Positions 1 through 64,000 of a DNA stretch of 64,000 nucleotides are shown in pieces. Within the stretch, counting starts at the first letter, position 1, and each line of letters begins with the position of its first letter. Position numbers and translations under genes: made by a program. This stretch comes from Psychrobacillus vulpis (GTDB lineage: Bacteria > Bacillota > Bacilli > Bacillales_A > Planococcaceae): the NCBI RefSeq assembly GCF_006861825.1, contig NZ_VDGI01000005.1:78724-142723 (forward strand), written 5' to 3'. The notes below the pieces were generated by a model. The model was not told the DNA's origin, ran no database searches, and was given only the letters and a program-made list of their open reading frames with translations.

Positions 1-8
1 TAAATAAA

Positions 9-120
9 AAAATCGTTGAACCGGCTCCCTTTCCGCGGGCGTTGCCTCAGCCTCCTCGCTACGCGCGGGGTCTTCGACTAACGCAATTCCCGCAGGAGTG
101 TCGCCTTTATCAACGATTTT
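9..120. repeat. GC-rich dispersed repeat, copy 1
   Basis: A G+C-rich island in AT-rich DNA, bounded by the inverted repeat AAAATCGTTGA (9-19) / TCAACGATTTT (110-120). The inside contains CTTTCCGCGGGCG, GGGGTCTTCGACT and CCCGCAGGAGT. The same words recur at about 1506, 1765 (inverted), 41283 and 46230, so this is a dispersed intergenic element rather than a gene. Function unknown. Confidence 0.75.
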
Positions 121-198
121 CTAGAAATACAAAAGTATTTAACTAAAGAATAGACGGTTTTTCAGTGCTCTCGCTTTTTCTAGCTTTTTCTCACTTAA

Positions 199-429
199 TT
201 AATCCTCATCTTTTACATCAATATCATCAGGAATAGGCGTATTTCGCCATTCGTCTATTTGCCTTTTTAAATCTTCTACTTGCTGCAAATGCGTTTGAAA
301 TTGCGCACTATTTACATAATAATCTTCACCGTCGAAGATAGCTCGGATTTTTTTTTCGACAATATATCGTTTTACTTGATCTATAGGCATGGATAGATAA
401 TCTGCAGTTTCTTCCACTGTCATATACAT
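199..429 (-). CDS. small excisionase/MerR-like HTH protein
   Basis: This gene encodes 76 aa. Residues 1-45 (MTVEETADYLSMP...VKRYI...) have the pattern of an excisionase/MerR-type winged helix-turn-helix that reads a helix, turn, helix and short wing (FDGEDYYV). The C-terminal 30 residues are charged and probably helical. GGAGG lies about 9 bp before the ATG, supporting the start. It is transcribed away from the EamA gene, with an inverted repeat in the shared upstream region, so it may regulate itself or that exporter; this is inference. No phage genes adjoin it. The DNA-binding fold is fairly clear, the target unknown. Confidence 0.7.
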   Translation of the reverse strand: MYMTVEETADYLSMPIDQVKRYIVEKKIRAIFDGEDYYVNSAQFQTHLQQVEDLKRQIDEWRNTPIPDDIDVKDED

Positions 430-458
430 GTAAAATGCCTCCTATCTTTAATAGTATA

Positions 459-478
459 AGATACGGTAAAGAGTATCT
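459..478. promoter_or_regulatory. inverted repeat in a divergent promoter region
   Basis: AGATAC-N8-GTATCT is a perfect 6-8-6 inverted repeat midway between the divergently transcribed HTH gene (start 429) and exporter gene (start 534). It is a candidate operator; no binding protein can be assigned from sequence. Confidence 0.35.
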
Positions 479-533
479 CAATATGTGTTATATTGTTTGG
501 TAATGAAAGAATTTCCTGAAGGAGTGAATAAGC

Positions 534-1415
534 TTGTCAGTAATTCCATACATATTTGTATTACTTGGCGCAATTCTCTGGGGTACGACTGGAACTGCAC
601 AAACCTTTTTACCAGAGAATGCACACCCTTTTGTTATTAGTGCAGGGCGTTCTATGGTCGGAGGATTTTCTCTATTAATTTTTATGATTCTATTAAAAAA
701 AATAAAGTTTAAAAGTTGGCCGTGGAAAGAAACGATATATGCAGCGATTTGTATATCACTTTTCCAACTATTGTTTTTTTCATCTGTCCGGTTAACAGGA
801 GTAGCCATTGCAAGTGTTGTAGCAATTGGAAGTGCGCCCGTATTTTCAGGATTAATTGAGTGGGTATTTTTAAAGTTACGACCTTCGAAAATTTGGGTAA
901 TATCGACTTTATTCGCCATTGTTGGGTGTATATTTTTATTTATTAATAAAGGTGAGATTACCATTAATCCGATTGGCATCATGTATTCTCTTATTGCGGG
1001 GATTGGATTTGCATTATTTACGTTATCGAGTAAATCACTATTACAAAAAGAAGAGACAATCCCAGTCATAGCCATGACATTTTCCGTTAGTGCATTGATG
1101 TTGCTACCTTTCTTTTTTCTATATGATGTGAGTTGGCTGAAAGATACAGGTAATATGAGTATCATTTTCTATTTAGGACTTGCAACGACAAGTGTGGCAT
1201 ATGTGTTATATGGAAGAGGCCTTCATAAAATTCCATCTTCGTCAGCATTAACGTTGTCATTAGCAGAACCGACAACTGCTGCTTTGTTAGGGGTATTCAT
1301 CGTTGGTGAAGCACTTAGTGCGACTTCATGGATTGGAGTATTATTATTGCTAGGCAGTATTGTTGTTCTAACCATCGGTAGTCAAAAAAATAAAAAGATA
1401 GTAGGGGAAATATAA
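534..1415 (+). CDS. EamA/DMT-family transporter
   Basis: This gene encodes 293 aa with about ten hydrophobic segments in two similar halves, the EamA drug/metabolite transporter pattern. The first half starts VLLGAILWGTTGT and the second GIMYSLIAGIGFALFTLSSK; the C-terminal half ends with SLAEPTTAALLGVFIVGEALS, typical of the family. Family members export amino acids or other small metabolites; the substrate here cannot be told. Start is TTG at 534 with GAAGGAGTG 7 bp upstream. It appears monocistronic, with a hairpin just after the stop. Confidence 0.88.
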   Translation: MSVIPYIFVLLGAILWGTTGTAQTFLPENAHPFVISAGRSMVGGFSLLIFMILLKKIKFKSWPWKETIYAAICISLFQLLFFSSVRLTGVAIASVVAIGSAPVFSGLIEWVFLKLRPSKIWVISTLFAIVGCIFLFINKGEITINPIGIMYSLIAGIGFALFTLSSKSLLQKEETIPVIAMTFSVSALMLLPFFFLYDVSWLKDTGNMSIIFYLGLATTSVAYVLYGRGLHKIPSSSALTLSLAEPTTAALLGVFIVGEALSATSWIGVLLLLGSIVVLTIGSQKNKKIVGEI

Positions 1416-1416
1416 A

Positions 1417-1444
1417 AGAGATTTGCCGATAATGGCAAATCTCT
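1417..1444 (+). terminator. hairpin after EamA gene (first of a duplicated pair)
   Basis: AGAGATTTGCC / GGCAAATCTCT, an 11-bp perfect stem with a 6-nt loop immediately after the exporter stop codon. It lacks a T-run; a near-identical hairpin with a T-rich tail lies at 1936-1963. Confidence 0.5.
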
Positions 1445-1505
1445 CAGACTGTAGACAAATTCGTTTTACAATGAGTAGAGATGTATAAGAGAATCAGCGG
1501 GAGCG

Positions 1506-1614
1506 GGGCCCGCCACTTCGCTTTCCGTGGGCTTGGCTTCAGCCTCTTCGTCACTGCCGTTCCTTCGGGGTCTTCAGCTCAAGCTATTCCCACAGGAGTC
1601 TCCGTGGCGGGCCC
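1506..1614. repeat. GC-rich dispersed repeat, copy 2
   Basis: Bounded by perfect 11-bp inverted repeats GGGCCCGCCAC (1506-1516) and GTGGCGGGCCC (1604-1614). The interior shares CTTTCCG.GGGC, CAGCCTC, GGGGTCTTC and CCACAGGAGTCTCC words with the copy at 9-120. Confidence 0.75.
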
Positions 1615-1764
1615 TGCCTATTTTTCAAAAGTTGAAAGTGGAAATCTGAAGATGCTGTGATCAATCCATGTTTCTGGGTGATAAAAATAACGGATTGACT
1701 ATCCCATCTCATCAAGTGAAAAGGCTTTAATTGTCCACTTTTCTGTTTATTGAAGTTAAAAATA

Positions 1765-1868
1765 AGCGGAAGGCGGCGACTCCCGCGGGACAGCGAGACA
1801 GACCAAGACCCCGCAGGCAAAGCAGAGGAGGCTTGGCGCGAGCCCGCGGAAAGCGCCCGCCTGGAGCG
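1765..1868. repeat. GC-rich dispersed repeat, copy 3 (opposite orientation)
   Basis: Carries the reverse complement of the same words (GACTCCCGCGGGA, AAGACCCCGCAG, CCCGCGGAAAGCGCCCGCC). Together with copy 2 it forms an inverted pair about 150 bp apart between two near-identical hairpins. The 1416-2018 gap holds only these elements and no convincing gene. Confidence 0.7.
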
Positions 1869-1935
1869 ATTGTTAAAGGAAAAGCACAATAATCACTATG
1901 TTCTTAATACATTTTGATTCATTTTCGACAAGCTA

Positions 1936-1963
1936 AGAGATTTGCCAATAATGGCAGATCTCT
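1936..1963 (+). terminator. second copy of hairpin, with T-rich tail
   Basis: AGAGATTTGCC / GGCAGATCTCT stem, loop AATAAT, followed by TTGTTTTATTTT. It is almost the same sequence as 1417-1444 and is probably the original terminator tail separated from the exporter by the inserted repeats. Confidence 0.6.
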
Positions 1964-2018
1964 TGTTTTATTTTACTGTAAATGTATTAAAGTAGCGAGG
2001 CACTTCAAGTACTTTCTA

Positions 2019-2669
2019 TCAAAATCCTAAAGCATTTCGTACTTCTGATGTATATGTCTGACTAACAGGAAGTTCAGTGCCATCGTGAAGAAGTATTAAT
2101 AAATTGGAGGAAAAATCTCGTATGATTCGATCGATAAATGAAACATTTACAATATAGGAACGATGTATACGTAAAAATGAGTCTGGTAGACGTAACTGTA
2201 ATTCTTTAAGAGGAATATTTGTTTTATAGGGCTCTTTATTTGCGTAAAACCATGTTTTTTTCTGTAGACTTTCCATGTAGGAAATTTTCTCGATGGGGAT
2301 GGGTCTCCATTCTTCTTCTTGTTTCCCTGTAAGAAACCTAAAAGGGGTGTGACTTTGTAGTTTTAGTGGCATTATCACGATTAGTGCACCTCGTTCTCCT
2401 TGAATGTGAATAGGGTATCCAGTTCCATAATAGGGAGCATGAAAAAGTGTGTCATCCATAATACCTTCTGTTCTGTTTCCATTTTGTAATACAATATCCG
2501 CGATACTTCCTTTTTCTACTTGTTGACCTACTCTTATTTGTAAATCACGTTCTCCAGCAGCATAATAAATGTATTTATCCCATACTGCAATTGCAATTGT
2601 AGCTTCTTTTGGAATCCAATCTTCCAATAAAGCTGTGTATTGCTCTAATTGCTCCTTTGAAAATTCCAT
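2019..2669 (-). CDS. LytTR-domain transcriptional regulator
   Basis: This gene encodes 216 aa. Residues ~115-216 form a LytTR DNA-binding domain (PIEKISYMES..., LPDSFLRIHRSYIVN, ISFIDRIIRDF, ELPVSQTYTSEVRNALG). The N-terminal ~110 residues (IAIAVWDKYIYYAAGERDLQI...) lack the CheY-type receiver Asp pocket of LytR/AgrA regulators and look more like a small PAS/GAF-like sensory fold, so this is not a standard response regulator. It is divergent from aceA with about 190 bp between starts. I infer that it controls the glyoxylate shunt; that is not proven by sequence. Confidence 0.8.
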   Translation of the reverse strand: MEFSKEQLEQYTALLEDWIPKEATIAIAVWDKYIYYAAGERDLQIRVGQQVEKGSIADIVLQNGNRTEGIMDDTLFHAPYYGTGYPIHIQGERGALIVIMPLKLQSHTPFRFLTGKQEEEWRPIPIEKISYMESLQKKTWFYANKEPYKTNIPLKELQLRLPDSFLRIHRSYIVNVSFIDRIIRDFSSNLLILLHDGTELPVSQTYTSEVRNALGF

Positions 2670-2755
2670 TTATTCCCCTCCGAATTCATCCTTCTCATTT
2701 TCGTTTCATCTTTGAAAAAGTCCCTTTTATCCAAAAACGAATACAGTAGACATCT

Positions 2756-2832
2756 TTCTGTTATATATTAAATTACAAGAAAACAAACTGTTATGGAACA
2801 GTATAAAAGTCATATTTTTTCAAACAGTTTAT
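2756..2832 (+). promoter_or_regulatory. candidate LytTR boxes upstream of aceA
   Basis: The region holds CTGTTAT twice (2757-2763 and 2788-2794), the palindrome ACTGTT-ATGG-AACAGT (2787-2802) and a further ACAGTTTAT (2824-2832). LytTR proteins such as AgrA bind repeats resembling ACAGTTAAG, so these are plausible sites for the divergent LytTR regulator. Spacing differs from the classical pair, so confidence is limited. Confidence 0.4.
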
Positions 2833-2857
2833 TCGTCAAATGAGAGGTGTGTTGAAC

Positions 2858-4141
2858 ATGTCAACAAGACAACAACAGTTGGAACAGTTACAAATGGAGT
2901 GGGATAAAGAAAGCCGATGGAAAGGAATTGAGCGTCCTTATTTACCAGAAGAAGTGATTAAACTTCGAGGATCATTACAAATAGAACATACACTAGCTCG
3001 AAAAGGTGCAGAGCGTTTATGGAATTCACTACAAAAAGCAGATTTTATTAGTGCCCTTGGAGCTTTAACGGGTAATCAAGCAGTGCAACAAGTAAAAGCT
3101 GGACTTCAAGCAATTTATTTGAGCGGGTGGCAAGTAGCTGCAGATGCAAACCTTTCTGGGCAAATGTATCCGGATCAAAGTCTTTACCCAGCAAACAGCG
3201 TGCCAGCGGTTGTGAAACGTATTAACCAAGCATTGCAACGTGCTGATCAAATTGATCAAGCGGAAGGTAGAGAAGATCAGTTTGACTGGTTTGCACCTAT
3301 TATTGCTGATGCGGAGGCAGGTTTCGGAGGACCCCTTAATGTGTTCGAACTAATTAAAGGAATGATAGAAGCGGGAGCAGCGGGTGTCCATCTTGAAGAT
3401 CAACTTGCTTCAGAAAAGAAATGCGGTCATCTTGGTGGAAAAGTTCTTCTTCCAACACAAAACGCCATTCGTAATTTAATAGCGGCTCGATTGGCAGCAG
3501 ACGTTTCTGGAGTACCAACTGTATTAATCGCACGCACTGATGCGGATGCGGCAGATATGGTAACAAGTGATATTGATCCGCGCGATCATGCGTTTATAAC
3601 GGGAGAAAGAACTCCAGAAGGATTTTTTCGAACGAAACCAGGAATTGAACAAGCGATTGCTCGAGGCTTGGCATATGCGCCTTATGCAGACTTAATATGG
3701 TGTGAGACGTCTCATCCAAGCTTAGAAGAAGCAAAGCAATTTGCCGATGCGATACATGCGGAATATCCTGACAAGATGCTTGCATATAATTGCTCACCAT
3801 CGTTCAATTGGCAAGCAAACTTAGATGAAGAATCAATAGCTAAATACCAAGTGGAGCTAGGTAAAATGGGTTACAAGTTTCAATTTGTTACACTTGCGGG
3901 CTTCCATTCATTAAATCACAGTATGTTTGAGTTAGCACATGATTATAAAACGAATGGAATGGCTGCTTATTCGAAGCTACAGCAAGCGGAATTTGCAAAC
4001 GAAGCGAAAGGTTATACAGCTACGAAACATCAACGTGAAGTAGGAACAGGATATTTTGATGAAGTATCACAAGTGATTTCTGGTGGAACATCTTCTACTA
4101 CAGCAATGAAGGGGTCTACGGAAGTCGCACAGTTCGCTTAA
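2858..4141 (+). CDS. aceA: isocitrate lyase
   Basis: Isocitrate lyase splits isocitrate to glyoxylate and succinate, the first step of the glyoxylate shunt used for growth on acetate or fatty acids. The family signature KKCGHLGGK is present, with the catalytic Cys at about residue 189; upstream are [15 protein letters not shown] (metal/substrate site) and downstream [10 protein letters not shown] and ECSP-type loop [11 protein letters not shown] 2858 is preferred over the in-frame ATG at 2840 because AGAGGTG lies 8 bp before it, giving 427 aa, normal for the bacterial enzyme. Malate synthase follows 22 bp later, forming an aceA-aceB operon. Confidence 0.97.
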
Positions 4142-4163
4142 TAAGGAAGAGGGGGTATCGAAA

Positions 4164-5756
4164 ATGGAACAGCTAACCGCTAGAAACATAGAAATAGTTG
4201 GGCTAGAAACCGATGCAAGTCGAGAGATTTTAACGCAAGAAGGATTAGAGTTTTTAGCTTCACTTCATCATTTATTTAATGAAAGAAGAAAAGAGTTATT
4301 AGATAATCGTCAAGTACGTCAAAAACAATTAGACAATGGAGCTAATCTAGATTTTCTTTCGGAAACGAAAGAAATTAGAGAGGAAGATTGGACGATTGCT
4401 CCTCTTCCGAAAGATCTTCAAGATAGAAGAGTAGAAATTACAGGCCCTGTGAATCGGAAAATGGTCATCAATGCATTGAACTCAGGTGCTAAAACATTCA
4501 TGGCTTGTTTCGAAGATGCCACTTCGCCAACTTGGGAAAATATGATTGAAGGTCAAGTGAATATGCGCGACGCAGTTCGTAGAACAATTTCCTTTCAACA
4601 GGAAAACGGTAAAGTATATAGTTTGAATGATGAAGTAGCAGTACTGATGATTCGTCCAAGAGGCTTGCACTTGCTTGAAAAGAATGTACTCATTGATGGG
4701 GAAGCAATAGCTGGTAGCTTATTCGATTTTGGATTATATTTCTTCCATAATGCGAAAGAATTATTAGCTCGCGGTACAGGTCCTTATTTCTATTTACCAA
4801 AGCTTGAGAGCCACTTAGAGGCTAGACTTTGGAACGACATTTTTCTTTTCGCAGAACAACAACTTAGTTTACCAAACGGAACGATTAAAGCTACTGTATT
4901 AATCGAAACAGTTATGGCTGCATTTGAGATGGATGAGATTTTGTACGAACTACGCGATCATTCTGCAGGGCTAAATTGCGGTAGATGGGATTATATTTTT
5001 AGTTATATTAAACGGCTACGCAATCAAGCCGAAGTTATTTTGCCAGATCGCAGTCAAGTGACAATGACGTCCCCTTTTATGAGGGCATACACCCAATTAT
5101 GTATTCAAACATGTCATCGAAGAAATGCACCTGCAATTGGAGGAATGGCGGCCCAAATTCCGATTAAAGGTGATGACATTGCTAATGAAGCAGCATTTTC
5201 AAAAGTCCGTGAAGACAAACGCCGAGAAGCAAAGGATGGTCATGATGGAACGTGGGTCGCACACCCAGATCTTGTACGAGTAGCATGGGAAGAGTTTGAA
5301 GAGCATATGTCAACACCGAACCAAATTCATCGTAAACGGGAAGATGTGCAAGTGGAAGCGAAGCATTTATTAGAAGTCCCACGCGGCACTATTACAGAGG
5401 AAGGCCTCCGATTAAACTGCAGTGTAGGTGTTCAATATATAGCCTCTTGGTTACGTGGAAATGGAGCAGCACCTATTAATCACTTAATGGAAGACGCCGC
5501 AACTGCTGAAATTTCCCGCACGCAAGTTTGGCAGTGGATTCGTCATCCAGAAGGAAAGATTGAAGATGGCCGTAAAATTACCGAAGAGCTAGTGCAGGAA
5601 GTTTTACAGGAAGAACTAAATAAATTGAAAGAAATGTTTGGTAGTAACAACTATGCAAATGGACGTTTTGATGAAGCAGTTGAGCTATTCCTTTCATTAA
5701 CTTGCAAACAAGATTTTGTTGAATTTCTAACTTTGCCTGGTTATGAAAAACTATAG
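4164..5756 (+). CDS. aceB: malate synthase A
   Basis: Malate synthase condenses glyoxylate with acetyl-CoA to give malate, completing the glyoxylate shunt begun by the isocitrate lyase upstream. It has 530 aa, the length of the A isoform. Recognisable stretches are [20 protein letters not shown] with FEDATSPTW, the conserved [31 protein letters not shown], and [10 protein letters not shown]; the catalytic Asp region near the C-terminus ([18 protein letters not shown]) is intact. AGAGGGGG precedes the ATG. The stop codon overlaps the ribosome binding site of the following zinc-ribbon mini gene. Confidence 0.97.
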
Positions 5757-5768
5757 GAGGTGATTTGC

Positions 5769-5891
5769 GTGAAAACAACAACTCAGGAAGTAAAAACAAA
5801 GCACTGTCGCGAATGTGGATGTGTTATTCATGAACAAGTAGAATCATCCTTATACGAATGCGAACGATGCATAGGCATGAGCGAAGAATAG
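5769..5891 (+). CDS. yhfH: YhfH-family mini zinc-ribbon protein
   Basis: A 40-aa ORF starting with GTG, missed by a 60-aa length cut-off. It has two CxxC knuckles: CRECG...IHEQVESSLYECERC. The pattern CxxCGxxIxEQxES...CxxC is that of Bacillus YhfH, a small protein of unknown role thought to bind zinc. TAGGAGGTGAT overlaps the aceB stop and lies 7 bp before the GTG, so it is translationally coupled to aceB and shares its terminator. Gene symbol rests on family resemblance. Confidence 0.75.
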   Translation: MKTTTQEVKTKHCRECGCVIHEQVESSLYECERCIGMSEE

Positions 5892-5918
5892 TACTAACTA
5901 GATGTGAAATATAAATTC

Positions 5919-5955
5919 AAAACCCTATCCTTTTTATGAGGATAGGGTTTTATTG
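5919..5955 (+). terminator. terminator of aceA-aceB-yhfH
   Basis: AAAACCCTATCC / GGATAGGGTTTT, a 12-bp perfect stem with loop TTTTTATGA and a TTTTATT tail, 27 bp after the mini gene. Confidence 0.9.
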
Positions 5956-6168
5956 ATTTGCTGTTTTTTATTTCAACTTAGGAACATGGTGTTTTCAACT
6001 GTCTTGTTAAACTAACAAGGATCCTTAAGAAGAAACAACATAATTAAGATGCATTTTTTATCAATTCACCGTCACCAATTTAGCGTAGTGTAATGGAAAT
6101 AAAATAAATTCATCAAAGAACATCTATATTGGCGTTCTATTTTACATTTGAGAGTAAAAGTATTCTTG

Positions 6169-6197
6169 TTGTAAAAAGAAACGAATGTTCGTATAAT
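6169..6197 (+). promoter_or_regulatory. sigma-A-type promoter
   Basis: TTGTAA (6169-6174), 17-bp spacer, consensus TATAAT (6192-6197). It would give the 54-aa gene at 6336 a leader of about 130 nt. The rest of the 5892-6335 gap shows only the terminator above and AT-rich DNA. Confidence 0.55.
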
Positions 6198-6335
6198 GAA
6201 GAAAGGAGAAGAGAACTAGCGTGCGCATTTCATTTGAGAAGTTTAATAAACAATTTCAATCGTGTAAATGATAAACTACAGGACAAATTTTTCAAAAGAT
6301 ATGACAATGCAAGATTAAATTAGAGGGTGGCTGCC

Positions 6336-6500
6336 ATGGAACAAGAAAGAATTGACAAATTTATTGAAGACATGTTGAAAGAATATCCTCGAGAGAAAGT
6401 CATAGGCGCATTAGATATGTTACTTCACACGCCGAAAAACGAAGCAGACAAGTTGGCAAAAGTTTATAAAAAAATAGATGAAGAAATCACCAACCATTAA
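6336..6500 (+). CDS. small hypothetical protein (54 aa)
   Basis: The ORF encodes a highly charged, helix-prone 54-aa protein (MEQERIDKFIEDMLKEYPREK...IDEEITNH) without cysteines or membrane segments. AGAGGGTGG lies 6 bp upstream of the ATG. A consensus -10/-35 pair stands upstream and a terminator hairpin starts inside its last codons, so this is a self-contained transcription unit. I do not recognise the family. It could be a small regulator or a stress protein; no function is claimed. Confidence 0.6.
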   Translation: MEQERIDKFIEDMLKEYPREKVIGALDMLLHTPKNEADKLAKVYKKIDEEITNH

Positions 6501-6522
6501 ATGATGGGGGGTGGTTTTTATT
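6485..6522 (+). terminator. terminator overlapping the 54-aa gene end
   Basis: AATCACC (6485-6491) pairs with GGTGGTT (6510-6516), with an inner CCAT/ATGG helix, followed by TTTTTATTTT. It overlaps the last codons and stop of the small gene. Confidence 0.65.
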
Positions 6523-6611
6523 TTGAATGAAAAGAAAAACTTAAAACCAAAAGCAACTGTCCATTATTTAATACTTAACAACAATTAAGAACTATTATAG
6601 AAATAACAAAG

Positions 6612-6646
6612 AACAGAGAAAACCTAACAAGTAGATTGTCTCTGTT
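6612..6646 (-). terminator. terminator of the alarmone synthetase gene
   Basis: On the minus strand AACAGAGA...TCTCTGTT forms an 8-bp stem followed by CTTTGTTATTT, just after the stop at 6655. Confidence 0.6.
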
Positions 6647-6654
6647 TTCATTAT

Positions 6655-7323
6655 TTATCCATTTGAATCTGTTTCACTAGATAGTAATTGAAGTCTTAGT
6701 TTAGACATTTCTTTGTCCAGTAACGAGGAAGCATTGGATAGCTCAATTAATTGTTTTTGAGCTTCTTCCGGTATCGATTCACCTTGATATTTATAGTTGA
6801 GTTTATGTTCTGTTGATGCCCAAAAATCCATAGCGGATGTTCGGATTTGGATTTCCGCGGGAACCCATATCACTTCATTAGATAAGATAACTTGCGTTTC
6901 TACAACAAGATGAAGGCTTTTATAGCCACTCTTTTTAGGTTCTTTAATATAGTCTTTTACTCTAATCATGCGAATATCTTCACGCTGCTCGATATGTTCT
7001 TTCAGCAAATATACATCATCAATAAAGCTAGTGACAATTCGTACTCCAGCAATATCTCGTATTTCTTGTTTAATAGATTCTTGAGTCAGCTCTATTTCTT
7101 TATTTTCAATCTTCTCAACCAATGAAAAAATAGTTTTCATGCGTGTTTTCATATGCTCAATTGGAGAGTATCCGTGTTTCGATTTCCATTCAAGATCAAT
7201 AATATTGAAATCACTCTTCAACTCATATAATGCCATCTCATATGGGATGAAAAAGCCTTTCCAGTTTTTTAGAACCTTTTGAACTAAATCGATCTTATGT
7301 GTCTCTTGATACATATTAAACAC
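6655..7323 (-). CDS. relP: small alarmone synthetase (GTP pyrophosphokinase)
   Basis: This gene encodes 222 aa consisting of one RelA/SpoT synthetase domain with no HD hydrolase or TGS/ACT domains, so it should make (p)ppGpp from ATP and GTP/GDP but not degrade it. Visible motifs: SPIEHMKTRMK, the DIAGVRIVTSFIDDVY core, the G-loop-like region KEPKKSGYKSLHL, and EIQIRTSAMDFWASTEHKLNYKY. The N-terminal (VLKNWKGFFIPYEMALYELKSDF) and the GH-PIEHMKTR block resemble B. subtilis YwaC (SAS2/RelP) more than YjbM (RelQ). Such enzymes are usually induced by cell-wall stress. Monocistronic. Confidence 0.88.
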   Translation of the reverse strand: MFNMYQETHKIDLVQKVLKNWKGFFIPYEMALYELKSDFNIIDLEWKSKHGYSPIEHMKTRMKTIFSLVEKIENKEIELTQESIKQEIRDIAGVRIVTSFIDDVYLLKEHIEQREDIRMIRVKDYIKEPKKSGYKSLHLVVETQVILSNEVIWVPAEIQIRTSAMDFWASTEHKLNYKYQGESIPEEAQKQLIELSNASSLLDKEMSKLRLQLLSSETDSNG

Positions 7324-7590
7324 CCCTTGATTAAAATCACACTTTATATTCTGTCATCATATCACAGGTGGTTTGAATCGGAAAGATATATGAGAATACT
7401 AGCCTGGCGATGAAATGGAAGTGTAATCGTGTTGTAGAAACAAGCTAAATGGAAGAACGTTTGAGCTCCCCCCACTTAGTTTTTGTAGAGGTGTCGGCTT
7501 GTAGTACCATTAGATTAGGGGGTTTAGAGAAAAGTCTTCTAATTATGTAGGAAATGAAAAATGAAAAAAACTAAATCTCAATTTCAAAAG

Positions 7591-7636
7591 AAGAATCCAT
7601 TTTGATCAAACTTTTTTCAAAATGGATTCTTTTTAT
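7591..7636. terminator. long bidirectional hairpin with conserved core (copy 1)
   Basis: AAGAATCCATTTTGA / TCAAAATGGATTCTT, a 15-bp perfect stem with T-rich DNA on both sides, downstream of the histidine kinase gene. The core TTTTGATCAAACTTTTTTCA is shared, allowing one or two changes, with hairpins at 19588 and 22127. The remainder of the 7324-7725 gap shows no gene. Confidence 0.75.
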
Positions 7637-7725
7637 TTGTTGTCAAAATCCGTGTTACGAGATTTTTGGAAACAAACTTTGTTCCAAACCTACAATAAGA
7701 GAAGAGGCTTTTAAGATCTATTGTC

Positions 7726-8829
7726 TTATGAACGTCCTATTTTCGGCAATATAATATGGAATGATGTCCCTTTCGAAGGTTCGCTCTCAACAGAGATTGT
7801 ACCATTATGAGCACGAACAAGGTTATAGACAATTGCCATTCCAAGTCCAGTCCCTTCAGAGGAGGAATTAGTTGTTGTTCCACGATAATATTGTTGAAAT
7901 AAATTTTCTTTCATATGATTGGACATGCCAACGCCATTGTCCACAATGTGGATAACTACATTTTCCCCATTGTCGGAAAGCTGTGTATAAATATCGGTAT
8001 TATTAGGATTATGTAAAATTGAATTCATTAGGATGTTTTGTAAAATGCGTTGCATGAATTTATGGTCAAATTCTACGTTAATCTCAGGCGTATCTGTTTT
8101 AAAATGCAGATTATAATTACTTGCTTGTGGATAATTACTTATGTTGGCAACAACTCTTTTTGTAAATTCTACTAAATCTTGATTCGTCTTAGTTAAAGGC
8201 AACATACCGTCAGCGCTATTTACTTGAATGATAAGACTTAAATCTTGAATTAATTCTTCCATATGCTTCCCTTTGTCTCCAATTTGTCTAATGAAAGAAT
8301 GTGCCTCTTCTTTTGACCACTCATACTGATCGTTCAATAAGAGTGTTGAGTAGCCTGTAATATAGGTTAGAGGTGTTTTTAAATCATGTGAAATACCGGC
8401 AATCCACTCTTGTTTAGCATGTTCTATCTTTCTCCTTTCTACCTCAGCAGATTGTAACTTTACCGCCAATGTTTGGAGATGTTGAAATACCTCTTGATAC
8501 AAAAGATAGCGCATACGAAGTTTATCTTTTCGGGTATAAATTTTTTGTAAACCTACTGGTTGTTTGTAGTTTTCTTGTGAGAGTTGATGAATCCAAGTCA
8601 TAATGAATCCAAGAGGCCCACCAAAATACCATCCAAACAAGCTAATACAAATAATGGTGCTAATAGAAAAAATCCATGCCACGAGCAAACCTTCATTTTT
8701 TGTATTAACCGCGACATCGAAAAGTGGAAGGATACCCTCAAGTAAAATGATAATGCTGAATCCAGTCGCAAGCATCCAAAGAACAAGACCCAATGTTAAA
8801 TGCAAAGTAAATCGAGTTTTTATTCGCAT
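7726..8829 (-). CDS. sensor histidine kinase
   Basis: This gene encodes 367 aa. Two membrane segments (about 10-38 and 48-77) enclose only a very short outside loop, as in intramembrane-sensing kinases that respond to cell-envelope stress through a partner transporter. A coiled linker leads to the H-box GISHDLKTPLTY (His ~148), then N box (NILMNSILHNPNN), G1 (DNGVGMS) and G2 (GTGLGMAI), so the kinase is complete. Its start overlaps the response regulator end by 10 bp. The ABC exporter on the other side of the divergent promoter is the likely target and perhaps sensor partner. Confidence 0.9.
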   Translation of the reverse strand: MRIKTRFTLHLTLGLVLWMLATGFSIIILLEGILPLFDVAVNTKNEGLLVAWIFSISTIICISLFGWYFGGPLGFIMTWIHQLSQENYKQPVGLQKIYTRKDKLRMRYLLYQEVFQHLQTLAVKLQSAEVERRKIEHAKQEWIAGISHDLKTPLTYITGYSTLLLNDQYEWSKEEAHSFIRQIGDKGKHMEELIQDLSLIIQVNSADGMLPLTKTNQDLVEFTKRVVANISNYPQASNYNLHFKTDTPEINVEFDHKFMQRILQNILMNSILHNPNNTDIYTQLSDNGENVVIHIVDNGVGMSNHMKENLFQQYYRGTTTNSSSEGTGLGMAIVYNLVRAHNGTISVESEPSKGTSFHIILPKIGRS

Positions 8830-9539
8830 ATAAACGCCTCATTTGGAGGGATGAATTTATAACCAATTCCACGTAAATTCACAATGATTTTTGGTTTGCG
8901 TGTATCATCGCCGAGCTTTTTCCGTAGCTTGGATATATGAATCGTGACGGTTTTTTCTTCTCCAAAAACATCATTTCCCCATACAAATTCGTAGAGCTGC
9001 CCTGTTGTGTAAATACGATTAGGATTTTTGCAAAAGAAATGTAGTAGCTCCAGCTCTTTTGCTGTGCATTCTACAAGTTGATTTTTAACTGTTAATGTTG
9101 CAGATTCATGGTTCAAAGTGAAGTAGCCATAATCATATACAGTGTCCTGTAGTTGTGAACTCTCATACATTTTGAGACGACGAAGGATAACTTTTATTCG
9201 AGCGACGACCTCTAAAGGATTAAAAGGCTTTGTAATGTAATCATCTCCACCTATTCCTAACCCCGTTAATTTGTCAAAGTCTGTTGAGCGCGCACTAACA
9301 AAAATAATAGGTGTGTTTGTATTTTTTCGTATTTCTGTACATAGTTCGAAGCCGCTTATATCTGGAAGCATAATATCAAGCAAAATAATATCAAACGTGT
9401 TTTCTTTAACTCTTTGCAGCGTATCTTTACCAGTTGATGCGGTATCTATGTGAATGAAGTTTTCTTTCCTTAGTGTAATTTCTAATAATTTTAAAATACC
9501 AATTTCATCATCTACTACTAAAATTTTTGCAGATTCCAT
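8820..9539 (-). CDS. OmpR-family response regulator
   Basis: This gene encodes 239 aa: receiver domain (1-118; acidic pair Asp10/11, phospho-acceptor Asp55 in ILLDIMLPD, Ser/Thr in FVSAR and Lys in YITKPF) and C-terminal winged helix (ECTAKELELLHFFCKNP..., TVTIHISKLRKKLGD...VNLRGIGYKF). It precedes and overlaps its kinase. Direct repeats of TTTACTTT 11 bp apart in the intergenic region toward the ABC genes are candidate binding sites. Confidence 0.92.
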   Translation of the reverse strand: MESAKILVVDDEIGILKLLEITLRKENFIHIDTASTGKDTLQRVKENTFDIILLDIMLPDISGFELCTEIRKNTNTPIIFVSARSTDFDKLTGLGIGGDDYITKPFNPLEVVARIKVILRRLKMYESSQLQDTVYDYGYFTLNHESATLTVKNQLVECTAKELELLHFFCKNPNRIYTTGQLYEFVWGNDVFGEEKTVTIHISKLRKKLGDDTRKPKIIVNLRGIGYKFIPPNEAFICE

Positions 9540-9628
9540 TTTATATCCCTCATTTCAACCCCATCATACCAATTTTTTCTTCGTATATGTTTACTCTAAT
9601 AGAAATATTACGCATATTTTCCATTGTG

Positions 9629-9647
9629 TTTACTTTGATTTTACTTT
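9629..9647 (+). promoter_or_regulatory. direct repeats, candidate response-regulator site
   Basis: TTTACTTT at 9629-9636 and 9640-9647, an exact 8-mer at 11-bp spacing (one helical turn), with a related GTTTACTCT at about 9589. It is in the divergent promoter between the regulator gene and the ABC genes. OmpR-type regulators typically bind direct repeats at 10-11 bp. Confidence 0.45.
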
Positions 9648-9701
9648 CGTTTATTAAGCTAAGTGTAACGCATTCGAAATAGAAGTCTGGAGGAAATACA
9701 A

Positions 9702-10625
9702 ATGAATTCGGTTATTCAAATTAATCAATTAAGTAAGACATACAGGGGAACTGAAACAGTTTCTAATGTCAATATGAATATAAATAAGGGAGAAATTTAT
9801 GGGTTTTTAGGTCCGAATGGAGCAGGGAAAACGACAATTATGAAGATGATCTTAAATTTAGTTAAGCCGTCTTTAGGTGAAATTATTGTATTTGATCAAC
9901 GTATTTTAGAGACATCTTACGAGTATTTAAAGAAAATAGGTAGCATTATTGAATATCCTGAGTTTTATGAGCGTCTAACAGCGAAGGAAAATTTAGACCT
10001 TCATTGTGAATACATTGGCTATCATCATCCAGGAGCGGTTAATGAAGTTCTAGAAATCGTAGGTCTTAAAGGAGTGGAAAAGAAAAAAATCCATGAATTT
10101 TCTTTAGGAATGAAGCAACGATTAGGAATTGCGAGGGCGATTGTAACAAAACCAGAGATTCTAATTCTTGATGAACCTATTAATGGACTTGATCCGATCG
10201 GTATTAAAGACATTCGCGAGCTTCTATTAATTCTTAAAGAAAAGTATGGGATCACTATTTTAATTTCAAGTCATATTGTTTCAGAAATCGAATCTATAGC
10301 AGATACTATTGGCATTATTAATCATGGAAGATTATTAAAAGAAGTGAAAATGGAAGAAATACGAAAAGAAAATGAAGAATATCTTGAAATCCAAGTAGAC
10401 AATTTAGAAAAAACAACACATGTACTAAAGAATAAACTAGGAATTAAAAAATATGAAATCGTAGGCCGTCATATTATTCGGATTTTTGAACATGAAAATT
10501 CTTCATCTCAAATCAATAAAGAATTAATCCTAAATGGGGTGGTAGTGAACGGAATTGAAAAACAGCAGCATAATTTAGAAGAATACTTCTTAAAGCTGAT
10601 TAATGGAGGCAATCAACATGCTTAA
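9702..10625 (+). CDS. ABC exporter ATP-binding protein (BcrA-like)
   Basis: This gene encodes 307 aa. Walker A GPNGAGKTT (37-45), signature FSLGMKQR, Walker B ILILDEP and switch His (ISSHI) are all present, followed by a C-terminal ~80-residue extension as in the bacitracin/lantibiotic-resistance type ATPases (BcrA). The start has GGAGG 9 bp upstream. The stop overlaps the permease start by 8 bp, so they form one transporter. It is divergent from an intramembrane-sensing type kinase pair, the usual arrangement for antimicrobial-peptide defence; substrate unknown. Confidence 0.9.
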   Translation: MNSVIQINQLSKTYRGTETVSNVNMNINKGEIYGFLGPNGAGKTTIMKMILNLVKPSLGEIIVFDQRILETSYEYLKKIGSIIEYPEFYERLTAKENLDLHCEYIGYHHPGAVNEVLEIVGLKGVEKKKIHEFSLGMKQRLGIARAIVTKPEILILDEPINGLDPIGIKDIRELLLILKEKYGITILISSHIVSEIESIADTIGIINHGRLLKEVKMEEIRKENEEYLEIQVDNLEKTTHVLKNKLGIKKYEIVGRHIIRIFEHENSSSQINKELILNGVVVNGIEKQQHNLEEYFLKLINGGNQHA

Positions 10626-11322
10626 AATTATAAAACTAGAATGGAAAAAGAATCGTCTAACTAGCTATTTTAAAGGATTAGCTATTTGTATTGTTGGAAT
10701 TTTCGTTGCTGTTGCGCTTATGTCTTTAGGTTCTCAAAAAGGAAATGATCCAATGTTTCCAAATTACGAAGAATTTATGTCCTTAACGAACATATTAATT
10801 AGAATCGTATTTATTATTTTTTCGAGTGTGATTTTATCACGTATAGTCATTGATGAATATAAGAGTAACACTATACAAGTATTGTTTACTTACCCTTTAC
10901 AACGAAAAAAAATAATTCAATCTAAGTTATCGATCGTCTTTGGCTTTTGTTTTTTTAGCATAATTATTTCCACTCTTATTATTAATATATCCGTTTTTTT
11001 CTTAAATCCAATAATGGGATTCTTTGAAGCGCCTGTTAGTATAAGCGAAATAATTACTACAGTTCCCACTACATTTATTAATGCATTTATGATTGCTGGG
11101 GTGAGCTTAATTCCTTTGTATTTTGGCATGAGAAAAAAATCAACTGCAACTACAATTACTTCCGCTGTATTAATTGGATTTTTAATCAACGCTACTGTTT
11201 CCAATGGAGGAAGTTCGACTAGTTTATTTCAATTCATTGGAGTACCAATTGTATTCTGTTTGCTTGGCCTTGTAATTGGCTATCTTTCATATCATAAAAT
11301 TGACAAAATTGATGTGGCTTAA
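10618..11322 (+). CDS. ABC-2 type permease
   Basis: This gene encodes 234 aa from ATG 10618, chosen because AATGGAGG lies 6-8 bp before it; an in-frame ATG at 10603 lacks a site. Six hydrophobic segments are visible, with the conserved early block ILSRIVIDEYKSNTIQVLFTYPLQRKKIIQSK typical of ABC-2 exporters of the BcrB/YxlG type. It overlaps the ATPase gene and should form the membrane half of that exporter. Confidence 0.85.
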   Translation: MLKIIKLEWKKNRLTSYFKGLAICIVGIFVAVALMSLGSQKGNDPMFPNYEEFMSLTNILIRIVFIIFSSVILSRIVIDEYKSNTIQVLFTYPLQRKKIIQSKLSIVFGFCFFSIIISTLIINISVFFLNPIMGFFEAPVSISEIITTVPTTFINAFMIAGVSLIPLYFGMRKKSTATTITSAVLIGFLINATVSNGGSSTSLFQFIGVPIVFCLLGLVIGYLSYHKIDKIDVA

Positions 11323-11346
11323 TAAAAAATGAAAGGAGGAATAAAA

Positions 11347-12213
11347 ATGAAAAAAATGATATTAGCTTCTATCGCATTCATTGCGATTGGTGGATTTGCT
11401 TTTAGTGTCAAAGAAGTGGAGGCAAAGAGCTTTGAAAAAGAAAATTCCTTTGAAGTAGGTAATATTGAAGAAGTAGAAATAAACAATGAATCTTGGAATA
11501 TTGAGGTCAAAAATACTAAATCTCAAAAAATAAAAATCTCAGTTGAAGGTAAACAAAAAAAGAAGAAGGATCCCGTGACAATTAAAAATGATGGGAAGAA
11601 AATTGTAGTTAATCAGCAAGATCAAGAGGGAGGGCTTATGGGAGGCTTCACTTTTGGAAAGAAAGGTACTATTTATATTTCTATCCCAAAGAATAAAATA
11701 GATAAGATAACTATAAATAATAGCTTTGGTGACGTAAAAATGAATGATATTATGGCAAAAAACATTGTTGTTTTAAATGACTCTGGCTTCGAAAAAATAG
11801 AAGGATTGTACGCAGATTCAGGAAAGTTTACATCAAAGGACGGAGAATTAACGTTAAAAAATAGTACGTTTAAGAAACTAACTGTAGCTTCTACTAATGG
11901 TGAAAACTATATTGCAAGGGTAACAAGCCCAAAGATGAAAGTAACTTCAACAGATGGTGAAGTATCCATTAAAGATATAAAAGAAGGTAAGTCATTATTT
12001 GTGAAAACAAAGTCAGGTGATATTACTGTTTCTTATAAAGAAGCTCCGACGTCATTATTGCTTACTGCTAGAAGTGATTCATCTGATATAACAGTTGATT
12101 TAGATGGCTTTAAGGAAAAAATGAATACTGAGAAATCAAAAGAAGGAACTATTGGTAATGCATCAAATAAATTGGAGCTCGTAAGTAAAGATGGAACTAT
12201 AAATATAAATTAG
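11347..12213 (+). CDS. exported DUF4097-family protein
   Basis: This gene encodes 288 aa from ATG 11347 (AAAGGAGGAAT 7 bp upstream). An N-terminal signal segment (MKKMILASIAFIAIGGFAFS) is followed by repeated short beta-strand stretches such as VEINNESWNIEVK, ITINNSFGDVKMNDI and VTSTDGEVSIKDIKEG, which fit the DUF4097 right-handed beta-helix pattern. DUF4097 genes commonly accompany envelope-stress systems. Third gene of the ABC operon, ending at a hairpin at 12372. Exact role unknown. Confidence 0.75.
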   Translation: MKKMILASIAFIAIGGFAFSVKEVEAKSFEKENSFEVGNIEEVEINNESWNIEVKNTKSQKIKISVEGKQKKKKDPVTIKNDGKKIVVNQQDQEGGLMGGFTFGKKGTIYISIPKNKIDKITINNSFGDVKMNDIMAKNIVVLNDSGFEKIEGLYADSGKFTSKDGELTLKNSTFKKLTVASTNGENYIARVTSPKMKVTSTDGEVSIKDIKEGKSLFVKTKSGDITVSYKEAPTSLLLTARSDSSDITVDLDGFKEKMNTEKSKEGTIGNASNKLELVSKDGTININ

Positions 12214-12371
12214 AAGCAAGTAAATATTTTGAAAAGCAGAAACCGTGGATACTAAATTTTCAATAAGAAACATAAAAATGATCAAACTTATTTTTCAAAA
12301 CTACAATATTGTTGAATGACAAAAAAGTTGGGAACTGACCAATTGAATTTGACAAAAAAAATCTATTTTGC

Positions 12372-12408
12372 AAGATACGATCCGATATTATTGGGTCGTG
12401 TCTTTTTT
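12372..12408 (+). terminator. terminator after the ABC/DUF4097 operon
   Basis: AAGATACGATCC / GGGTCGTGTCTT (two G-U pairs), loop GATATTATT, followed by TTTTTTAT. It lies about 160 bp after the DUF4097 stop; the stretch between has an imperfect ATGATCAAACTTATTTTTCA resembling the hairpin-core family. Confidence 0.7.
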
Positions 12409-12494
12409 ATGACAGTAAAGGTTGGGGCTACTTAAAGAGAAACGAATTAGTTACATGCCAATCCGGTTCTTATTAACCGTGAGTATTTAAGTTA

Positions 12495-12704
12495 CTACAT
12501 TCTATTATTCTTGGTGAGATGAGCGATTTTTTTATGCGCTTGATGTCCCACATAAATTAATCCGTTAAATAAAATTAAAGTCAAAAGTAATCGCCCTAGT
12601 CTTGACCCTATACTCGGTGCATCAACAAGAAAGAAACCTGCAATGCAGAAAAGTGTTCCTAAAAAGTAACCTATAATGTAGAATCCCTTTTGAAATTTAT
12701 TCAT
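12495..12704 (-). CDS. small two-helix membrane protein
   Basis: This gene encodes 69 aa with two membrane segments (about 7-27 and 36-55) and a basic C-terminus (HQAHKKIAHLTKNNRM). AAAGGAGTC precedes the ATG. No family recognised. A run of TA dinucleotides at about 12724-12743 lies just upstream and may affect its promoter. Confidence 0.5.
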   Translation of the reverse strand: MNKFQKGFYIIGYFLGTLFCIAGFFLVDAPSIGSRLGRLLLTLILFNGLIYVGHQAHKKIAHLTKNNRM

Positions 12705-12812
12705 CTTTAAGACTCCTTTAATTTATATATATATATATATATTATAATAAAATTGTAATAAATGAATTTATTTCCAATAATAATTGATTGCAAGAAGAAT
12801 ATAAGTTTTTTT

Positions 12813-12905
12813 CTTCAACTAACAGAGGCTTTACTTGAAGATCATTGAGTTGTTTAGAGAGCTCTTTTTACTTATTCAAGTTAAATGGGCAGGTTAATTC
12901 AACAA
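12813..12905. repeat. palindromic dispersed element, copy A
   Basis: CTTCAACTAA...TTTACTTGAAG, then ATCATTGAGTTGTTTAGAG with AGCTCTTTTT, then TTATTCAAGTTAA...GGGCAGGTTAATTCAA. Two inverted repeats flank a terminator-like centre. Same plan as the copy at 13333, with partial copies at 16385, 18586, 22272 and 26541. Confidence 0.65.
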
Positions 12906-12972
12906 CGGCAGGGGATAATCGTATAACTCTTGAATGATTAGTATATATTCTTTAACACTTGGGAGGTACAAA

Positions 12973-13329
12973 ATGGAGTTGTATAAATTCAACAAAGATA
13001 GCGGTAAAAAAATTTCAAAATTCAATTCAGATTTTATTATGTCTCGTGTAATTCAAACTGATAAGGTAACACATATTGGATGTATGCACTTAGATGAAAA
13101 CGGTATAGTTGGGTATCATCAAGCGATAGTACCTCAACTACTTTTAATAATGAGTGGGGAAGGATATGTCAGAGGTAAAAAAGAAGAATTTATTAAAGTG
13201 CAGACTGGAGATGCTGTATTTTGGGAGAAAGATGAATGGCATGAAACAAAGACAAGTGATGGATTAACTGCTATCGTCATTGAAAGTGAAGAATTAAATC
13301 CATCTTTTTTCATGCCTTTAAAGAAATAG
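12973..13329 (+). CDS. single-domain cupin protein
   Basis: This gene encodes 118 aa from ATG 12973 (GGGAGGT 6 bp before; an upstream in-frame ATG at 12934 has no site). The cupin pattern is seen in GYHQAIVPQLLLIMSGEGYVRGKKEEFIKVQTGDAVFWEKDEWHETKTSDG: a first motif with a Gly and His, an inter-motif loop, and PG/H-type second motif ending WHE. Such single-domain cupins bind a metal and serve as isomerases, dioxygenases or sensors; the role here is unknown. It stands alone between two repeat copies. Confidence 0.75.
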   Translation: MELYKFNKDSGKKISKFNSDFIMSRVIQTDKVTHIGCMHLDENGIVGYHQAIVPQLLLIMSGEGYVRGKKEEFIKVQTGDAVFWEKDEWHETKTSDGLTAIVIESEELNPSFFMPLKK

Positions 13330-13332
13330 ATG

Positions 13333-13425
13333 TTATTCAACTAACGTAGGCTTTATCGGAAGATCATTGAGTTGCTAATGCAGCTCTTTTTTTGTTCAAC
13401 TAAAAGGGGCAGGTTAGTGGAATAA
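13333..13425. repeat. palindromic dispersed element, copy B
   Basis: TTATTCAACTAA-CGTAGGC-TTTATCGGAAG, then ATCATTGAGTTGCTAATGCA with GCTCTTTTTTT, then TTGTTCAACTAAAAGGGGCA followed by GGTTAGTGGAATAA. This is the clearest full-length copy and may also terminate the cupin gene. The following stretch to 13597 also has an inverted repeat GGGGCAT...ATGCCCC (about 13465-13498) of unknown meaning. Confidence 0.7.
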
Positions 13426-13597
13426 GGTGTCTTTAGAAACAAAATGCTCGTTAGCAGAAGGGGCATTTGGAAAGGCTAGAAATATAACATAATGCCCCAA
13501 TTAGCGCTATTTCACGAGCAACAGCATGACTTAACTTTTTTGCGTCCATGATATTTACTTAGATTCAATTAATAAATCATTTACGCAAAACTTCATT

Positions 13598-13630
13598 TGT
13601 GTTAACCTATTTTAAAAATAGGTTAACACA
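13598..13630 (+). promoter_or_regulatory. BirA-type operator of the biotin operon
   Basis: TGTGTTAACCTATTTT-A-AAAATAGGTTAACACA is a perfect 33-nt palindrome 45 bp before bioD. It contains the TGTTAAC...GTTAACA half-sites known for the biotin repressor/ligase BirA in Firmicutes. A T7 run follows, so it might also fold as a hairpin in RNA. Repression when biotin is plentiful is inferred from the family. Confidence 0.85.
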
Positions 13631-13675
13631 TTTTTTTGTTTAACTTTAAAATAACACGTAAATGAGGGAGATTTA

Positions 13676-14356
13676 TTGGAACATTTTTGGGTAGTTGGTA
13701 CGGACACAGATGTTGGAAAAACATTTATAACAACTCTATTCATGCGTCATCTCCAAATGCAGGGACTTAAAGTAATACCATACAAACCTGTACAAACGGG
13801 TGAGGTTGCGGATGAAGGTCGATATTATTATCAAGACACAACAAGCTACTTAGAATATAGCTTACAACCTTTAGATAAAGAAGCGCTAAATACATACTCT
13901 TTCTCGCTACCCGCATCACCGCATTATGCCGCTGAACTTGAAGGAGAAACGATTAAAGAAGACAGACTTCTTAATACCATAGAAAAGTTAAAACTAGACT
14001 ATGATACGGTTATTTGTGAGGGTGCTGGGGGTCTGTATGTGCCATTTCATTCGAATACTACTTTGACATTACTTGATGTTATTGAGCAATCGGCACTACC
14101 TGTCATACTCGTAGCGAAAACAAAGCTTGGTACGATCAATCACACCTTGTTATCTGTAAAGGCACTGCAAGCACGTAATATCGATTTACTAGGCATTGTA
14201 TTCAATCAATTCGAGCAAAGTCCATTAGAAAAAAATAGTATCGATACAATACTTAGATTTATAGATGTGCCATCCGTGGTCATCGAGGCTAATTGTACGA
14301 TTGAAAGCTTCGATGATAAAGCGGTTTTTGAAAGGTTGATGACCTATGACATATAA
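13676..14356 (+). CDS. bioD: dethiobiotin synthetase
   Basis: BioD closes the ureido ring of dethiobiotin from 7,8-diaminopelargonate, CO2 and ATP, the penultimate step of biotin synthesis. The P-loop GTDTDVGKT (residues 8-16), VQTG substrate loop (41-44) and [10 protein letters not shown] are all in place; 226 aa is normal. Start is TTG 13676 with GAGGGAG about 6 bp upstream. First gene of the locus, behind the BirA palindrome; it overlaps bioA by 11 bp. Confidence 0.95.
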
Positions 14357-15707
14357 AGAACTTCAAGCTCTTGATCTTAAACATATTTGGCATCCTTGCT
14401 CACAAATGAAAGATTATGAATCCTTTCCACCGATTGTAATAGATCGTGGGGAGGGGGTGTGGTTGTACGACAAGCGAGGCAATCGCTATCTAGATGCGGT
14501 TTCATCATGGTGGGTCAATTTATTTGGGCATACGAATCAGCGCATAAGCCAGGCTTTAGCAGAGCAAGCGCAAAAATTGGAGCACGTCATTTTTGCGAAC
14601 TTTACCCATGAGCCTGCAATTCATGTTGCAGATAAACTCGTTGCATTGACACCAAAAGGTTTAGAAAAAGTATTTTTTGCTGATAACGGATCTGCCGCGA
14701 TTGAAGTTGCTCTAAAAATGAGCTTTCAGTATCGTGCCCAAACGAATCAGCCGAAGAAAAAACGTTTTTTAGCGTTTTCAAATGCCTACCATGGCGAAAC
14801 ACTCGGTGCTTTGTCGGTCGGAGGGGTCGATTTATACAACGAAGTATATGCTCCTCTGTTATTAAATGTTGTACATACAGAGGGACCGGATTGCTTTCGC
14901 TGTCCTTTTGGCGAGTCACCTTCGACCTGTAATGCACCTTGTACTCAGTACGTAGAAGAACAATTGAAACAACATGCCGATACAATTTCCGCGGCCATTA
15001 TTGAGCCGTTAATTCAAGCAGCAGCAGGGATGAAAATGTATCCACCAGTCTTTCTAAAAAAATTACGCAAATTATGTATTGAGTACGATGTGCATCTGAT
15101 TGCAGATGAGGTGGCGGTTGGCTTTGGTCGTACAGGTACATTGTTCGCCTGCGAGCAAGCCGATATTACACCGGATTTTTTATGTTTATCCAAAGGAATT
15201 ACGGGAGGGTACTTGCCCCTCTCTGCTGTACTGACAACAAATGAAGTGTATAACGCTTTTTATGATGACTACGGAACGATGAAGGCATTCTTACATTCGC
15301 ATAGTTATTCAGGTAACCCGCTCGCTCTTCGTGTAGCACAGGAAGTATTGGCAATTTTTGAAGAAGAACAAGTGTTGACCAAGTTAATACCCAAGCAACA
15401 ATTATTAAAAGAATTAGCACATGAAGCATTCGATCATTTACCTTATGTAGGTGAATATCGTCAAACTGGCTTCGTTGGAGCAGTAGAGTTAGTTGCGAAT
15501 AAAGAAACGAAGAAGTCATACCCAGGCGAAGAGCGAATCGGCTATCAAATTTATCAGCGTGCACTAGAAAAAGGGCTCCTAATCCGTCCCCTTGGTAATA
15601 TTATTTATTTCATGCCCCCATTTGTGATTTCGGAAGACGAAATCAAATGGATGATTGAAACAACGAAGGAAGTTTTAGACCAATACTTTAAAGAAAGGTG
15701 CGAATAA
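14346..15707 (+). CDS. bioA: adenosylmethionine-8-amino-7-oxononanoate aminotransferase
   Basis: BioA transaminates 7-keto-8-aminopelargonate to 7,8-diaminopelargonate, using S-adenosylmethionine (or lysine in BioK variants) as donor. Class-III aminotransferase features: [13 protein letters not shown] start, [63 protein letters not shown] and PLP lysine at about 283 in CLSKGITGG. 453 aa, usual length. The usual donor cannot be decided by eye. Overlaps bioD and runs to within 1 bp of bioY. Confidence 0.95.
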
Positions 15708-15708
15708 A

Positions 15709-16314
15709 TTGAAAAACTCACGTACTTTTTCTCTTACACTTGTTTCGATTTTTGCTTCTATGACTGCAATTGGCGCCTTTATTAAAATCCCGTTACCCAT
15801 TGTACCCTTTACATTGCAAATTATTGTTGTGTATTTAGCAGGTTCATTATTAGGAAGTAAGCGGGGCTTACAAAGTCAATTGGTTTATGTTCTCGTCGGT
15901 TTAGCTGGATTACCTGTCTTTACACAAGGGGGAGGTTTTATGTATGTATTACAGCCGACGTTTGGATATTTAATTGGCTTCGTTGCGGGTGCCTATACAA
16001 TTGGCTTAATCATTGAACGTGTCGAGAAACCGACACGTAAACATTTTATTTTCGCAAATTTATTCGGCACTGCGGTCATTTATGCTTTTGGTGTCACTTA
16101 TCTTTACGTGGCATTAAATCTTTGGCTAGATGTACCTACTAACCTATCACATGTACTTGCAGCTGGATTGTTTAGTACTGTAGGTGTTGACATTGTACTT
16201 GCTATTTTGACAAGTCTATTGGCTACACGTATATATCCATTATTTAATACAATTCATTCAACGAAGAGAGGCGTACAAAATGAACTGTCAAACACTAGCT
16301 CAAGAAGTTATTGA
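15709..16314 (+). CDS. bioY: biotin transporter substrate-capture protein BioY
   Basis: This gene encodes 201 aa, six hydrophobic segments, with the BioY hallmarks ALGAFIKIPLP-type start (AIGAFIKIPLPIVPFTLQ), GSKRG, GLPVFTQGGG and PTFGYLIGF. It is the S-component of an energy-coupling-factor importer or acts with a shared EcfAAT module elsewhere. Start is TTG 15709 directly after the bioA stop, with AAAGGTG upstream. Biotin uptake and late synthesis are thus under one operator. Its last codons overlap a truncated bioB start. Confidence 0.92.
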   Translation: MKNSRTFSLTLVSIFASMTAIGAFIKIPLPIVPFTLQIIVVYLAGSLLGSKRGLQSQLVYVLVGLAGLPVFTQGGGFMYVLQPTFGYLIGFVAGAYTIGLIIERVEKPTRKHFIFANLFGTAVIYAFGVTYLYVALNLWLDVPTNLSHVLAAGLFSTVGVDIVLAILTSLLATRIYPLFNTIHSTKRGVQNELSNTSSRSY

Positions 16315-16378
16315 TGGTAAGGAATTAACAAATGAGAAGATGCAATGGCGATATTAACAACAAAAGATGATGACTACT
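16280..16378 (+). pseudogene. bioB: 5' remnant of biotin synthase gene
   Basis: ATG 16280 (AAGAGAGG upstream) begins MNCQTLAQEVIDGKELTNE, which matches the usual BioB start (xxLAxEVIxGKEIxxEEAxAIL). A one-base shift within GAGAAGATG moves the reading frame to EDAMAILTTKDDDYF, again BioB-like; coding similarity then stops at about 16378 where the palindromic repeat (16385) begins. About 300 residues including the radical-SAM CxxxCxxC motif are missing, so this copy cannot be functional. Position matches the bioDAYB order of Lysinibacillus sphaericus. Confidence 0.8.
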
Positions 16379-16384
16379 TTTTTC

Positions 16385-16415
16385 TTGTTGAACTAAAGGG
16401 GCAGGTTAGTTGAAG
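16385..16415. repeat. palindromic dispersed element, partial copy C
   Basis: TTGTTGAACTAAAGGGGCAG followed by GTTAGTTGAAG: the right-hand inverted repeat of the family only. It abuts the broken end of bioB. Confidence 0.7.
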
Positions 16416-16454
16416 AGAGCGAAATTAAACTCTTTATGGAAATTGTAAATTAAG

Positions 16455-16493
16455 AAAATAATCCATTTTGTTCTCAAAATGGATTATTTTTAT
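16455..16493 (+). terminator. hairpin after the biotin locus
   Basis: AAAATAATCCATTTTG / CAAAATGGATTATTTT, 16-bp perfect stem with 4-nt loop and a T-rich tail. The stem resembles that of the hairpin at 7591 but the loop is shorter. Confidence 0.8.
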
Positions 16494-16530
16494 TTACATT
16501 TTTTAAATTTTGAAATATAGTTAATAAATA

Positions 16531-16542
16531 TTAACCGGTTAA
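16531..16542 (+). promoter_or_regulatory. palindrome before HTH/MFS operon
   Basis: TTAACCGGTTAA, a perfect 12-bp palindrome 15 bp before the GTG start of the HTH regulator. It is a candidate autoregulatory operator. Confidence 0.4.
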
Positions 16543-16557
16543 AAAGGAGGTTGCATT

Positions 16558-17145
16558 GTGCAGCAAAAGTCCATATTTATTATTGAAAGTTATGAACAGT
16601 TAAAGGTTATTAGTGATCCCTTACGTACTAAAATGTTGATTTTTTTGGTCGAACAGCCCCATACAGGCCAAATGCTTGCTCAAGAGCTTAACTTATCTAG
16701 AGCAAAAATTCTTTATCATCTTCGTGAACTGGAGAAACACAAAATCATTCAGCTCGTAAGAAAAGAAGAGCGAGGAGGAAATATATTAAAGTTTTACCAA
16801 GCTGTAGCTAGGGGGTTCATTCCGGCGGATCATTTATTAAATTATGTGGAATCAAAAGACGCTACTAGACAATCATACTTAGAAGTGATTGATCGTGCTA
16901 AAACAAGAGTGTTAACAGCTCCTGATAATTCCTTTGAATTAAATTCATCAAATGTAGAAGAATGGCCAAAACTCTCTATTCAAAAAGAATTTAAAGTAAG
17001 TAAAGAAAAATTTCTGGAATTTACGCGTAAGTATAGAGAACTCTTAGAAAAACTTGAAGAAAAAGATACTGATATAGAGAAGCAAAATTACTATTTAATG
17101 ACCACTGCTTTTCAAATCGAAGAGCCTCTTTTTAAAAACAAGTAA
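16558..17145 (+). CDS. ArsR-like winged-helix regulator
   Basis: This gene encodes 195 aa. An ArsR/HTH_20-type domain covers residues 8-85 (QLKVISDPLRTKMLIFLVEQPHTGQMLAQELNLSRAKILYHLRELEKHKIIQL...), and the C-terminal ~100 residues are mostly helical and charged, perhaps a ligand-binding or dimerisation part; no metal-binding CxC motif is seen. AAAAAGGAGG precedes the GTG by 7 bp. It is co-transcribed with the MFS gene and probably regulates it. Confidence 0.8.
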   Translation: MQQKSIFIIESYEQLKVISDPLRTKMLIFLVEQPHTGQMLAQELNLSRAKILYHLRELEKHKIIQLVRKEERGGNILKFYQAVARGFIPADHLLNYVESKDATRQSYLEVIDRAKTRVLTAPDNSFELNSSNVEEWPKLSIQKEFKVSKEKFLEFTRKYRELLEKLEEKDTDIEKQNYYLMTTAFQIEEPLFKNK

Positions 17146-17168
17146 TGATTTTGAGGGAGGGAATTCTA

Positions 17169-18419
17169 TTGAGTAGAAACCAAGCGTTAATAGAAACGAA
17201 GAATGACGTTGTTTCTTCAAGTTTGTTAAAAAATCGGGCATTTGTTTTTTTATGGCTATCGAGTACAACATCTTTTTTAGCGTTATCTACTTACTTGTTT
17301 GCTGAGCAATGGTATATCATCACAGTTCTAAATAAAGAAAGTGCTCTGGGGATTGTAATGATGGTGACTATGATTCCACGTGTAATCTTTATGACTATTG
17401 GCGGAGTGTGGGCTGACCGTTATAAAAGGTCTCAAATCATGCTTGTTTCAAGCCTAGTAAGATGTATATTGATTGTGGTTATGATCTTTTTTCTTCAATT
17501 GAGTATTCTCGAATTATGGCCGCTAATTTGCTTCGCATTATTGTTTGGTGTTCTAGATGCATTCTTTTCTCCAGCTAACACATCACTACTTCCATCCCTA
17601 GTTTCAAAGGATGTACTTACACGATCAAATTCATTTATACAGAGTTCAAATCAAATTGCTATGTTTTCTGGACCAATGATTGGTGGATGGGTGCTTACTG
17701 TTGGATCTTTTAGCCTTTTGTTTTCAATCATCGCTATCTTCTTGACTATGACTTTCTTTTTCTCGTTTTTAATAAAAGAAGATGTAAATACAATTCCACA
17801 AAAAAAGGGTTCGACAAAAGAGAAATTAAGAGAAGGATTAACCTATGTTTGGAAGATGCCCTTTCTAAAAAATATGCTCTTTATTCTAGTGATTATAAAC
17901 TTTTTCTTTTTTGGTCCTCTACTTATGGGCATACCTCTCATAGTGGATAAAGTGATTCATGGAGTGGCTTTAGATTTAAGCTTCTTACAGAGTTCTTACC
18001 AAGGAGGGATGCTCGTTGGGGCAATAATTGTCGGGATACTTAACTTAAGAAAGAAAAGGGGATTGATCATCCTAATAATGATAACTTTCCTCGGAATTCT
18101 CCTGTCCCTACTTGGTCAAATCGGATTTCTTTGGCAAGGCATTGTCTTGCTTTCAATGATGGGTGTACTTTCATCCATTATTAATGTTTCACTCATCTCA
18201 ACTATTCAAGAGCAAAGTGATGAAGAAAAAATGGGAAGAGTGATGAGCCTTATTAATGCCTCGTCTAATGGACTTGTTCCTCTCTCCTACGCTTTTGTGT
18301 CATTGGCTCTTGTCTTGAACCTAACAATCTCAAACATAATGCTTTTATGTGGAATCTTAATCGTGGTCATTTCAGTAATATTTACACTGAATTCAAAAGT
18401 AATAAAAGAAGTTAATTGA
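17169..18419 (+). CDS. MFS efflux transporter
   Basis: This gene encodes 416 aa with about twelve hydrophobic segments. The early motif GGVWADRYKRSQIML and TLLPSLVSKDVLTRSNSFIQSSNQIAMFSGPMIGG match the DHA3-type drug/macrolide exporters of the MefA/YfmO kind. TTG 17169 is chosen because GGGAGGG lies 8 bp upstream; ATG 17145, which overlaps the regulator stop, is the alternative. Proton-driven export of a hydrophobic compound is expected; the substrate is not known. No clear terminator follows. Confidence 0.85.
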   Translation: MSRNQALIETKNDVVSSSLLKNRAFVFLWLSSTTSFLALSTYLFAEQWYIITVLNKESALGIVMMVTMIPRVIFMTIGGVWADRYKRSQIMLVSSLVRCILIVVMIFFLQLSILELWPLICFALLFGVLDAFFSPANTSLLPSLVSKDVLTRSNSFIQSSNQIAMFSGPMIGGWVLTVGSFSLLFSIIAIFLTMTFFFSFLIKEDVNTIPQKKGSTKEKLREGLTYVWKMPFLKNMLFILVIINFFFFGPLLMGIPLIVDKVIHGVALDLSFLQSSYQGGMLVGAIIVGILNLRKKRGLIILIMITFLGILLSLLGQIGFLWQGIVLLSMMGVLSSIINVSLISTIQEQSDEEKMGRVMSLINASSNGLVPLSYAFVSLALVLNLTISNIMLLCGILIVVISVIFTLNSKVIKEVN

Positions 18420-18585
18420 TTTTTTGAAGACATAAGTAAAGGACCAATTAACAAATAGAAGACAGTTAATTGGTTCGGGAAATATTCAAAGAGAAGTTAT
18501 TAATATTTGATAATAATGGGATCTATAAAGAAAAGAATTTATCAGTTAAACTGGCTACAAAAAGAGAATAACCCTTTGTTCAACT

Positions 18586-19325
18586 ATCGAGGGTGTAGCT
18601 TTTTCTTATTCAACTAACGGAGTGCTTGTGCGGCCGAGCTTAGGTCGTATCATATAGCGGGTGGGATTCCCGCCGAGAAAGAACTAGCCATTCACTCGTA
18701 GCGAGTCTTGGAGGGCTACTGGTAACGTTAGCCTTTAAGCGTAGACAGTTAGGTGGCGGGCCGAAAGCCAACTGGTTGAAGGGATTGAGCTCCATAATGT
18801 TAGTAAAACGAGAGGGCTGATGCTTTAAGCACGGCAGAAAGCTACATTTTATCCATCGTTAAAGGCAAGAAGGATAAAACCTCTCTGGAGTCAGAGACCT
18901 TGGCACGTCACACATTGATATGATACGGCAACTCGGGAGGCCCTACCGGTCTTTTCTTATTATAGAAGAGTATGGTGTACAAGCGATAATAAGCAAGGTA
19001 ACCAAATGCCGTTGTAGGGAGTCGGATAGCAGCGTAGTACCAATGAAGTTGGGTAATGCCGATGGAGGAAAGGCTGCTACCAAGTTATTACCCTTACTAG
19101 GGGTACATTTACTACACACTGAGGTAGAGATAATAAATGTAAACTAAACTAGTAAGGATAGCAGAATTAGTAAAAAATCCAAAAGAAAGAGATTAGGCTA
19201 CATTTTGTGAATGGTGACTTGGAGGAGCCGTGTGCGTAAATAGCGCAAGCACGGTTCTGTGAGGGGGGAGTAACACAATCTACCGCAAGGTAGAGAGGTT
19301 CTCTTCTACTCGACTAGTTTAATAA
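18586..19325. repeat. palindromic dispersed element, copy D, split by an intron
   Basis: TTGTTCAACTATCGAGGGTG then TAGCTTTTTC, then TTATTCAACTAACGGAGTGC-TT at 18606-18627. Removing 18628-19314 joins this to TAGTTTAATAA (19315-19325), which restores the TTATTCAACTAA...TTAGTTTAATAA palindrome. The intron therefore interrupts the right-hand inverted repeat of this copy. Confidence 0.65.
18628..19314 (+). mobile_element. group II intron lacking its reverse transcriptase ORF
   Basis: It starts GTGCGGCCGAGC, the group II 5' consensus, and ends ...CTTCTACTCGAC. Domain V is recognisable at 19225-19257: GAGCCGTGTGCG, loop TAAATA, GCGCAAGCACGGTTC with the catalytic AGC. Domain VI follows (TCTACCGCAAGGTAGA hairpin, 19279-19294). 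Domain I-III words such as AAAGCCAACTGGTTGAAGGG, GGCACGTCACACATTGATAT and CTACCGGTCTTT are those of bacterial introns with an RT. Where the RT should begin, AAACTAGTAAGGATAGCAGA opens a frame KLVRIAELVKNPKERD that stops after about 16 codons (19145-19192), and the text resumes with the normal post-ORF sequence GTGAATGGTGACTTGGAGGA. About 687 nt in total: the RNA looks complete, the protein is deleted. Confidence 0.85.
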
Positions 19326-19436
19326 CCAGTTATTAATATACCCCAGAAAACCACTTGCCCTCACGATATCATAATTTACTATTTTTTAAACAATTCTCCT
19401 TTTGATTTACTTTATGATCTTGTTTCCATTAATGAA

Positions 19437-19473
19437 CAAAAAAGGCTCGATCCAATAAATCGGACTGAGCCTT
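19437..19473 (-). terminator. leftward terminator
   Basis: On the minus strand AAGGCTC...GAGCCTT (7-bp stem, imperfect inner pairing) is followed by TTTTTTGTT. It could end transcription of the ABC/GntR operon that reads leftward, behind the stronger hairpin at 19588. Confidence 0.55.
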
Positions 19474-19587
19474 ATAGGATAGAATTGTTTTATCAAATGA
19501 CAGAATAACATTAGGTCATTCTGTAGCTTTATAATAAAGTTTGATTGAAAATGCCTCGCAAGCCCATATTTTAAAGTAAAATTAAAA

Positions 19588-19626
19588 GAATCCGTTTTGA
19601 AAAAAGATTGATCAAAACCGATTCAT
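19588..19626 (-). terminator. leftward terminator with conserved core (copy 2)
   Basis: On the minus strand GAATCGGTTTTGA...TCAAAACGGATTC is followed by TTTTAATTTT. The core TTTTGAAAAAAGATTGATCA plus AAA is identical at 22127-22149 and present with one change, reversed, at 7600-7622. Confidence 0.7.
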
Positions 19627-19660
19627 TCTAAGTGAAGTATTAGCGAATCTAAGAACCCGC

Positions 19661-20266
19661 TTAGAACGCTTTTCGTTGGTAAATAACAGTGGTAATCCCC
19701 CAAGAAATAACATAGCCTACAATGATAACAAGTGTCGCTCCCGTATATAAAGCCGGGATGGATAAATTGACAATAAAATCAGTTATTGTTGTGAAGTGTT
19801 CAGCTATAAACGATGCAATAGGCGGTGCTATCCATGTTAAAAGGATAAAGCTAATGAGAACAACTGTTGTAATATAGCCTGGTTTAAATATATGAAATAA
19901 TGGGAAAGTAAACGCAGCAAATAATAAAAATAAGCCACTGCCAATCGCAATATCAGTAATCGTAAAAGGTTTATTGAAAGCAAATAATGCTAAACTTGTC
20001 ACCCCAATAGATAAAATCATATATACGATAGCACCAAGATAGCGTGATGCGATAATTTCCATACGTGTGTAAGGTAAGGAATTTAATAATATATTCGTCT
20101 CTACTTTTTCATCGTAAGCATAAGTGTTAAAGGGAATAAAAATACTGGCAACCAGAAAAATCAAAGCTGGAGGTGCGCCCATAATGATAAAGAATAAGAT
20201 AAAAGGAATAAAGATTAATAACTGCCTTTTCTGTAGTATGACATCACGTCTGATTAAATTAAACAT
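19661..20266 (-). CDS. ABC-2 type permease (YtrC/D-like)
   Basis: This gene encodes 201 aa from ATG at 20266, preferred because GGGGGC stands before it and it overlaps the ATPase stop by 8 bp; an in-frame longer start at 20326 is unlikely. Six hydrophobic segments; the block FNTYAYDEKVETNILLNSLPYTRMEIIASRYLGAIVY is typical of ABC-2 permeases encoded with YtrA-type GntR regulators. Last gene of a four-gene leftward operon. Confidence 0.85.
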   Translation of the reverse strand: MFNLIRRDVILQKRQLLIFIPFILFFIIMGAPPALIFLVASIFIPFNTYAYDEKVETNILLNSLPYTRMEIIASRYLGAIVYMILSIGVTSLALFAFNKPFTITDIAIGSGLFLLFAAFTFPLFHIFKPGYITTVVLISFILLTWIAPPIASFIAEHFTTITDFIVNLSIPALYTGATLVIIVGYVISWGITTVIYQRKAF

Positions 20267-21125
20267 GGTGTATGCCCCCTTTAAAGTAATACATGATATC
20301 GTCCAGAGAGGCTCGTTCAATGACAACTGAGTCTCCGAAAGTATTTTGCACTGCTTTAATATTATCCGTTAATGCTTCAAATCCTGTCGATGCACGATGA
20401 ACATGAACAAATGCCTTTTCAGTGTCTCTATCCAGAAGATCCAATCCTCCTTTAACGAGCGCATAGTTTTCAGCTACGTCGTGAATGGACTGATTAAATA
20501 CTAATTCCCCACTCTGCATAAAAGATATATAATCTGCGATACGATCTAAATCTGTTGTAATATGCGTAGAGAAGAAAATGGTACGGTTACCTTCAATCAT
20601 TAATTCCTGTAAAAGAGCCAACAGCTCTCGTCTAAAAATAGGGTCTAAGCCTGCTGTTGGCTCATCCATAATGATCAGCTCTGCATGATGTGATAATGCT
20701 ATCGCCAATGATGCTTTCATTTGCATCCCTTTTGAGAAAGTTTTCATCGCTTTATTAAGCGGTAATTCGAATTGTTCAACATATTGATAAAATAGTGTAT
20801 CATCCCAGTGTTTGTAAGCTGGTGCTACAATGCGTTTTATATCTTTTAAGTTCATCCCTTCAAAAAATACATTGCCATCGTATACAAACCCAATGCGCTC
20901 CTTAATCGCCTTCTCATGATTCTTGTAATCCAACCCGAAAAGCTTAATTTCCCCGGAATCTGGCTTTAATAGATTCATCATCATTTTTATCGTTGTTGAC
21001 TTACCAGCACCATTTGCTCCAATGAACCCTGTTACAAAGCCTTGCTGCACTTGTAAATCAATATTTTTAACGGAAAAATCTTTAAATTTTTTCGTGACAT
21101 TTTTTAATTCAATCACATTTTCCAT
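20259..21125 (-). CDS. ABC transporter ATP-binding protein (YtrB-like)
   Basis: This gene encodes 288 aa from ATG 21125. Walker A GANGAGKST, signature FSKGMQMK in place of LSGGQ, Walker B LIIMDEP and switch His FSTHI are all present; the C-terminal 75 residues are variable as in YtrB-type exporters. AGGAGTGA, which is also the stop of the GntR gene, serves as ribosome binding site, so translation is coupled. With the permease it should form an exporter responding to cell-wall-active compounds, by analogy with B. subtilis ytr genes. Confidence 0.88.
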   Translation of the reverse strand: MENVIELKNVTKKFKDFSVKNIDLQVQQGFVTGFIGANGAGKSTTIKMMMNLLKPDSGEIKLFGLDYKNHEKAIKERIGFVYDGNVFFEGMNLKDIKRIVAPAYKHWDDTLFYQYVEQFELPLNKAMKTFSKGMQMKASLAIALSHHAELIIMDEPTAGLDPIFRRELLALLQELMIEGNRTIFFSTHITTDLDRIADYISFMQSGELVFNQSIHDVAENYALVKGGLDLLDRDTEKAFVHVHRASTGFEALTDNIKAVQNTFGDSVVIERASLDDIMYYFKGGIHHV

Positions 21126-21129
21126 TTTT

Positions 21130-21501
21130 TCACTCCTCATATAAAATCTTCATTAATTGCTGTAGTTCATCAAGTGATAGCCCAATTTCTCTGCTATTCG
21201 TTATGACTGCACTCAACTGCTCCTCAATGACCTTCAGCTTTTTCTCTCTCATGACCTCTAAATTTTGCTCTGCGACAAAAGAACCTTTTCCGACAATGGA
21301 ATAGATAAAGCCCGCCTTCTCCAATTCCTCATAGGCACGTTTCGTGGTAATTACACTAATTTGTAAATCCTTTGCGAGATTACGCATGGAAGGTAATGCT
21401 GTCCCCTCCTGTAGTTCACCTGCTAAAATTAACGATTTAACTTGATTCGTAATTTGTTCATAAATCGGCTCCTTTGAACTGTTGGAAATAATTATTTGCA
21501 T
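21130..21501 (-). CDS. GntR-family regulator, YtrA subfamily
   Basis: This gene encodes 123 aa: N-terminal GntR winged helix (PIYEQITNQVKSLILAGELQEGTALPSMRNLAKDLQISVITTKRAYEELEKAGFIYSIVGKGSFV) plus a short ~45-residue helical tail. The absence of a FadR/HutC-size effector domain is the mark of the YtrA subfamily, which represses adjacent ABC genes. AGAGGGAT before the ATG. An inverted repeat AAGTGTA-N8-TACACTT upstream of the operon is a possible operator. Confidence 0.92.
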   Translation of the reverse strand: MQIIISNSSKEPIYEQITNQVKSLILAGELQEGTALPSMRNLAKDLQISVITTKRAYEELEKAGFIYSIVGKGSFVAEQNLEVMREKKLKVIEEQLSAVITNSREIGLSLDELQQLMKILYEE

Positions 21502-21516
21502 GCTAATCCCTCTTCT

Positions 21517-21822
21517 TTATTTTTTTGAAAACATACTTGAAATAATGTCATGTACTGCTTGAATCAGTATAGCGATAACGTGAATTGTCATGAACATATT
21601 AAAAAATGGAAAGGAATAAGGGGTAATCCATTCAGTAAAGAGCTTCAAGTCCAAAATCCATCTTGCTATCCTGGCAAATAAGTTACCACTATCGTTTATG
21701 TTTGGCTCCAGGAAAGTGCCATCAACGGCGATAAAGATCAATTGAACAATTAAAAATATACCAATAGTGATCATCCAGCGTTTTGCTAGATTAATATTAT
21801 GAGTTTTTACTGTTTCTGTCAT
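21517..21822 (-). CDS. small membrane protein heading the ABC operon
   Basis: This gene encodes 101 aa with two hydrophobic helices (about 17-33 and 72-92) separated by an outside stretch (GTFLEPNINDSGNLFARIARWILDLKLFTEWITPYS). AGAGGAGAGG precedes the ATG. It sits 15 bp upstream of the GntR gene and is probably co-transcribed. Family not recognised; it might assist the transporter. Confidence 0.65.
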   Translation of the reverse strand: MTETVKTHNINLAKRWMITIGIFLIVQLIFIAVDGTFLEPNINDSGNLFARIARWILDLKLFTEWITPYSFPFFNMFMTIHVIAILIQAVHDIISSMFSKK

Positions 21823-21890
21823 TTGAACACCTCTCCTCTAATGCTTCATCGTTTTGAGTATTTACTAAATTCAAACCCTCTAAAGAGTAT

Positions 21891-21912
21891 AAGTGTAGTG
21901 GTTGTTACACTT
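21891..21912. promoter_or_regulatory. inverted repeat, candidate YtrA-type operator
   Basis: AAGTGTA-GTGGTTGT-TACACTT, a perfect 7-8-7 inverted repeat about 70 bp before the first gene of the operon. B. subtilis YtrA recognises AGTGTA...TACACT half-sites, as I recall with a longer (13-bp) spacer, so half-sites fit but spacing does not. A further half-site (CTACACTT) is at about 21952. The rest of 21823-22452 holds repeats and a hairpin, no gene. Confidence 0.5.
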
Positions 21913-22107
21913 TTATTAATTGTCATTGAAGACCGATTTACATATAATAACCTACACTTTTATATAATGTATATATACTATATTCACATTATATACACAA
22001 GTGAGACATCGTGCAACCATTTTTATTTGAAACGAAAGAAAATTTTATATATACCTGTAGAATTAAAATAAAGTTTGAATACAAAGCCACCTAAATTCTT
22101 ATTTAAC

Positions 22108-22170
22108 AACAAAAGAAGCAACTCTATTTTGAAAAAAGATTGATCAAAAAGAAGCTGCTTCTTTTGTTTA
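22108..22170. terminator. hairpin with conserved core (copy 3)
   Basis: AACAAAAGAAGCA / TGCTTCTTTTGTT, a 13-bp perfect stem; the large loop contains TTTTGAAAAAAGATTGATCA plus AAA (22127-22149), the same core as at 19588. The outer stem is unrelated to those of the other copies. Confidence 0.6.
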
Positions 22171-22271
22171 AGTATGTGATTTTTATAAAAAAGTTTAATT
22201 ACTTCTTATAAGTCGAAATTCTTCCTTTTCAAAGGAAGAATTGAGGGATTAATATAATTATGAATAATATT

Positions 22272-22326
22272 CTTCAACTAATAGGAGCATTGATCCGATG
22301 AGGATTAATGCTCTTTTTTGTTGAAC
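22272..22326. repeat. palindromic dispersed element, copy E with own terminator hairpin
   Basis: CTTCAACTAA, then GAGCATTGATCC-GATGA-GGATTAATGCTC-TTTTTT (12-bp stem, 22285-22313), then GTTGAAC. The inner hairpin differs from other copies while the ends match, so it may be a terminator framed by the repeat. Confidence 0.6.
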
Positions 22327-22452
22327 AGGACAATTATTGGGAACTAATTTCAACCTTAAGATGCATCAAATCTCGGTCTTGAGATGTACAAAAAATTTTA
22401 AATTATCTGTTAGATTTAAATTGTGAAAGAAGAACTTATATGGAGGTGACTT

Positions 22453-24759
22453 ATGTATAACAGAATAATATGCAATGACATTTTGAAGAGCAAAGCGATA
22501 ACGTTGACAACAATGATATTTGTCGCTGCTGCGGCTATGCTTGTTTCGCTCGCGGCGATACTCGTCGTCAATCTTTCGGGCTCGTTAGATACACTTATGA
22601 AACATGCTAAAACTCCGCATTTTATGCAGATGCATTCGGGTGAAATTGATACTGCTAGGCTTGCATCATTTGCGGAGCAAAATAGCAATGTCGATGATTA
22701 TCAGGTGGTTGAATTTCTTAACATTGACAGTGCGCAGATTATATTGGGCGATAATTCGCTTGCGAATAGAGTTCAGGATAACGGCTTCAGCATACAAAAC
22801 GAAAAATTCGATTATCTTCTTGATCTTAACGGTAACATCATCAACGTATCCGACGGTGAAATTTATGTTCCAATAAGTTATATGAGGGACAACACCACAA
22901 AGGTAGGTGACAAGGCGGTAATAAGCGGGAAGGAATTTACCGTTGCGGGATTTCTCCGTGATTCAACTATGAATTCTTCGCTCTCCGCGTCAAAGCGATT
23001 TCTTGTAAGCATCAATGATTTCGCGGAAATTAAAGACCTTGGAAGTATCGAGTATCTGATTGAGTTTAGATTAAAGGATTTCTCGGCGATAGGTGAATTT
23101 GAAACAGCTTATGCTTCCGCAGGACTTGAAGCGAACGGACCAACAGTTACATATACGCTTTTCAAAACGATGAACGCCATTTCAGACGGGATGATGATTG
23201 CGGTTATCCTTCTTGTAAGCGCACTTGTCGTTGCCATCGCATTTATGAGCATACGTTTTACGCTCCTTGCAAAAATTGAAGATGACTACCGTGAAATTGG
23301 TGTTATGAAAGCAATAGGGCTTCATCTTTCCGATATAAAGAAGATTTATCTTGCGAAATATGCAGCTATTGCAGCGGCAGGTAGTATTCTTGGTTTTATT
23401 CTTTCGCTTATGTTTCAAGGCATTCTTATTGAAAATATACGACTTTTTATGGGCGAAAGCGAAAATTCTTCTTTTGCAATAGTTTTAGGAATCATTGGAA
23501 TACTAGTTGTATTTCTTGCAATTGTTGCTTATGTATATGGAGTGCTGAAACGTTTTCGGAAAATCTCCGCTGCGGAAGCTATACGCTTTGGTACTTCTCA
23601 GGAAAACAAGGCTGGTGCTAAGCGTTTTTCCTTAATTAAAAACAGACTGTTTAGTACGAATATTTTTCTCGGAATCAAGGATGTCTTCGCAAGAAAAAGA
23701 CTTTACGCCACAATGCTTTTGGTACTAGTGATTTCAGCATTTATAATTATTGTTCCGCAGAACCTTTACAACACGATTTCTGAAAAAAGCTTCATTCAAT
23801 ATATGGGAATCGGAAACTACGATTTGCGCATACAGACCAATATAACTGACGAAAGCGATGAAATTGTGAAGACAATAGACAGCGACAGTGCCGTTTCGAA
23901 ATATGCTGTTATGACAACTAAGACTTTCAAAGTAAAAACGAGTAACGGGTCAGAGGAAAATATAAAAGTTGAACTTGGTGACCATTCGGCATTTCCTATA
24001 GAGTATTCTGAGGGGAGAGCTCCTGCTGCAGAAAACGAAATCTCTCTTTCGTCTATAAACGCCGATGACCTGGGCAAAAAGGTCGGCGAGATCATAACGC
24101 TGGTGATTGAAGGAAAGAAGAAAGATCTCACGGTAAGCGGAATATATTCGGATGTCACCAACGGCGGCAAAACCGCAAAGGCTGTATTCACCGACAATTC
24201 GGCGAGCGTCATGTGGACCATCGTCTGTGTTGAACTTTCGGATAAATCTCTTGTCGACAGCAAAGTTTTAGGATATTCGGACAAATTCGATTTTGCAAAG
24301 ACTTCCGACATTGATGAATTTGTTTCTCAGACCCTCGGCTCGACAATAAGTTCCGTTGAAATGGCTTCCTACGGCGCAATTGCCGTTGCACTGGTTATTA
24401 CGGTACTGGTTACACTGTTGTTCATGAAAATGCTTATTGCAAAGGACAGATATTCCATTGCCGTCATGAAAGCGCTCAGTTTTACAAACTCGGATATTAA
24501 GACACAGTATGTTTCTCGTTCGGTTTTCGTTCTGATTGTCGGAATTATTCTGGGTACGTTTCTCGCGAACACTCTCGGAGAGGTCCTTGCTGGCGTGCTT
24601 ATCGCTTCGTTTGGAGCGTCAACTTTTAATTTTACAGTCAATCCTCTTTCAGCGTATCTGCTTAGTCCGCTGATGATGATAGTTGCAGTGCTTATCGCTA
24701 CAATGTTGGGCACATCAGGTGCTGGACAAATAAAAATTTCCGACAATATAAAGGAGTAG
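22453..24759 (+). CDS. FtsX-type ABC transporter permease
   Basis: This gene encodes 768 aa. A membrane helix near the N-terminus, a ~200-residue outside domain, three helices with the FtsX motif (IRFTLLAKIEDDYREIGVMKAIGLHLSDIKKIYLAKY), a second outside domain and again three C-terminal helices (LIAKDRYSIAVMKALSFTNSDIKTQYV). This duplicated layout belongs to macrolide/peptide exporters and lipoprotein-release type permeases. GGAGGTGAC precedes ATG by 5 bp. The G+C content and codon choice (GGC, GCG, CTT, TTC) are clearly richer than in the flanks, pointing to transfer, perhaps from a clostridial donor. Confidence 0.88.
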   Translation: MYNRIICNDILKSKAITLTTMIFVAAAAMLVSLAAILVVNLSGSLDTLMKHAKTPHFMQMHSGEIDTARLASFAEQNSNVDDYQVVEFLNIDSAQIILGDNSLANRVQDNGFSIQNEKFDYLLDLNGNIINVSDGEIYVPISYMRDNTTKVGDKAVISGKEFTVAGFLRDSTMNSSLSASKRFLVSINDFAEIKDLGSIEYLIEFRLKDFSAIGEFETAYASAGLEANGPTVTYTLFKTMNAISDGMMIAVILLVSALVVAIAFMSIRFTLLAKIEDDYREIGVMKAIGLHLSDIKKIYLAKYAAIAAAGSILGFILSLMFQGILIENIRLFMGESENSSFAIVLGIIGILVVFLAIVAYVYGVLKRFRKISAAEAIRFGTSQENKAGAKRFSLIKNRLFSTNIFLGIKDVFARKRLYATMLLVLVISAFIIIVPQNLYNTISEKSFIQYMGIGNYDLRIQTNITDESDEIVKTIDSDSAVSKYAVMTTKTFKVKTSNGSEENIKVELGDHSAFPIEYSEGRAPAAENEISLSSINADDLGKKVGEIITLVIEGKKKDLTVSGIYSDVTNGGKTAKAVFTDNSASVMWTIVCVELSDKSLVDSKVLGYSDKFDFAKTSDIDEFVSQTLGSTISSVEMASYGAIAVALVITVLVTLLFMKMLIAKDRYSIAVMKALSFTNSDIKTQYVSRSVFVLIVGIILGTFLANTLGEVLAGVLIASFGASTFNFTVNPLSAYLLSPLMMIVAVLIATMLGTSGAGQIKISDNIKE

Positions 24760-24763
24760 GCAT

Positions 24764-25522
24764 ATGAAAAAGATTATTATTGGTGATAACATTGTAAAAT
24801 CTTTTGGCGTGGAGGATGAACAACGTAATGTTCTCGACGGAGTGTCCGTTGAAATAACTGAGGGTGAATTCGTTGCAGTTATGGGGCCTTCGGGATCGGG
24901 AAAATCTACACTAATGTTTGCTTTGAGTGGAATGGACAGCGTCAACGGCGGAAAGGTCGTTTTTGATGGAATGGATCTAACGGAGGTCGGGGAGAAAGAG
25001 CTTTCAGAAATACGCAGAACAAAAATGGGATTTATATTTCAGCAGCCTACTATGCTGAAAAATCTAAATATCCTCGATAACATTATTCTTCCGTCAATGC
25101 GCGACAACAGAAAAAACGCACCAAAAATATCTGAGAAGGCAAGAATGCTAATGGAAAGGGTAGGCATTGGAGATCTTGAAAAGCGCGATATTACACAGGT
25201 TTCGGGAGGTCAGCTTCAGCGTGCGGGAATATGCCGAGCGCTTATGAACAACCCGAAAATCATCTTCGGTGATGAACCTACTGGCGCGCTCAACTCTAAA
25301 TCTTCGGAGGAGATTATGGACATATTTTCCGAAATCAACGCGGACGGAACTGCGCTTATGCTTGTAACTCATGACGCAAAGGTTGCGGCGAGGACAGATC
25401 GTATTATGTTTATGCGTGACGGAAAAATCGTGAGCGAGTTGAAGCTTCCGAAGTTTGACGGGAAGGATATTGAAGTTAGAGTCGATGAAGTTACAGTTAA
25501 AATGAGGGAAGTAGGAATATGA
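24764..25522 (+). CDS. MacB/LolD-type ABC ATPase
   Basis: This gene encodes 252 aa: Walker A GPSGSGKST, Q-loop FIFQQPTMLKNLNILDN, signature VSGGQLQRAGICRAL, Walker B IIFGDEPTGALNS and switch VTHDAKVAA, all of the MacB/LolD class that pairs with FtsX permeases. It follows the permease by 4 bp, with AAGGAGTAG as ribosome binding site, and shares its unusual codon use. No two-component system or membrane-fusion gene adjoins, unlike BceAB loci. Confidence 0.93.
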   Translation: MKKIIIGDNIVKSFGVEDEQRNVLDGVSVEITEGEFVAVMGPSGSGKSTLMFALSGMDSVNGGKVVFDGMDLTEVGEKELSEIRRTKMGFIFQQPTMLKNLNILDNIILPSMRDNRKNAPKISEKARMLMERVGIGDLEKRDITQVSGGQLQRAGICRALMNNPKIIFGDEPTGALNSKSSEEIMDIFSEINADGTALMLVTHDAKVAARTDRIMFMRDGKIVSELKLPKFDGKDIEVRVDEVTVKMREVGI

Positions 25523-25725
25523 TTTGTTGTATTACCGATAGATTTAAAGAGAATACTGAAAAAGAAATATAGAATTGTATTAAGTGGATTCCTGCATAAC
25601 ACTCTTGCATTTAGACGGTAGTTTTGCTGACAAATGGTAGTTTGTTATAGGATAATGGTGTTGTATATGTATATAATGGGCAAAATATTAGGGGAAATAC
25701 TTCAAAAAGAAGGAAGTGCTAAACG

Positions 25726-26433
25726 ATGAATTTAGAAATGGTTATGCAGGAGCTTGAAGACCTTGGCAAGGAACGATCGAAAAAAATGTACATGTCCAAT
25801 GGTGCACATGAGCCGCTTTTTGGTGTAGCAACAGGTGCTATGAAACCAATCGTGAAAAAAATAAAAATAAATCAGCCTTTAGCTGAAGAGCTGTATGCAA
25901 CAGGGAACTACGATGCGATGTACTTTGCAGGCATTATTGCAGATCCAAAAGCCATGACTGAGTCGGATTATGATCGTTGGATGGACGCGGCGTATTTTTA
26001 TATGCTGTCCGATTATGTAGTGGCCGTAACGTTATCAGAGTCAGATATTGCACAAGAAGTTGCTGATAAATGGATCGCAAGCGGTGAAGAGCTGAGAATG
26101 TCAGCGGGCTGGAGTTGCTACTGTTGGCTTTTAGGGAATCGGAAAGACGTTGAATTTTCAGAAAGTAAGATTTCCGATATGCTTGATATGGTGAAAAATA
26201 CGATTCATGATTCGCCAGAACGAGCCAAATCCGCTATGAATAATTTTGTATACACGGTGGGGACTTCCTATCTGCCGCTCCATGAAAAGGCAGTCGAGAC
26301 TGCAAAGGTAATAGGAATAGTCGAAGTTAAACGGGACCAGAAAAAAAGCAGTTTCCTAAATGCTAACGAAAATATTCAAAAAGAAGTCGATAAAGGAAGA
26401 ATTGGTTTTAAACGCAAGCATGTAAGATGTTAA
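25726..26433 (+). CDS. AlkD-like DNA alkylation repair protein
   Basis: This gene encodes 235 aa made of HEAT-like helical repeats. It resembles the DNA alkylation repair (AlkD/AlkC-related) family: KMYMSNGAHEPLFGVATGAMKPIVKKIK..., NYDAMYFAGIIADPKAM, MSAGWSCYCWLLGNR, RAKSAMNNFVYTVGTSYLPL. Members act as glycosylases on positively charged alkyl bases or as HEAT-repeat relatives with other roles; the catalytic activity of this branch is not certain. GAAGGAAG precedes ATG. Appears monocistronic. Confidence 0.8.
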   Translation: MNLEMVMQELEDLGKERSKKMYMSNGAHEPLFGVATGAMKPIVKKIKINQPLAEELYATGNYDAMYFAGIIADPKAMTESDYDRWMDAAYFYMLSDYVVAVTLSESDIAQEVADKWIASGEELRMSAGWSCYCWLLGNRKDVEFSESKISDMLDMVKNTIHDSPERAKSAMNNFVYTVGTSYLPLHEKAVETAKVIGIVEVKRDQKKSSFLNANENIQKEVDKGRIGFKRKHVRC

Positions 26434-26540
26434 AATTAGCCTCGCATCGCGAACCCTGGAGATATTTTAGAATACAAAAGTGATGAAGAAACTCAAGAAT
26501 GATAGACCAAAAATTTCTTCAGTAACAGTTAATTACTTAA

Positions 26541-26601
26541 TGATTATTGAGCTGTTTATACAGCTCTTTTTTTATTCAACTAAAGGAGAAGGTTAGTTGA
26601 A
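26541..26601. repeat. palindromic dispersed element, copy F
   Basis: TGATTATTGAGCTGTTTATA then CAGCTCTTTTTTT (stem GAGCTG/CAGCTC 26549-26566, a terminator), then the inverted repeat TTCAACTAA-AGGAGAAGG-TTAGTTGAA (26575-26601). Confidence 0.7.
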
Positions 26602-26645
26602 GAATGATTTTTCTATTGTCAGGGGTGTAGTTCGGGATTACTAGT

Positions 26646-26674
26646 GATGAACCGTATCGTAAGTAAATGAGGTT
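26646..26674 (+). repeat. GAACCGTATC motif, copy 1
   Basis: GATGAACCGTATCGTAAGTA then AATGAGGTT. First of five related short motifs between 26.6 and 35.3 kb, all in the same orientation. Confidence 0.5.
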
Positions 26675-26769
26675 CTAACACGGGGGCTTTATGCAAGTAT
26701 GGAGCCAGTGTGCAATTTCAAAAAGCTTTATAAACAGCCATGACGAAACAAACATATAAATATAATAAG

Positions 26770-26814
26770 AGGTAGTTCCTACAAGTGTATTTGTAATAAG
26801 GGACTGCCTTTTTT
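26770..26814 (+). terminator. terminator-like hairpin
   Basis: AGGTAGTTCCT (26770-26780) pairs with AGGGACTGCCT (26799-26809), with a TTTTTTG tail. It has no clear gene in front other than the alkylation-repair gene 340 bp back; the 26434-26881 gap holds repeats and this hairpin only. Confidence 0.6.
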
Positions 26815-26881
26815 GTATCAGCATTGGTTAACGTATTTGCAAGGTATATAGATCGATTTTGCTGGAAAGGAGGATATTCTT

Positions 26882-27328
26882 ATGAAGAATAAAAGCGAAA
26901 TCATGGAGATCATTCAGCAATTGGATCATCATATTGCAGATGATTTTGAGGCACAGGACCTAGACTTTAAACAATGGAATTTTAGTGCTGTGGAGGAAAA
27001 CATCAATAAAATGATTAAATACGCTGTTTGTATGGCAAATGGCGGCGGTGGTAGCGTTGTTTTCGGCGTGGCCGACAAAATGCAGGGAATAGACAATGTT
27101 TTAATAGGGATTCCATTTGATGTAGACATAGAAGAATTACAAAAAAGGATATTTGAAAATACGGATCCACACATAACCCCTTCATTTGATGAAATATTTT
27201 ATAAAGATCATTCAATCCGGCTCTTGGTTATGAACGTTTTGCCGGAAACACCGCCTTATACAACAACAAATGGTTCAGCAACCATTAGGCAAGGAAAAGA
27301 GTGTCTGCCGTACAGAAACAATTCGTAG
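26882..27328 (+). pseudogene. truncated AlbA_2 (Schlafen-type) ATP-binding gene
   Basis: This gene encodes 148 aa covering only the N-terminal AlbA_2 domain (QDLDFKQWNF, MIKYAVCMANGGGGSVVFGVADK, RIFENTDPHITPSFDEIFYKDHSIRLLVMNVLPETPPYTTTNGSATIRQGKECLP). Full-length relatives continue for a further 250-400 residues with a winged-helix/ATPase-like part; here the frame ends five codons after RQGKECLP. AAAGGAGG precedes the ATG. It may still be expressed as a short protein, but truncation is the simpler reading. The GAACCGTATC motif lies 85 bp downstream. Confidence 0.6.
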
Positions 27329-27412
27329 GGGATAGTCTGATTTTATGATTGGGTAAAGGGGCCCTTCTATTTATTAAACATAAGTTACAGCATGAATACT
27401 CTCACTTAGTAC

Positions 27413-27502
27413 CATTACGGAGAACCGTATCAAAAGTAAGCGAGGTTAAAAAAAGAACCACTTAGAACGTTGTTGTGACAACGGTTTAGGTGGTTCTTTT
27501 TA
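27413..27502 (+). repeat. GAACCGTATC motif, copy 2, joined to a terminator
   Basis: CATTACGGAGAACCGTATCA then AAAGTAAGCGAGGTT (27413-27447), directly followed by a long hairpin AAAAGAACCACTTAGAACGT...ACGGTTTAGGTGGTTCTTTT (27451-27502). Nothing else is evident in 27329-27943 apart from a second hairpin at 27753. Confidence 0.6.
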
Positions 27503-27752
27503 AAAGGAATCATCCAAATGCAACTATTTCTAATATAACAAAATCAGGGAGAAATTTTAAAACTTGCTCAAAGCTCGAAAATTTTTCCTCATTTGAATAT
27601 AGATCTGTACCTAAAAAATCATAACCTAATCAGAAGACAGAGGTCGGTTGGTCAAACTGTAGGCAGACTGTTTCTCTACTTTCCTTCGAGCTATTGGTAC
27701 TTTAGTTGAGTAAGACACAATAAGATAACTCTTTTTCATTATTTAACAATCT

Positions 27753-27788
27753 AGGCGCATAGATCTAATAGATCAAGCGTCTTTTTTT
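27753..27788 (+). terminator. terminator-like hairpin
   Basis: GGCGC...GCGTC with inner GATCT/AGATC pairing and a T7 run. About 150 bp before the XRE-cupin gene; it could insulate that operon from upstream transcription. Confidence 0.55.
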
Positions 27789-27943
27789 GTGCAAGATTGT
27801 GTAATTATACGTACTTTTATTGAGAGAATATATGATAATGTCAAATAAATGAATTTCATATTCATGAAATTATTTCATAATATATTGTGTATTGATCTGG
27901 TATGTATTATATTATTCATAAAAATGAAATTTGGGGTGAAGTG

Positions 27944-28525
27944 ATGAATATAGGAATGGAAATAAAGAAATTGAGGACTGAAAAAGGAATTACTTTGAAA
28001 GAGTTAAGTGAAAAAAGCGAACTATCTGTTGGATTTCTCTCCCAATTAGAAAGAGGGCTTACTACCATAGCAGTTGATTCACTTGAAAAACTAGCTGATA
28101 TATTGGAAGTACATTTAACACATTTTTTTGATTATCCACTTAAAAGGAAAGATATGGTTTTAAGAAGTTATGAACAAGAAATAATGGATTCAGTAGAAGG
28201 AGGTTTTATTAAGTATAGTTTGAGTACAAATTTGGAAAATAAACAACTTGTTCCAAGGCTTATAGAAATTCTTCCTCAAAAGAAAGATGAAGAAATATTA
28301 TCCTATAAGCATGAGGGAGAAGAGTTCATTTATGTTTTAGAGGGTATATTAACAATTTACATAAATGATAAGAGGCATGAAGTATATCCTGGTGACAGTG
28401 TTCATATGGACTCAAATATTGCCCACAATTGGGCTAATTATACTAATAAAAAGGTCAAGCTTATAGCTGTTAATACGCCTAATTATATCTACAATAGAGG
28501 GTTTTATACTACAGATGCTGATTAG
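27944..28525 (+). CDS. XRE-cupin transcriptional regulator
   Basis: This gene encodes 193 aa from ATG 27944 (GGGGTGAAGTG just upstream; an in-frame ATG at 27902 lies in AT-rich DNA without a site). Residues 1-65 are a Cro/CI-type HTH (IKKLRTEKGITLKELSEKSELSVGFLSQLERGLTTIAVDSLEKLADIL) and 110-185 a cupin (HEGEEFIYVLEGILTIYINDKRHEVYPGDSVHMDSNIAHNWANYT). Such regulators bind small amino-acid-like or polyamine ligands. First gene of an operon with a EutH-like transporter and an aminopeptidase, which it likely controls. Confidence 0.9.
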   Translation: MNIGMEIKKLRTEKGITLKELSEKSELSVGFLSQLERGLTTIAVDSLEKLADILEVHLTHFFDYPLKRKDMVLRSYEQEIMDSVEGGFIKYSLSTNLENKQLVPRLIEILPQKKDEEILSYKHEGEEFIYVLEGILTIYINDKRHEVYPGDSVHMDSNIAHNWANYTNKKVKLIAVNTPNYIYNRGFYTTDAD

Positions 28526-28565
28526 TAAAGACATTATATAAAGTTAATAGAAAGTGATAATAACA

Positions 28566-29687
28566 ATGGATAAATTAATATTATATCTAATCGGTTCTTT
28601 TTTTGTAATCGGAGCTATTGATTATATTACCGGAAATCATTTGAAACTGGGTGGGAAATTTGAGGAAGGCATAAAGACCATGGGGGCTTTAGGGTTTGGC
28701 ATGATAGGAATAATTTCTTTAGTCCCTATATTTACAAATTTTTTATCTGCTGTGATTATTCCAATCTGTAGAGTTTTTCATCTAGATCCTTCTATAGTTC
28801 CTGCAGCATTTTTAGCTGTAGATATGGGGGGCTATCAAATGGCTAATAAGCTAGCATTGACAGAGGAAATGGGGGCATTCTCAGGAATTATCATTGCATC
28901 TACTTTAGGAGCGACAATTAGTTTTTCAATACCTGTCGCGTTAGGGATGCTTTCTAAAGAGGATGAAAAATATTTTTCTAAGGGTGTGTTGGTTGGAATT
29001 ATTACTATACCAATAGGATGTCTTGCAGCAGGCTTATGGCAAAAAATAAATATCAATATATTAGTATGGAATCTGGTACCTATATTTGTTTTTGCCATTA
29101 TTTTAGGGGTAGGGTTATTAAAAGCTCCTCATGTTTTTATAAAAGTTTTTAATGTATTTGGAAAGTTTATAATGAGTTTGAGTATTGTTGGATTACTTTT
29201 ACAAGGTATAGATGTGATATTTGGTGTAAGGCTTGTCTCAGGATTAGCACCACTATCTGAATCTACTGTTATAGTAGTCAAGATCGCATTTGTTTTAGGT
29301 GGAGCATATCCTATGCTAGCACTTATTAATCGAATTTTTAAAAATAGTTTTGAAAAAATAGGGGAGAAGTTTGGAATTAATTCAGTATCAGTAGCAGGTA
29401 TTCTAGGAAGTTTAGCTAGTAATCTGTTGATATTTGGAACATATAAGGAAATGAATCCTAAAGGAAAAGTGGTATGTACTGCCTTTGGAGTAAGTGGAGC
29501 ATTTGTATTTGGTGGTCAACTCGGATTTGTGTCAGGAGTAGCCCCAGAAATGTTAGGCGCATTTATAATATCAAAGCTTACAGCCGGAATAATTAGTATA
29601 GTACTAGCCGTATGGCTGTATGACCGTGAAAGTAAAGAATTTAGTCTTAAGGAAAATGGAGGTATTAGTAATGAATATCAGAGTTAG
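28566..29687 (+). CDS. EutH-like membrane transporter
   Basis: This gene encodes 373 aa from ATG 28566 (weak site; a GTG at 28554 is the alternative). About ten membrane segments. The blocks FEEGIKTMGALGFGMIGIISLVP, AAFLAVDMGGYQMANKLA, GATISFSIPVALGML and LGGAYPMLALINRIF are those of EutH, the ethanolamine permease of ethanolamine-utilisation operons. No other eut gene (ammonia-lyase, shell proteins) is present here, so the substrate may differ. Its end overlaps the aminopeptidase start by 17 bp. Confidence 0.8.
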   Translation: MDKLILYLIGSFFVIGAIDYITGNHLKLGGKFEEGIKTMGALGFGMIGIISLVPIFTNFLSAVIIPICRVFHLDPSIVPAAFLAVDMGGYQMANKLALTEEMGAFSGIIIASTLGATISFSIPVALGMLSKEDEKYFSKGVLVGIITIPIGCLAAGLWQKININILVWNLVPIFVFAIILGVGLLKAPHVFIKVFNVFGKFIMSLSIVGLLLQGIDVIFGVRLVSGLAPLSESTVIVVKIAFVLGGAYPMLALINRIFKNSFEKIGEKFGINSVSVAGILGSLASNLLIFGTYKEMNPKGKVVCTAFGVSGAFVFGGQLGFVSGVAPEMLGAFIISKLTAGIISIVLAVWLYDRESKEFSLKENGGISNEYQS

Positions 29688-31449
29688 GGTCGAAAAGTTA
29701 AGGCAGCTAATGAAAGAAAATCAGATGGATGCTTATATAATTCCTAGTTTTGATGCACATCAGAGTGAATATGTAGCAGAACATTGGAAAGGTAGACAAT
29801 GGATATCAGGGTTTACAGGGTCTGCAGGTACTGTAGTTATTACATTAGAGGATGCTGGGTTATGGACAGATGGCAGATACTATATTCAAGCTGAAAAGCA
29901 GCTTGAGAGCTCAGGAATCAGATTATTTAGAATGGTGGATCCAGGGGTACCATTTTATACAGAATGGCTAGCAGATGTTCTTAAAGAAGGAAGCACTGTG
30001 GGCTTTGATGGAAATGTTTTTTCAATAAATATGGTTAAAAAGATGGAAAAAGATCTAAAAGCAAAGAGAATAGTATTAAAAATGAATCAAGATTTAATAA
30101 GTGATCTGTGGGAAGATAGACCGGAGATTCCTAAAGGGCCAATTTTTACTCATGACGTAAAATATGCAGGCAAATCACGAGTAGAAAAATTAAATGAAGT
30201 AAGAGAAGAAATGAAAAATAAAGGAGCAAATTATTATATTTTAACTTCCCTTGATGACATTGCATGGCTTTTGAATATAAGAGGGGACGATGTGCCTAAC
30301 AATCCAATTGTAATAGCTAATGTAATCGTAGCAGAACATAAATGTTATTTATTTATTGATTCTTGCAAGGTTCCCCCTTTGGTTAAATTAGAACTGGAGG
30401 ATGAAGGAATCGAGTTAAAAGCGAATCATGAAATACAAACATTCTTGGAAAATCTTTCAGGCGGAGATGCCGTTATTTTAGATACGAATAAAACAAATAT
30501 CAGATTATATAATGCCATTAACAGTAATACAAAGAGAATTGAAAGTCCTAACATCACTACTAATTTAAAAGCTATTAAAAATGAAGTTGAGATAAAAAAT
30601 TTAAAATGGTGTGAAATAAAAGATGGTTTAGCCATGGTGAAATTAATAAAATGGCTAAAAAACTCTGTAGATAAAGAAGAAATTACAGAGATTACTGCAG
30701 AAGAAAGATTAGAGGATTTCAGAAGAGGGCAGGAAGGATTTGTTGGACCTAGCTTTGATACGATAGCAGGCTATAAAGAACATGCTGCGATGATGCATTA
30801 TAAAGCCAATAAAGAAACCCAATATACTCTTAAGAATGAAGGTCTTTTTTTAATTGATTCAGGCGGACAGTATTATGATGGAACAACAGATATTACAAGA
30901 ACGATTGTTTTAGGAAAACTTACCGATGAACAAAAAAGAGATTTTACTTTGGTGTTAAAAGGATTTATTGCATTAAGCTCAGTAAAATATTTATACGGAG
31001 CAACAGGCTCTAACTTAGATGTTTTAGCAAGACAACCAATTTGGCAGTATGGTTTGGACTATAAATGCGGAACTGGACATGGGGTAGGTTTTTTCTTGAA
31101 TGTTCATGAAGGACCACAAAGCTTAAGGAATGATAATAATAATGTTGTATTAGAAAAAGGCATGATTATTACGAATGAACCGGGAATATACCTCGAAGGT
31201 AAATATGGAATTAGAATTGAAAATATGATGTTAGTAGTTGAAGATGAGAAAACAGAGTTTGGTCAATTTATGAAGTTTGAAGCAATCACGTATTGCCCTA
31301 TTGATTTAGCCGGTATCAATAAAGACATGTTAACAGAGAGTGAAAAGCAATGGTTAAACAGTTATCATCAAGAGGTATACACAAAGCTAGCTCCTTATTT
31401 AAATGAAGAAGAGAGAGTATGGCTAAGGGAAGAAACTAGGGAAATATAA
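29671..31449 (+). CDS. aminopeptidase P family metallopeptidase (M24)
   Basis: This gene encodes 592 aa, the long form of aminopeptidase P with two N-terminal creatinase-type domains and a C-terminal pita-bread M24 domain. Start ATG 29671 has ATGGAGG 8 bp before; the longer frame at 29620 lies inside the transporter gene. N-terminus: MDAYIIPSFDAHQSEYVAEHWKGRQWISGFTGSAGT. Metal ligands: Asp pair in LIDSGGQYYDGTTDITRT, His in GTGHGVGFFLNVHEGP, Glu in NEPGIYLEGKYGIRIEN. It removes N-terminal residues before proline. Being coupled to a EutH-like transporter suggests it releases or trims that transporter's substrate; inference. Confidence 0.9.
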   Translation: MNIRVRVEKLRQLMKENQMDAYIIPSFDAHQSEYVAEHWKGRQWISGFTGSAGTVVITLEDAGLWTDGRYYIQAEKQLESSGIRLFRMVDPGVPFYTEWLADVLKEGSTVGFDGNVFSINMVKKMEKDLKAKRIVLKMNQDLISDLWEDRPEIPKGPIFTHDVKYAGKSRVEKLNEVREEMKNKGANYYILTSLDDIAWLLNIRGDDVPNNPIVIANVIVAEHKCYLFIDSCKVPPLVKLELEDEGIELKANHEIQTFLENLSGGDAVILDTNKTNIRLYNAINSNTKRIESPNITTNLKAIKNEVEIKNLKWCEIKDGLAMVKLIKWLKNSVDKEEITEITAEERLEDFRRGQEGFVGPSFDTIAGYKEHAAMMHYKANKETQYTLKNEGLFLIDSGGQYYDGTTDITRTIVLGKLTDEQKRDFTLVLKGFIALSSVKYLYGATGSNLDVLARQPIWQYGLDYKCGTGHGVGFFLNVHEGPQSLRNDNNNVVLEKGMIITNEPGIYLEGKYGIRIENMMLVVEDEKTEFGQFMKFEAITYCPIDLAGINKDMLTESEKQWLNSYHQEVYTKLAPYLNEEERVWLREETREI

Positions 31450-31720
31450 ATAGGCATTGCTGAATATCGCCTTAAAGTATAAAATCAATGAAATTCACTA
31501 GCCTTTATGCAGATTCCTTTAAAGTACAAGTAGAAATTACAAAAGAGACATATGGATTAAATGGAATTCTAGGTGTTTACTTTATTATTAAGTTGGATCT
31601 AATCATTGATTTCAGAGAAAAAGCAGCGATTCGAAAATAGAAAAAAATCATATAGATGTGCCACGAAGAAGCGTATCATAATGTTATTCTATAATCTGGC
31701 GCTGTAATGGAGCAATGAAA

Positions 31721-31768
31721 AATAAGCCTAATTACTCAGCGTTAAATTGAGAAATTAGGCTTATTAAT
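31721..31768. terminator. hairpin downstream of the aminopeptidase operon
   Basis: AATAAGCCTAATT / AATTAGGCTTATT, 13 bp, with an inner CTC/GAG. It is 270 bp after the stop; the 31450-31992 gap contains this, a motif copy and another hairpin, without a gene. Confidence 0.55.
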
Positions 31769-31860
31769 ATTGAATTTTCCTTAATTACTGAAGCAAGAAA
31801 ATACTTCGATAGTTTCTGGAATGAGAAAATATTTGTATACTATATAAACCTCATTTAGAT

Positions 31861-31889
31861 ACATTACGGTGAACCGTATCACAAATAGT
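31861..31889 (+). repeat. GAACCGTATC motif, copy 3
   Basis: CATTACGGTGAACCGTATCA then CAAATAGTGG. It shares the CATTACGG lead with copy 2. Confidence 0.5.
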
Positions 31890-31953
31890 GGTAAAGCAGA
31901 GAGTGGAAGTAACTCTGGATAAAGATTTATTAAAAAGGCTAATTTAAATTGAA

Positions 31954-31986
31954 GGAGACCGTTGGTTATTTAGACGGTCTCCTTTT
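31954..31986. terminator. hairpin between convergent units
   Basis: GGAGACCGT / ACGGTCTCC, 9-bp stem, TTTT on the plus-strand side; just after the end of the leftward VOC gene and 65 bp after motif copy 3. Confidence 0.6.
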
Positions 31987-31992
31987 GGTTTC

Positions 31993-32370
31993 TTAAACTT
32001 GTACTTCACTCATAAATGCATGAGTATTATCTTCTGTATCTTTAAAAAATACCATCCATGTTTCTGTTTGTCCCATTTTCGCTACAACATGTGGTTCATC
32101 AATAAAGATAACTTCTTTACCTACTAAGCGCTCATAAGTATCTTTAATATTAGTTACTTGAAAATAAATAACTGAACTTGAATGAGCGAACTCATCTTTT
32201 TCTGGTAGTGATAACATTAGTCGCAAACCATTACATTCAAAGAAAGCCATACTATCAGTGTTAAATAAAAGGGAGAGACCTAATTTCTCTTTATAAAAAT
32301 CTAATGCTCTATTCAAGTCTTTAACAGGTACACCAATCTGTCCAACCCTTTGAACCATTGTTGTTTCCAT
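31993..32370 (-). CDS. VOC-family (glyoxalase-like) protein
   Basis: This gene encodes 125 aa, one glyoxalase/bleomycin-resistance/dioxygenase domain with its two beta-alpha-beta-beta-beta halves: VGQIGVPVKDLNRALDFYKEKLGLSLLFN and YFQVTNIKDTYERLVGKEVIFIDEP...WMVFFKDTEDNTHAFMSE. The metal-ligand positions (Glu in FECNGLRLML, final Glu/His region) suggest an enzyme or a binding protein, not assignable further. AAAGGAG before the ATG. Downstream of an AraC gene on the same strand and probably under its control. Confidence 0.88.
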   Translation of the reverse strand: METTMVQRVGQIGVPVKDLNRALDFYKEKLGLSLLFNTDSMAFFECNGLRLMLSLPEKDEFAHSSSVIYFQVTNIKDTYERLVGKEVIFIDEPHVVAKMGQTETWMVFFKDTEDNTHAFMSEVQV

Positions 32371-32422
32371 AATACATTTCTCCTTTCAAATATCTATTCA
32401 AGATAAGCATAAATAATTTCCT

Positions 32423-33286
32423 CTAATTTTTCTTATCCAATATCACCTTTTTTCGATATTCTATAGGAGATATACCAACATGTTGTTTAAACATTTTACT
32501 AAAGGACACAGGGTTTTGAAATCCAAGTATAAAGGTTATATCAGTCATATTTTTATCTGCTTTTGATAATAGTTGCTTTGCTTTTTGTATTCTAAATTCT
32601 GAAATATGCTGATGAGGTGTTCTACCGTATATTTGATTGTAAGTTCTTAATAAATGGTTAGGTGATAAACAAGCAACTCTAGCAACTTCATCTAGTTTTA
32701 TAGGTTGATTAAAATATGATCTAATATAATCATGTGCAATACTTACCCTTCTATATAATTCTTCACGTGTAGAATTACGAATTGCATGTAATGATTCAAT
32801 TTCTTTATATGTATTAAAGTGTTCATTCAAAATAGAATACATTATCTTATGAAATTGTTCCTCATAACCAACGGAATCAATCTCAAGACTAGGTAATATC
32901 TGCATAAAATTTTCCAGTTGAGAAGATAGAGTATTATTTTTATGATAGGTTTTTTCAAAAAAACCAATAGAACTTGTATCCTTAAACGGATCGCTTAGAA
33001 GACGATCATTTGTTTCTTTTAAGGAATGAAAGACTTCTTCTGCAAACCCATCTTTAAAGAAAAGACAAAAGGATTCTACAACTTTAGGTTCATCAATTGA
33101 TATAGTGTATTCACCGTCATTGAGGAGAAGGTATCTACTCTCTTCAACAGCAAAAAAGCCTTTGTTAGTCTTATAATGGGCTTTACCATTAAAGAATGTT
33201 TTAAGAGACAATTGACCAATCCCTTCCCAGTAAAACTGTTCACTTTTTGCATGCAACACGAAATTGGTAGATTCATTTTTTGTCAT
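32423..33286 (-). CDS. AraC-family transcriptional regulator
   Basis: This gene encodes 287 aa: an N-terminal cupin-like ligand domain (1-160) and two C-terminal HTH motifs (LDEVARVACLSPNHLLRTYNQIYGRTPHQHISEFRIQKAKQLL and MTDITFILGFQNPVSFSKMFKQHVGISPIEYRKK). It precedes the VOC gene by about 50 bp on the same strand, so a regulatory pair is likely. Inducer unknown. GGAGATTG is the only ribosome-binding-like sequence before the ATG. Confidence 0.9.
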   Translation of the reverse strand: MTKNESTNFVLHAKSEQFYWEGIGQLSLKTFFNGKAHYKTNKGFFAVEESRYLLLNDGEYTISIDEPKVVESFCLFFKDGFAEEVFHSLKETNDRLLSDPFKDTSSIGFFEKTYHKNNTLSSQLENFMQILPSLEIDSVGYEEQFHKIMYSILNEHFNTYKEIESLHAIRNSTREELYRRVSIAHDYIRSYFNQPIKLDEVARVACLSPNHLLRTYNQIYGRTPHQHISEFRIQKAKQLLSKADKNMTDITFILGFQNPVSFSKMFKQHVGISPIEYRKKVILDKKN

Positions 33287-33381
33287 AATACAATCTCCAT
33301 AGTAGATAACTTATTTTTCCATAGTAATATTATACATAATAATAGAATTTTAAGTTGTTCATATATATTACCAATGAATTT

Positions 33382-33413
33382 GGATGAACCGTAACATAAG
33401 TAAGTGCGGTATT
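33382..33413 (+). repeat. GAACCGTATC motif, copy 4
   Basis: GGATGAACCGTAACATAAGT then AAGTGCGGT, diverged by one base in the core. It lies between the AraC promoter and the SDR terminator. Confidence 0.45.
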
Positions 33414-33424
33414 AAATTAAATAA

Positions 33425-33465
33425 AAAACAAAGGTCGATTTTCTAAGTTAATAGAAATTCGACCT
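33425..33465 (-). terminator. terminator of the SDR gene
   Basis: On the minus strand AGGTCGA...TCGACCT with an inner TTTCTA/TAGAAA helix, followed by TTGTTTTTTATTT. Confidence 0.7.
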
Positions 33466-33501
33466 CTACAAATCTTATATGGATTATTTCATGTACTACT
33501 C

Positions 33502-34236
33502 TTATTGTGCAGTTAAACCGCCATCGATAACGAATTCTGAACCTGTTGAGTAGCTAGACTCATCAGAAGCTAAGAATAGTACCATGTTTGATACTTCTTC
33601 TGGTTGTGCTACACGTTTTAATGGAATATGTTTAGAGAATTCTTCTACAGCTGCTTTTGTATCTTCTTGAACAACCATTGGTGTAGCGATTACGCCTGGG
33701 TGTACAGAGTTTACACGAATGCCCATTGGCGCTAAGTTAATCGCCGCTGCTTTCGTCATACCACGAACTGCGAATTTTGTATCAGTATAACCCACAGCAC
33801 CAGCAACTAAGCCGTTCATTGAAGAAATGTTGACTATTGAACCGCCACCAGCTTTCATCATTGAAGCTGCTACAGTTTTCATACCTAAGAATGCTGACAC
33901 TTGGTTAATGTCTACAATACGACGATATTCTTCTACTGTAATATCAAGAATATTTTTGTTCATTGTAATACCGGCGTTGTTTACTAATACGTTAACTGGA
34001 CCGAAAGCATCTTCCGCTTTCGCAATAACTGTTGCCCAATCTTCTTCAGATGCTACGTTTTGTTTAACGAAAAGGGCATTTTCACCTAATTCAGTTGCTA
34101 ATGCATTTCCTTTTTCCTCATTTAAATCTGTTAAAACAACTTTTGCACCGTGACCAACGAATAATTTTGCATGTGCTGCACCCATACCCTGTGCTGCACC
34201 TGTAATAATTGCAACTTTACCTGATAAACGACTCAT
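33502..34236 (-). CDS. short-chain dehydrogenase/reductase (FabG-like)
   Basis: This gene encodes 244 aa classical SDR: cofactor motif TGAAQGMGAAHA (residues ~12-19), NNAG, catalytic Ser in NISSMNG, and YTDTK where Tyr and Lys fit YxxxK. Asp in VVLTDLNEEKG suggests NAD preference. The oxidised substrate cannot be named. GGGGGTCA before the ATG. A TetR gene lies upstream on the same strand with the palindrome TGATAGTCGACTATCA between them, implying TetR repression of this gene. Confidence 0.92.
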   Translation of the reverse strand: MSRLSGKVAIITGAAQGMGAAHAKLFVGHGAKVVLTDLNEEKGNALATELGENALFVKQNVASEEDWATVIAKAEDAFGPVNVLVNNAGITMNKNILDITVEEYRRIVDINQVSAFLGMKTVAASMMKAGGGSIVNISSMNGLVAGAVGYTDTKFAVRGMTKAAAINLAPMGIRVNSVHPGVIATPMVVQEDTKAAVEEFSKHIPLKRVAQPEEVSNMVLFLASDESSYSTGSEFVIDGGLTAQ

Positions 34237-34268
34237 GTGAATGACCCCCTAAGATAGTTTGTATAAAG

Positions 34269-34284
34269 TGATAGTCGACTATCA
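34269..34284. promoter_or_regulatory. TetR-type operator before the SDR gene
   Basis: TGATAGT-CG-ACTATCA, a perfect 16-bp palindrome 33 bp before the SDR start. The same 7-bp half-sites, spaced by 3, occur at 40331-40347 before another SDR gene with a divergent TetR. Confidence 0.65.
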
Positions 34285-34347
34285 TCTTTTGTACTTACTA
34301 GTAAACAACTTTCTCGTTGGAATGTCAATTCATAAGCTTGTTACTTG

Positions 34348-34977
34348 TTATGGCTGAATATACCGTAAAAATACATCCTTCATCAATAACAGCTGCTTGT
34401 CTGCAGAAAGTAACGTAGAAAGATTGGTATCATGCTTTGTTAGGCTTGATTTATAAGTGAATATGCTAAAATTTTGCACCATTGTCATAATAAATAAATC
34501 CAAATCAACATCAGACCTTAAAGAGGTGTCCTTCTTGCCCTGCTCCGCTACTGTAAATAAAAAATTGGCTAATTTGTTTCGTGCAGATAAATATTCAGCA
34601 TATTGCTCAGGTGATTCTTCAGCTATTTTTTCATATAAATCAAAGGACTCGAAATATTTCGCTAAACGCAGTTGTGGATCCTTCGCTATGCCCATATAAT
34701 ATTCTAAAATTTTCTCGATTTTTTCATATGCTGTAATCTCCTGCTCGACAATCTTCCCAACTTCCTTGGCCATTTCTTCTGTAATCGCATTCGTCGCTGC
34801 AATCATTAAATACTCTTTTTTAGGGAAATAGCGGAATAGCGTTGCAATCCCAATGCCAGCAGCAGTCGCGACATCTTGCATTTGTATATTTTGCACGCCT
34901 TTTTCCAAAAATAAATCCTTTGCAATCCCGATAATGTTTTGACGGCGTTGTTGTCTTTGTTGTTCTCGTTTACTCAT
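34348..34977 (-). CDS. TetR-family regulator
   Basis: This gene encodes 209 aa from ATG 34977, chosen because TTGGAGTGA precedes it; a longer frame to 35097 is hydrophobic and lacks a site. HTH: RQNIIGIAKDLFLEKGVQNIQMQDVATAAGIGIATLFRYFPKKEYLM. The C-terminal ligand domain is not recognisable. The recognition helix region IGIAT(L/V)FRYFPKK is almost the same as in the TetR at 40480, which agrees with their shared operator half-sites. Confidence 0.92.
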   Translation of the reverse strand: MSKREQQRQQRRQNIIGIAKDLFLEKGVQNIQMQDVATAAGIGIATLFRYFPKKEYLMIAATNAITEEMAKEVGKIVEQEITAYEKIEKILEYYMGIAKDPQLRLAKYFESFDLYEKIAEESPEQYAEYLSARNKLANFLFTVAEQGKKDTSLRSDVDLDLFIMTMVQNFSIFTYKSSLTKHDTNLSTLLSADKQLLLMKDVFLRYIQP

Positions 34978-35176
34978 TTTCGTCACTCCAACTATTCTTC
35001 TTGCATTAATTGTAACATGTTTACAAGGTATCAACTTGTACTCCAAACTCTTGAAATCTTTATCTATCAGCATTAAGAGTAGCAAAAAAATTAACATTGA
35101 TTAATGCTTAAAGGAAATTGAAGTGAAAAGTAGAATTTAATATAGAATTAAATTTTCGTGAAGGAGAACAAAATGA

Positions 35177-35330
35177 ATGGGGAAATTAATTCGAGTCGGT
35201 ACAACTTATATTCAAGTGTTGAACGTTAAAAAATCAATAAAATGGTATGTAGAAAATTTAGATGCTGCTTTATCGTATGAGGATGAAGACAAGGAGTGTT
35301 ATGGAGAACCGTATCATAAATAACGGTAAA
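35177..35330 (+). pseudogene. VOC-family gene fragment cut by a repeat motif
   Basis: ATG 35177 (AAGGAG 10 bp before) opens MGKLIRVGTTYIQVLNVKKS then IKWYVENLDAALSYEDED, the first beta-alpha-beta unit of a glyoxalase-like protein. After Lys-Glu at about 35297 the family sequence ends and the frame enters TTATGGAGAACCGTATCATA (GAACCGTATC motif copy 5, 35299-35330), stopping at 35323. About 80 residues of a normal VOC protein are missing. Upstream promoter and start look intact, so it is a recent truncation. Confidence 0.65.
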
Positions 35331-35516
35331 CTTAAATGTGTAAAATGGTTATTTATTAATGTCATTACAGCAGTAACTCTTGATACTTAAGTGCATGCTT
35401 TTTATTGGAACGAGGAAGATTCATCCTTAATCGAATCATTTGGAATGAACCGCCTCTCGTCTCGCTTAATATTCTTTGTGTAACTTATATGTATCCCGGT
35501 AGAGAAAAGATTAGCT

Positions 35517-36614
35517 TTACATCGTTGTTACTTTGGCATAGATCATGAAGAATAGGGCAAGTTCACCTACAAGAACTAGGTTAGGGACAGTCACAATCAA
35601 ACTGAACGCGACTAGAATTGCTAACAGACCAGTAAGTAAGAAGAAATGATACTTTTTATATTTGTGTTGTTCATATCTGTATTGATGAAAAGTAAGTGTC
35701 GTTGCAATGAAATAAAGGAATGCTGAACCATAAATATAGGTTAAGCCAAAGAAATAACTGATATCATTGAGGAATATCAGTTTAATGGAAGCAGCAATCA
35801 TGCTTAGCGACATGAGAATAAAGAGATGACCATAGATAATGGCATGTCCAACGGTTCCTATTGATTTATTTACCTTTTTTTCAACATTATCAAAATACTG
35901 CCACCACATGGACAGAATTAGAATGAAGGAAGTGACAGAGAATAATATCGAATTCCAGTCCCCTCGATGCGGTTGTAATACCGAAAGGGTGCTGACGATC
36001 AATTCTCCAAAAAGAATGAGTGTCAATGACGCAAAGCGCTCTAACAAATGAGCCAAGTTGGTCGGCATCTTAATTAAATATTTACGCCCAAATATAGGCA
36101 CTAAGATATCCACGAAAATACCGAGGTATAACAAAATATATCGAAACCAAGAATCGAAAAAGATGGAACTTGCAGAAATAAGTATTCCAATCCAGAATCG
36201 GGTTCCCAAATAGTGAGCTACTAATTTTCTATCTCCTGTTTCCTTCTTTTGGACGACTAGATATTGTATGGCTGTTAAAGATCTCAAGCCAATATATCCG
36301 ATTAGAAATGCATAATAATATAGATCAAAATTAGATGATAAGCTAGAAGTCATGATTAGGACGAACACCATTTGAACAATCATATAAATACGTTGATTTA
36401 ATATGTCTTGTCCGAAACGATTAATAAACAACGTTTGTCCTACCCAAGACCACCAAACTGGAATGAACATTAACACATATTTAAATAAATACTCGATTGG
36501 AATGTGTTTAGCCTCTACCTGAAGCAGGACATGTGTAGTTGTCGCAACAGCTGCAACATATATTAAATCGTAAAATAACTCTAACCATGTCACTTTCTTC
36601 TCTGCTATATTCAA
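35517..36614 (-). CDS. LtrA-family membrane protein
   Basis: This gene encodes 365 aa, about ten to twelve membrane segments. The start VTWLELFYDLIYVAAVATTTHVL and FIPVWWSWVGQTLFINRF are the hallmark of the low-temperature-requirement A (LtrA) family, as is LLERFASLTLILFGELIVSTLSVL. LtrA is needed for growth in the cold in Listeria; its molecular role is unknown. Note this is not the group II intron protein also called LtrA. Monocistronic, with a hairpin on the far side shared with the next gene. Confidence 0.88.
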   Translation of the reverse strand: MNIAEKKVTWLELFYDLIYVAAVATTTHVLLQVEAKHIPIEYLFKYVLMFIPVWWSWVGQTLFINRFGQDILNQRIYMIVQMVFVLIMTSSLSSNFDLYYYAFLIGYIGLRSLTAIQYLVVQKKETGDRKLVAHYLGTRFWIGILISASSIFFDSWFRYILLYLGIFVDILVPIFGRKYLIKMPTNLAHLLERFASLTLILFGELIVSTLSVLQPHRGDWNSILFSVTSFILILSMWWQYFDNVEKKVNKSIGTVGHAIIYGHLFILMSLSMIAASIKLIFLNDISYFFGLTYIYGSAFLYFIATTLTFHQYRYEQHKYKKYHFFLLTGLLAILVAFSLIVTVPNLVLVGELALFFMIYAKVTTM

Positions 36615-36796
36615 CGAAGCTTCACTCCCTACACTTCTTAGCTACAAAATTGGTATATTAACATTAACAGTTAAATAATAATGTGGTATTTAGTAGATGA
36701 ATTAATTGATTTAGTTATTTTTACGGAAGAGACTCTATGTTTTTTAGGAATTTAATAACATAAATGAATATAAAGCAACTACTTTAAAAGTGGGTG

Positions 36797-36824
36797 AAAA
36801 GGTCGTTATTCAACGACCTTTTGG
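36797..36824. terminator. bidirectional hairpin
   Basis: AAAAGGTCGTT-ATTC-AACGACCTTTT, an 11-bp perfect stem between the FMN reductase gene end (36838) and the LtrA-family promoter. It ends leftward transcription of the reductase. Confidence 0.75.
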
Positions 36825-36837
36825 GACACCTCTTTGG

Positions 36838-37407
36838 TCAACTTTTATTTTCTAAAATAGGAAGGTGATCGATCCAATCAATAAATTGTTGTAAATAGCG
36901 CTGAAGATAACGTTTTGTTTTCTCGTCAATAAGTACATTCTGATTGGAATCAATCTTTTCATGTACTTGCGAAATTAGTACTTTTTGAAACGGTAGTACA
37001 TGTGCTTGCATAGCTTCTAAAATTTGTCTGGTTTGCATTTGAGAAAAAGCAGTACCTAATCCTCCGGGAGTTGCTCCGATAAGACCAACTGGTTTTCTAT
37101 TTAACACAGAGGACTTCGCAGGTCTTGATGCCCAATCCAACGCATTTTTCAACACACCAGGAATCCCAGAATTATACTCCGGACTTACGATAATAATACC
37201 GTCTACTTCTTGAATAGACGATTTAAATGTTGTTACCGTTTCTGGATTTCCTTCCATTTCTAAATCTTCATTAAATAAAGGAAGATCTTTTATCTCAATC
37301 CAACGGAATTCTACCGAATTATCCATTTCTACTAATGATTGAGCGATGATTCGATTATAAGAATCTCTTCTTAAACTACCACAAATAAGACCAATGATTT
37401 TAGTCAT
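36838..37407 (-). CDS. NADPH-dependent FMN reductase
   Basis: This gene encodes 189 aa flavodoxin-like fold. The FMN phosphate loop GSLRRDSYNR (residues 10-19), SPEYNSGIPGVLKNALDW and GATPGGLGTAFSQMQTRQIL are those of the NADPH-dependent FMN/quinone reductase family (ChrR/YhdA type). Such enzymes use NADPH to reduce FMN, quinones, azo dyes or chromate. AAGGAGGAAA before the ATG. Stands alone. Confidence 0.9.
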   Translation of the reverse strand: MTKIIGLICGSLRRDSYNRIIAQSLVEMDNSVEFRWIEIKDLPLFNEDLEMEGNPETVTTFKSSIQEVDGIIIVSPEYNSGIPGVLKNALDWASRPAKSSVLNRKPVGLIGATPGGLGTAFSQMQTRQILEAMQAHVLPFQKVLISQVHEKIDSNQNVLIDEKTKRYLQRYLQQFIDWIDHLPILENKS

Positions 37408-37728
37408 ACAAATTTCCTCCTTGCTTGTTCTGTTGCTAGGAACCTTTTTGGATTGGAATCATCATGTAGTTTCGCTTTATATTTTTGATACATGTATACG
37501 ATACGCAGTGGTATGTGCAGAAATTATTGTCGATGTTATTCTGCCTGTTTTGGAAGCAAGTATTCAGTGAAAGTCCGTACCAATACGTGCGTAATAAGCA
37601 AGTTCATCATCTGAAACTATACGATCAGTATTGTCTGATCAAGTTGTCATTGGTGCTATTAAATATCCATTTTTTAAAGTTGACCTATTTATAAATTCGA
37701 ATGTTTATAATCTATTCTTCTGCTCCCC
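37408..37728. other. gene-free stretch
   Basis: AT-rich DNA between two leftward genes. It should contain the reductase promoter near its left end. I see no hairpin, repeat or convincing ORF here. Confidence 0.5.
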
Positions 37729-38247
37729 TTAGCGTCTCCATATGTCTGCGTATTCTTCTTTTTTCTCGAATTCTAATTTCGCAAATGGACATAGTGGAAT
37801 AATTTTCATATTTTCAGCACGTGCTTTATCAACAACTGCTTTTACTAACGCTTGTGCAACACCTTGTCCGCGTAGTGAGTCGTTTACTCCAGTATGATCG
37901 ATAATAAAAAAATCATCATTCGGACGTGTAAAAGTGATTTCTGCTGTTAGCTCGCCATTTGCATCTTCTAAATAAAAACGATTTGAGTCTATTAAAAATT
38001 CCATATCCATTTCCTCTTTTCGAATATATTTTAGTGCACCTGATGGACATGAATCCACCACCAGTGCAACTTCTTCTGTTGATGCGTTATCGGCAATAAT
38101 CCAGGGCTTACGATTTACTTTAAATACATCGCCATTCCCACGTACACATTCTCCTGCATGGACGCATTTTTTAATGTCATAAAATACATCAATGGTTTCT
38201 CCAGGGTATTTACGATATCCACTCTCTAGTAATTCTTTTTCTGTCAC
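37729..38247 (-). CDS. [4Fe-4S]-GNAT fusion protein (YjdI-YjdJ-like)
   Basis: This gene encodes 172 aa from GTG 38247, with AGGAGTGAT 7 bp upstream (an ATA/ATG frame to 38256 has none). Residues ~20-75 form a divergent mono-cluster ferredoxin like E. coli YjdI (KKCVHAGECVRGNGDVF..., SCPSGALKY); residues ~85-172 form a small GNAT-like acetyltransferase like YjdJ (FIIDHTGVNDSLRGQGVAQALVKAVVDKARAENMKIIPLCPFAKLEFEKKEEYADI). In E. coli these are two adjacent genes. The fused form implies that they work together, role unknown. Confidence 0.85.
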   Translation of the reverse strand: MTEKELLESGYRKYPGETIDVFYDIKKCVHAGECVRGNGDVFKVNRKPWIIADNASTEEVALVVDSCPSGALKYIRKEEMDMEFLIDSNRFYLEDANGELTAEITFTRPNDDFFIIDHTGVNDSLRGQGVAQALVKAVVDKARAENMKIIPLCPFAKLEFEKKEEYADIWRR

Positions 38248-38252
38248 AAAAA

Positions 38253-38369
38253 TCACTCCTGTTCTAAAGGTTCTAGCATTGCTTCAATTTCAATACAGTG
38301 AGATTCTAGTTTGATGGTAAGTGAAGTGACTGAATCACCTTTAAAGTCTGGTCCTCTGTTACTATACAT
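38253..38369 (-). CDS. possible 38-aa ORF or decayed gene end
   Basis: A frame MYSNRGPDFKGDSVTSLTIK... of 38 aa whose stop overlaps the ribosome binding site of the fusion gene. Inserting one T in TTTT at about 38377 would join it to an upstream frame (MHLNKNGGVYSEII...RLHFRDF), and further upstream GYKYLVEIRGQVLANMEY also reads as protein. The 38257-38530 stretch therefore looks like the broken remnant of a leftward gene. Family not recognised. Confidence 0.3.
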   Translation of the reverse strand: MYSNRGPDFKGDSVTSLTIKLESHCIEIEAMLEPLEQE

Positions 38370-38636
38370 CAAATAAAATCACGGAAGTGCAAACGCCCCG
38401 CTCCGCTCTCTCTAATAATTTCACTATAAACTCCACCGTTTTTGTTTAAATGCATGTCGAGTTATGTTTTTCTTCAATTTTAATATTCCATGTTTGCTAA
38501 TACTTGTCCACGAATTTCTACTAAGTATTTATAACCAAATTATCTTTTTGTAAGCTTTTATTTTTTTGTTTTTTGTACTATTTTCCTGATTGTAGTGTTC
38601 CTGATTAAGACATTAACATCACAAAAAAATAGAAAA

Positions 38637-38660
38637 GGGAATTGGATGTATCTAATTCCC
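38637..38660 (-). terminator. terminator of the SDR gene at 38728
   Basis: On the minus strand GGGAATT...AATTCCC (7-bp stem, 10-nt loop) followed by TTTTCTATTTTTTT. Confidence 0.75.
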
Positions 38661-38727
38661 CTCGCTTTTTGATTACAGCATATCTTTGTGTTAAAAATCC
38701 TTCTTATCAAAAAGGTTTTCTACAATA

Positions 38728-39483
38728 TTAGTGAAGCATTAGTGAGCCGCCGTCAACCATAATTGTTTGACCAGTAATATATTGAGAATCCTTAGAAGCT
38801 AAGAATACGGCAACACGGCCGATATCATTTTCTACATCACCAAAACGGCCCATTGGAATTTTGCTTTTAACGCTTTCGTAATATTCAGGCTGTGCTTTAG
38901 CCCACGCTTGTACACCTGGAGAGTTAGCGAGTGGACTGATTATGTTTACATTAATACCGAATCTGCCCCATTCGTTTGCTGCTACACGTGATAACCCACG
39001 AATAGCTTCTTTTGCAGCAGCATAAGCTGCTTGTGTTTCATGTCCCTCCATACCCGCACTAGATGCGAAGTTAATGATATTTCCTTTGGATTCCTTCAAG
39101 TATGGTAATGCAGCTTGCATTAAATAAAATGTCGGATAAAATCCAGTACCAAATGATAGATCTAAATCTGCTTGTGTTGTTTCTTCTATTGTTATTTGTT
39201 TCGCAGCATGGGCATTATTTACTAATACATCTAATCTGCCGTACTTATCGACAACTGTTTTAACAATTTGACCAAGATTTTCTCGATCCATTAAATCAGC
39301 TTGAAGGAACATTGATTGTGGAGAAAAGGCTTGCAATTCTTTTTCTATTTCTTTACCAGTTTCTTCGTTTACGTCTACGATAGTTACAATTGCTCCTTCT
39401 TTTACCATCGCTTTTGCCATCCCACTGCCAATACCACCAGCACCACCAGTGATAATAACTACTTTATCTTGTAATTTACCCAT
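38728..39483 (-). CDS. short-chain dehydrogenase/reductase
   Basis: This gene encodes 251 aa classical SDR: TGGAGGIGSG cofactor loop, NNAH (in place of NNAG), Ser in NFASSAGMEG, YAAAK active site and VDGGSLML C-terminus. Asp in VDVNEETGKE suggests NAD use. TTAGGAGGATATT precedes the ATG. It lies downstream of a second SDR gene on the same strand, with a palindrome in between that may give it separate control. Confidence 0.92.
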   Translation of the reverse strand: MGKLQDKVVIITGGAGGIGSGMAKAMVKEGAIVTIVDVNEETGKEIEKELQAFSPQSMFLQADLMDRENLGQIVKTVVDKYGRLDVLVNNAHAAKQITIEETTQADLDLSFGTGFYPTFYLMQAALPYLKESKGNIINFASSAGMEGHETQAAYAAAKEAIRGLSRVAANEWGRFGINVNIISPLANSPGVQAWAKAQPEYYESVKSKIPMGRFGDVENDIGRVAVFLASKDSQYITGQTIMVDGGSLMLH

Positions 39484-39514
39484 TCTAAATATCCTCCTAA
39501 GTTAAATATAAATA

Positions 39515-39532
39515 TAGTTTAGAACTAAACTA
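39515..39532. promoter_or_regulatory. palindrome between two SDR genes
   Basis: TAGTTTAG-AA-CTAAACTA, 8-bp arms with a 2-nt centre, 32 bp before the SDR start at 39483. Its sequence differs from the TGATAGT operators nearby, so another regulator may act here. Confidence 0.45.
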
Positions 39533-39540
39533 AAAAATAA

Positions 39541-40295
39541 TTAATGTAAAATAGAGCCTCCGTCGATGATTAATTCAATTCCAGTAACAAATTTGGATTC
39601 GTCAGAAGCTAAATATAGAACTCCATATGCGATGTCTAAAGATTGACCAAGTACATTTAAAGGGATGCCAGCTAGTGTCATTTCTCTTACTTCTTTATTG
39701 CTAGTAAACATCTCAATCATTGGCGTCTCGATTGTACCAGGATGCACCGAGTTGACTCGAATATTATATTTCCCGTAATCGAGGGCCACATTTTTAGTTA
39801 AAAGTCTAAGCCCACCTTTTGAACTGTTATAAGCGGCATTACCTACCCCATTAATACCTGAAAGTGAAGAAATATTAACAATACTACCGCCACCTACTTT
39901 TTTCATCTCAGGAAGGACCGCTTTGATACCTAAGTATGGACCCTTTGTATTTATATCAAGGATTTTATCCCAAGTGGGCTCATCTAAATCTTCAATCGTT
40001 TGAGTAATTAAACCAGTGATTCCTGCATTATTTACAAGAATATCAACTTTTTCAAATTCCTTCACAGCCGTTTCGACAACCATTTTCCAGTCATCTGCTG
40101 ATGTTACATTATGTTTTATAGCGATAGCGTCACCACCGTTTGCCTTAATCTCTTTCACAACATCCTCTAGTAATTCAAACTGTACATCAGTTGCTACTAC
40201 TTTTGCTCCTTCACTAGCAAATAATTTCGCTTCTTCTGCACCCTGTCCACTAGCTCCCCTGTTATTATTGCTACTTTGTTTGCTAATCGTGCCAT
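39541..40295 (-). pseudogene. SDR gene with a one-base frameshift
   Basis: The natural start is ATG 40295 (TTGGGAGAG before it), reading MARLANKVAIITG, the standard SDR opening. In the run CCCC at 40256-40259 (GGGG on the coding strand) one G is missing: ACAGGGGAGCTAGT reads TGELV instead of the expected TGGASG. From GASGQGAEEAKLFASEGAKVV on, the rest of the protein (NNAG, SSLSG, YNSSK, IDGGSILH) is intact in the other frame. The span is 755 nt, one short of a 251-aa gene. Either a real inactivating mutation in the NAD loop or a homopolymer sequencing error. An alternative start at 40341 would give an unrelated N-terminus. Confidence 0.75.
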
Positions 40296-40328
40296 CGAAA
40301 TCTCTCCCAACCATGTATTTTTTATAGT

Positions 40329-40349
40329 AATGATAGTACAACTATCATT
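40329..40349. promoter_or_regulatory. TetR-type operator between divergent SDR and TetR genes
   Basis: AATGATAGT-ACA-ACTATCATT, 9-bp arms with a 3-nt centre. It uses the same TGATAGT half-site as 34269-34284. A degenerate second site (ATCATAGTGACAGTAT) follows at about 40349. Confidence 0.65.
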
Positions 40350-40479
40350 ATCATAGTGACAGTATAATTTTAGTTTTAATAAATGACAATAAAATAACTT
40401 TATAGCTGCCCAAATTGACGGTTCAGGGGTAATTTGGTAGCATCATTACAGTAATTACGATTGAATGGGAGTTGTATAT

Positions 40480-41130
40480 GTGAATCCTCAAAGTAGATGG
40501 GAGCAAGAAAGAAAAGAAGGAAAAAATAAACGAATGAAAAGTATTATTGGGGCTGCGGAAAGGGTTTTTAGTAGAAAAGGTTTTGAAAAAACTACGATGC
40601 AGGATATAGCGGATGAAGAAAATATAGGAATTGCAACAGTTTTCCGTTACTTCCCTAAAAAGGATAATTTGATTGTAGCTGTGGCTGTAAATATATTGGA
40701 AAGATACTTATCTATCTTTCAATCGATTGCTTCTATTAATGGCACAGGTCTTGAAAAGATTGAAAAACTATTTAATCATTTCATCTCTCATGTTGAACCA
40801 GAAAACCTCGAATGCAGCCAGTTGCTAGAAGCGTTTGAAAGTTATGCTTCAACCTCACTTGAGGAGCTTGGTAATTATCAGGATTACATTGAAGTTCGAA
40901 AAAAAATAGCGGATACAACATCAATTATAGTGGAAGAAGGTATGCAAGACGGTTCCATACAATCGGATAAATCGATCAAAGATGCTTTCGCTGTTATAAA
41001 TGCTTTCGGGTTATTCTCAAGAAAGCTTTCGTTATTTGAAAGGATTCCCTTTTTAAATGATGATTTAGCGCCAGGTGCTCAATTAGCCATAATAAAGAAA
41101 ATTTTTATGGATTATATTAGAGCAAGATAG
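40480..41130 (+). CDS. TetR-family regulator
   Basis: This gene encodes 216 aa from GTG 40480 (TGGGAGTTG upstream; ATG 40465 is the alternative). HTH: SIIGAAERVFSRKGFEKTTMQDIADEENIGIATVFRYFPKKDNLIV. It is divergent from the frameshifted SDR gene with the TGATAGT operator between. Recognition-helix similarity to the TetR at 34348 suggests that the two are paralogues that may cross-regulate. Confidence 0.92.
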   Translation: MNPQSRWEQERKEGKNKRMKSIIGAAERVFSRKGFEKTTMQDIADEENIGIATVFRYFPKKDNLIVAVAVNILERYLSIFQSIASINGTGLEKIEKLFNHFISHVEPENLECSQLLEAFESYASTSLEELGNYQDYIEVRKKIADTTSIIVEEGMQDGSIQSDKSIKDAFAVINAFGLFSRKLSLFERIPFLNDDLAPGAQLAIIKKIFMDYIRAR

Positions 41131-41282
41131 TAAGAGTCAATATGCTTCCTATTTAAACCTTTTCCTCATGTTCCGATTGACTTACAATCCTCCACTAAAA
41201 CAGGTGAACCATCCGCTGTTCTTTTAGGATGAAGATCTCTCCATACCTTTTGTCGACAATATAAAAGTTAGCGATTAGTTGA

Positions 41283-41345
41283 AGACCCCGCAAGCGAAGA
41301 GAGGAGACTGAAGAAACGCCTGCGGGAAGGGAGCCATTTCAATGA
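41283..41345. repeat. GC-rich dispersed repeat, copy 4 (partial)
   Basis: AAGACCCCGCAAGCGAAGAG then AGGAGACTGAAG...CGCCTGCGGGAAGGGAGCC, in the same orientation as copy 3 but shorter. The 41131-41428 gap holds nothing else. Confidence 0.65.
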
Positions 41346-41428
41346 TTTTCTTATTAATGGAATATTGGACAACCTATCTGGCAAAGTCTAACCCAATTAC
41401 CTTGTAACGGGTAGAGATAACTTACAAA

Positions 41429-42115
41429 TTACACATTAAAGCGATATCCGGCTCCCCAAACAGTCTCTAATAATTTCGGATGAGCAGGATCTCTTTCAAT
41501 TTTTCCGCGTAACTTTCCTATATGAACGGTCACAGTAGAAACGTCTGCAGCTGAATCAAAGCCCCAAATGTTTTCATACAGTTGTTCTTTGCTCAACACT
41601 TGGTTTGGGTGCATAACAAGAAAAACTAGCAAATCAAATTCTTTTGTAGTAAACGGAAATTCCTCTCCATTTACGTGAACTTTGCGTGATGACTTATCAA
41701 TAGAAATTCCGTGAATATAGATTGTGTTTGATTTGGTTTGATTTCCTGCTAAGCGTTCATAACGAGCTAAATGTGCTTTTACTCTTGCGACTAGTTCACC
41801 TGGGCTAAAAGGCTTTGTAATATAATCATCTGCCCCTAAACCAAGTCCTCGAATTTTATCGATATCTTCCTTTTTTGCGGAAACAAGCAGTATTGGGATA
41901 TTTTTGACAGCCCGTATTTGTTTGCATATTTCAAATCCATTTAACCCTGGAAGCATAATATCTAGAATAATTAAATCGTAATTACCTTGAAGAGCCTGTT
42001 GGAGACCTGCATCCCCAGTATGCTGAATATCTACAGTAAAATCATTGATTTCTAAATAATCTCTTTGTAATTCTGCAATGCTAACTTCATCTTCGATAAG
42101 TAAAATATTTTTCAT
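41429..42115 (-). CDS. OmpR-family response regulator
   Basis: This gene encodes 228 aa: receiver (Glu9/Asp10 pair in LLIEDE, phospho-acceptor Asp52 in LIILDIMLPG, LLVSAKK, ADDYITKPF) and winged-helix domain (FPFTTKEFDLLVFLVMHPNQVLSKEQLYENIWG..., TVTVHIGKLRGKIE...VWGAGYRF). AAAGGGAGATA precedes the ATG. The gene follows its kinase, the reverse of the common order. Confidence 0.92.
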   Translation of the reverse strand: MKNILLIEDEVSIAELQRDYLEINDFTVDIQHTGDAGLQQALQGNYDLIILDIMLPGLNGFEICKQIRAVKNIPILLVSAKKEDIDKIRGLGLGADDYITKPFSPGELVARVKAHLARYERLAGNQTKSNTIYIHGISIDKSSRKVHVNGEEFPFTTKEFDLLVFLVMHPNQVLSKEQLYENIWGFDSAADVSTVTVHIGKLRGKIERDPAHPKLLETVWGAGYRFNV

Positions 42116-42116
42116 A

Positions 42117-43559
42117 TTATCTCCCTTTCTTTAAGGAAAAGAACATATTTGTACCTTCTCCTATTTCACTTGTTGCCCAAATATCTCCCCCATGCTCTTC
42201 AATAATTTGTTTAGCAATTGCAAGTCCTAAGCCACTTCCGCCTGTTCGAGAGTTTCTCGATTGTTCAGCCCGGTAAAAACGATTAAAAATATGAGGTAAA
42301 GCAGAAGATTCTATTCCTTGCCCGTTATCTGTTACTTTTACAGTTACTTCATGATTTCCCTCGTATAAAGAAATAGAAATACGCTTCTGATCTTTGTTTA
42401 AATACTTCACACAATTGTTGATTAGGTTGGCCATTACTCTTTTTAATTTCTCTCTATCGGCCGTTACATACACGGGTTGATGCGTGAGTTCAAGTTCAAT
42501 CTGAATCCCTTCTTGAATTAATTCTAGATGAAGCTCTTCTACGTAGTGCTGCATGTATTCAGTCAGTTCGATTAGTTCAAAAGAGAACGGTTCTTTTTTT
42601 AAATCTAATTTGGAGAATAAGAATAATTCATCTATTAATGAATCCATATCTTTTGCTTTTAAATGAATAATGGATAAATATTTATCCATTTTCTGTGGAG
42701 TGTTCGCTACACCATCTTTTATACCCTCAACATATCCGATGATTGAGGTAATGGGTGTTTTCAAATCATGTGAAATATTGGACAGAAGTTCTTTTCGGTT
42801 TTCCTCATATTGAAGCTGAAGATTTACGGATTCTTTTAGTTTTAGTCTCATTTCTTCAAACGATCTATTTAACTGTCCAATTTCATCATTTGAAGTGGCT
42901 TTAATTTCAAAGTCTAGATCCCCTGATTTTATTCGCTTGGCACCATCTTCAAGAATGGAAATGGGATTGATAATACTTCGTGAAACAAAATAGTTTAAAA
43001 GTCCAATGATCATCATAAAGAGAAATAACAATAAACCAAACAAAATTGGAAATAATGCTCGAGCCAACTCTGCATAGGAGCTTGCTTTTCTTAATACAAA
43101 AATACTTCCTTTACTCTTATCTGGGAAATAAAAGTCAAATTTCACATATGTGAAAAAAGAATCTTCAATTTTAATCGTATCTCGCATATTTATATTTGTT
43201 TCTTCAAATCCAGGAAGAGATTTTAACAATGCTTGCTTATTAAGGGAAGGTGAAGCATAGTGGACTTCGTTATCCTTTCTAACGACAATTTCTATGCCCT
43301 CCTGTTCCACATTTTTTAGTTGCTCTTCATATAAAAGCAGTGTTGGATTATTTTTAGCCATTAGCTTTAAATCAAGAAACGTACTTTCTTCTAACGTAGT
43401 CAATGGTTTTTGAACATAAGATTTTTTATAAAAATGCTCGATAGATTTTATATCGCCTGTTATAGAGAAAATAATCAAAAAACCAGCTGCTAACAATAAA
43501 ATGATTGAAATAATTATTACTCCAACGTAAGACAATAGAAATCGCATTTTAATCGACAT
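42117..43559 (-). CDS. sensor histidine kinase with HAMP domain
   Basis: About 480 aa; ATG 43559 is preferred, with GGGGTGAT just upstream, over GTG 43568/ATG 43565. Membrane helix 1 (~8-33), an outside sensor domain of ~130 residues, helix 2 (~170-195), HAMP (SRSIINPISILEDGAKRIKSGDLD), H-box NISHDLKTPITSIIGY (His ~264), N box NLINNCVKYLN, G1 DNGQGIES and G2 GGSGLGLAI. A complete class-I kinase; signal unknown. No obvious target gene next to it. Confidence 0.9.
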   Translation of the reverse strand: MSIKMRFLLSYVGVIIISIILLLAAGFLIIFSITGDIKSIEHFYKKSYVQKPLTTLEESTFLDLKLMAKNNPTLLLYEEQLKNVEQEGIEIVVRKDNEVHYASPSLNKQALLKSLPGFEETNINMRDTIKIEDSFFTYVKFDFYFPDKSKGSIFVLRKASSYAELARALFPILFGLLLFLFMMIIGLLNYFVSRSIINPISILEDGAKRIKSGDLDFEIKATSNDEIGQLNRSFEEMRLKLKESVNLQLQYEENRKELLSNISHDLKTPITSIIGYVEGIKDGVANTPQKMDKYLSIIHLKAKDMDSLIDELFLFSKLDLKKEPFSFELIELTEYMQHYVEELHLELIQEGIQIELELTHQPVYVTADREKLKRVMANLINNCVKYLNKDQKRISISLYEGNHEVTVKVTDNGQGIESSALPHIFNRFYRAEQSRNSRTGGSGLGLAIAKQIIEEHGGDIWATSEIGEGTNMFFSLKKGR

Positions 43560-43722
43560 GTTCATCACCCCTATATTTGCTCTGTAGAAATTATGTTGTA
43601 TATCTAGTTTGCAAAGAAACTAAATGAACCATAACACACAAACCTAAAAACTTTCTAAAATATGTATGAAAAATCCCTAAACAACGAAGAACAGATAATC
43701 CAAGGGATTATTTTACGCGTTC

Positions 43723-44124
43723 ATGAAAGTAATTTCTCTAGTTAATGTAAAAATAAGGGAATGGCATGAATGGGCAGGATATCATAGCGAAAGTCTTAGT
43801 CCTACTTTAACCACTAATAAAGGTGAAGGTAACAAGATATTAATAAAGCCTGATTGGATACCAGGGCCCTTTGATATTTCAAAGACTTTAAGGACAGGTG
43901 GGAAAAGCAGTTTAACAGCAAAACATGCTTATGATATTGTTGCTGTTTTAACTCCTGATAGAGAAGACAAAAGACAAAATGGAAGGCGAATTAAAGAACC
44001 CGGAGATCCAATGTTCACATTAACAGGACAAGATAGACATGGTGTGATGATTAAGGAAGCTACAACCAAAGGGTTCGAAGTAGCTGTTCTTAGAACCGAA
44101 GAATGGACATGCCATTCAGAATAA
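43723..44124 (+). pseudogene. C-terminal fragment of a phage-type DNA cytosine methyltransferase
   Basis: This gene encodes 133 aa. SLSPTLTTNKGEGNKILIKP, LRTGGKSSLTAKHAYDIVAV, then DREDKRQNGRRIKEPGDPMFTLTGQDRHGVMI are typical of the target-recognition and C-terminal part of phage Dcm-like enzymes. The catalytic PCQ, ENV and SAM-binding motifs are absent, so it cannot methylate. It runs into a fragment of ssb, consistent with a decayed prophage. Confidence 0.65.
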
Positions 44125-44253
44125 CAGCACGGGGAATCAACCTCAACAGAATAATCAGCAGTTCAATCAAACTAATTATACGAGAGTCGATGAAGATCCT
44201 TTTGCAAGTAATGAAGTGCCTGTTGAAGGACGGATGATGACCTGCCGTTTTAA
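44120..44253 (+). pseudogene. ssb: C-terminal fragment of single-stranded DNA-binding protein
   Basis: The frame from 44120 reads NNSTGNQPQQNNQQFNQTNY then TRVDEDPFASNEVPVEG, a typical SSB linker. After a frameshift before 44233 it ends GATGATGACCTGCCGTTTTA-A = DDDLPF-stop, the conserved SSB tail that binds partner proteins. The OB-fold is missing. Not part of a living gene. Confidence 0.75.
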
Positions 44254-44373
44254 GTACAAGTACATTCTTTGCCTGGCATCACATCCCGTTGAAACTTATT
44301 ATAGGCATGCACCTATGTTTCCTTTGAAGAGTATCTTATAGTTGATAACACTCAAATAACTGGAGGGGATAAC

Positions 44374-45156
44374 ATGGGATACTTTGTTACAGTTGAGCAT
44401 GGAGTAAATATATATGTAGAGGATATAAACCCAGAGGGTAAGAAAACAATACTATTTATACACGGTTGGCCATTAAATCATAATCAGTTTGAATATCAGT
44501 TTAATGTTCTTCCTGCAATGGGATATCGTTGTATTGCCATTGACTGGAGGGGGTACGGTAATTCCGATAAACCAATCAGTGGCTACAATTTTGACAGATT
44601 GGCAGATGATGTTCATGTAGTAATAAGTACATTGCAGTTAAAAGATTTCACGCTTGCAGGACACTCCACAGGAGGGGCAATCTCAATTCGATATATGGCT
44701 AGATATCAAGGCTATGGCGTTTCAAAACTTGTCCTAATAGACGCTGCATCACCGTCTAGTATACAAAAAGAAGTAGCAAATACGTTCATTACTGATACAC
44801 TTAATGATCGCCCTAAAATGTTGCAGGGACTAACGGACATTTTCTTTTTCCAGTATATTACTGCCCCATTATCTGACTGGTTCTTTCAGCTAGGATTACA
44901 AGCAGCGGGCTATTCGACTGCTGCGGTCATGATGTCATTGAGAGATGAGAATGTGTACAATGATCTTGGTAAAATATTAGTTCCTACACTAATTATTCAC
45001 GGCATACATGATAAAGTAGTTCCGTTTAATAAAGCACAAGAAACAAACAAATTAATAAAAAATTCACAGCTCGTCCCATTTCAATACAGCGGCCATGCTC
45101 CTTTTTATGAAGAACGTGACAAGTTTAACCAGCTACTAATACAATTTATTGGATGA
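44374..45156 (+). CDS. alpha/beta hydrolase
   Basis: This gene encodes 260 aa: oxyanion HGWPLNHNQFEYQF, nucleophile elbow GHSTGG (Ser ~98), acid in HGIHDKVVP and catalytic His in YSGHAPFYEERD, all of the alpha/beta-hydrolase fold. DWRGYGNSDKP is typical of the chloroperoxidase/esterase-like branch. Substrate unknown. CTGGAGGGGAT 6 bp before the ATG. It is intact although it sits between prophage fragments, so it may have been carried or inserted there. Confidence 0.88.
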   Translation: MGYFVTVEHGVNIYVEDINPEGKKTILFIHGWPLNHNQFEYQFNVLPAMGYRCIAIDWRGYGNSDKPISGYNFDRLADDVHVVISTLQLKDFTLAGHSTGGAISIRYMARYQGYGVSKLVLIDAASPSSIQKEVANTFITDTLNDRPKMLQGLTDIFFFQYITAPLSDWFFQLGLQAAGYSTAAVMMSLRDENVYNDLGKILVPTLIIHGIHDKVVPFNKAQETNKLIKNSQLVPFQYSGHAPFYEERDKFNQLLIQFIG

Positions 45157-45333
45157 TAATTTATTTTCTTATCTTGTGGAATTTTCCTTTTAGTAAAAAA
45201 TCAACATTAAACGATAAAAGAGCCAAATAAAAGGGGTGAAGTGGATGGAAATAATCACAAACTATATGGATTTATGCAGGAAGCTAGATATTATTGAAAT
45301 GCAGTTATTACAGGATGGTTAAGTGGTTATAAT

Positions 45334-45669
45334 AACTATCTAGTTACTTCACCAACTGGTACCGCAACAGGATTTGGTGCTACTGTTTTAATTATAGATG
45401 ATTTAATTAAAAACTCCTTAGAACAATGCTTTAACGCTCAAAAAACATTGGGATTGGTTTACAAATACAATGCTCTCACGTCTTGAAGAAGGCGGTAAAA
45501 TCATCTTAATTATGACAAGATGGGCAAGTAATGATTTGGCAGGAATGGCACTTTATCATTTCAAGGATAAGAAAAAACAGTTCGACACGTGCTTATGAAG
45601 GCATTACAAGATGACGGCTCGATTTTATGTCCTACTGTTCTATCAAAGGATAGCTACGATACTTGCTAG
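45334..45669 (+). pseudogene. broken phage large-terminase gene
   Basis: Three frames in succession give terminase-like pieces: NYLVTSPTGTATGFGATVLI then IDDLIKNSLE (45334 on), HWDWFTNTMLSRLEEGGKII then LIMTRWASNDLAGMALYHF (from ~45456), and VRHVLMKALQDDGSILCPTV then LSKDSYDT (from ~45585). LIIDD is the Walker-B segment and TRW the coupling region of phage terminase ATPases. At least two frameshifts and no N-terminal Walker A or nuclease part. Confidence 0.7.
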
Positions 45670-45709
45670 CTTGATAAGTGACAATATAGAAGAATAAAAT
45701 AAATAACAG

Positions 45710-45742
45710 AGGCACAGAAACAGTTTACTAGTTTCTGTGCCT
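45710..45742. terminator. inverted repeat hairpin
   Basis: AGGCACAGAAAC-N9-GTTTCTGTGCCT, a 12-bp perfect stem. T-rich DNA on the plus side (TTTAATAT). Possible terminator; it stands between prophage remnant and tandem repeat. Confidence 0.55.
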
Positions 45743-45764
45743 TTAATATGGATGTTGCTACTAC

Positions 45765-45890
45765 ATCGCTCAATCTTTGCCAACAATCGCTCAATCCTCA
45801 GCAGGAATCGATCAATCCTCAGTGGAAATCGATCAATCAATGCTAACTAACGATCAATCCCCAGCAGAAATCGCTCAATCATTCAAAAGG
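45765..45890. repeat. tandem repeat, six units of 21 bp
   Basis: Units begin at 45765, 45786, 45807, 45828, 45849 and 45870, exactly 21 bp apart. Core ATCGATCAATC or ATCGCTCAATC, followed by a variable CTCAGCAGGA-like part. No spacers, so not CRISPR. The last unit supplies the stop codon of the truncated ogt frame. Confidence 0.85.
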
Positions 45891-46168
45891 GAACGACCTG
45901 CTGTTCTTTCATGCTCAAGGAGCCATTCTTTTCTCCATAAACCACCCGCATAACCAGTTAGTTTTCCGTTAGAACCGATTATTCGATGACAAGGAATAAC
46001 GATGCTTAGTTTATTTTTCCCGTTTGCACTACTTACTGCACGAATCGCTTTTTCATTTCCAATTGCAACAGCAATATCTTTATAAGAACCGGTTTCAACA
46101 TTTTTTAGATAAATCAAAAAAATAAATAGACTAGTGTGGTTGGAAAGTGTTATTCTTTTATCGACCAC
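45875..46168 (-). pseudogene. ogt: truncated methylated-DNA-protein-cysteine methyltransferase
   Basis: This gene encodes 97 aa, of which residues ~24-90 match the C-terminal domain of Ogt/[41 protein letters not shown] (active Cys in PCHR) and [19 protein letters not shown]. The normal ~85-residue N-terminal domain and the start of the active-site domain are replaced by an unrelated hydrophobic stretch. A lone C-terminal part is unlikely to work, though the acceptor Cys remains. Confidence 0.75.
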
Positions 46169-46229
46169 ACTGGTCTAATTTTGTGTTGTGAGAAATAAGA
46201 TAATGACGAGGGAGCTGAAATAGCTTTAC

Positions 46230-46320
46230 TTCCTATTAAACGAGCTTGCGCAGGAGTACCTCGCACGAAGCGTTGCGAAGGAGAAGACTAGGCCCTCGCC
46301 AGCGGAAAGCGAATGCCAGG
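46230..46320. repeat. GC-rich dispersed repeat, copy 5 (diverged)
   Basis: CGAGCTTGCGCAGGAGTACC...GGAGAAGACTAGGCCCTCGC...CAGCGGAAAGCGAATGCCAG. Words AGGAGT, GAAGAC and GCGGAAAGCG recall copies 1-3. Its end runs directly into the TetR start region. Confidence 0.5.
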
Positions 46321-46325
46321 TAGGG

Positions 46326-46952
46326 GTGTTTGGTATAACAAAGTCATTTGAAAATCTAGATGTTCATAAACAAAAAAGAATTATAGATGCTGCTTTAAAA
46401 GAATTTAAGGAGAAAGGCTTTGAGCAAGCTTCAACCAATCAAATAGTGAAGGATGCTGGAATTGGAAAAGGAATGCTCTTTTATTACTTCAACAATAAAC
46501 AAGATCTCTATTTGTACTTATTTGAATATTGCCTTGAAATGGTAGAGAAAAAGTTTTTCGGAGCGATAGATAATGGCGAACCAGATTTGTTTGAACGACT
46601 GAAAAAAATTGTCTTGGTCAAATTCGATTTTCTTTCGAAGTATCCTGATGCTATGAACTTTATAGGTACTATTTTATTGAACGATCCAATTGATGAAAAT
46701 CTTACTTCTCGAATAGCAGCATTACATGAAACTGGATATGCGAAAATTTACGGGAATTTAGATTACACATTATTTAAAGAGGAGATTGATGTTCCAAAAG
46801 CAATTAATGTAATCCGATGGTCCATTGATGGTTATGAAAATGAGCTAAAACAGCGTCTCCGAGGTCAAAATTTAAGTTCTTTAAACTATGAGCCTTTCAT
46901 CCAAGAGTTTTTTTGTTATTTAGACATGATGCGTACATGGTTTTACAAATAA
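46326..46952 (+). CDS. TetR-family regulator of ABC exporter
   Basis: This gene encodes 208 aa, GTG start with GGTAGGG immediately before it. HTH: QKRIIDAALKEFKEKGFEQASTNQIVKDAGIGKGMLFYYFNNKQDLY, C-terminal domain of the AcrR-like type with unknown ligand. The 15-bp gap to the ABC genes shows it is the first gene of their operon, so it most likely represses it. Confidence 0.92.
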   Translation: MFGITKSFENLDVHKQKRIIDAALKEFKEKGFEQASTNQIVKDAGIGKGMLFYYFNNKQDLYLYLFEYCLEMVEKKFFGAIDNGEPDLFERLKKIVLVKFDFLSKYPDAMNFIGTILLNDPIDENLTSRIAALHETGYAKIYGNLDYTLFKEEIDVPKAINVIRWSIDGYENELKQRLRGQNLSSLNYEPFIQEFFCYLDMMRTWFYK

Positions 46953-46967
46953 GGGAGGAAGAGAAAC

Positions 46968-47861
46968 ATGACGATTATAAAAACGAATAACTTAACGAAA
47001 AAGTTTGGAAAGTTTACTGCTTTAAATCAAGTGAATCTCGAGGTAAATGAAGGGGAGGTATATGGTTTCATCGGCCCAAACGGAGCAGGTAAATCCACAA
47101 CCATTCGTCTACTGCTTGGGATGATGAAGGCGACCGAAGGAGAAGCTAAAATCTTTGGATTGGATGCTTGGAAGGACGCGGTTGATATTCATAAGCGCAT
47201 TGCCTATGTGCCAGGGGATGTGCACTTATGGCCAAACTTAACAGGAGGAGAAGTAATCGATCTATTTATAAAATTGCGTGGAGATGGAAATAAAAGCCGA
47301 CGAGAAGAAATGATTGAACGATTCAAATTAGACCCTTCTAAAAAATGTAGAACGTACTCCAAAGGGAATAGACAAAAGGTTGCGTTGGTAGCTGCGTTTG
47401 CTTCGGATGCTGACCTCTATATATTAGATGAGCCGACATCAGGTCTTGATCCGTTGATGGAAAGAGTGTTTCAAGAATGTGTAATCGCAGCCAAAAACGA
47501 TGGGAAAAGTATTCTTTTATCGAGTCATATTTTATCTGAAGTAGAAAAACTCTGTGATAGAGTAGGAATTATTCGTGAAGGTAAAATGATCGAAACTGGT
47601 ACTTTAGGGGATTTACGTCATTTAACTCGAACAAATTTACTTGTCGAAACGAAACTACCGATAATTGGATTAAGTGAATTAAAAGGCGTTTATTCGATAG
47701 AAGTAAAAAACCGAACTTTTTCTTTCCAAGTAGATTCAGAGTACTTGGATAGTATTGTAAGACATGTTAGTCAATTTGGGATTGTGAGATTAGAAAGTGC
47801 TCCGCCTACATTAGAAGATTTATTTATGCGCCATTATGAGGGAGTAGGAGGGGCATTCTAA
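46968..47861 (+). CDS. ABC exporter ATP-binding protein
   Basis: This gene encodes 297 aa: Walker A GPNGAGKST (37-45), signature YSKGNRQKV (atypical for LSGGQ but common in this group), Walker B LYILDEPTSGLDP, and switch LSSHI. The C-terminal ~80 residues (LRHLTRTNLLVETK...) are the usual extra domain. GGGAGGAAGAG precedes the ATG. Stop and permease start overlap as TAATG. Confidence 0.92.
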   Translation: MTIIKTNNLTKKFGKFTALNQVNLEVNEGEVYGFIGPNGAGKSTTIRLLLGMMKATEGEAKIFGLDAWKDAVDIHKRIAYVPGDVHLWPNLTGGEVIDLFIKLRGDGNKSRREEMIERFKLDPSKKCRTYSKGNRQKVALVAAFASDADLYILDEPTSGLDPLMERVFQECVIAAKNDGKSILLSSHILSEVEKLCDRVGIIREGKMIETGTLGDLRHLTRTNLLVETKLPIIGLSELKGVYSIEVKNRTFSFQVDSEYLDSIVRHVSQFGIVRLESAPPTLEDLFMRHYEGVGGAF

Positions 47862-49465
47862 TGTCAAAGAAATTATATCGACATACAGGGGTTCTTGTAC
47901 GCTTTCTATTAAGTCAAAATCGTTTAAGGATTCCTATTTGGATAATCGCTTTAGTATTAATTACATTCAGCACTGCCTCCTCATTTTCGGAATTATACCA
48001 AACTCCGGAGGAAAGACAGGCAATAGCACAAACTATGCTGAATCCAGCCATGACTGCGATGGTTGGTTATAGTAATGGTTTAGATAACTATACAAATGGG
48101 GCAATGATGGCTCATCAAATGTTGCTTTTCACTGCTATAGCCGTTGCCATCATGAGTATCCTCCTAGTAGCAAGGCATACTCGTACTGAGGAAGAGGATG
48201 GTCAGATTGAAATGATTCGCTCTTTTCCTGTTGGGCGTTTATCGAATTTAAGCGCCACTGTTTTAATGGTTGGAGTAACGAATGTTTTATTAGCATTGGT
48301 CACTGGTTTTGGATTATATATATTAGGTATAGAGAGTATGGATTTAGAGGGATCCTTAATATACGGAGCTGGTTTAGGTGCAACAGGAATTTTTTTTGCA
48401 GCTATTACCGCAGTTTTTGCTCAGCTTTCTGAGAATTCCCGAGGGACGATAGGGTTAAGTTTTGCGTTTCTTGTTCTTGCATATTTGATACGAGCAGTTG
48501 GAGATGTTGGCAATGAAACACTTTCTTGGTTTTCGCCATTAGGAATATTAATAAATGCTGAAGTGTATGTGCATAATTACTGGTCACCGATTATTTTATT
48601 GGTAGGTTTAGCAATCCTATTAATATCGATTGCACTGTACTTGAATGCAATCCGTGATTTAGATGCTGGATTTATCCCATCTAAGCCAGGAAGAACAAAT
48701 GCGTCGTCCCTTTTGCAAACACCGATTGGTCTCGCTCTAAGAATTCAGCGGACGGGATTAATAGCTTGGGCTATTGGAATGCTCTTATTAGGAGCTTCTT
48801 ATGGATCTGTTTTAGGAGATCTGGAATCATTTTTTAAAGATGTTGAATTGATGGAGGCGCTTATAAAGCCAGTGGAAGGGTTTACGTTAACCGAACAATT
48901 TATGCCGATGTTAATGACGGTAATGGCTATGTTTTGTACAGTTCCAACCCTATTAGTAGTTTTTAAGTTGAAAGGGGAAGAAAAAAAGAATCATACGGAA
49001 CATTTACTTAGTCGTGTAGTGTCACGATCGCGAACAATGGGAAGCTATTTTATCATTTCTATTATAGTTAGCTTTGGGATGCTACTATTGGCGGTAGTTG
49101 GGCTGTGGTCTGCAAGCGTGGCTGTAATGGAGGATGCTATTTCCTTTAGTACTATGTTTAGCGCAGCAATGGTTTACTTACCAGCGATGTGGACGATGAT
49201 TGGTCTATCTATCCTATTGATAGGTTTATTTCCACAGTTCTCCGGATTTACATGGCTGTATTTTGTTTATTCATTTGTAGTTGTCTACTTAGGTGGATTA
49301 CTTCAATTTCCGGATTGGATGAGTAAACTTTCACCATATGGGCATATTCCACACCTTCCTGTGGAGGAGATGGATTTTATGCCAGTTTCTATCTTGGCCA
49401 TCATTGCAATAGTTCTAATAATTGTAGGGTTCGCCACATATAATAGACGGGATATTTTAGGTTGA
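47861..49465 (+). CDS. ABC exporter permease, polyketide-antibiotic exporter type
   Basis: This gene encodes 534 aa, about twelve membrane segments in two similar halves (around residues 20-265 and 290-530). The layout and the words VARHTRTEEEDGQIEMIRSFPVGRLSN and KGEEKKNHTEHLLSRVVSRSRTM belong to the COG3559 'exporter of polyketide antibiotics' family, which pairs with the ATPase upstream. By family, it exports polyketide or other lipophilic toxins. Followed by a terminator hairpin. Confidence 0.85.
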   Translation: MSKKLYRHTGVLVRFLLSQNRLRIPIWIIALVLITFSTASSFSELYQTPEERQAIAQTMLNPAMTAMVGYSNGLDNYTNGAMMAHQMLLFTAIAVAIMSILLVARHTRTEEEDGQIEMIRSFPVGRLSNLSATVLMVGVTNVLLALVTGFGLYILGIESMDLEGSLIYGAGLGATGIFFAAITAVFAQLSENSRGTIGLSFAFLVLAYLIRAVGDVGNETLSWFSPLGILINAEVYVHNYWSPIILLVGLAILLISIALYLNAIRDLDAGFIPSKPGRTNASSLLQTPIGLALRIQRTGLIAWAIGMLLLGASYGSVLGDLESFFKDVELMEALIKPVEGFTLTEQFMPMLMTVMAMFCTVPTLLVVFKLKGEEKKNHTEHLLSRVVSRSRTMGSYFIISIIVSFGMLLLAVVGLWSASVAVMEDAISFSTMFSAAMVYLPAMWTMIGLSILLIGLFPQFSGFTWLYFVYSFVVVYLGGLLQFPDWMSKLSPYGHIPHLPVEEMDFMPVSILAIIAIVLIIVGFATYNRRDILG

Positions 49466-49474
49466 TAGTCCTTT

Positions 49475-49510
49475 AGGTTTCTATTAAGAAAAAAAGCGTG
49501 AAACCTTTTA
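49475..49510 (+). terminator. terminator of TetR-ABC operon
   Basis: AGGTTTC (49475-49481) pairs with GAAACCT (49500-49506), followed by TTTATTT. A 7-bp stem, moderately convincing. Confidence 0.5.
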
Positions 49511-49561
49511 TTTAAAGTATTCGTATAGTTATTAATAAAGTTTATGAAGGAGGATCAACTA

Positions 49562-50332
49562 ATGTCATTTTTCAATAAAGTACTAGCAAGTTTTGGTATA
49601 GGTGGAGCCAAAGTAGACACAAAGTTAGAAAAATCGGAGTATATCGCTGGAGAGGTTATGAGAGGTAAAGTAGAAGTTTATGGTGGTAATCTTGAGCAAC
49701 AAATAGACTCCATCTATTTAACGGTGTATACGACGTATATCCGAGAGTCAGACGATAGAAAATATACAGATATTGCTCCAGTGAAAAAGTATAAAGTCAA
49801 TGATCCGTTTACAATTGGAGCTAACGAAACGAAAATCATTCCGTTTTCTATTGATCTTCCAGTGGAAACACCAATCACCATTGGAAATACAAGAGTATGG
49901 GTTAGTACTGGACTAGATATTAAAAATGCAGCAGATCCGGAAGATAAAGATTATATAGGGGTTCGACCTTCTAAACTTGCAAATCAAATATTAGAAGTAG
50001 TTGAACAATTAGGATTCAGATTACGGAAAGCGGAATGTGAACAAGCTTCCAAAAGAATTCGTAATCAGTATCCGTTTGTTCAGGAGTTCGAATTTATCCC
50101 AACAAGCGGTGTTTATAGAGGGAGACTAGATGAGTTGGAAATCGTATTCCTATCTCAATCCGAACAATCCGCAGAATTACTTATACAAGTAGACCGAAAA
50201 GCAAGAGGCTTTGGAGGCTTCCTAGCAGAAGCACTTGAAATGGATGAGAGCCACATCAGACTTTCCATCACTACTCAAGATCTACCATATTTACAGGAAA
50301 AGTTTAACCAAGTCATCTCAAAACATCTTTGA
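49562..50332 (+). CDS. spo0M: sporulation-control protein Spo0M
   Basis: This gene encodes 256 aa from ATG 49562 (AAGGAGGAT 8 bp before; the frame opens earlier at 49544). Arrestin-like beta-sandwich of the SpoOM family: SFFNKVLASFGIGGAKVDTK start, YIAGEVMRGKVEVYGG, FTIGANETKIIPFSIDLPVETPIT, and C-terminal ARGFGGFLAEALEMDESHIRLSI. In B. subtilis Spo0M affects entry into sporulation and cell division, mechanism unclear. Monocistronic with its own terminator. Its presence supports a spore-forming Bacillales host. Confidence 0.92.
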   Translation: MSFFNKVLASFGIGGAKVDTKLEKSEYIAGEVMRGKVEVYGGNLEQQIDSIYLTVYTTYIRESDDRKYTDIAPVKKYKVNDPFTIGANETKIIPFSIDLPVETPITIGNTRVWVSTGLDIKNAADPEDKDYIGVRPSKLANQILEVVEQLGFRLRKAECEQASKRIRNQYPFVQEFEFIPTSGVYRGRLDELEIVFLSQSEQSAELLIQVDRKARGFGGFLAEALEMDESHIRLSITTQDLPYLQEKFNQVISKHL

Positions 50333-50351
50333 TTAAATTATATATATAAAT

Positions 50352-50400
50352 AAAAGCTAAGTTATGAAGCTGCGTATCAGCTTCTTACTTAGCTTTTTTT
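50352..50400 (+). terminator. terminator of spo0M
   Basis: AAAAGCTAAGT...ACTTAGCTTTT with inner GAAGCT/AGCTTC, loop GCGTATC, and a T-run. Confidence 0.9.
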
Positions 50401-50521
50401 GATTGGTGATTAGTCTAATCAAACCATGCCGATATAATCTACTATAGTAACTTCTAAAATGCTAGTATTACTATTTGGGCATTGGAAATAATACCAAAAA
50501 TATCTATCTAGGAGAGATAAT

Positions 50522-51583
50522 GTGATTAAAAAAAGTATGACCATCTTATCGCTTCTCTTTTTACTTGTTGCTTGTAGTCAGAAAGAGACAAAAGAGCCGG
50601 TTGTTGAAGAGAAGGAAAAAGATAATGTGGAAGAAGCAGTAACTTTGCCGCAAACTGATGAAGAATGGCTTGCTTTGTCTTTAGAAAGTAAATGGAACGA
50701 GAAGCAAGATCTATCAAATGTTGAATTCGGAGAGCCTGTTGCTGTTAATTTCGATGGTGATTTCATACCAGAAGTAGTAATGGCATATTCGACACTAGAT
50801 GAACAATACGGTTACCTTATAGGTAAATTCGATGAAGTATCTAAGATATGGGAATTATGGGAAAATATCGTATTAGAAAATATTCAGAGTATCGAAGCAT
50901 TGGATAAGATAGCTTTAGAGGATAAATCCGAATTACTAATAACAAAAGAAACTTCTAAAGAATCCAACACAAGCTTAGGAATGTATCGTTTTTCAAAGGT
51001 AGATAACAAAATTATAGAAGCTGCAAGCATAGATGTGGACGCTGATAAAGAAGTCGTTATTGATCCAGCCCAAAGTTTAGTAAGTTATTATAACGAAGGT
51101 TCTATAATAGAACTAAAACTTGAAAATAACAAATGGCTATCGGGAACTGATCATAAGATTTATTTAAAAACCTCAACCAATCTATTTAAAGAAGAGTATT
51201 GGGATGTTATCGGCGAAGCTCCAATAAGAGAGTTGCCAATAACACTTGGGACAAGCTACGAAGAAACTAAACAAGCAATAGGCACACCAAAAGAAGAATT
51301 CTCTTTAGAAGGTGGACTTTGCGCTGACTATAAAAATTTCTTCTTCTGTAAAGCATATTTTGGAGAAGATGGCATTCTCCAATACACTTCCAAAATTCCA
51401 AACAAAGTCACTATTGAGGATTTCAAAGAAGTATTGGGAGAACCAGAGAAAGAAGGTCTCACCGATCACCCATACATAGTTTACAGTTTCCGTTATGATT
51501 TAGGTGATTATATCATTATATTGGAGTCAAATTCCGAAGATCCAAAGGGAAATATCGATAAAATATTGGTCGTAAAAAAATAG
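50522..51583 (+). CDS. lipoprotein with C-terminal DUF4309-like domain
   Basis: This gene encodes 353 aa, GTG start with GGAGAGA upstream. Lipobox LLVAC with Cys18 then a charged linker (QKETKEPVVEEKEK). The central part resembles repeat-type export domains (VNFDGDFIPEVVMAYS: FG-GAP-like); the last ~115 residues (LPITLGTSYEETKQAIGTPKEEF..., YKNFFFCKAYFGEDGILQY) resemble the YjgB/DUF4309 domain. Anchored on the outer face of the membrane; role unknown. Own terminator. Confidence 0.75.
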   Translation: MIKKSMTILSLLFLLVACSQKETKEPVVEEKEKDNVEEAVTLPQTDEEWLALSLESKWNEKQDLSNVEFGEPVAVNFDGDFIPEVVMAYSTLDEQYGYLIGKFDEVSKIWELWENIVLENIQSIEALDKIALEDKSELLITKETSKESNTSLGMYRFSKVDNKIIEAASIDVDADKEVVIDPAQSLVSYYNEGSIIELKLENNKWLSGTDHKIYLKTSTNLFKEEYWDVIGEAPIRELPITLGTSYEETKQAIGTPKEEFSLEGGLCADYKNFFFCKAYFGEDGILQYTSKIPNKVTIEDFKEVLGEPEKEGLTDHPYIVYSFRYDLGDYIIILESNSEDPKGNIDKILVVKK

Positions 51584-51590
51584 AACACTA

Positions 51591-51624
51591 AACCCTAGAA
51601 TTCATAAGATTCTAGGTTTTTTTT
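51591..51624 (+). terminator. terminator of lipoprotein gene
   Basis: ACCCTAGAAT / ATTCTAGGTT with a 7-nt loop and eight T residues. Confidence 0.85.
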
Positions 51625-51752
51625 ATTCAGTGAATATAAAAAATTCCAATTGTTAACAAGCTACACCTTTTAAAAGGAAAAATTGGAAGTTATGTAGAAT
51701 TTATGTGTATATTATTTTTTATTCATAAATTAGTTCGGAGGGGGTACTTTTC

Positions 51753-52454
51753 TTGGGGGATTGGAATGTTATTGAATCGATAGCTACCTATTTAGCATGG
51801 ATTGTTATTGGAATTATTGCCTTTCATATGTATCGAAAACATGCAGTAAAGCCAAAGATATGGAAAGTCATTATAGTCATTTTAATAGGTCTTTTTTCTT
51901 TTTCATTTAAATGGAATGTGTTTAATACAATGGTACAGATTTCGGTTTTACCGCTAGGGGTATGGTTTTTGTATTTCTTTTTAAATAAAAAGAAAGATCG
52001 TTGGAAGAAGTATAGACCTTTTGCTTGGTTAGGTTTTTTTGCTAATTTTATTATTTTATTGTCAACTTTTATAGCTATACCAGTCAATCATTTGATATAC
52101 CCGGAAAATGAACTATCAACTCTTATTTCAAGTGTAGAAAACGCTTCGCTTATTAATATTCATCCATCTGCAAAGGAAAGCTTTCTCATAGATGAAAACC
52201 TACTAAAGGAAATACATAGCTTAAAGCAAAAAGAGTTCTTTAGTGACGAATGGTATAACGAGACGTATAGTACGGAGTCGAACAAAAGAAAAGAACGGTT
52301 TCCTTATATGCTGATGAACGCCTCACCTAAATGGGGAAGTGGACTCAGCACCACTGTATATTTAGAGAGTGATGGAAAGGGAGTCTTAGTATTAACTCCA
52401 AATAAGCAATTATATTTTCACTCTGAACATTCTCTTTTAGAGGAGGGAAAATAA
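51753..52454 (+). CDS. membrane protein of unknown function
   Basis: This gene encodes 233 aa, TTG start with CGGAGGGGG 8 bp before. Four hydrophobic helices in residues 8-115 (IATYLAWIVIGIIAFHMY, VIIVILIGLFSFSF, ISVLPLGVWFLYFFL, FFANFIILLSTFIAI), then a soluble C-terminal domain (~120 residues) with VYLESDGKGVLVLTPN. I do not recognise the family. Two base pairs separate it from the next gene, so they form an operon. Confidence 0.7.
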   Translation: MGDWNVIESIATYLAWIVIGIIAFHMYRKHAVKPKIWKVIIVILIGLFSFSFKWNVFNTMVQISVLPLGVWFLYFFLNKKKDRWKKYRPFAWLGFFANFIILLSTFIAIPVNHLIYPENELSTLISSVENASLINIHPSAKESFLIDENLLKEIHSLKQKEFFSDEWYNETYSTESNKRKERFPYMLMNASPKWGSGLSTTVYLESDGKGVLVLTPNKQLYFHSEHSLLEEGK

Positions 52455-52455
52455 A

Positions 52456-53202
52456 ATGACGAAGAAAAAGTTGCTAACTTTTATAGGAAGTATTGTGTTG
52501 GTACTGGCAACCGTCATCATTTATTGGTTTTATTTTTCGAAACCCACGTCATTTCCAAACAATGAGCAGTTAGTAAAGGAGATGAATAGTCTCTTTCCAG
52601 AATGTAGTGCGACCGTTATTCAAGATATTGTCCAATTGGATGAACATCATGTATTTGTTCCTTTTATTTCGGAGGAAAACAATTATGGATTAAGCTTTTG
52701 GGTATGGAAACACCACAAGTGGAAGATCGAAGCTATCGATACAAATGGTAACCCACGAATATGGAAGATAAATAGTAAGGATCCTTCTACTTATCATTTT
52801 GTATGGAATTTTCCATCTACTGATTATCTAAACTATATGAAATTGTACTTAATTAAAAAGAGAGGATATCATATCTCAGGGAATATTCATCATTATAATC
52901 CAGCAGTACAAATGGAAGAAAAAATCGTGCTTCCAGAACAAAACTTTGGCAGCTTACAAGTACCAGATGAATGGGTGGCTGTGATAAATTCAATGAACGA
53001 ATTAAACTCGGCGAAACAACCAGATATATTTTTTATTAATTTTTTTCCGCAACAGGATATGTATTTTGGTTGGAATACCTTTGATATATCGGATAATATA
53101 ACTCATCCGGAACGTCTTTCGAATAGCTCTTCTTTCTGGAATGAAGGTATGGACATTGAATATATGATATTCGTCAATGATTCAGAGCTTGAATTTCCGT
53201 AA
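52456..53202 (+). CDS. exported/membrane-anchored protein of unknown function
   Basis: This gene encodes 248 aa with one N-terminal membrane anchor (KLLTFIGSIVLVLATVIIYWFYF) and a ~220-residue outside domain rich in aromatic residues (SFWVWKHHKWKIEAIDTNG, YHFVWNFPSTDYLNYM). AGAGGAGGG overlaps the end of the gene before. Similar two-gene units with a multi-helix partner occur in Bacillales; no function known to me. Terminator follows directly. Confidence 0.7.
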   Translation: MTKKKLLTFIGSIVLVLATVIIYWFYFSKPTSFPNNEQLVKEMNSLFPECSATVIQDIVQLDEHHVFVPFISEENNYGLSFWVWKHHKWKIEAIDTNGNPRIWKINSKDPSTYHFVWNFPSTDYLNYMKLYLIKKRGYHISGNIHHYNPAVQMEEKIVLPEQNFGSLQVPDEWVAVINSMNELNSAKQPDIFFINFFPQQDMYFGWNTFDISDNITHPERLSNSSSFWNEGMDIEYMIFVNDSELEFP

Positions 53203-53204
53203 TG

Positions 53205-53245
53205 AAACCCCAGAAACTAGTATTCATAGTTTCTAGGGTTTTTTA
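53205..53245 (+). terminator. terminator of the two-gene membrane operon
   Basis: AAACCCCAGAAACTA...TAGTTTCTAGGGTTT with one internal mismatch and a TTTTTT tail. Confidence 0.85.
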
Positions 53246-53325
53246 AATAAGAAAAACTATTAAATCTTAAGCAAGACAACTTGTCTAACCTTACTGAAGA
53301 AGTACTCACATATTGTCTAATTAAT

Positions 53326-53339
53326 TGAAAGCGGTTGCA
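53326..53339 (+). promoter_or_regulatory. cre (CcpA) site before the catabolic operon
   Basis: TGAAAGCGGTTGCA matches the cre consensus TGWAANCGNTNWCA at all but one fixed position. A consensus -10 (TATAAT, 53343-53348) follows 3 bp later, so CcpA bound here would cover the promoter. Carbon catabolite repression of the operon at 53423 onward is the likely meaning. Confidence 0.65.
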
Positions 53340-53422
53340 AAATATAATAAAGAAAGAATATTCAAAACAATAAAATAATAACTTCGAACTTTATTAATGA
53401 AATAGTGAAAAGGGGAGATTAT

Positions 53423-54649
53423 ATGAAAATAAAAGTAGAAAACGAGACGTATTTACGAGATCGGGAAGTTGTTATTAACTTAACGAAAGAACTTGTACGT
53501 ATTCCAAGTGTCTATCGCAAAAATGATCCAGATGGAAATGAAACAAAAGTGGCTTTATATGTTGCTCAATATTTAAAGAACCAAGGAATTGAAACACATA
53601 TAGAGGAGGTAGTACCTGGAAGGCCAAATGTCATTGGAATCATTGATTCAGGGAAACCAGGCAAGACATTACTTTTCGAAGGTCATACAGATGTTGTGAC
53701 AGAAGGGAACAAAGATGCTTGGACATACGATCCATTCGGTGCAGAAGTTGTCGATGGGCGTATGTATGGAAGAGGCACGAATGATACAAAAGGGAATTTG
53801 GCATGCATGATTACTGCTGTTAATTCTCTCCTATTAGATAAAGAAGAATTCACCGGGAAAATTATTCTTTGCATTCCTTGTGATGAAGAAGGTCTAATGC
53901 TTGGGATTAAGCACTTCATTAAACAAGGTTGGGCTGACGGGGTAGACGGAGCAATTATTTGTGAGCCACAAGAAAATAACGTTTCTATTGCACAACGAGG
54001 AGCAATGCGTATCCAAGTGGATGTATACGGGAAGATGGCTCATGGTGCCATATCTTGGAGTGGTATCAATCCGAACTGGCGTATGGCAAGGTTTATTGTT
54101 GAACTTGAAAAATTAGAGAAGGAAGAGCAAGCGAGGCTAGGGGAAGACCCTTATTTAAAATGGCCTTCCATTACGCCTACTATTTTACAAGCTCCAGTAA
54201 AAGGAGATGCTCAAATCAATGTCATTCCAGATCATTGCATGATGACACTTGATATACGAACAGTTCCTGATCAAAATCACGAGGAACTATTAAATAAAAT
54301 CTATAATATTATTAATAGACTGAAAGAAGATGACCCGGATTTTAAAGTAGACTTAACAATTTTAGACAACCGTCCTTCAACGTATACACATAAAAATGAT
54401 CCAGTCGTCCAAGCAATTTATGATGCTGTTCAATCTGTTACAGGTGATGAGCCGATTTATAACGGCGTACCGGGAGCAACTGATGGTACATTCCTTCATA
54501 TGCATGGTATTCCAATTGTTACAATTGGTGCTGGAGATCGAGAAATTCCTCATCAAATTAACGAATATGTCGACATTGAAGAGCTAGCTGTGACAACTGC
54601 TATTTTCCGGGAAGCAGCTTTACGTTTCTTAAATAGTGAGGAAAAGTAG
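53423..54649 (+). CDS. M20-family amidohydrolase (ArgE/DapE-like)
   Basis: This gene encodes 408 aa from ATG 53423 (AAGGGGAGAT 7 bp before). Zinc ligands are visible: His in FEGHTDVV, Asp in GRGTNDTKGNLA, Glu pair in CDEEG, and His in IPHQINEYV; the dimerisation domain lies at ~185-300. M20 enzymes of this group remove acyl or carbamoyl groups from amino acids or split dipeptides. First gene of a ten-gene-plus operon; it probably opens the amide bond of the imported substrate. Confidence 0.9.
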   Translation: MKIKVENETYLRDREVVINLTKELVRIPSVYRKNDPDGNETKVALYVAQYLKNQGIETHIEEVVPGRPNVIGIIDSGKPGKTLLFEGHTDVVTEGNKDAWTYDPFGAEVVDGRMYGRGTNDTKGNLACMITAVNSLLLDKEEFTGKIILCIPCDEEGLMLGIKHFIKQGWADGVDGAIICEPQENNVSIAQRGAMRIQVDVYGKMAHGAISWSGINPNWRMARFIVELEKLEKEEQARLGEDPYLKWPSITPTILQAPVKGDAQINVIPDHCMMTLDIRTVPDQNHEELLNKIYNIINRLKEDDPDFKVDLTILDNRPSTYTHKNDPVVQAIYDAVQSVTGDEPIYNGVPGATDGTFLHMHGIPIVTIGAGDREIPHQINEYVDIEELAVTTAIFREAALRFLNSEEK

Positions 54650-55765
54650 ATGATAAAAGAATTTAAGATTGCAGTCATAGCAGGAGACGGAATTGGTGTT
54701 GAAGTGATGGAAGAGGCTTTACATGTATTGAATGTATTGCAAGATTATGAAAAAGACTTAGTACTTCATATGGAAAAATTACCATGGGGCTCTGATTACT
54801 ATTTAGAAAATGGAAGCATGATGCCTGATGACGGATTAGACATTCTAAAGAAATTCGATGCAATTTTGTTTGGAGCAATTGGAGATGCCCGCGTTCCAGA
54901 TGATGTTACTATTTGGGAGCTCATTATGCCGATACGGAAACAATTTCAACAATACGTCAATTTTCGACCAGTAAAGTCACTGGAAGGTATTAAATCCCCA
55001 CTTAGTAACGTTGATAATATCGATTTTGTCATTTTTCGTGAAAACGCGGAAGGGGAATATTCCAATAGTGGGGGCCGAATGTTCGATTCCCAATCTTCAG
55101 AACTGGCCATCCAAAACACTATTATGACCCGTAAAGGGATTGAAAGAATTACAAAAGCTGCAAGTGATTATGCAGTAAAGAATGGTAAGAAAAAAGTGAC
55201 GAGTGCAACAAAGTCAAATGCTGTTATTCATGCGATGAAGTTATGGGACGAGTGTGTAAAGCAAACAGTATTAATAGATTTTCCAGAGTTACAGCTTGAA
55301 TCAGTATATATTGATGCTCTCGTTGCCTATCTTGTTCAACGACCACACACATTTGAAGTAGTTGTTGCATCTAATCTGTTTGGGGATATTTTATCAGATC
55401 TTGGTTCGGCAATTGTTGGAGGGCTTGGTCTTTCTCCATCAGCCAATATAAATCCGGAAAAAAAGTTTCCTTCCATGTTTGAACCAGTTCATGGGTCTGC
55501 TCCAGATATAGCTGGAAAAGGGATAGCAAATCCAATCGCACAAGTGTGGTCAGCGGCTTTAATGTTGGATCATTTAGGGAGGAAGGATCTTTCAACGAAA
55601 ATCATTAAAGCTATTGAAGAGGTACTTAGCGAAGGAAAAGTAAAAACGGCCGACATTGGTGGTAATGCCACTACCAAACAGATGGGCGCGGTAATTGTCG
55701 AAAAAATAAAAGACCAGTATATTAATGAGAAAATGGAGACTCCACTATATGGAATTAAACAATAA
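54650..55765 (+). CDS. isopropylmalate/tartrate-type dehydrogenase
   Basis: This gene encodes 371 aa, NAD-dependent beta-decarboxylating dehydrogenase fold: IAGDGIGVEVMEEAL, LPWGSDYYLENGSMMPDDGLD, AILFGAIGDARVPDDVTIWELIMPIRKQFQQYVNFRPVK, FRENAEGEYSNSGGR and VYIDALVAY. The WGSDYY...GAIGD...REN-EGEYS pattern is that of tartrate dehydrogenase/D-malate dehydrogenase (DmlA/TTUC) rather than LeuB. It likely oxidises and decarboxylates a 2-hydroxy acid. Directly follows the M20 gene stop; the SDR gene overlaps its end. Confidence 0.88.
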   Translation: MIKEFKIAVIAGDGIGVEVMEEALHVLNVLQDYEKDLVLHMEKLPWGSDYYLENGSMMPDDGLDILKKFDAILFGAIGDARVPDDVTIWELIMPIRKQFQQYVNFRPVKSLEGIKSPLSNVDNIDFVIFRENAEGEYSNSGGRMFDSQSSELAIQNTIMTRKGIERITKAASDYAVKNGKKKVTSATKSNAVIHAMKLWDECVKQTVLIDFPELQLESVYIDALVAYLVQRPHTFEVVVASNLFGDILSDLGSAIVGGLGLSPSANINPEKKFPSMFEPVHGSAPDIAGKGIANPIAQVWSAALMLDHLGRKDLSTKIIKAIEEVLSEGKVKTADIGGNATTKQMGAVIVEKIKDQYINEKMETPLYGIKQ

Positions 55766-56489
55766 AGTCATTATCGTTACAGGTGCTGGTGGTGGGATGG
55801 GTCAAGTAATAGTTTCCCAGCTTGTAGAGCAGGGGGCCGTTGTTATTGGTATCGACCTTTCCATGGATTTAATGCCGACATATGATAGATTCATTGCAAA
55901 AGAAGCTAGTGTCTTAGATGAAAATAAAATCTCCGAGATTTTCTCGGATGTCCATCATGAATTCGGAAAAATTGATGGGCTTGTCAATGCAATAGGCATT
56001 GCCCAGTCTGCAACTCCTATAGAAGATGTAACGCTGGAACAGTGGAACAGGCTAATTAATATTAATGCAACGAGTTTATTTATCACATGTAAAGAAGCAG
56101 TGAAATACATGAAACCCAAACGTAAAGGTTCCATTGTAACGATTGCTTCGATTTCGGCAGTTAGACCTAGGCCTGGACTACAATCGTATATCGCATCTAA
56201 AGGGGCAGCAGAAAGTTTTTCAAGAGCAATGGCTATCGAATTAGCGAGCCACTCGATACGAGTGAACACTATTCACCCTGGCCCTGCAGACACAGGTATG
56301 TTAGGTCAATTCGCTGCGAAAGACGCAGATGTTGGTGCAATGAAAGAAGAAATATTTAGACAAAGTGTCCCGTTAGGTGAGTTAATCCAACCGGAAGATA
56401 TCGCATATGCGGTCGTTTATTTACTTTCGGATCGTGCAAAAATCGTGACTGGCGCTACATTACATGTAGATGGTGGAAGAGGACTGTAA
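55749..56489 (+). CDS. short-chain dehydrogenase/reductase
   Basis: This gene encodes 246 aa from ATG 55749, overlapping the previous gene by 17 bp; the longer frame at 55725 lies inside it. SDR motifs: TGAGGGMGQVI, Asp in IGIDLS, NAIG in place of NNAG, Ser in TIASISA and YIASK active site, VDGGRGL end. Probably an alcohol/hydroxy-acid dehydrogenase step of the pathway encoded by this operon. Confidence 0.92.
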   Translation: MELNNKVIIVTGAGGGMGQVIVSQLVEQGAVVIGIDLSMDLMPTYDRFIAKEASVLDENKISEIFSDVHHEFGKIDGLVNAIGIAQSATPIEDVTLEQWNRLININATSLFITCKEAVKYMKPKRKGSIVTIASISAVRPRPGLQSYIASKGAAESFSRAMAIELASHSIRVNTIHPGPADTGMLGQFAAKDADVGAMKEEIFRQSVPLGELIQPEDIAYAVVYLLSDRAKIVTGATLHVDGGRGL

Positions 56490-56501
56490 TTATGAAAGGC
56501 T

Positions 56502-57956
56502 GTGAGTGAATTGAAGCAAATTCCAATGCTTATTAATGGAGAGTGGGTTGGAAACGAGACGAATGAGTGGCTGCCGGTTTTTAACCCATCAAACGGACAA
56601 CAAATTGCAGAAATCGTAAGAGGAAATAAAGAACATGTAAATGCAGCCGTAGCAGCCGCACAAGTCGCGTATGAACGCGATGAATGGAAAAAAGTAAAGC
56701 CTTTTGAGCGAGGCCAGTTACTTATAAATCTTGCAAATCACATAAGAGAAAACGCAGAACAATGGAGCAAATTAGAATGTGAGGATGTTGGTAAGCCTAT
56801 TTCACAAGCTCGGGCAGACGTTGAAGCCGCTGCGAGATACTTTGAATTTTATGGTGGAGCCGCGGATAAAGTAATGGGGGATACTATTCCAATTGAAGAA
56901 GGAATATTAAACGCTACTGTCCTTGAACCGCTAGGGGTAACAGTACATATTATTCCTTGGAATTATCCACTCCAAATAATATCTAGAAGCGTAGCTGCAG
57001 CTATTGCAACTGGGAATGCCGTCATTGTTAAAAGTGCTGAAGACACACCGTTGACAGCACACGCGCTTTCAGAATGGTTTGCTGCAAGTAATTTGCCGAA
57101 AGGAATATTCCAGCATGTAACAGGTATTGGTCCTGATGTCGGAGGTCCTTTAGCTAGTCACCCAAACATTCAACACGTAACCTTTACTGGATCATTAAAA
57201 ACAGGGGTTTCTGTAATGAAAGCGGCAGCGGAAAATGTTGTTCCTGTTACCCTCGAGCTTGGTGGAAAGTCTCCTAATATCGTATTTGCTGATGCAAATG
57301 AAGAACGTGCATTAGAGGGAGTAGTTAGAGCTATTATCCAAAACGCGGGGCAAACGTGTTCAGCTGGATCGAGGCTACTTATTGAAGAAGGGTATAAAGA
57401 AGAATTTTTAAGCAAACTGACAACCAAATTTAACGAACTGACAATTGGTCCTGGATCGGAAGATTACGACATCGGACCGATTTTAAATAAAAGACAATAC
57501 GATCAAATCATGAAAAAGATCGAAGTAGCCAAATCCGATGGGAAAATCATCTCTGGAGGAGAAGCGATAACGATAGATGGATATGAAGGTGGATTTTATA
57601 TTCAGCCGACGATTATAGATGGTCTAGAACATGGTCATTCATTAGCGCAAGAAGAAATATTCGGCCCTGTATTAACCGTTTTTCCATTTAAAGACGTAGA
57701 AGAAGCAATTCGACTTGCTAATAGTACTGATTATGGACTCGTCGCTGGAATTTGGACGCAAAATATAGATGTAGCCCATTATGCTGCTTCTAAAGTAAAG
57801 TCTGGACAAGTATTTATTAACAATTATGGAGCGGCTGGTGGCATTCAAATGCCATTTGGTGGATATAAGAAAAGCGGGATTGGTAGAGAAAAAGGTTTTG
57901 TTGCTTTAAGAAACTACACACAGATTAAGAATATAGCAGTAAAGTTTAGTATTTGA
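56502..57956 (+). CDS. aldehyde dehydrogenase (NAD-dependent)
   Basis: This gene encodes 484 aa, GTG start. Catalytic Cys286 (NAGQTCSAGS) and Glu252 (LELGGKSPN), IPWNYPLQ and FTGSLKTG cofactor motifs are present, with C-terminal PFGGYKKSGIGREKG. Closest in look to betaine-aldehyde/gamma-aminobutyraldehyde-type enzymes. It would oxidise an aldehyde intermediate to an acid. 12 bp after the SDR gene. Confidence 0.93.
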   Translation: MSELKQIPMLINGEWVGNETNEWLPVFNPSNGQQIAEIVRGNKEHVNAAVAAAQVAYERDEWKKVKPFERGQLLINLANHIRENAEQWSKLECEDVGKPISQARADVEAAARYFEFYGGAADKVMGDTIPIEEGILNATVLEPLGVTVHIIPWNYPLQIISRSVAAAIATGNAVIVKSAEDTPLTAHALSEWFAASNLPKGIFQHVTGIGPDVGGPLASHPNIQHVTFTGSLKTGVSVMKAAAENVVPVTLELGGKSPNIVFADANEERALEGVVRAIIQNAGQTCSAGSRLLIEEGYKEEFLSKLTTKFNELTIGPGSEDYDIGPILNKRQYDQIMKKIEVAKSDGKIISGGEAITIDGYEGGFYIQPTIIDGLEHGHSLAQEEIFGPVLTVFPFKDVEEAIRLANSTDYGLVAGIWTQNIDVAHYAASKVKSGQVFINNYGAAGGIQMPFGGYKKSGIGREKGFVALRNYTQIKNIAVKFSI

Positions 57957-57976
57957 ATTTGAAAAGAGGTGAACTC

Positions 57977-59005
57977 ATGCATAGCCCACAAGTAAAACTA
58001 GAATCCTCTGCAAACCTTCAGGAAAATATGTTATTAGAGGTTAATGGCTTAAAAACGTATTTTCAGATGGAAAAAGGGAAAGTGGCTAAAGCAGTTGATA
58101 ATGTGAGTTTTTCTATTAATAAAGGAGAAACGGTTGCGTTAGTAGGAGAATCCGGCAGTGGAAAGAGCATAACTTCCCTATCTATTATGAGACTCATTCC
58201 AAAACCTCCAGGTGAAATTGTAGAAGGATCCATTTTTCTGGAGGGAAAGGAATTACTTACTCTACCAGAGGATGAAATGGCAAATGTCCGTGGGAATGAT
58301 ATCGGAATGATCTTTCAAGAGCCGATGACTTCTTTAGATCCAGTCTTTACAATTGGCAATCAAATCGTGGAATCGTTAATGAGACATCAAAAAATAAAGA
58401 AAAGTGAAGCTTATGAGAAAGCGATTGAATTACTAAAGATTGTTGGCTTTTCTAGAGCGGAAGTAATTATTAACGAATACCCTCATCAATTATCTGGGGG
58501 GATGAGACAAAGGGTGATGATTGCTATTGCAATGTCCAACAATCCTAAACTACTTATTGCAGACGAACCAACTACTGCATTAGATGTTACCGTTCAAGCT
58601 CAAATACTAAACTTAATGATGGATATGAAGAAAAAGTATGGATCATCTATACTACTTATCACACATGATATGGGAGTTGTAGCGGAGGTAGCAGATCGAG
58701 TGCTTGTTATGTATGCAGGACAAATTGTGGAAGAGGCTCTCGTGAAAGACCTTTTCTTGAAAACGAAGCATCCTTACACGAAAGCATTATTAAAAACGAT
58801 TCCTAATATAGAGGTTGAATTACATCGTTTAGATTCGATACCTGGTACTGTACCGCCAGCGCATCTATTCCCTAAAGGCTGTAGATTTGCTGAACGATGT
58901 ACGTACGCGATGGCAAAATGCCATGAAGAAGATCCTAGTCTCATAGAGAATTCTCCGGACCATAAAGTTAGATGCCATCTCTATGAAAGAGAGGGAGGTA
59001 TGTAG
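57977..59005 (+). CDS. peptide ABC importer ATPase (OppD/DppD type)
   Basis: This gene encodes 342 aa from ATG 57977 (AAAAGAGGTGA before; frame opens at 57953). Walker A GESGSGKS (57-64), signature LSGGMRQR, Walker B LLIADEPTTALDVT, switch THDMG, and the oligopeptide-transporter C-terminal motif with four cysteines (CRFAERCTYAMAKC...C) that binds an iron-sulfur cluster in this family. Pairs with the next ATPase. Confidence 0.94.
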   Translation: MHSPQVKLESSANLQENMLLEVNGLKTYFQMEKGKVAKAVDNVSFSINKGETVALVGESGSGKSITSLSIMRLIPKPPGEIVEGSIFLEGKELLTLPEDEMANVRGNDIGMIFQEPMTSLDPVFTIGNQIVESLMRHQKIKKSEAYEKAIELLKIVGFSRAEVIINEYPHQLSGGMRQRVMIAIAMSNNPKLLIADEPTTALDVTVQAQILNLMMDMKKKYGSSILLITHDMGVVAEVADRVLVMYAGQIVEEALVKDLFLKTKHPYTKALLKTIPNIEVELHRLDSIPGTVPPAHLFPKGCRFAERCTYAMAKCHEEDPSLIENSPDHKVRCHLYEREGGM

Positions 59006-59006
59006 A

Positions 59007-60038
59007 GTGATCGAAAGAGAGAAGTTACTTACAATAAATCATCTGAAAAAATATTTTCCGATTAAAGGCGCTCTTTTTAAAGGGAATGCTGGCCAAGTAA
59101 AAGCAGTTGATGATGTAAGTTTTGAGATTTATAAAGGGGAGACACTTGGAATCGTAGGAGAATCTGGTTCAGGAAAATCGACTTTAGGGAGAACAATCCT
59201 TCGATTGATGGAACCTACCGATGGTGAAATTATTTTTGAAGGAACTAATCTGGAAAAACTACGAACTAGACAATTAGTAGAGCAAAGAAAACAAATGCAA
59301 ATGATATTCCAAGATCCATTTGCTTCCTTAAATCCAAGAATGCGTGTTGGACAAATTGTTGGGGAGCCTTTGGCTGTACAGAAGATGCTTACGAAAGCAG
59401 AACGTGCTGAAAAAGTAATGGATTTAATTAAAAAAGTAGGTTTGACAAAAGAAGCACTTACAAAGTTTCCGCATGAGTTTTCTGGTGGTCAGAGACAACG
59501 TATAGGTATTGCTAGAGCTCTTTCCATGAATCCAAAATTTATTATTGCCGATGAACCAGTTTCAGCTCTCGATGTTTCAGTTCAATCGCAAGTTTTAAAT
59601 TTGATGATGGACCTTCAAGATGAATTTACTTTAACTTATTTATTTATCTCCCATGATTTAAGTGTTGTGAAGCACATTAGTGATCGTGTAGGTGTGATGT
59701 ATTTGGGAAGAATTGTTGAAATTGGGGATAAAAAAGATATCTATAGCAATCCTCTCCACCCATATACTCAAGCGTTATTATCAGCAATTCCTGTCGTAAA
59801 CTTTGAGAATGAGAGAGAAAGAATTCAGTTAAAAGGGGAGCAGCCTAATCCATCAGATCCACCAGCAGGTTGCGCATTTCATACAAGATGTCCACTTGCT
59901 TTCGAACGTTGTAAACTGGAACGTCCGAACCTTATGAAGCAATCAAGTGGGCAGTTAGTCGCTTGTCACTTGTATGAAGACGGAACGCATAATACTAAGG
60001 ATACGAGTGAGGATAAAATTCTTGTTCTCCAACATTAA
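59007..60038 (+). CDS. peptide ABC importer ATPase (OppF/DppF type)
   Basis: This gene encodes 343 aa from GTG 59007 (GAGGGAGGTAT upstream; 1 bp after the previous stop). Walker A GESGSGKST (51-59), FQDPFASLNPRMRVG, signature FSGGQRQR, Walker B IIADEPVSALDVS, and the C-terminal Cys motif CAFHTRCPLAFERC. Forms a heterodimer with the OppD-type protein to power uptake. Confidence 0.94.
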   Translation: MIEREKLLTINHLKKYFPIKGALFKGNAGQVKAVDDVSFEIYKGETLGIVGESGSGKSTLGRTILRLMEPTDGEIIFEGTNLEKLRTRQLVEQRKQMQMIFQDPFASLNPRMRVGQIVGEPLAVQKMLTKAERAEKVMDLIKKVGLTKEALTKFPHEFSGGQRQRIGIARALSMNPKFIIADEPVSALDVSVQSQVLNLMMDLQDEFTLTYLFISHDLSVVKHISDRVGVMYLGRIVEIGDKKDIYSNPLHPYTQALLSAIPVVNFENERERIQLKGEQPNPSDPPAGCAFHTRCPLAFERCKLERPNLMKQSSGQLVACHLYEDGTHNTKDTSEDKILVLQH

Positions 60039-60099
60039 AGGATAGAATTATACCTTTAACTGCTTGAATATTCATAAAATATATAAAGTAGGTGTGAAT

Positions 60100-61080
60100 A
60101 TGAGTTATGGCAATATTACAGACGTTCCGGGGATAAAGGTAGGTAACATAGAAAACATAGAGGCACTGACAGGCTGCACGATTATCGTTGTTGAAGATGG
60201 AGCTGTTTGCGGTGTAGATGTTCGTGGATCTGCCCCAGGTACGCGGGAAACGGATTTATTGGACCCTATAAATCTAATAGAAGAAGTACATGCAGTTTCA
60301 TTGTCAGGGGGAAGTGCTTTTGGCTTAGACGCTGCCTCAGGTGTTATGCAATATCTAGAGGAGAAAGGAATTGGCTTGGATGTTGGAGTAGCTAAAGTAC
60401 CCATTGTTCCAAGTGCCGTATTATTTGATCTTCCTATTGGAAATCCAGCTATTCGCCCTGATAAGCAGATGGGATATGAAGCGGCTCAGAAAGCAGATGT
60501 AGGTTCTTTTCCTTTTGGGAATGTAGGTGCTGGATGTGGTGCAACAGTAGGTAAAATAACAGGTCCCGAAAATTGTATGAAAGGCGGATTAGGCAGTGCA
60601 TCTATAAAATTTGAAAGTGGTTTAGTTGTTGGAGCGATAGTCGCAGTAAACGCTGTTGGTGATATCAGAGATCCGGAAACGAGAGAAATACTTGCAGGTC
60701 CAATTGACCCTAAAACGGATAAAATCATTGATAGTATCCATTATTTACAAGAAAAAATATTTGCAAATGAAGTTCTACCAGGTACAAATACGACAATCGG
60801 ATTAGTTGCAGTAAATGCAAAGTTGACGAAGGCGGAGGCAAAAAAGGTTGCACAAATTACTCAAAACGCATTGGCTAGAACAATATTCCCTGTGCATACG
60901 ATGATGGATGGCGACACTGTTTTTGTTCTAGCTACTGGAGGAGAAGTATATCCAGTAGATTTCATTGGAAATATGACAGCTAAAGTGATGGAAGAAGCAA
61001 TTATTGCTGCTATAAAGGCTGCAGATAAAGTGGACGGTGTACCAAGCTACAAGAGTCGAACGCATGGAGTAATATCATAA
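60100..61080 (+). CDS. P1-family (DmpA-like) aminopeptidase
   Basis: This gene encodes 326 aa from ATG 60100 (TAGGTGTG before; frame opens at 60064). Motifs: ITDVPGIKVGN start, DVRGSAPGTRETDLLDP, SLSGGSAFGLDAASGVM, GNVGAGCGATVGK and MKGGLGSAS, where the GS pair would be the self-cleavage site giving an N-terminal Ser nucleophile as in DmpA. P1 peptidases release N-terminal residues from peptides, amides or beta-peptides. Placed between transporter genes, so its substrate is probably the imported compound. Confidence 0.9.
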   Translation: MSYGNITDVPGIKVGNIENIEALTGCTIIVVEDGAVCGVDVRGSAPGTRETDLLDPINLIEEVHAVSLSGGSAFGLDAASGVMQYLEEKGIGLDVGVAKVPIVPSAVLFDLPIGNPAIRPDKQMGYEAAQKADVGSFPFGNVGAGCGATVGKITGPENCMKGGLGSASIKFESGLVVGAIVAVNAVGDIRDPETREILAGPIDPKTDKIIDSIHYLQEKIFANEVLPGTNTTIGLVAVNAKLTKAEAKKVAQITQNALARTIFPVHTMMDGDTVFVLATGGEVYPVDFIGNMTAKVMEEAIIAAIKAADKVDGVPSYKSRTHGVIS

Positions 61081-61102
61081 ACCGAAAAAGGGGGATATTA
61101 AG

Positions 61103-62629
61103 ATGAGGGAAAACAAAAAGTGGTTAATGCTTGTCCTAATGATGTTTTGTGTTTTGATGATTAGCGCATGTTCTAGTGAAGGTGGAAATGTTGACGGAGA
61201 AAAAGCTCAAGAGATTAAAGTGAGAATAAATGATGACCCAGATTTTCTCGATCCGCATTTAGCTACTGCATCTATTTCCTACCAAATGATATTAAATATG
61301 TTTGAAGGATTATTTGCTCCAGAAACAGACGGTTCACTAAGTCCAGCAATAGCGGAGAGTTATGAACTATCTGAGGATGGACTTACTTACACTTTCAACA
61401 TTAGAGACAATGTAAAGTTTCATAATGGAAACACAGTTAAAGTGGAGGATATAACGTATACATTTGACCGATTGATGGGCACCAAAAATGGCGATCCTCT
61501 TTCATCTAATTTTAACAATGTAGCGTCCATAGAAGCTCCAGATACTGATACATTTGTGATCAAGCTGAAAGAGCCGAATTCAAACTTTCTATACTCTCTA
61601 ACAGCATTACAGTCTGCTATTATCCCTGCAAGCAATGAGGGTAAACATAATGATAATCCAATTGGAACTGGTCCATTCAAATTTGTTAAATATAGCCCAG
61701 GAGCCAATCTAGAACTAGCAAAGCATGAGGATTATTGGGACGAAAAGCTACCTTATTTAGATAAAGTAACATTTGTATTTCAATCAGATGATCAATCTGC
61801 ATTAATGGCACTGAAAGCTAAAGAGGTAGATTTGACTGGAGTACCAGCCAATCGATTAGCAGAAGTAGAAAATGATTTTAATATTCGCAAACAAAATAAC
61901 AATTCAACTTTAGTCGTTACTTTCAATCAAGAGAGAGAGCCGTTCAAAGATGTAAGAGTACGCCAAGCTATTAACTATGCAATTAATAAAGGCGATATTA
62001 TAGATGCTGTTTTCTCAGGATATGCTACACCGATCGGCTCAAATATGAGTCCAGCTATGGGAGACTATTATAAAGATGGATTACAGGATGTATATGCTAG
62101 AAATATTGAAAAGGCAAAAGAGTTACTAGCAGAAGCTGGTTATCCGGATGGTTTTAGTACGAAAATATCTGTATCGTCTCATAATGATATGTATTCAAAT
62201 ATAGCTCAAGTTATAGTGGAAAACTTAAGAGAGATTGGAATTAAAGTGGAAATTGAAGTAGTTGAATGGGGAATTTGGTTAGAACGGATTTACTTCGGAA
62301 GAGATTATGATATGACAACGATTGACTTGACTGGAAGACCTTCGGCATATGAGATTCTAAATGATTATATATCTACAAACGATAGTGAAAACTTCTTTAG
62401 ATTCAAAAATGCTGAATTCGATAAGATAATGGCAGATGTATTAAAAGAGGCAGATAGAGATAAACAAATTCAGATGTATCAACGTGCTCAAGAAATATTA
62501 AATGAAGATTCTGCTTCCGTATACATCGCGGACTATCAAGTGCTTTGGGCCTCTGATAAAGAGATTGAAGGGCTAAAAAGTTATCCATTCTGGTTCCATG
62601 ACATGTCCGAAGTGAGATTTACTGAGTAG
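61103..62629 (+). CDS. peptide ABC importer substrate-binding lipoprotein
   Basis: This gene encodes 508 aa, family-5 extracellular solute-binding protein. Lipobox LMISAC (Cys23). Conserved blocks: DDPDFLDPHLATASISYQM, ESYELSEDGLTYTFNIRDNVKFHNG, PIGTGPFKF and FKDVRVRQAINYAINKGDII. Captures the substrate outside the cell for the DppBC-DF importer. AAAAGGGGG before the ATG. Confidence 0.95.
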   Translation: MRENKKWLMLVLMMFCVLMISACSSEGGNVDGEKAQEIKVRINDDPDFLDPHLATASISYQMILNMFEGLFAPETDGSLSPAIAESYELSEDGLTYTFNIRDNVKFHNGNTVKVEDITYTFDRLMGTKNGDPLSSNFNNVASIEAPDTDTFVIKLKEPNSNFLYSLTALQSAIIPASNEGKHNDNPIGTGPFKFVKYSPGANLELAKHEDYWDEKLPYLDKVTFVFQSDDQSALMALKAKEVDLTGVPANRLAEVENDFNIRKQNNNSTLVVTFNQEREPFKDVRVRQAINYAINKGDIIDAVFSGYATPIGSNMSPAMGDYYKDGLQDVYARNIEKAKELLAEAGYPDGFSTKISVSSHNDMYSNIAQVIVENLREIGIKVEIEVVEWGIWLERIYFGRDYDMTTIDLTGRPSAYEILNDYISTNDSENFFRFKNAEFDKIMADVLKEADRDKQIQMYQRAQEILNEDSASVYIADYQVLWASDKEIEGLKSYPFWFHDMSEVRFTE

Positions 62630-62643
62630 AAGGGAAGAGAGAC

Positions 62644-63585
62644 ATGGCATACATCATTCGAAGAATCATTTTATTTGTTGTTACTATGGCAACTGTATCC
62701 CTTATCACTTTTTCTGTATTTCAAGTAATGCCTGGGGATCCAATACGTATTATGTTAGGAACGGAGGCAGATGAAACACAGGTTGAGACATTAAAAAAAC
62801 AGCTTGGATTAGATCAACCACTTCATATCCAGTATATGGATTGGGTAAAAGGATTAGTTACAGGAGATTTAGGAGACTCTATTCGTTTTTCAAGACCCGT
62901 AACAGAATTACTAGCGGATCGATTGCCTGTAACTATTTCTTTAGCTTTAATTACACTAATAATAGTCGTCATAGTTGCTATACCTCTGGGGATATTTGTA
63001 GCTAAAAGACAAAACAAATTAAGTGACGTTGTGTTCTCTTCCGTTACCCAATTAGGAATGGCAGTCCCTTCCTTTTGGCTAGGAATGTTATTAATTTTAT
63101 ATCTCGGAATGAACTTTAGTTTCTTCACTATTAGTGGGTATGTCCCTTGGACACAGAGTGTAGTTGGTGCATTAGGTGCACTATTATTACCCGCGTTAAC
63201 AATCGCCATTCCTCAAATAGCTGTTAAATTTCGTTATGTGAGAAACGCAATTTTAGAACAATTACGATTAGATTATGTGCGAACTATTAGAAGCAAAGGA
63301 ATTACAGAAAAGTTCGTCATGTATAAACATGTGCTAAGAAACTCGATGATTCCTATTCTAACTGTCTTCGGTTTAATAACTGCTGAAGTTGTGGCAGGGA
63401 CGATTATTGTAGAACAAGTATTTTCTTTACCGGGAATAGGGCAGTTATTAATTACTTCCATTAGTTATCGAGATTTTCCACTTGTTCAAGGGATAGTTAT
63501 GTACATCACTTTTGTAGTTGTTTTTATTAACTTTATAGTTGATATTTTATATTCTGTTCTCGATCCACGCATACGTTTAAATTAA
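62644..63585 (+). CDS. peptide ABC importer permease (DppB type)
   Basis: This gene encodes 313 aa, six membrane helices: YIIRRIILFVVTMATVSLITFSVFQVMPGDP start, EAA loop LRLDYVRTIRSKGITEKFVMYKHVLRNSMIPILTVFG, EQVFSLPGIGQLLITSISYRDFPLVQG end. Typical of OppB/DppB. Downstream of the binding-protein gene by 14 bp. Confidence 0.95.
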   Translation: MAYIIRRIILFVVTMATVSLITFSVFQVMPGDPIRIMLGTEADETQVETLKKQLGLDQPLHIQYMDWVKGLVTGDLGDSIRFSRPVTELLADRLPVTISLALITLIIVVIVAIPLGIFVAKRQNKLSDVVFSSVTQLGMAVPSFWLGMLLILYLGMNFSFFTISGYVPWTQSVVGALGALLLPALTIAIPQIAVKFRYVRNAILEQLRLDYVRTIRSKGITEKFVMYKHVLRNSMIPILTVFGLITAEVVAGTIIVEQVFSLPGIGQLLITSISYRDFPLVQGIVMYITFVVVFINFIVDILYSVLDPRIRLN

Positions 63586-63597
63586 GGAGGTCACCAA

Positions 63598-64000
63598 ATG
63601 AAAACACTTATGAGTCATGGGAAAAATATAAATTTAATCGTTGGCCTCCTCATTTTATCGGCTTTTTTACTACTAATGCTGTTGAGTTTTTTTTATACAC
63701 CACATGATATTAATGCCATGAATGTAGCAAATAAGTTGCGTGGACCAAGTAGTGAGTACTGGTTTGGGACAGATGAATTTGGTCGAGACATCTTTAGTAG
63801 GATTATGAAGGGAACTCAAACAGCTTTTTTTGTAGGGGCTTTAACAGTTAGTATTGGTGTTGTTTTTGGGACACTAATTGGTGGAATTGCTGGTTACGTT
63901 GGTGGCTGGGTAGATGAGGTTTTCATGAGAATTATGGATTCTTTCATGGCCTTTCCTGGTATCATTTTGGCGTTAATGTTGGTTGCCGTATTCGGTCCAG
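63598..64000 (+). CDS. peptide ABC importer permease (DppC type), cut by window end
   Basis: Starts at ATG 63598 (AAGGAGGTCAC 5 bp before) and stays open to the window edge, at least 134 codons. N-terminal membrane helix, then WFGTDEFGRDIFSRIMKGTQ, the OppC/DppC signature, and helices up to MAFPGIILALMLVAVFGP. Partner of the DppB-type permease. The operon may continue beyond the window. Confidence 0.93.
   Translation, partial: MKTLMSHGKNINLIVGLLILSAFLLLMLLSFFYTPHDINAMNVANKLRGPSSEYWFGTDEFGRDIFSRIMKGTQTAFFVGALTVSIGVVFGTLIGGIAGYVGGWVDEVFMRIMDSFMAFPGIILALMLVAVFGP

Follow-up and report, generated by a model that had tools for sequence, protein, structure and literature searches.

Phages often integrate near the 3′ ends of protein genes. 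For Psychrobacillus phage PVJ1 (MZ983385), the published description reports integration at the 3′ end of deoD, with duplication of a 42-bp core (PMC8779076). The minus strand of PVJ1 carries a cytosine methyltransferase gene (4459-5769), two small genes, ssbA (3451-3942), the 56-aa gene h4 (3241-3411) and h3 (2826-3215). For integrons in Firmicutes, the IntegronFinder 2.0 survey lists a single complete one and a few CALINs (PMC9024848).

Here we describe a phage relic in a 4.02-Mb draft genome of Psychrobacillus (G000). The window, that is, the whole stretch of 64,000 nucleotides that was analysed, corresponds to contig C44:78724-142723; the assembly is a draft, and the joints of the relic are known from the assembled contig. 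An earlier note on this DNA had read the locus as a decayed prophage in which broken methyltransferase, SSB and terminase pieces surround an intact hydrolase gene. Searches with PHROGs, tblastn and Pfam and comparison with PVJ1 DNA bear out this inventory. Two further features, absent from the note, must be added: 45225-45314 is the start of the phage gene h3, and fragments of opuAA flank the insert left and right. We propose, with a probability of about 0.65, that the 3′ end of opuAA holds a fragment of a temperate, PVJ1-like Psychrobacillus phage, and that the hydrolase gene is cargo from the ssb–h3 gap of that phage.

Layout of the relic

The features of the locus are as follows (window coordinates).

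43569-43685, no strand given: upstream region of a histidine-kinase gene, kept in G009, G010 and G016; the opuA operon follows there in G009
43690-43725, plus: remnant of opuAA (betaine ABC transporter ATPase), ending at residue 384; GIILRVH is an exact codon match at 43704-43724
43726-44085, plus: internal segment of a DNA cytosine methyltransferase gene from a phage, with a frame shift near 43780
44084-44253, plus: C-terminal part of a phage ssb gene, its DDDLPF-stop displaced to another frame
44282-45224, plus: hydrolase unit (leader, gene, tail), common to other genomes
44374-45156, plus: intact alpha/beta hydrolase gene, 260 aa, Ser98-Asp213-His241, predicted arylesterase/non-heme haloperoxidase type
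45225-45314, plus: ribosome-binding site and first 23 codons of phage gene h3, ATG at 45245
45315-45659, plus: interior piece of a terminase large subunit gene, in three frames
45660-45697, plus: 3′ end of opuAA, 12 codons plus stop, (V/I)LASLISDNIEE
45704-45744, plus: probable remnant of the opuA transcription terminator, from alignment with G009
45904-46096, minus: truncated ogt (O6-methylguanine methyltransferase gene), another eroded gene of the locus

A terminator scan did not detect the probable opuA terminator remnant at 45704-45744. The locus is eroded at several points: ogt is truncated (45875-46168), and the GGDEF-EAL neighbour present in G003 is missing. Five tandem units of 21 bp lie 3′ of the opuA remnant at 45767-45881 (CGCTCAATC / CGATCAATC), and stretches resembling them occur on contigs C1, C4, C9 and C55 of the same genome. 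The TetR gene is preceded at 46258-46318 by a dispersed repeat, about 61 bp long, that recurs at 41 further places in the genome (84-87% identity).

The split opuAA gene

The insert divides opuAA 12 codons before its stop, with both halves in register: to the left GIILRVH corresponds to residues 378-384, and to the right (V/I)LASLISDNIEE-stop to residues 385-396. The ATG of the first ORF in the earlier note (43723) is itself opuAA sequence. The insert is preceded by CATG and followed by TACTTG, where five relatives have CATGTA or CACGTA, and compared with these relatives opuAA has lost or gained 0 bp at the insert. At the left edge, the methyltransferase reading, traced by eye and allowing gaps, comes within a few bases of opuAA; at the right edge, terminase homology enters opuAA with a 2-base overlap (TA).

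The opuA operon is well defined in relatives. The intact opuAA product of G009 scores 425 bits against TIGR01186 (proV; cut-off 326.6), and its operon partner matches Pfam OpuAC at E 1.8e-57. Gene order in G009 is kinase, opuAC, opuAB, opuAA and, one gene on, an EAL-type gene as judged by its sequence; in G003 it is opuAC, opuAB, opuAA, GGDEF-EAL gene, ogt, TetR and ABC transporter. Of these genes, opuAC, opuAB and the GGDEF-EAL gene are missing from the window, along with most of opuAA; a part of ogt remains. Among 19 genomes of the genus, G000 alone has no opuAA-type protein at E 1e-100 (best 99 of 129 candidates). Close opuAA homologues (at least 90% identity) are found in 13 of the 19; the six genomes without one include G000, and in G001, G008, G013, G016 and G018 the sole match is a paralogue of about 50%.

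Since no opuAA base is missing or duplicated at the joints and both edges of the insert lie inside phage genes, the relic does not fit a prophage left to rot between att sites, and the term decayed prophage, taken strictly, is not supported: interior phage sequence meets the opuAA halves without loss or duplication. It is rather unlikely that a complete prophage was integrated by its integrase in the opuAA 3′ end and then decayed, with deletions that ended exactly at both att borders. The place itself would suit such an event, integration at 3′ ends being common and opuAA being split 12 codons before its stop. A further parallel is the use by PVJ1 of the deoD 3′ end with its 42-bp core (PMC8779076). 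However, the joints carry no duplicated core, whereas borders made by an integrase require a common core at either end; interior methyltransferase and terminase sequence abuts opuAA on either side, and two independent deletions would both have had to stop at an exact border. The att-like flanking repeats that the earlier note suggested looking for were sought around 43.5-46.3 kb; no direct repeat of 12 or more bases pairs the two borders, and a duplicated att core is absent from them. A tRNA att site was rejected, as the window contains no tRNA. Capture of a phage fragment thus fits better than decay of a prophage between att sites.

Phage gene pieces

The methyltransferase piece matches PHROG 8411 (unknown function) at E 5.6e-20 and PHROG 16427 (DNA methyltransferase) at E 3e-4, and tblastn at E 1e-3 finds it in 148 phage records. 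It had been taken for the C-terminus of a Dcm protein; it is instead an interior piece, aligning to residues 220-320 of a 368-aa frame or to residues 315-371 of 478, and the homology 5′ of 43780 lies in a different frame. The SSB tail was identified correctly: the ssb piece is frame-shifted ahead of DDDLPF-stop, runs to the natural gene end and shows 82% and 76% DNA identity to PVJ1 ssbA over two stretches. The same is true of the terminase large subunit in three frames, which match PHROG 30251 at E 1.4e-11, 1.2e-22 and 3.4e-6; this too is an interior piece, with 81% DNA identity to the intact terminase gene of a prophage in another Psychrobacillus (G010). The h3 piece (45225-45314) is 79% identical in DNA to PVJ1 3235-3146, and with its 25-aa query PVJ1 is the sole protein match among 50,697 phage records (E 4e-4, limit 10). 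Pfam gives no match for any phage piece of the relic, and among the frames of 43699-46174 neither Pfam nor PHROGs gives a match to an integrase gene.

The four pieces lie on one strand and in phage order, an order that the earlier note had claimed for the three it named; synteny with PVJ1 supports this, the order methyltransferase, ssb, h3 on one strand being common to PVJ1 and the relic. In PVJ1 the ssb–h3 gap contains no hydrolase gene; in the relic it is occupied by the hydrolase unit. Three IMG/VR contigs (L244-L246) have ssb followed by h3 with no hydrolase match between them, one with an h4 match in the gap. Psychrobacillus G005 has two ssb–h3 copies without hydrolase; h4 is present in one of them, and in the other the gap is about 60 bp. 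No intact phage with the order ssb, hydrolase, h3 was found among the phage records, IMG/VR and genome loci searched.

Comparison of all the pieces with PVJ1 gave matches for ssb and h3: tblastn finds no match between the PVJ1 methyltransferase and the window piece, and the terminase piece has no DNA match in PVJ1. With homology to PVJ1 partial, we call the relic a mosaic that is PVJ1-like, rather than PVJ1. The best phage relatives differ by piece, namely the G010 prophage for terminase, PVJ1 for ssb and h3, and other phages for the Dcm piece. In the stretches searched, the G010 prophage has ssb and terminase and lacks h3 and such a methyltransferase; no single phage was found that carries all four pieces. 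The earlier note had held that matches to unrelated sources would speak against a common phage origin. This is partly what we see, in that the best matches fall to different phages. The pieces are consistent with one mosaic phage, itself not seen among the phages compared.

A donor copy of the phage pieces elsewhere in the window genome was also considered, and none was found at the DNA level (best 40 of 175 candidates). Beyond repeats, the matches within the genome are an ssb gene (71% DNA identity) and a hydrolase paralogue (60% aa identity), again among the best 40 of 175 candidates.

The hydrolase gene

The hydrolase is intact with a catalytic triad, as previously described: it matches Pfam Abhydrolase_1 at E 3.2e-30, and Ser98, Asp213 and His241 align with the triad of PDB entry 5h3h, its best solved relative (E 9.5e-62), which is followed by arylesterases and haloperoxidases. 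None of the best 25 of 36 NCBIfam models reaches its cut-off. By fold family and triad, the predicted enzyme is of the arylesterase/haloperoxidase type.

Between G000 and G016 the hydrolase gene has dN 0.028, dS 0.195 and dN/dS 0.145, and three genes of the same locus have dS 0.77, 0.89 and 1.02; against P. soli, the hydrolase has dS 0.58 and dN/dS 0.119. These dN/dS values span the whole history of the gene and not just the time since the phage decayed. The gene is under purifying selection, and its low dS together with its low dN/dS indicates that it was selected and moved between G000 and G016 after their lineages had split.

The leader of the unit is conserved across genomes, and a promoter scan of the block gives no more hits than shuffled sequences. 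In the tail, the window copy has lost a terminator-like hairpin of several relatives; the window and G016 have in common a tail variant right after the stop that is absent from the other copies listed. In 27 relatives, homology to loci outside the same neighbourhood stops within about 230 bp before the start and about 180 bp after the stop; G001, G006, G007, G013 and G015, of the same genus, have longer flanks in common with one another. At least 72 of 261 family genomes match the block, mostly the hydrolase, in DNA at E 1e-20 (two candidates scored per genome), and relatives, some only 25% identical, are encoded at 76 named genome loci. All 722 plasmid records fall below 60%, so that none is a close copy. 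That the hydrolase is a typical phage gene is rejected, with identity of at most 32% in four phage records at E 1e-10. The sole hydrolase match in IMG/VR starts 10 bases from a contig edge.

In two other genomes the hydrolase is followed by remains of h3. The G016 copy (C1:1531373-1532152; 93% DNA identity to the window copy) lies at a different chromosomal place, and codons 52-117 of h3 start 8 bp past its stop. The h3 copy there gives a match to sigma-70 region 4 that is weak and falls short of the Pfam cut-off. Upstream of this hydrolase is an 87-aa frame that appears to hold an integrase-like C-terminus, for which Pfam gives no confirmation. The P. soli copy (locus L170, genome G008; 86% aa identity) lies at a third chromosomal place, and h3 residues 28-32 and 35-66, in two frames, start 13 bp past its stop; residues 35-66 match at E 1.3e-8 in a small search and at 2e-4 over all 76 loci. 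This remnant, directly 3′ of the hydrolase (L170 6784-6913), adjoins what are presumably Ku- and LigD-like genes. Because the surviving part of h3 differs in each genome (1-23 in G000, 52-117 in G016, 28-66 in P. soli), the G000 piece cannot be compared with the others. The three differing places with differing parts of h3 indicate that hydrolase and h3 were likely neighbours in a phage.

An h3 match is found 3′ of the hydrolase at 3 of the 28 loci examined closely (the window and 27 relatives), namely in the window, G016 and P. soli. An ssb match upstream of the hydrolase is absent in both G016 and P. soli, and P. insolitus (G004, hydrolase 88% aa identity) has no h3 beside its hydrolase. Matches to ssb, h3, h4, terminase and the Dcm piece are absent at 75 of the 76 named loci (E 0.01, flanks up to 6 kb a side); P. 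soli is the single exception, and at E 1e-4 no locus of the 76 has a match.

These non-phage contexts are what would be expected had the hydrolase been inserted, by another route, into a phage remnant already decayed, which was the second option of the earlier note. We nevertheless regard late insertion as improbable, because hydrolase followed by h3 recurs at three places in three Psychrobacillus genomes with different deletions, and because the right edge of the unit is the point at which phage homology resumes, with the ribosome-binding site of h3 kept. The same note had named, as an observation against phage origin, a hydrolase at this site in strains without phage traces. Copies without phage traces exist elsewhere (75 of 76 loci), but none was seen at this site in another genome. 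Its first option, a phage cargo gene kept by selection, agrees with the synteny with PVJ1, the hydrolase–h3 pairs at two other loci and the dN/dS values.

Origin of the relic

The order ssb, hydrolase, h3, together with the hydrolase–h3 pairs at two other loci, makes it most likely that the hydrolase rode a PVJ1-like phage. A break in the chromosome may have taken up the phage DNA as a fragment, sealed in by end joining rather than by an integrase, Ku being encoded in the window genome (E 5.6e-58). Deletions, before or after capture, would have left the four gene pieces. With its own leader and ribosome-binding site, the hydrolase gene could have survived the death of the phage genes around it; its product, a putative small cytoplasmic esterase, may have been kept for the benefit of the host. 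That unrelated scraps came together by chance, or that the contig is an artefact, is very improbable: the best relatives do differ between pieces and the genome is a draft, but four pieces stand in phage order on one strand and the opuAA halves are in register.

The locus is a phage relic with a probable cargo gene, most likely captured in the tail of a transporter gene. It is an ordinary but well-resolved relic, in which a mobile esterase-like gene appears to have persisted after its phage was lost; this is seen at three places in the genus, one of them in the tail of a lost compatible-solute transporter.

Repeat arrays in related genomes

The tail 3′ of the hydrolase in G036 holds a repeat that is found in 11 of 12 genomes searched, matching at least 23 times in the window genome and at least 41 times in the richest of the others (up to 40 candidates scored per genome). 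An 87-nt consensus has at least 40 matches in the window genome (best 40 of 121 candidates). Copies of the 87-bp repeat lie in the window on the minus strand at 12814-12902, 13336-13422 and 26533-26601, with a partial copy at 16379-16414.

One-way arrays stand behind small genes in G016, G093, G149 and G150. Twelve stretches, mostly copy-rich, were chosen after the shared orientation had been noticed, and in the nine of them that were counted every one of the 48 copies with 60 or more matched bases points the same way as the others of its stretch. An ORF ends within 200 bp of 34 of the 48 copies, at a median distance of 18.5 bp and on the opposite strand in 32 of the 34. Intervals between copies contain exactly one ORF in 15 of 39 cases and two to sixteen in the rest. 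One repeat array includes a tyrosine recombinase gene (L261:7271-8110 in G149; Pfam Phage_integrase E 5.2e-40), which runs against most of the ORFs around it.

The arms of the repeat pair equally well as attC or as local hairpins (83.2% of cells each, 45 copies). A shuffle control slightly favours the attC-like pairing (5 versus 32 of 500 on the covariation score), and in the terminal hairpin 5 of 7 pairs show changes on both sides; folded singly, two of five copies fold better than shuffles. Given the equal fit of both models and the two of five single folds, the fold is not proof of attC. The core boxes differ at one position from the attC consensus. No integron integrase exceeds the TIGR02249 cut-off in any of 261 family genomes, the best match reaching about 100 of 265 bits. 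The repeat occurs within about 400 bp of the hydrolase at 7 of 13 loci scanned, window included, nearly full-length at L126, L129 and L133 and partial at the other four; it is absent beside the window (E 1e-3), G016 and P. soli copies.

In their sequence features, the arrays resemble CALIN arrays (attC clusters without an integrase). A less probable reading is that Psychrobacillus and related genera of its family hold attC-like cassette arrays with no recognisable integron integrase, the hydrolase being a mobile cassette that was captured by a temperate phage and left in three chromosomes. If so, Bacillota would hold a large gene-cassette system, without an integrase or differently driven, with gene traffic to and from phages. 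The one-way arrays, observed here behind small genes in several genera of a single family, contrast with the IntegronFinder 2.0 survey. Our searches, as far as they reach, found no literature on such arrays in Bacillales. The arrays may matter more than the relic and deserve a study of their own.

Comparison with known systems

Integron CALIN arrays are matched in related genomes by co-oriented 87-bp repeats near gene ends, with nested inverted arms and a covarying terminal hairpin; the window hydrolase, by contrast, has no attC-like site after the gene. As a protein, the hydrolase has full-length matches to 5h3h and the arylesterases 3hea and 1va4 (E 9.5e-62 to 8e-36). The G010 prophage region (L049) resembles the relic in having ssb upstream of terminase and a terminase gene with 81% DNA identity, but its reading frames are intact and the stretch has neither an h3 nor a hydrolase match. 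PVJ1 has a different methyltransferase and a gap without hydrolase; like the relic, it has a methyltransferase gene upstream of ssb and then h3, in the same orientation, with 76-82% DNA identity for ssb and h3. Finally, unlike phage morons (cargo genes), the hydrolase has been found beside h3 in three relics only; like them, it is a single intact gene, complete in itself, and it would have sat between two genes of a phage.
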